NCBI GenBank assembly: GCA_026388365.1
Contig: JAPLJW010000133.1
Span: 1 to 10,924 of the forward strand
Direction: 5' to 3'
DNA length: 10,924 nucleotides
Source: Deltaproteobacteria bacterium
GTDB lineage: Bacteria; Desulfobacterota; Syntrophia; Syntrophales; UBA5619
Below are positions 1 to 10,924 of the stretch, piece after piece (position 1 is the first letter of the stretch; the number at the start of each line of letters is the position of its first letter). Made by a program: the position numbers and the translations under genes. The notes under the pieces are model-generated. The model worked only from the letters and a program-made list of their open reading frames with translations. It made no database searches and was not told the DNA's origin.

Positions 1-1534
1 CCTCCTGAAGGGCCAGGATGAAGGAGTAGAGGGACCCCACCAGGACCCCCTTCCAGATGAGGGGGAGAGTGACGTCCTTGAAGGTTCGGGTCTTGGTGGC
101 GCCGACGCTCTCGGCCGCCTCCTCGAAGGAGCGGTGCACGATGAGCAGCGAGGCGAAGGTCCCCCGCACCGTGTAGGGGAGCCGCCGGACCGCCAGCACG
201 ATGGGAATAATGATCCAGATGCCGATCAAGGCCGTGGCCATGAAGGGAAAGGGATCCCGGAAGGCGCGCATGTAGGCGATGCCGATGCCGGTCCCCGGCA
301 GGGCCAGGATCAGCGTGGTCAGCGAATCGAGGACCCCCCGCCCCGGAAGTTTGGTCCGGGACATCACCCAGGCCACCGGCACCCCCACGGCAATACAGAT
401 CACGACCGATATCCCCGAAAAGAGCAGGCTGTTGATGATGAACTTGGGCGTTTCGATCGCCACCCGCTCGAAATACTGGAGCGTGTACTTCACCGGGAAG
501 GGGGTCAGAGCCCACCCCTTGCCGAAGGAATCGAGCGCGAGCCCCAAATAGGGAATGAAGGCCAAAATCAGGATGGAGATCAGGAAGGCGACTGCCCCCG
601 CCTGCGCCGGGCGCGACAGCTTCTTCCGCTCGATCACCGAATAGGAGAGGGAGCTGTAATCCTTGATCGACACGTATTTCTTGGCGATGATCAGAAACAG
701 GATGGCCAGGATCACCATGATGGCTGAAATGACGATTCCCATCTTGAAGAGACGCCGGTCGACGAACTGGACGATGTTCAGGTAGGCCTGGGAGGCCAAG
801 AGGTCGGAGATGCCCACCACCAGCGGCGTGGCGAAATCGGCGAAGGTCCAGATGAAGACCAGAAGCGCCCCGGAAACGTAGCCGGGGGTGGTCAGCGGGA
901 AGGTGATGTCCCAGAACTTGCGGATTCCCCGGGAGCCGACGCTCTCGGCCGCCTCGTCCAGGGAGGGCGATATCTTCCCCATCGCGTCGACGATGGAGAG
1001 CGTCATCAGGGGGAAGAGATGTAATGTTTCGACGAGGAGCACCCCGTGGAGGCCGTACATGAAGTTGATCGGATGCTGAAGGCCGAAATAGTCCTGAAGG
1101 ATGATGTTGACGGTCCCGGCGCGGCCCAGGATGAAGACGAAACCCATGACGCCGACCAGGGGGGGCATGATCATCGGGATGATCGTCAGATAGGAGAAGA
1201 GCCCCCGGCCTGGAAAATCGTATCGTAAGAGCAGAAACGCGATGGCGATGCCGATGATGGAGGTCGTGATGACGGTGGCCACGCCCAGGATCAGGGAGTT
1301 CAACAGGGATTTCAGGTAGAAGGCGTCGGTGAAGAAATCCTGGAAATTGGCCAGGGTGAAGATCCCGGCCTCGGTCGTCAAGCTGTCGTAGAAGAGCCGG
1401 ATCAGCGGATAGATCAGGAAGATGATGAAAAAGGCCCAGATGGCGGCATAGCTAAGAAGGCCGCTGACCTTCATCTCCGACCAGACGCTGGGCTTGGGCA
1501 GGGCAACGGTGTTTTTCATTTCCACGGTCGGCAT
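1..1534 (-). CDS. ABC transporter permease, fused two-domain (FbpB/ThiP-like), 3' end outside window
   Basis: Inner-membrane channel of a binding-protein-dependent importer. The reverse-strand frame stays open for 511 codons to the window edge. I count about eleven hydrophobic segments (first near residues 28-47, last near 496-510). Two EAA cytoplasmic loops that dock on the ATPase are visible: EAAESVGSRG near residues 194-203 and EAAESVGATK near 472-481. Two complete permease halves in one chain is the FbpB/ThiP/phosphonate-type architecture, whose members are usually about 550 residues, so little is missing. The ATG at 1534 lies 9 bases after the stop of the upstream ATPase gene and has GAGAGG directly before it. 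An in-frame ATG at 1519 is an alternative start. It is the third gene of a minus-strand operon after binding protein and ATPase. The substrate cannot be read from the permease; ferric iron is the commonest for this type. Confidence 0.9.
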   Translation of the reverse strand, partial: MPTVEMKNTVALPKPSVWSEMKVSGLLSYAAIWAFFIIFLIYPLIRLFYDSLTTEAGIFTLANFQDFFTDAFYLKSLLNSLILGVATVITTSIIGIAIAFLLLRYDFPGRGLFSYLTIIPMIMPPLVGVMGFVFILGRAGTVNIILQDYFGLQHPINFMYGLHGVLLVETLHLFPLMTLSIVDAMGKISPSLDEAAESVGSRGIRKFWDITFPLTTPGYVSGALLVFIWTFADFATPLVVGISDLLASQAYLNIVQFVDRRLFKMGIVISAIMVILAILFLIIAKKYVSIKDYSSLSYSVIERKKLSRPAQAGAVAFLISILILAFIPYLGLALDSFGKGWALTPFPVKYTLQYFERVAIETPKFIINSLLFSGISVVICIAVGVPVAWVMSRTKLPGRGVLDSLTTLILALPGTGIGIAYMRAFRDPFPFMATALIGIWIIIPIVLAVRRLPYTVRGTFASLLIVHRSFEEAAESVGATKTRTFKDVTLPLIWKGVLVGSLYSFILALQE

Positions 1535-1543
1535 CCTCTCTTC

Positions 1544-2623
1544 TCAGGCGGGGATCCCCAGGGTGATCTGGATGGGAAAACGCACATGCACCTTCTCGGC
1601 AATGGGGAACGGCTGCTGGTTCCAGGGATTCTGCACATCAACCTTGAAGAGGGTCTCCGGATCCAGTTCGATGTCATAGCGGATGGTGTTGCCGATATAG
1701 GAGGCGAAGCTGACCTTCCCGGAGAGCAGGTTCATGTTGTCGCTCGTTTCGTCGGAGTTGCAGATGGAGGCGACCTCGGGGCGGACGGTGACCTTGCAGG
1801 CCTCTCCGGTCTTGAACCGGCCCTCAAAGACGCATTTGAGCAGACCGAAGCGGGTCTGCACGGCCATCCACCCCTTCGTCTCCTGGATCTCCTTCACTTC
1901 GCCTGCGATCAGGTTATTGATGCCGATGAAATCGGCCACGAAGGGATTCTCCGGCCTTTGATAGAGGTCCCGGGGGGAGCCGAGCTGCTGAAGCTTTCCG
2001 TGATCGAGGACCGCGATGCGGTCCGAGAGGGTCAGCGCCTCTTCCTGGTCATGGGTCACATAGATGGAGGTGATGGCCAGATCCTTCTGGAGCTTCCGGA
2101 TTTCGGCGCGTACCTGCTGGCGGATCTTGGCATCCAGGTTGGAGAGGGGCTCGTCGAGCAGAAGCACGTCCGGATTGAGGACCAGGGCGCGCGCCAGGGC
2201 CACGCGCTGCTGCTGACCTCCCGAGAGCTGGCCGGGATACCGCTTTTCGAGGCCCGTCAGGTTGACCAGGGAGAGGGCACGGTTGACCTTCTTTCCCATT
2301 TCCGCATGGGTCGTTTTCTTGATCCTGAGACCGTAGGCGACGTTGTCGAAGATGGTCATGTGCGGCCAGAGGGCGTAGTTCTGGAACACCATGCCGATGT
2401 TCCGTTCATAGGGGGGGATCGCCGACACCTCCCGGTCGCCGAAGTAGATCTCCCCGTGATCGGGCCTGTGAAAGCCGCCGATGAGACGCAGGATCGTCGT
2501 CTTGCCGCACCCCGAAGGTCCCAGGAGTGTGAAAAGCTCGCCGTCCCGGATATCCAGGGACACGTGGCTCACCGCCTCCAGGGTTCCGAACCTTTTCACC
2601 ATGTCTTTCAATTGGATATTCAT
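1544..2623 (-). CDS. ABC transporter ATP-binding protein (Fe3+/spermidine/putrescine type)
   Basis: Cytoplasmic ATPase of 359 residues that powers the adjacent permease. All nucleotide-binding motifs are intact: Walker A GPSGCGKTT (35-43), Q-loop Gln81, signature LSGGQQQR (133-140), Walker B VLLLDEP (153-159), D-loop SNLD (161-164) and switch His191. After about residue 235 a C-terminal region of roughly 120 residues resembles the TOBE regulatory domain typical of the FbpC/PotA/MalK branch, and the total length fits that branch. The ATG at 2623 is preceded by AAAGGT at a suitable distance. The stop is 9 bases before the permease start, so the two are probably co-translated. The binding protein lies upstream across a 428-base gap. 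A long open frame on the opposite strand (1586-2650) is a shadow. Confidence 0.95.
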   Translation of the reverse strand: MNIQLKDMVKRFGTLEAVSHVSLDIRDGELFTLLGPSGCGKTTILRLIGGFHRPDHGEIYFGDREVSAIPPYERNIGMVFQNYALWPHMTIFDNVAYGLRIKKTTHAEMGKKVNRALSLVNLTGLEKRYPGQLSGGQQQRVALARALVLNPDVLLLDEPLSNLDAKIRQQVRAEIRKLQKDLAITSIYVTHDQEEALTLSDRIAVLDHGKLQQLGSPRDLYQRPENPFVADFIGINNLIAGEVKEIQETKGWMAVQTRFGLLKCVFEGRFKTGEACKVTVRPEVASICNSDETSDNMNLLSGKVSFASYIGNTIRYDIELDPETLFKVDVQNPWNQQPFPIAEKVHVRFPIQITLGIPA

Positions 2624-2684
2624 CGTTCGACCTTTATAAATCCGACCTGATGGTTATGGCCGCTCTTATGGTCATTTCCGCGAA

Positions 2685-2704
2685 TCCCGGATCTGGGTCC
2701 GGGA
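2685..2704. repeat. perfect 7-bp inverted repeat (hairpin)
   Basis: TCCCGGA (2685-2691) and TCCGGGA (2698-2704) are exact reverse complements around a 6-base loop, about 60 bases upstream of the ATPase start on the transcribed minus strand. No T-run follows, so it is not a standard terminator. It may be an mRNA stability or processing element. Confidence 0.5.
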
Positions 2705-2763
2705 CAGGCACGGGAAGCCATGAATACTCATCCCCATCGCCTTGTCCGCCGGATGCAATCCAG

Positions 2764-2906
2764 CAGGCCGCTGAAAAAGGCCCATCTACGGCGTTGGCGC
2801 GCTCGCGCGCCGCTGCGACGTACGCGCCAGGTACGCCTCGCACGCCGCCTTGTATCTGGACCTTTTTGAGCAGCCTGAACAAGAACGAGCTTTTCTGCAA
2901 ACTGCT
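2764..2906. repeat. dispersed inverted-repeat element, copy 1 (diverged)
   Basis: It starts with CAGGCCGCTGAAAAAGG (2764-2780). It has an inverted partner, CCTTTTTGAGCAGCCTG, at 2861-2877, and a degenerate third unit around 2887-2906 (GAGCTTTTCTGCAAACTGC). The internal part includes CATCTACGGCG and a GTAC...GTACGCCTC segment that match the copy at 7845-7993. The middle is GC-rich and has diverged more than in the other two copies. It sits between the binding-protein and ATPase genes. Confidence 0.75.
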
Positions 2907-2912
2907 AATTCC

Positions 2913-2969
2913 CGCCGCAGCCGTCCACCCGCCCCGGAAGGCTGAGGGCCCTCCGGGGTGGGCGGCAGC
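2913..2969. repeat. large GC-rich imperfect palindrome
   Basis: On the plus strand, the arm from about 2914 (CCGCAGCCGTCCACCC, then GCCCCGGA) pairs with the arm ending near 2969 (TCCGGGGTGGGCGGCAG), with a small bulge. It lies about 80 bases past the binding-protein stop. There is no T-run in the direction of transcription, so it is more likely a 3'-end protecting or attenuating hairpin than a full terminator. Confidence 0.5.
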
Positions 2970-3051
2970 ATGAGGTTTGTATGAAAAACGGACCCCGGGA
3001 AACTCCCCCAAGATGATCGGGAGCTTCCTGGCCTTGTCCGCGACCTGAATG

Positions 3052-4176
3052 CTATTTCTTGATGATTTCCTTGTGCTTCTCGGCGATCTCCTTCCGGAAG
3101 TAGGCGTTGACCTCCTCGTTCCGCTTCTTCTCGCCGGCGATCTTGGGGTCGTAGACATTGCCGACCTGGATGTCATAGAAGGAGCGGATTCCGGCCGTGA
3201 ACTGGACCGCCTTTTCCGCGTCGGAGCCGGGCGCCCCCTGCACCTTGTACTTGGACGTAATGGGGTAGAGACCGCGACTCATGAAGATCTTTTGACCCTC
3301 CTCGGTCAGCAGGAACTCGATGAAGGCGTGGGCCGCCTTGGGATGGGGGGCGCCCTTGAGCACCGCCATCGGTTCGGGGGTCACGTAGGCGTTCTTGGGG
3401 TAAACAAACATCACGTCATAGCCGCCGAGCACTTCGGCGAAGGCCATGTAGCTGGGGACCGCCACGCCGACGGCGAACTCGCCTTTGGCCACCACGCTCG
3501 GCACGTCGCGGGAACGGGCTGTGAAGATTCCCGTGTTGGCCGCCAGTCTGGTCAGCCAGTCCCATCCCTTTTCCCAGCCGTACATGGCCAGGATGACTTC
3601 GTAGCTTGCATGGCTCGAGCTCGACCGGTCCGGCGTGCACTGGGCAATATGACCTTTCAGTTTGGGATTGAGCAGATCGTCCCAGTCCTTAATCTGGACG
3701 CCCAGGCGCTTGAGCAGCGTCGGATTATAAATCAAGCCGTACGGTTCGAGCGTGGTTCCCACCCAGAACCCTTTGGAATCCTTCAGCGGAAGCCCGACGG
3801 GCTTGCCGATGGTGGCCGGGATCTCATCCCACATCGCCTTGGGGATGGTCACCTTGTCCAGAAGGCCCTGTTCGGCCAGCAGGTCGAACAGCGTTCCCTC
3901 TCCGCCCCAGAAAACGTCCGCTTGGGGCTTCCCTTTCCACTCGACGATCTGACCATAGGCGACCGGCGTACCCTGAGGCATGGCGCTGGTCTTGAGATCC
4001 ACGTTGTACTTCTTCTTCACATAGGCCGCGAACTCCTTCAGGGCCGGATCATGGACGTCCTTGGAGACCGGGGTAATGAGATAAAACTCATTCTCGATCG
4101 CCTGGGCGAAGCTGATCCCTGTCAAACAGAAGAAACCCATGACCGTTAGGGCAATGACCAATGCAAAACGTTTCAT
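3052..4176 (-). CDS. periplasmic substrate-binding protein of ABC transporter (FbpA/AfuA-like family)
   Basis: Secreted solute-binding protein of 374 residues that delivers ligand to the adjacent permease. The start at 4176 is set by AGGAGGT seven bases upstream. An open frame reaches back to 4302 but has no such site. Residues 1-26 form a classical Sec signal: MKRF, a hydrophobic core, then FAQA just before the mature IENEF. There is no lipobox. The mature protein reads as a type II periplasmic binding fold, with segments such as ADVFWGGEGTLFDLL, GLIYNPTLLKRLG, PKLKGHIAQ and KAAHAFIEFLLTEEGQKIF, as in the Fe3+/thiamine/phosphonate group. The paired tyrosines that bind iron in FbpA proteins are not evident, so the ligand is uncertain. 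It is the first gene of the operon, transcribed away from the flavoprotein gene. Confidence 0.9.
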   Translation of the reverse strand: MKRFALVIALTVMGFFCLTGISFAQAIENEFYLITPVSKDVHDPALKEFAAYVKKKYNVDLKTSAMPQGTPVAYGQIVEWKGKPQADVFWGGEGTLFDLLAEQGLLDKVTIPKAMWDEIPATIGKPVGLPLKDSKGFWVGTTLEPYGLIYNPTLLKRLGVQIKDWDDLLNPKLKGHIAQCTPDRSSSSHASYEVILAMYGWEKGWDWLTRLAANTGIFTARSRDVPSVVAKGEFAVGVAVPSYMAFAEVLGGYDVMFVYPKNAYVTPEPMAVLKGAPHPKAAHAFIEFLLTEEGQKIFMSRGLYPITSKYKVQGAPGSDAEKAVQFTAGIRSFYDIQVGNVYDPKIAGEKKRNEEVNAYFRKEIAEKHKEIIKK

Positions 4177-4221
4177 GATATCTACCTCCTTATTGATGGT
4201 TGCTGCCTTGAGCATCACTTT

Positions 4222-4240
4222 CCCCGCCGGGATCACGGGG
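4222..4240. repeat. small hairpin in the leader of the binding-protein gene
   Basis: CCCCG (4222-4226) and CGGGG (4236-4240) form a 5-bp stem around a 9-base loop. It lies about 45 bases upstream of the binding-protein start, within its likely 5' leader of about 115-120 bases. I could not match this leader to a riboswitch class I know. Confidence 0.35.
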
Positions 4241-4300
4241 CTTTCATCGTTGCCGGGGAATGGAGATATGCCGAAAAACACCTCAAATCTGATCATGGTC

Positions 4301-4329
4301 AACTAACCTCAAAAAAGAAAGAATGTCAA
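4301..4329 (-). promoter_or_regulatory. candidate sigma-70 promoter for the ABC operon
   Basis: Reading the minus strand there is a consensus -35 TTGACA (plus positions 4324-4329), a 17-base spacer and a weak -10 TTAGTT (4301-4306). Position and direction fit the binding-protein gene, implying a leader of about 115-120 bases. The poor -10 suggests a regulated promoter or a chance match. Confidence 0.35.
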
Positions 4330-4355
4330 GCGAAACTGGCGGGTGTCATGGTTCA

Positions 4356-4384
4356 TTGACTCGCGGGGCCGCCCGTCGTATACT
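4356..4384 (+). promoter_or_regulatory. strong candidate sigma-70 promoter for the flavoprotein gene
   Basis: TTGACT (4356-4361), exactly 17 bases, then TATACT (4379-4384) is a near-consensus promoter pointing at the flavoprotein gene. Transcription would start near 4391, leaving a leader of about 155-160 bases. Its -35 is back to back with the leftward promoter candidate, with 26 bases between them (4330-4355), where a shared regulator could bind. Confidence 0.6.
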
Positions 4385-4432
4385 CTGATGCAGGGCGTTC
4401 TGATCGTACCTGAACCCGGGCGTCGGGAAAGG

Positions 4433-4463
4433 GGGCTTGTTCCGAAGCCCAAAGGGATCGGAA
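4433..4463 (+). promoter_or_regulatory. leader with two mutually exclusive hairpins
   Basis: GGGCTT (4433-4438) pairs perfectly with AAGCCC (4445-4450). The overlapping TTCCGA (4440-4445) pairs perfectly with TCGGAA (4458-4463). The two stems cannot form fully together, an arrangement typical of attenuators and switches. No known riboswitch consensus was recognised. Confidence 0.35.
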
Positions 4464-4548
4464 CGTGTCCCCGGAATAAAAACGGCGAAGGATGAGGGAA
4501 ACGTGAACAGATGAGCGGTTTTAATAGCCTAAACCCGGGAGGCATCCA

Positions 4549-5139
4549 TTGACAAAGGCGGAATCAATGTTGAAAATCGTCGCATTTTGTGGAAGCCCCC
4601 GTCCGGGCGGCAACACCGAGATCCTGATGAACGAGGCGCTCAGGCCTCTTGCAGAGGCAGGCCACGACATCACGGTCTATCCGCTCAATACCCTGAATAT
4701 CAGGCCCTGCCAGGATTGCGGTGGCTGCATCAAGACCGGTGTCTGCGTTTTCAGCGATGGCATGACCGGGATCTTTGCCGCGATCCGTGCGGCAGACAGG
4801 ATCATCCTGGCCTCCCCGGTCTTTTTTTACAGCCTGAGCGCCCAGGCCAAGGCCATGGTGGACCGCTGCCAGTCCTTCTGGTGCGAAAGGTATCTCCTGA
4901 AAAAGCCCATTCCCGCAGGTCTCCATGGCAGAAAGGGGTTGCTTCTGCTGGCGAGAGGCATGAAAAAGGAGAACGCCTCCCACTGTGCGGAGGTTACGGC
5001 AAAGGCGTTCTTCCGAACCATCAGCGTACCGGAACATGAAACGCTCTCCTATGGCGGCGTGGACGGCCGGGGCGATATCGAAAAACATCCCATCGCGCTC
5101 CAGGACGCGTATGAGGCAGGGAAGAGACTGGCCCTATAG
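4549..5139 (+). CDS. iron-sulfur flavoprotein / NADPH-dependent FMN reductase family
   Basis: Flavodoxin-fold electron-transfer protein of 196 residues. GSPRPGGNTE (residues 15-24) is the FMN phosphate loop and SPVFFYSLSAQAK (89-101) the flavin-ring loop. Between them CQDCGGCIKTGVC (54-66) gives CX2CX2CX5C, the compact cysteine motif of archaeal-type iron-sulfur flavoprotein (Isf) that holds a 4Fe-4S cluster. It is therefore probably a cytoplasmic dimer that passes electrons from ferredoxin or NAD(P)H to an acceptor such as oxygen, peroxide or quinone; the acceptor is inference. The start is TTG at 4549 with GGAGG six bases upstream. ATG at 4567 (MLKIVAFCGS) has the weaker AAGGCGG and matches the usual family N-terminus, so it is a real alternative. 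The gene stands alone, and a repeat element begins one base after its stop. Confidence 0.88.
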   Translation: MTKAESMLKIVAFCGSPRPGGNTEILMNEALRPLAEAGHDITVYPLNTLNIRPCQDCGGCIKTGVCVFSDGMTGIFAAIRAADRIILASPVFFYSLSAQAKAMVDRCQSFWCERYLLKKPIPAGLHGRKGLLLLARGMKKENASHCAEVTAKAFFRTISVPEHETLSYGGVDGRGDIEKHPIALQDAYEAGKRLAL

Positions 5140-5140
5140 C

Positions 5141-5275
5141 CAGGCTATTGCAAAACTCCCGTCTGCGGCGTTTCCCTCATCCTTTGCCGGAACAACGCCA
5201 AGGCTCAGGATTTCGGGGGCCTTGCATCCGGACGTTTTTCGAACAGCCTGAATCAGCGACTTTTTCAACAGGCTG
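5141..5275. repeat. dispersed inverted-repeat element, copy 2
   Basis: It begins CAGGCTATTGCAAAAC (5141-5156), has the inverted unit GTTTTTCGAACAGCCTG at 5234-5250, and ends with GACTTTTTCAACAGGCTG (5258-5275). The interior (TGCGGCGTTTCCCTCATCC, then CTCAGGATTTCGGGGGCC and TTGCATC) is nearly identical to the copy at 7845-7993, apart from a short internal deletion. The flavoprotein stop codon ends at 5139, so the element forms that gene's 3' flank. Confidence 0.85.
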
Positions 5276-5549
5276 ATAGGGCCTTTTGGCGCAAAGGCGT
5301 CTGATGATCCGTAACTAATATTGACATGATCTGCGGAAAAGGAAAAATGGTTGCATTATGCCGGCCAAGAGCTTTATAGATATTCCACCGTATTTAGAAT
5401 GGGATAAGAAGAGCCGGTATTCCATAAGTGCAAGGATACGATTGCACGGTTATGGTTTAGAATCCTGAATATGCGTCCGGGTGGTAGAGATATCCGGAAA
5501 CGATAGAATAACTTGTCAGGACCCGAAAATCCCGAAGGGTGTGTCGCCT
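5276..5549. other. AT-rich intergenic gap with hairpins
   Basis: No gene was found in this gap. It holds a perfect hairpin, GCCTTT (5281-5286) with AAAGGC (5293-5298), and a second, GTGCAA (5428-5433) with TTGCAC (5442-5447). A TTGACA occurs at 5321-5326 without a good -10 at the right distance. The octamer TTTAGAAT occurs twice, near 5394 and 5457. The promoter of the downstream methyltransferase gene is probably here but could not be fixed. Confidence 0.5.
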
Positions 5550-6281
5550 GTGAACCGTTTTGCCGCATACGCAATGATGTCTATGGCCATGCTCATAGGC
5601 GGGGGATCGCTCCTTTTTTTCGGAGTATTTCTGGTCATCGGACCCATCACCATGGTCCGTTTTGGCGCCTCGGAACACCAGGCACTCCTGTGGGACGGGT
5701 TGCTGTCCGTCCTGTTCTTCATTCAGCACAGCGGAATGATACGGACGTCGTTTCGGTCCAGGCTCTCTTCCATTATCCCCAGCCATTACCACCCGGCAAC
5801 CTATGCCATCGCATCCGGCATAGCGCTGGCAGCCGCGGTACTCCTGTGGCAACCGTCCCAAACGGTTCTCTATCAGGCTGAGGGCCCGCTTCGCTGGCTG
5901 GCACGTGCCATCACTGTATTGGCCATCGTGTGCTTTTCGTGGGGGGTGCGGGCCCTCGGAAACTTCGACACATTTGGTCTAAGGCCGATCAAGGCGTATC
6001 TGCGCGGCAGGCAGCTCCGGGCGCCAAACGTCGTCATCCGCGGTCCCTATCTCTGGGTCCGCCATCCCCTCTATTTTTTTATGCTCGTTCTCATCTGGTC
6101 GTTCCCCGACGTCAGTTTGGACCGCCTGCTTTTCAATGTGCTTTGGACCCTCTGGACGGTTCTCGGCACGTACCTGGAGGAGAAAGATCTGGTTGCCGAG
6201 TTCGGCGACCCGTACCGCCATTACCAGAAGACCGTCCCGATGCTTTTCCCGTGGCGGTTTCCCCGCGGCTCCAGGCTGTGA
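5550..6281 (+). CDS. membrane methyltransferase, MddA/NnrU-like
   Basis: Integral membrane protein of 243 residues with about five hydrophobic segments. The motif set matches the NnrU-type family that includes MddA, methanethiol S-methyltransferase, which makes dimethyl sulfide with S-adenosylmethionine. It has FFIQHSGMIRTSF (56-68), NFDTFGLRPI (138-147), RGPYLWVRHPLY (164-175), EEKDLV (210-215) and FGDPYRHYQKTVPMLFP (218-234). The last block, with its charged residues and the RHP motif, is the SAM-binding end shared with isoprenylcysteine and phospholipid methyltransferases. The start is uncertain: GTG at 5550 with AAGGG about ten bases upstream leaves a normal N-terminus (VNRF then a membrane segment), while GTG at 5481 would add 23 hydrophilic residues without a ribosome site. 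The acceptor (methanethiol, another thiol or selenol, or a lipid) is not proven. The SelW-like gene follows 136 bases later. Confidence 0.8.
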   Translation: MNRFAAYAMMSMAMLIGGGSLLFFGVFLVIGPITMVRFGASEHQALLWDGLLSVLFFIQHSGMIRTSFRSRLSSIIPSHYHPATYAIASGIALAAAVLLWQPSQTVLYQAEGPLRWLARAITVLAIVCFSWGVRALGNFDTFGLRPIKAYLRGRQLRAPNVVIRGPYLWVRHPLYFFMLVLIWSFPDVSLDRLLFNVLWTLWTVLGTYLEEKDLVAEFGDPYRHYQKTVPMLFPWRFPRGSRL

Positions 6282-6336
6282 AACGCATGGCGGTCGCATA
6301 CTGGGGCGTTCACGCGCCCGACCGGGCGCTCAAGAG

Positions 6337-6362
6337 GGGCGCGGCAAAAAGCCGCCGCGCCC
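6337..6362. terminator. strong hairpin after the methyltransferase gene (possible terminator, no T-run)
   Basis: GGGCGCGGC (6337-6345) and GCCGCGCCC (6354-6362) are exact 9-bp reverse complements around an 8-base loop. A smaller stem, GGGCG...CGCCC near 6303-6319, lies just upstream. No run of T follows, so it may act as a Rho-independent-like pause or 3'-end protector rather than a canonical terminator. It separates the methyltransferase and selenoprotein genes. Confidence 0.45.
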
Positions 6363-6417
6363 ATTCGCTTGGTCTTTAGATGAACTGGATGAGCCATTTA
6401 AAAACCAAGGAGGTGTT

Positions 6418-6654
6418 ATGAAAATTTCTATTGAATATTGTGTTGCTTGAAACTTTCTTCCTCAAGCTTCCCGTGTGGAAGCGGAATTGAAGGCAAATTA
6501 TCCCGATTCAAATATTGAATGGATCGAAGGCGGAGGCGGCATCTTCGATGTAAAGTGTAACGGCAAGTTGATTTACTCCAAACAGAATATTAAAGGACAG
6601 CGATTTCCCAATGCGGGAGAAATCGCCCGATTGATCGAACAAGAGAGGAGCTGA
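6418..6654 (+). CDS. selW: SelW-like selenoprotein (Rdx family), TGA at codon 11 read as selenocysteine
   Basis: A 78-residue thioredoxin-fold redox protein. A perfect AGGAGG sits four bases before ATG 6418. The frame reads MKISIEYCVA, then TGA (6448-6450), and continues open for 67 codons to TGA at 6652. Reading the first TGA as selenocysteine gives YCVAU, the CxxU active-site motif (C8, U11) just after the first beta strand, where SelW proteins carry it. The rest is also Rdx-like: a helix (ASRVEAELKANYP), a strand, a glycine turn (EGGGGIFDV), then CNGKLIYSKQNIKGQRFPNAGEIARLIEQ, matching the 'GKLI-SK ... RFP ... LI' pattern of the family. A hairpin follows the TGA at a suitable distance. The role is thought to be thiol redox or antioxidant, with substrate unknown. 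GC is about 42% by hand count against about 60% in neighbours, hinting at separate ancestry. The sel machinery is not in the window. Confidence 0.9.
6462..6490 (+). promoter_or_regulatory. candidate bacterial SECIS hairpin in selW mRNA
   Basis: GCTTCC (6466-6471) and GGAAGC (6477-6482) form a perfect 6-bp stem with loop CGTGT (6472-6476). TCAA (6462-6465) and TTGA (6487-6490) can extend the stem past a 4-base bulge. The apical stem begins 15 bases after the TGA and the loop carries G-U, as expected for an element read by SelB. Bacterial SECIS elements lie inside the coding region directly after the UGA, as here. Confidence 0.65.
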
Positions 6655-6688
6655 CATTTATTGCTCCAGCAACAATATATGTCCAAGT

Positions 6689-6751
6689 CGTCATTCCCGC
6701 GCAGGCGGGAATCCAGAATTGGACTGGATGCCGGATCAAGTCCGGCATGAC
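6689..6751. repeat. dispersed palindromic repeat, second family, copy 1
   Basis: CGTCATTCCCGCGCAGGCGGGAATCCAG is split here into stem halves ATTCCCGC (from 6692) and GCGGGAAT. It is followed by a second stem GATGCCGGA...TCCGGCATGAC (6728-6751). This twin-hairpin form is a common proteobacterial intergenic repeat. It sits between selW and the exporter gene and overlaps the most upstream possible ATG (6747) of the exporter, which argues against that start. Confidence 0.8.
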
Positions 6752-6812
6752 ATTTGATATGTTTAATTGCCGGAGTAATAACGGAAATGGGCAAATAGGT
6801 GCCACCCCGGCC

Positions 6813-7817
6813 ATGATGAACGAACCAAGAGAAATGGAACCTGTTGCAGAGCCACATGCTGAGAAAACCGGTCGCGTGCGGACCTTTGCCACGGCCGGAG
6901 GCGTCGGTGCAATCCTGTTATGGAGTACGACGATCGCCGTCGCCCGAAGCCTCTCCGAGCAGCTTGGCCCTGTGACCGCCGCGGCGGCAGTCTACGGCGT
7001 CGCCGGCACCGTGTCCCTGGCCCGCCTTGCAGGCTCTGACGCGAAACGGCGGCAAATTGGACACCTCCCGCGCAACTATCTGATCGGCTGCGGCACGCTT
7101 TTTGTCGCCTATATGCTTTTTCTGTATCTTGCAATCGGACTTGCCGCGGACCGGCAGCAGGTCCTCGAGATCGGGCTCCTGAACTATCTCTGGCCTGCAC
7201 TGACGCTCCTCCTATCCGTGGCGCTTCTCCGCAAAACGGCTACGCTGCTTCTTTTCCCGGGCACGGTGCTCGCTCTCCTGGGCGTTATGCTTGTCCTGAC
7301 GCATGGAGCGGACGTGTCATGGCGGTCATTTGTCCACAATGTCGAAACCAACCCCGCAGCCTACTCGCTGGGACTCGCCGCCGCAGTAGCCTGGGCCCTC
7401 TATTCCGTTCTGACATGCAAGTGGGCCGGCGGCAGCACAACCGGTGGCGTGGAACTGTTCCTGTCCGTCACGGCTGCCGTACTGCTCTTGATAGGCCTCG
7501 GCGTAGATGAACCGCGCGCGTGGAGCGTACGTTCCATCGCGGAGGCGGTCTTCCTCGGGATGGCGACGTACGCGGCATACGGGCTTTGGGACACCGCCAT
7601 GCGAACCGGCAACCTGGTGCTGGTCGCAGCAGGTTCCTACTTGACGCCGTTGTTTTCCACCATGGCGAGTTGCCTCTACCTCGCCATCGTGCCGGGACCG
7701 ATTCTGTGGCTGGGCTGTGGGCTGCTCGTTGCCGGGTCCCTGCTCAGTTGGCAATCAGTTTCCGGCGGGGTGTCCATACGGATTGGAAAAGAAGCTGTAC
7801 CCCGCGACGGCTTGTAA
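6813..7817 (+). CDS. yddG: YddG-like aromatic amino acid exporter (DMT superfamily, EamA)
   Basis: Inner-membrane transporter of 334 residues with ten predicted hydrophobic segments in two EamA halves. YddG family signatures are visible in order: LLWSTTIAVARSLSEQLGP (35-53), a first-half end at GLLNYLWPALTLL (121-133), WALYSVLTCKW (194-204) and GNLVLVAAGSYLTPLFS (266-282). E. coli YddG, an exporter of aromatic amino acids and paraquat, is 293 residues, so this form has about 25 extra hydrophilic N-terminal residues. The start is unclear: tandem ATGs at 6813 and 6816 lack a good ribosome site, ATG 6834 is possible, and ATG 6747 lies inside a repeat. The substrate assignment comes from the family only. 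The gene appears monocistronic and ends just before a repeat element. Confidence 0.85.
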   Translation: MMNEPREMEPVAEPHAEKTGRVRTFATAGGVGAILLWSTTIAVARSLSEQLGPVTAAAAVYGVAGTVSLARLAGSDAKRRQIGHLPRNYLIGCGTLFVAYMLFLYLAIGLAADRQQVLEIGLLNYLWPALTLLLSVALLRKTATLLLFPGTVLALLGVMLVLTHGADVSWRSFVHNVETNPAAYSLGLAAAVAWALYSVLTCKWAGGSTTGGVELFLSVTAAVLLLIGLGVDEPRAWSVRSIAEAVFLGMATYAAYGLWDTAMRTGNLVLVAAGSYLTPLFSTMASCLYLAIVPGPILWLGCGLLVAGSLLSWQSVSGGVSIRIGKEAVPRDGL

Positions 7818-7844
7818 CCGCGCGCGGGCGGCATTCGGCAAATA

Positions 7845-7993
7845 CAGGCTGTTGAAAAACGCCCATCTGCGGCGTTTCCCTCATCCTTCGCCGTTCAACG
7901 TACCATACAGTACGCCTCACGGCTCAGGATTTCGGGGGCCTTGCATCTGGCCGTTTTTGAACAGCCTGCAAAAGAGACTTTTTCAACAAGCTG
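7845..7993. repeat. dispersed inverted-repeat element, copy 3
   Basis: This is the clearest copy. The 5' unit CAGGCTGTTGAAAAAC (7845-7860) is matched by inverted units GTTTTTGAACAGCCTG (7953-7968) and ACTTTTTCAACAAGCTG (7977-7993), so the ends are inverted repeats and the element can fold into a long hairpin. The interior matches copy 2 (5141-5275) almost base for base, and its central CGTACC...GTACGCCTC matches copy 1. It lies between the exporter gene and the 8010 reading frame. Confidence 0.87.
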
Positions 7994-8009
7994 AATGAAG
8001 GATGAAGAG

Positions 8010-8147
8010 ATGACCCAAGCATACATTCACGGATATGATATACAGGAGACGGAATATTCTGTTATACGTTCTTTAAAGCCGCCGGATGTTCGGCGTGGTT
8101 ATGACCAGCACGGATGCACAACGAAGGCGGTGGCTCAAAGAGGTTAA
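8010..8147 (+). pseudogene. possible truncated SAM-methyltransferase remnant, 45 residues
   Basis: ATG 8010 has AAGGA seven bases upstream, so translation could start. The product begins MTQAYIHGYDIQETEY, which resembles the start of a group of SAM-dependent methyltransferases common in deltaproteobacteria ('YIHGY..-E'), but the frame stops at TAA 8145 after 45 codons and no methyltransferase core follows. I read it as the 5' end of a deleted gene. It could also be a genuine small protein or a chance resemblance. Confidence 0.35.
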
Positions 8148-8202
8148 GGCCATGATGGATTCGGTCTTTCCAAAGGAAGAAGACCCTGAGAGAACGATAT
8201 AA
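8086..8202 (+). CDS. small open reading frame, 38 residues, unknown
   Basis: A short frame overlaps the end of the 8010 frame and ends at TAA 8200, two bases before the Nudix ATG at 8205. That spacing would allow translational coupling and might explain why the Nudix gene has no clear ribosome site of its own. The product is charged (DAQRRRWLKEVKAMMDS, then FPKEEDPERTI) and has no family I recognise. No good ribosome site precedes ATG 8086 or 8101; AAGAGG lies before ATG 8151. It may be a decay product of the same remnant. Confidence 0.3.
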   Translation: MFGVVMTSTDAQRRRWLKEVKAMMDSVFPKEEDPERTI

Positions 8203-8204
8203 CC

Positions 8205-8633
8205 ATGCCATGCCATGAGCAACGGATGCATATCCATGTGGCCTGCGCGATCATCGAGCAGGACGGTCTCGTCCTGGCCGCCCGGCGGAGCCGATCCATG
8301 CGCATGCCCCTCAAATGGGAATTCCCCGGTGGAAAGATCGAACCGGGAGAGAGCCCGGAGGCGTGCCTCCACCGGGAGCTGATGGAGGAGATGGAGCTTT
8401 GCGTTGCCGTGAAGCGGGAGATGCCGCCCTCGACGCACGAATACCCGGCCTTCACGGTCACCCTGCATTCCTTTGTCTGCGGGATCCTCTCCGGGGAGAT
8501 GACCCTGAACGAACACCATGCCGTTGCCTGGCTCAAACCGGAGGAGTTGCCGGCCCTCGACTGGGTCGAAGCGGACCGAACGGTCGTCGCGGCGTACCGG
8601 CGGGGCATCGGCGGGACGGACGCCGCGGAGTGA
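8205..8633 (+). CDS. Nudix hydrolase, MutT/NudG-like nucleotide pyrophosphatase
   Basis: Cytoplasmic protein of 142 residues that probably removes pyrophosphate from oxidised or unusual nucleoside triphosphates, such as 8-oxo-dGTP. KWEFPGGKIEPGES (37-50) leads into the Nudix box from Gly43 to Leu65: GX5E with Glu49, then RELMEEMEL (57-65) supplying the metal-binding glutamates 58, 61 and 62. The consensus glycine near the end of the box is Glu64 instead, an unusual change. The C-terminal part (AWLKPEELPALDW) is typical of MutT and NudG. The ATG at 8205 has no clear ribosome site, and ATG 8226 (MHIHVACAII) is an alternative that matches the common family start. A 38-residue frame ends two bases upstream. 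Confidence 0.88.
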   Translation: MPCHEQRMHIHVACAIIEQDGLVLAARRSRSMRMPLKWEFPGGKIEPGESPEACLHRELMEEMELCVAVKREMPPSTHEYPAFTVTLHSFVCGILSGEMTLNEHHAVAWLKPEELPALDWVEADRTVVAAYRRGIGGTDAAE

Positions 8634-8658
8634 GACCTTTGGAAATCTACCTATTGTT

Positions 8659-8752
8659 GTCACCCCGGCGAAAGCCGGGGTCCAGAACCTGCCGAAAAAA
8701 CTGGATTCCCCCGGATCAAGTCCGGGGCAGGCTTGGTCAAGCACGGAATGAC
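8659..8752. repeat. dispersed palindromic repeat, second family, copy 2
   Basis: GTCACCCCGGCGAAAGCCGGGG (stem halves ACCCCGGC and GCCGGGGT, 8659-8680) followed by TCCAG is the same twin-hairpin repeat seen at 6689-6751. The second stem is CCCCGGA...TCCGGGG within 8708-8727. A tail, CGACTTTTTACGAGGTCGTC, at 8768-8787 may belong to it and shares the GACTTTTT motif with the first repeat family. Confidence 0.8.
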
Positions 8753-8807
8753 AAAACAGGTGGAAATCGACTTTTTACGAGGTCGTCAAAGGTCGAGAGG
8801 TGCATAA

Positions 8808-8869
8808 AAAAATCGCGTGATGATTTTTAATCTCTCCGGGGCGGATTCGCCGGAGTCTGCCGCGGAGAG
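8808..8869. other. structured leader upstream of the Tat hydrolase gene
   Basis: There are two hairpins. AAAAATC pairs with GATTTTT around a 7-base loop (8808-8828). CTCTCCG (8832-8838) pairs with CGGAGAG (8863-8869), with GC-rich self-complementary sequence between. The first resembles a weak terminator for the Nudix gene (its 3' arm ends in T-rich sequence); the second may be in the 5' leader of the hydrolase mRNA. Confidence 0.4.
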
Positions 8870-8918
8870 GTTCAAGTACGGATTGAACTGGCATTTTTAG
8901 AGAAAGGGGGAAAGCAGC

Positions 8919-9794
8919 ATGATGGATATCAGGGATCGGAATCCGAACGAGGAGAGAAGTCTCACCAGGCGAATGTTTCTGAAGATGGGCGGGTGGTTGA
9001 TCATGGCGGCGGGTATTTTGAGAATACCGGGAATCGCCCTGGCCCAGGAAAAGCCGGAGGTGATTTCCGAGAATGTCCGGTTTCCGGGCAAGGGGGGAAT
9101 GGTCGGCGGGTATCTTTCCCGGCCTGCCGGGCAGGGACCCTTCCCGGGGGTCATCGTGATCCATGAAAACAGGGGTGTCACGGATTATATTCAGGACGTG
9201 ACCCAAAATCTTGCGAAAGAGGGGTATGTCGGCCTTTCGGTGAACCTGGTTTCCCGAAGCCTGGGGCCGGATTATCCCGGCGGTTCGGATGAAGCCATGA
9301 AGGCCCTCGGCCAATTGTCGGACGACGATGCGATGGCGGATCTGGATGCCGGCATGGAGTACCTTCAAAAGCAGCCGGTCGTTTTCACCAACTCCATCGG
9401 CTGCATGGGATTTTGCATGGGGGGCAGATTCTCCCTCCTCTTCGCCGGGCACAGAAAAGACCTGCAGGCAGCGGTGGTTTTTTACGGACGCACGATCAAC
9501 AAGATCACCCCTCTGCAATCCCGGTCGCCGATCGATCTGGCGCCGGAGATGACGGCGCCGCTGCTCGGAAGTTACGGGGCGGCGGACGCGGGCATCCCGG
9601 TCGAAGATGTCCGGAAGCTCGAGGAAGCGCTGAAGAAAAACAACAAGACCTTCGATATCAAGATATACCCGGAGGCAAAACACGCGTTTCATCGGGAGGG
9701 CCCGAATTACCATGCGGAAGCGGCAAAGGACGCCTGGAAACGATCCGTAAATTGGCTGGCCAAATACCTGAAGCCGCCAACCCCGAAAGGATAG
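8919..9794 (+). CDS. dienelactone hydrolase family protein with Tat signal
   Basis: Alpha/beta hydrolase of 291 residues, probably exported folded to the periplasm. Residues 1-43 form a twin-arginine signal: TRRMFLKMG (16-24), a hydrophobic stretch, then IALAQ. The catalytic set of dienelactone hydrolases is intact: Glu83 in HENRG (82-86), nucleophile Cys166 in GFCMGG (164-169), Asp223 in GAADAG and His255 in AKHAFH (253-258). Secreted members act on diverse esters or lactones, and the true substrate is unknown. ATG 8919 (tandem with 8922) has an AAAGGGGG tract about eight bases upstream. The anSME gene starts nine bases after its stop codon begins to end the frame, so the two are probably one operon. 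A 341-residue frame on the opposite strand is a shadow. No CxPxR or SxPxR sulfatase motif occurs in it, so it is not an evident anSME substrate. Confidence 0.9.
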   Translation: MMDIRDRNPNEERSLTRRMFLKMGGWLIMAAGILRIPGIALAQEKPEVISENVRFPGKGGMVGGYLSRPAGQGPFPGVIVIHENRGVTDYIQDVTQNLAKEGYVGLSVNLVSRSLGPDYPGGSDEAMKALGQLSDDDAMADLDAGMEYLQKQPVVFTNSIGCMGFCMGGRFSLLFAGHRKDLQAAVVFYGRTINKITPLQSRSPIDLAPEMTAPLLGSYGAADAGIPVEDVRKLEEALKKNNKTFDIKIYPEAKHAFHREGPNYHAEAAKDAWKRSVNWLAKYLKPPTPKG

Positions 9795-9802
9795 GTTCAT
9801 CC

Positions 9803-10924
9803 GTGGAGGACGCCCTCAGCCTGTTGATCAAACCTGTCTCCGCGGATTGCAACATGCGTTGCCGGTACTGCTTCTACCGGCGGCCGACGGATCCCTATCG
9901 TTCCGAAGAGCGTCACATCATGGACGATGCGACACTCAAAACGATGATCTCCGGGTATATGAAATCGGCCGGAAGGTGCGCCTCGTTCGGCTGGCAGGGC
10001 GGGGAACCCCTTCTGGCCGGCATCGATTTTTTTGAGAGGGTTGTTGCCTATCAGCAGGCCTACGGCCTTTCGGGGCAACGGGTCGGCAATAACCTGCAGA
10101 CCAACGGCCTGCTGATCGATGAGGCGTGGGCAAAATTCTTCCGGCGGTACAACTTTTTCATCGGCGTGAGCCTGGACGGCCCGGAGGAAGTTCACAACCG
10201 CTACCGTCACTCCGCCAGCGGAAATGACGGTTTTCAGCGGACCCTGGAGGGAATCCGGACCCTCCGGGATCACCGGGTGGAATTCAGCATCCTTTCCGTC
10301 GTCAACGATGTGACGGCGAAGAGGCCGGCGGAACTCTATGATTTCTTTATCCGTAACGGGCTCGACCGGCTGCAGTTCATCCCCTGCCTTGAGATCCACG
10401 GCGAAACCGGGAAGGTACAGGACTACTCGGTTGCGGTGCGGGATTACCGGGATTTTCTCTGCACGTTATTCGATCTCTGGTACAACCGCGGCCGACCGGC
10501 GGCCTCGATCAGGCTTTTTGAAAACATCCTGGCCGTTTATCTGGGCCGGGACCCGGAGATCTGCGCCTTCAAGGACCGGTGCGGCAGTTATCGGGTCGTC
10601 GAATACAACGGCGATGTCTATCCCTGCGATTTTTTCGTGGAGGCGCCCTGGCTGTTGGGGAATCTGCGGCAGACGTCCATCGGCGATCTGCTGAAAAAGC
10701 GGAAGAGCCGGGAATTCAGCAGCCGAAAGAAGGAGGGATCGCCCGTCTGTAAATCCTGTGAATGGAATTTCATCTGTCATTTCGGCTGCCCGCATTACCG
10801 TTTGCCTGCGGGGGAGAATTATTTCTGCGAAGCATACCGGCAATTCTTCCAATACACGCGGCGCCGTTTTGAAACATTGAAAGAGAATCTCCTGAAAGCG
10901 GAATCGGAATGGCCGGGGAACTCC
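9803..10924 (+). CDS. anaerobic sulfatase-maturating enzyme (radical SAM/SPASM), 3' end at or past window edge
   Basis: Oxidises an active-site Cys or Ser of sulfatases to formylglycine without oxygen, using S-adenosylmethionine and three 4Fe-4S clusters. The frame runs 374 codons to the window end. The radical SAM motif CNMRCRYCFY has Cys16, 20 and 23; WQGGEPL (64-70) is the GGEP motif. The SPASM cysteines fall at 254, 260, 275, 316, 319, 325, 329 and 342, almost the same positions as in characterised clostridial anSME, and Asp276 in YPCDFF occupies the place of its catalytic Asp. The length equals the family's usual 370-400, so only a few residues may be missing. The start is GTG 9803, with AAAGGA eleven bases upstream and the preceding hydrolase stop only eight bases away. 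No sulfatase is visible here; its target must lie downstream or elsewhere. Confidence 0.93.
   Translation, partial: MEDALSLLIKPVSADCNMRCRYCFYRRPTDPYRSEERHIMDDATLKTMISGYMKSAGRCASFGWQGGEPLLAGIDFFERVVAYQQAYGLSGQRVGNNLQTNGLLIDEAWAKFFRRYNFFIGVSLDGPEEVHNRYRHSASGNDGFQRTLEGIRTLRDHRVEFSILSVVNDVTAKRPAELYDFFIRNGLDRLQFIPCLEIHGETGKVQDYSVAVRDYRDFLCTLFDLWYNRGRPAASIRLFENILAVYLGRDPEICAFKDRCGSYRVVEYNGDVYPCDFFVEAPWLLGNLRQTSIGDLLKKRKSREFSSRKKEGSPVCKSCEWNFICHFGCPHYRLPAGENYFCEAYRQFFQYTRRRFETLKENLLKAESEWPGNS

Follow-up and report, generated by a model that had tools for sequence, protein, structure and literature searches.

Does the TGA at positions 6448-6450 end a short reading frame, or does it encode selenocysteine (Sec) within a longer one? 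The window, a stretch of 10,924 nucleotides from a Deltaproteobacteria bacterium, carries on its forward strand a frame from 6418 to 6654 with an ATG at 6418-6420, a TGA as codon 11, 67 sense codons beyond it and a stop TGA at 6652-6654. An AGGAGG ribosome-binding site (6408-6413) is read directly 4 nt before the ATG; the sequence preceding the start codon is AGGAGGTGTT-ATG in the window and AGGAGGCGTT-ATG in the related loci L001-L006. When the TGA is read through, the product has 78 residues and begins MKISIEYCVAU. The CxxU redox motif (C8-V-A-U11, residues 8-11) occupies 6439-6450, from the Cys8 codon TGT (6439-6441) to the Sec11 codon TGA. An earlier note on this DNA had described just this arrangement of AGGAGG, ATG, ten codons, TGA and 67 open codons, and it is present as stated. 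The Rdx-like domain with CxxU proposed there was also found: the read-through product is matched by Pfam Rdx (PF10262) over residues 2-74 (E 4.6e-18, 65.6 bits, cut-off 22.6) and by NCBIfam NF041051 over residues 3-73 (94.9 bits, cut-off 88). It matches TIGR02174 as well (56.2 bits, cut-off 34.2). An open reading frame at 6136-6450 does end at the TGA 6448-6450, as the note had it, but only because it lies in the same frame. The frame 6418-6654 is a stand-alone gene of the Rdx/SelW family (selW), almost certainly for a CxxU selenoprotein of a kind already well known in bacteria. Codons 12-74 are under purifying selection (dN/dS 0.12-0.28 against the seven relatives L001-L007); the stretch after the TGA is therefore real protein and not a chance open frame.

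The AlphaFold2 model of the protein has a pLDDT of 96.1 and places C8 and residue 11 between a strand (2-8) and a helix (14-27), so that in the model CxxU follows strand 1 of a thioredoxin-like fold. Foldseek matches it to SelW-related bacterial structures at E values from 5.6e-6 (the best, 2fa8) to 6.0e-5. The predicted fold superposes on the bacterial chains (2fa8, 2ojl, 2obk, 2oka, 3dex and 2p0g) with an rmsd of 1.5-1.9 A, and these share 22-28% identity with the 78-residue protein; mouse SelW (2npb) is a weaker match (E 6.1e-3). Where the window protein has Sec, three aligned structures, 2fa8, 3dex and human MIEN1 (2ljk), have Cys and read CxxC.

If the TGA encodes an amino acid, it should be found in relatives, or be replaced there by Cys. 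Relatives were collected by scanning one genome per species, which gave 103 confirmed loci; in the best 80 of these, which were kept, TGA stands at codon 11 with an open frame beyond it in every case (80/80). Two genomes, G001 and G002, contain the loci syntenic with the window (L001 and L002). Among 395 genomes from the phylum of G001, 57 carry 58 matches; 53 of the 58 have a TGA inside (two also have a TAG) and five have no stop. Four of these five are distant relatives with Cys at the aligned position. The fifth belongs to a tandem pair (L134, G594:C134:8280-9180) in which the first copy has TGA and the second, this one, has Gly at the corresponding position. The class of G001 (155 genomes) includes 11 carriers, with TGA in 12 of 13 matches; the thirteenth (G154) is weak, at 35.5 bits, and reads CxxS. 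The in-frame TGA thus aligns with Cys or TGA in homologues except for one Gly copy and one Ser copy. The first Cys is also variable in places: L026 (8001 onward) has Trp at codon 8 and keeps the TGA.

Bacterial Sec codons are followed by a hairpin, the SECIS element, and a candidate is found at 6466-6482 on the forward strand. This is the upper stem-loop (GCTTCC-CGTGT-GGAAGC), with a 6-bp stem and a 5-nt loop (6472-6476); the loop lies 21 nt from the TGA, its second base is G (6473), and the MFE of the region is -14.0. The published bSECIS model asks for a loop of 3-9 nt, a stem of 4-16 bp, a G as first or second loop base, a distance of 16-37 nt from the UGA and an MFE of -7.5 or lower (PMC13188914), and the hairpin agrees with it on every point. 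This loose rule is not discriminating, however; it accepts 74 of 80 selW rows yet also 1528 of 3000 background TGA sites. Folding z-scores from codon-preserving shuffles are weak (-1.12 for the window and a mean of -0.71 over 80 sequences; -0.22 to -0.34 for three control stretches), and an Rfam scan of the window at E values up to 5 found no SECIS family. The case for a SECIS is therefore built on covariation and on the exact position of the hairpin. When 80 sequences were aligned without gaps (the window and 79 loci; L016 was left out as it contains an N), the loop G proved invariant (80/80). The six stem pairs hold in 90.2% of 480 cells, compared with 76.6% in shuffles, and pairing falls to 29-55% when the partner is slid by 1-3 columns. 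The covariation score is 0.428 against 0.157 when shuffled; none of 500 shuffles, which ignore relatedness, scores as high. Column pairs 21-33 and 22-32 have changed on both sides with pairing kept in 34 and 29 sequences respectively, and the two outer stem pairs show no such changes. Since shuffles ignore relatedness and the structure was derived from the same sequences, a background of 3000 other TGA sites, in any frame within loci L001-L080, was also used. A 4-pair hairpin with G at the exact distance from the TGA occurs in 72 of the 80 (interrelated) selW rows and in 23 of the 3000 background sites.

These results bear on two other ways of reading the TGA. It could be a true stop, and what lies downstream a pseudogene or an independent protein of 59 residues started from the GTG at codon 20 (6475-6477; open reading frame 6475-6654, forward strand). 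Protein catalogues seem to speak for this: 212 homologues were found, and of the 120 listed, 98 start only after the TGA and have no motif; homologous entries start at this V or M. However, the residues encoded ahead of the TGA (2-10) are part of the same domain and of its first strand, TGA is kept in 80 of 80 loci as would not be expected of a decaying gene, and the selection seen after the TGA (dN/dS as above) is that of a functional protein. The GTG, moreover, sits at the 3' side of the SECIS loop, inside the hairpin, and it is 6418 that a clear AGGAGG precedes. A true stop is considered highly improbable. The organism might instead read TGA as tryptophan, since 19 of the 120 listed homologues are CxxW and two are WxxW (P0013 and P0016). 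Against this, TGG occurs 36 times in seven neighbouring frames of the window, three of which terminate with TGA. Calling these frames with TGA as a stop leaves no room for internal TGA from the outset, so the weight falls on the domains: the MddA-like and NUDIX domains have reached their ends when the TGA stop comes, and the YddG-like and DLH domains run without a break. A Trp code is largely refuted for the window and is the least credible of all the readings. The W in the CxxW and WxxW entries would be the TGA as translated by a gene caller under a TGA=Trp code.

The same catalogue entries indicate how annotation treats such genes. Those without the motif are mostly V/M-EAEL fragments of about 59 residues which start after the motif, and many are named 'selT/selW/selH-like putative selenoprotein'. 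Of the 120 listed entries, a single one reads CxxC. The 59-residue frame 6475-6654 is probably what ordinary callers would record here. Because 98 of the 120 listed entries start after the motif, genes of this kind appear to be truncated often rather than lost. The earlier expectation that standard callers lose the gene altogether is therefore only partly borne out: a truncated 59-residue frame is commonly recorded, while some SelW genes, those of Epsilonproteobacteria, are reported to have been completely missed in annotation (PMC4607533).

Decoding of UGA as Sec also requires the Sec machinery. L001 and L002, labelled Syntrophales and Syntrophaceae, are syntenic with the window and about 89-94% identical to it in DNA over several kb, so their genomes G001 and G002 can stand in for the window's own. 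Both contain selA, selB, selC and selD, and the organism of the window would be expected to have the same set. Among 13 host genomes searched, tRNA-Sec is over the cut-off in all (G009 marginally, 47.4 against 47), selB in 11, selA in 10 and selD in 12. ARAGORN gives the anticodon TCA in 8 of 8 tRNA-Sec loci, which come from eight of these 13 genomes. The selD matches of G001-G013 contain an in-frame TGA of their own in 15 of 17 rows. Within the class of G001, a strict search found no enrichment of tRNA-Sec in carriers of selW (7 of 11 carriers, 118 of 144 non-carriers). Of the four carriers without it, one has a tRNA-Sec gene cut at a contig end, and selA and selB are over the cut-off in all four. 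Four other carriers were examined for selA and selB; three pass for both, and G135 passes for neither, yet has tRNA-Sec. Incomplete assemblies would account for the Sec genes missing among carriers.

A UGA can also be read as cysteine, by the SelB*/selC* tRNA-Cys(UCA) system described in some Syntrophobacterales and Desulfobacterales (PMC7609411), and second tRNA-Sec-like genes do occur in the class of G001. Against such a reading of UGA 6448, G001 and G002 each have a single tRNA-Sec that exceeds the cut-off, and its anticodon is TCA; in G001 the match ranked next is a tRNA-Ser. Both genomes also contain selA and selD. Cysteine insertion here is very unlikely, though less so than a true stop or a Trp code; all three receive low ratings. 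Among the second tRNA genes, L136 (G154:C15:7400-10400) has anticodon TCA and is closely followed downstream by a further selB match that exceeds the cut-off; L137-L139 were typed as tRNA-Cys GCA. All four resemble the published selC* tRNA-Cys/SelB* system (PMC7609411).

The reading of the locus as a stand-alone SelW-like selenoprotein gene, in which UGA 6448 would be translated as Sec by way of the SECIS at 6466-6482 and the product would have a redox role, is accepted with very high confidence. It draws together the frame, the family, the predicted fold, the TGA kept in relatives, the covariation of the hairpin and the Sec genes of the congeners. The interpretation of the TGA as Sec in the earlier note is upheld by the conserved TGA, the Cys of distant relatives, the covarying SECIS and the presence of selA, selB, selC and selD in both syntenic congeners; its proposed check, Cys or Sec at residue 11 in homologues, holds in 80 of 80 loci and in four distant relatives, but not in the Gly (G594) and Ser (G154) copies. 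In the cell, translation would start at 6418, and a SelB-GTP-Sec-tRNA(Sec) complex held by the hairpin would insert Sec at UGA 6448; recognition of a bSECIS may depend on the species. The C8-V-A-U11 motif would then lie in the loop that joins strand 1 to helix 1 of the thioredoxin fold, where the selenol/thiol pair may form a small redox centre for thiol-disulfide or peroxide chemistry. This redox role is predicted from family membership.

SelW-like proteins are among the known bacterial selenoproteins, with a figure of 10 in the 2006 table, including those of the deltaproteobacteria Desulfotalea psychrophila and Geobacter sulfurreducens, and their Cys forms are reported as few or lacking in Sec-using organisms (PMC1794560). 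In ocean samples, 427 Sec and 56 Cys forms of SelW-like were counted, the highest count among the rows listed, and SelW-like and SelD were called the most widespread in that survey (PMC2398784). The window gene belongs to the same family and has the same CxxU motif as the SelW-like selenoproteins of Zhang and colleagues (2006, 2008; PMC1794560, PMC2398784); as the kind is well known, it is an added member. It differs in its host. The genome is Syntrophales-like, and the entry for Syntrophus aciditrophicus in the 2006 table is without SelW-like (PMC1794560). NF041051 is the SelT/SelW/SelH family (seleno)protein model, whose short name points to Campylobacterota, whereas the window gene comes from a Syntrophales-like genome; the cut-off of the model is passed by only 2 of the 155 genomes in the class of G001, and G001 itself just misses it (85.2). 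A limited literature search found no paper on selenocysteine in Syntrophales; absence from print is not claimed.

Several comparisons suggest that selW was transferred laterally. In the Cloacimonadota-labelled genome G003, selW is 86% identical to that of G001 (dS 0.38, dN 0.08), whereas SelA and SelB are 39% and 34% identical, with dS saturated and dN of 0.68 and 0.77. Between G002 and G003, the identities are 87% (selW), 40% (SelA) and 35% (SelB); between G001 and G004, they are 81%, 50% and 48%. The label of G003 fits its contig, because the neighbour of selW there is 71-75% identical in the three nearest of 59 genomes of the same phylum. In that phylum, selW occurs in one of 117 genomes sampled, which is G003 itself. 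Base composition is also uneven: third-position GC is 38-42% in selW of the window, G001 and G002, and 86% in selA of G001 and G002. Two observations soften the case for transfer. The dS of selW is low between the congeners G001 and G002 too (0.10; selA 0.29, selB 0.56), so a slow synonymous rate in selW is possible; against G005, G007 and G008, selW dS is 1.0-1.4. Protein change points in the opposite direction: selW has a dN of 0.05 between the congeners, not below the 0.04 of selA, yet in the comparison with G003 its dN is some eight times smaller than that of selA. The Syntrophales genus to which the window appears to belong probably acquired selW laterally.

Between non-syntenic loci, homology begins some 10-45 bases upstream of the ATG and reaches no more than about 60 bases past the stop; L004 and L006 have a longer homologous block in common (394 columns). 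It is fairly likely that selW moves with its ribosome-binding site and SECIS as a lone unit of about 230-330 bases between Sec-decoding anaerobes, even across phyla; an AT-rich donor would have given it to the GC-rich Syntrophales genus, and a close cousin would have reached one Cloacimonadota genome. In L004, a perfect 13-nt inverted repeat (6416-6428 and 6730-6742) flanks selW, and L006 has by eye a similar imperfect pair which the repeat search did not report. No inverted repeat flanking the gene was found in the window, and a terminal-repeat element is therefore not claimed.

No operon partner was found among the nearest upstream and downstream frames of ten relatives; eight of these proteins were Pfam-scanned, and none recurs between distant loci. 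A methyltransferase lies directly upstream of selW in L001 and about 1.2-1.3 kb away in L002, with other sequence in between. In the window, the upstream methyltransferase (5481-6281) resembles methanethiol S-methyltransferase MddA, at 123.5 bits, below the cut-off of 270. Right after the stop is a palindromic repeat-like stretch (6655-6775; arms 6681-6700 and 6705-6724), over which Rfam gives a weak match below its threshold. Compared by eye with L002, where similar sequence resumes, the stretch has the look of an insertion.

The locus offers a clean and checkable example of how ordinary gene calling truncates a selenoprotein gene; CxxU genes as short as this easily go under-counted or receive the wrong label. 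The transfer signal suggests that single selenoprotein genes can spread among organisms which already decode Sec and take their SECIS with them, a point relevant to the growth of selenoproteomes.
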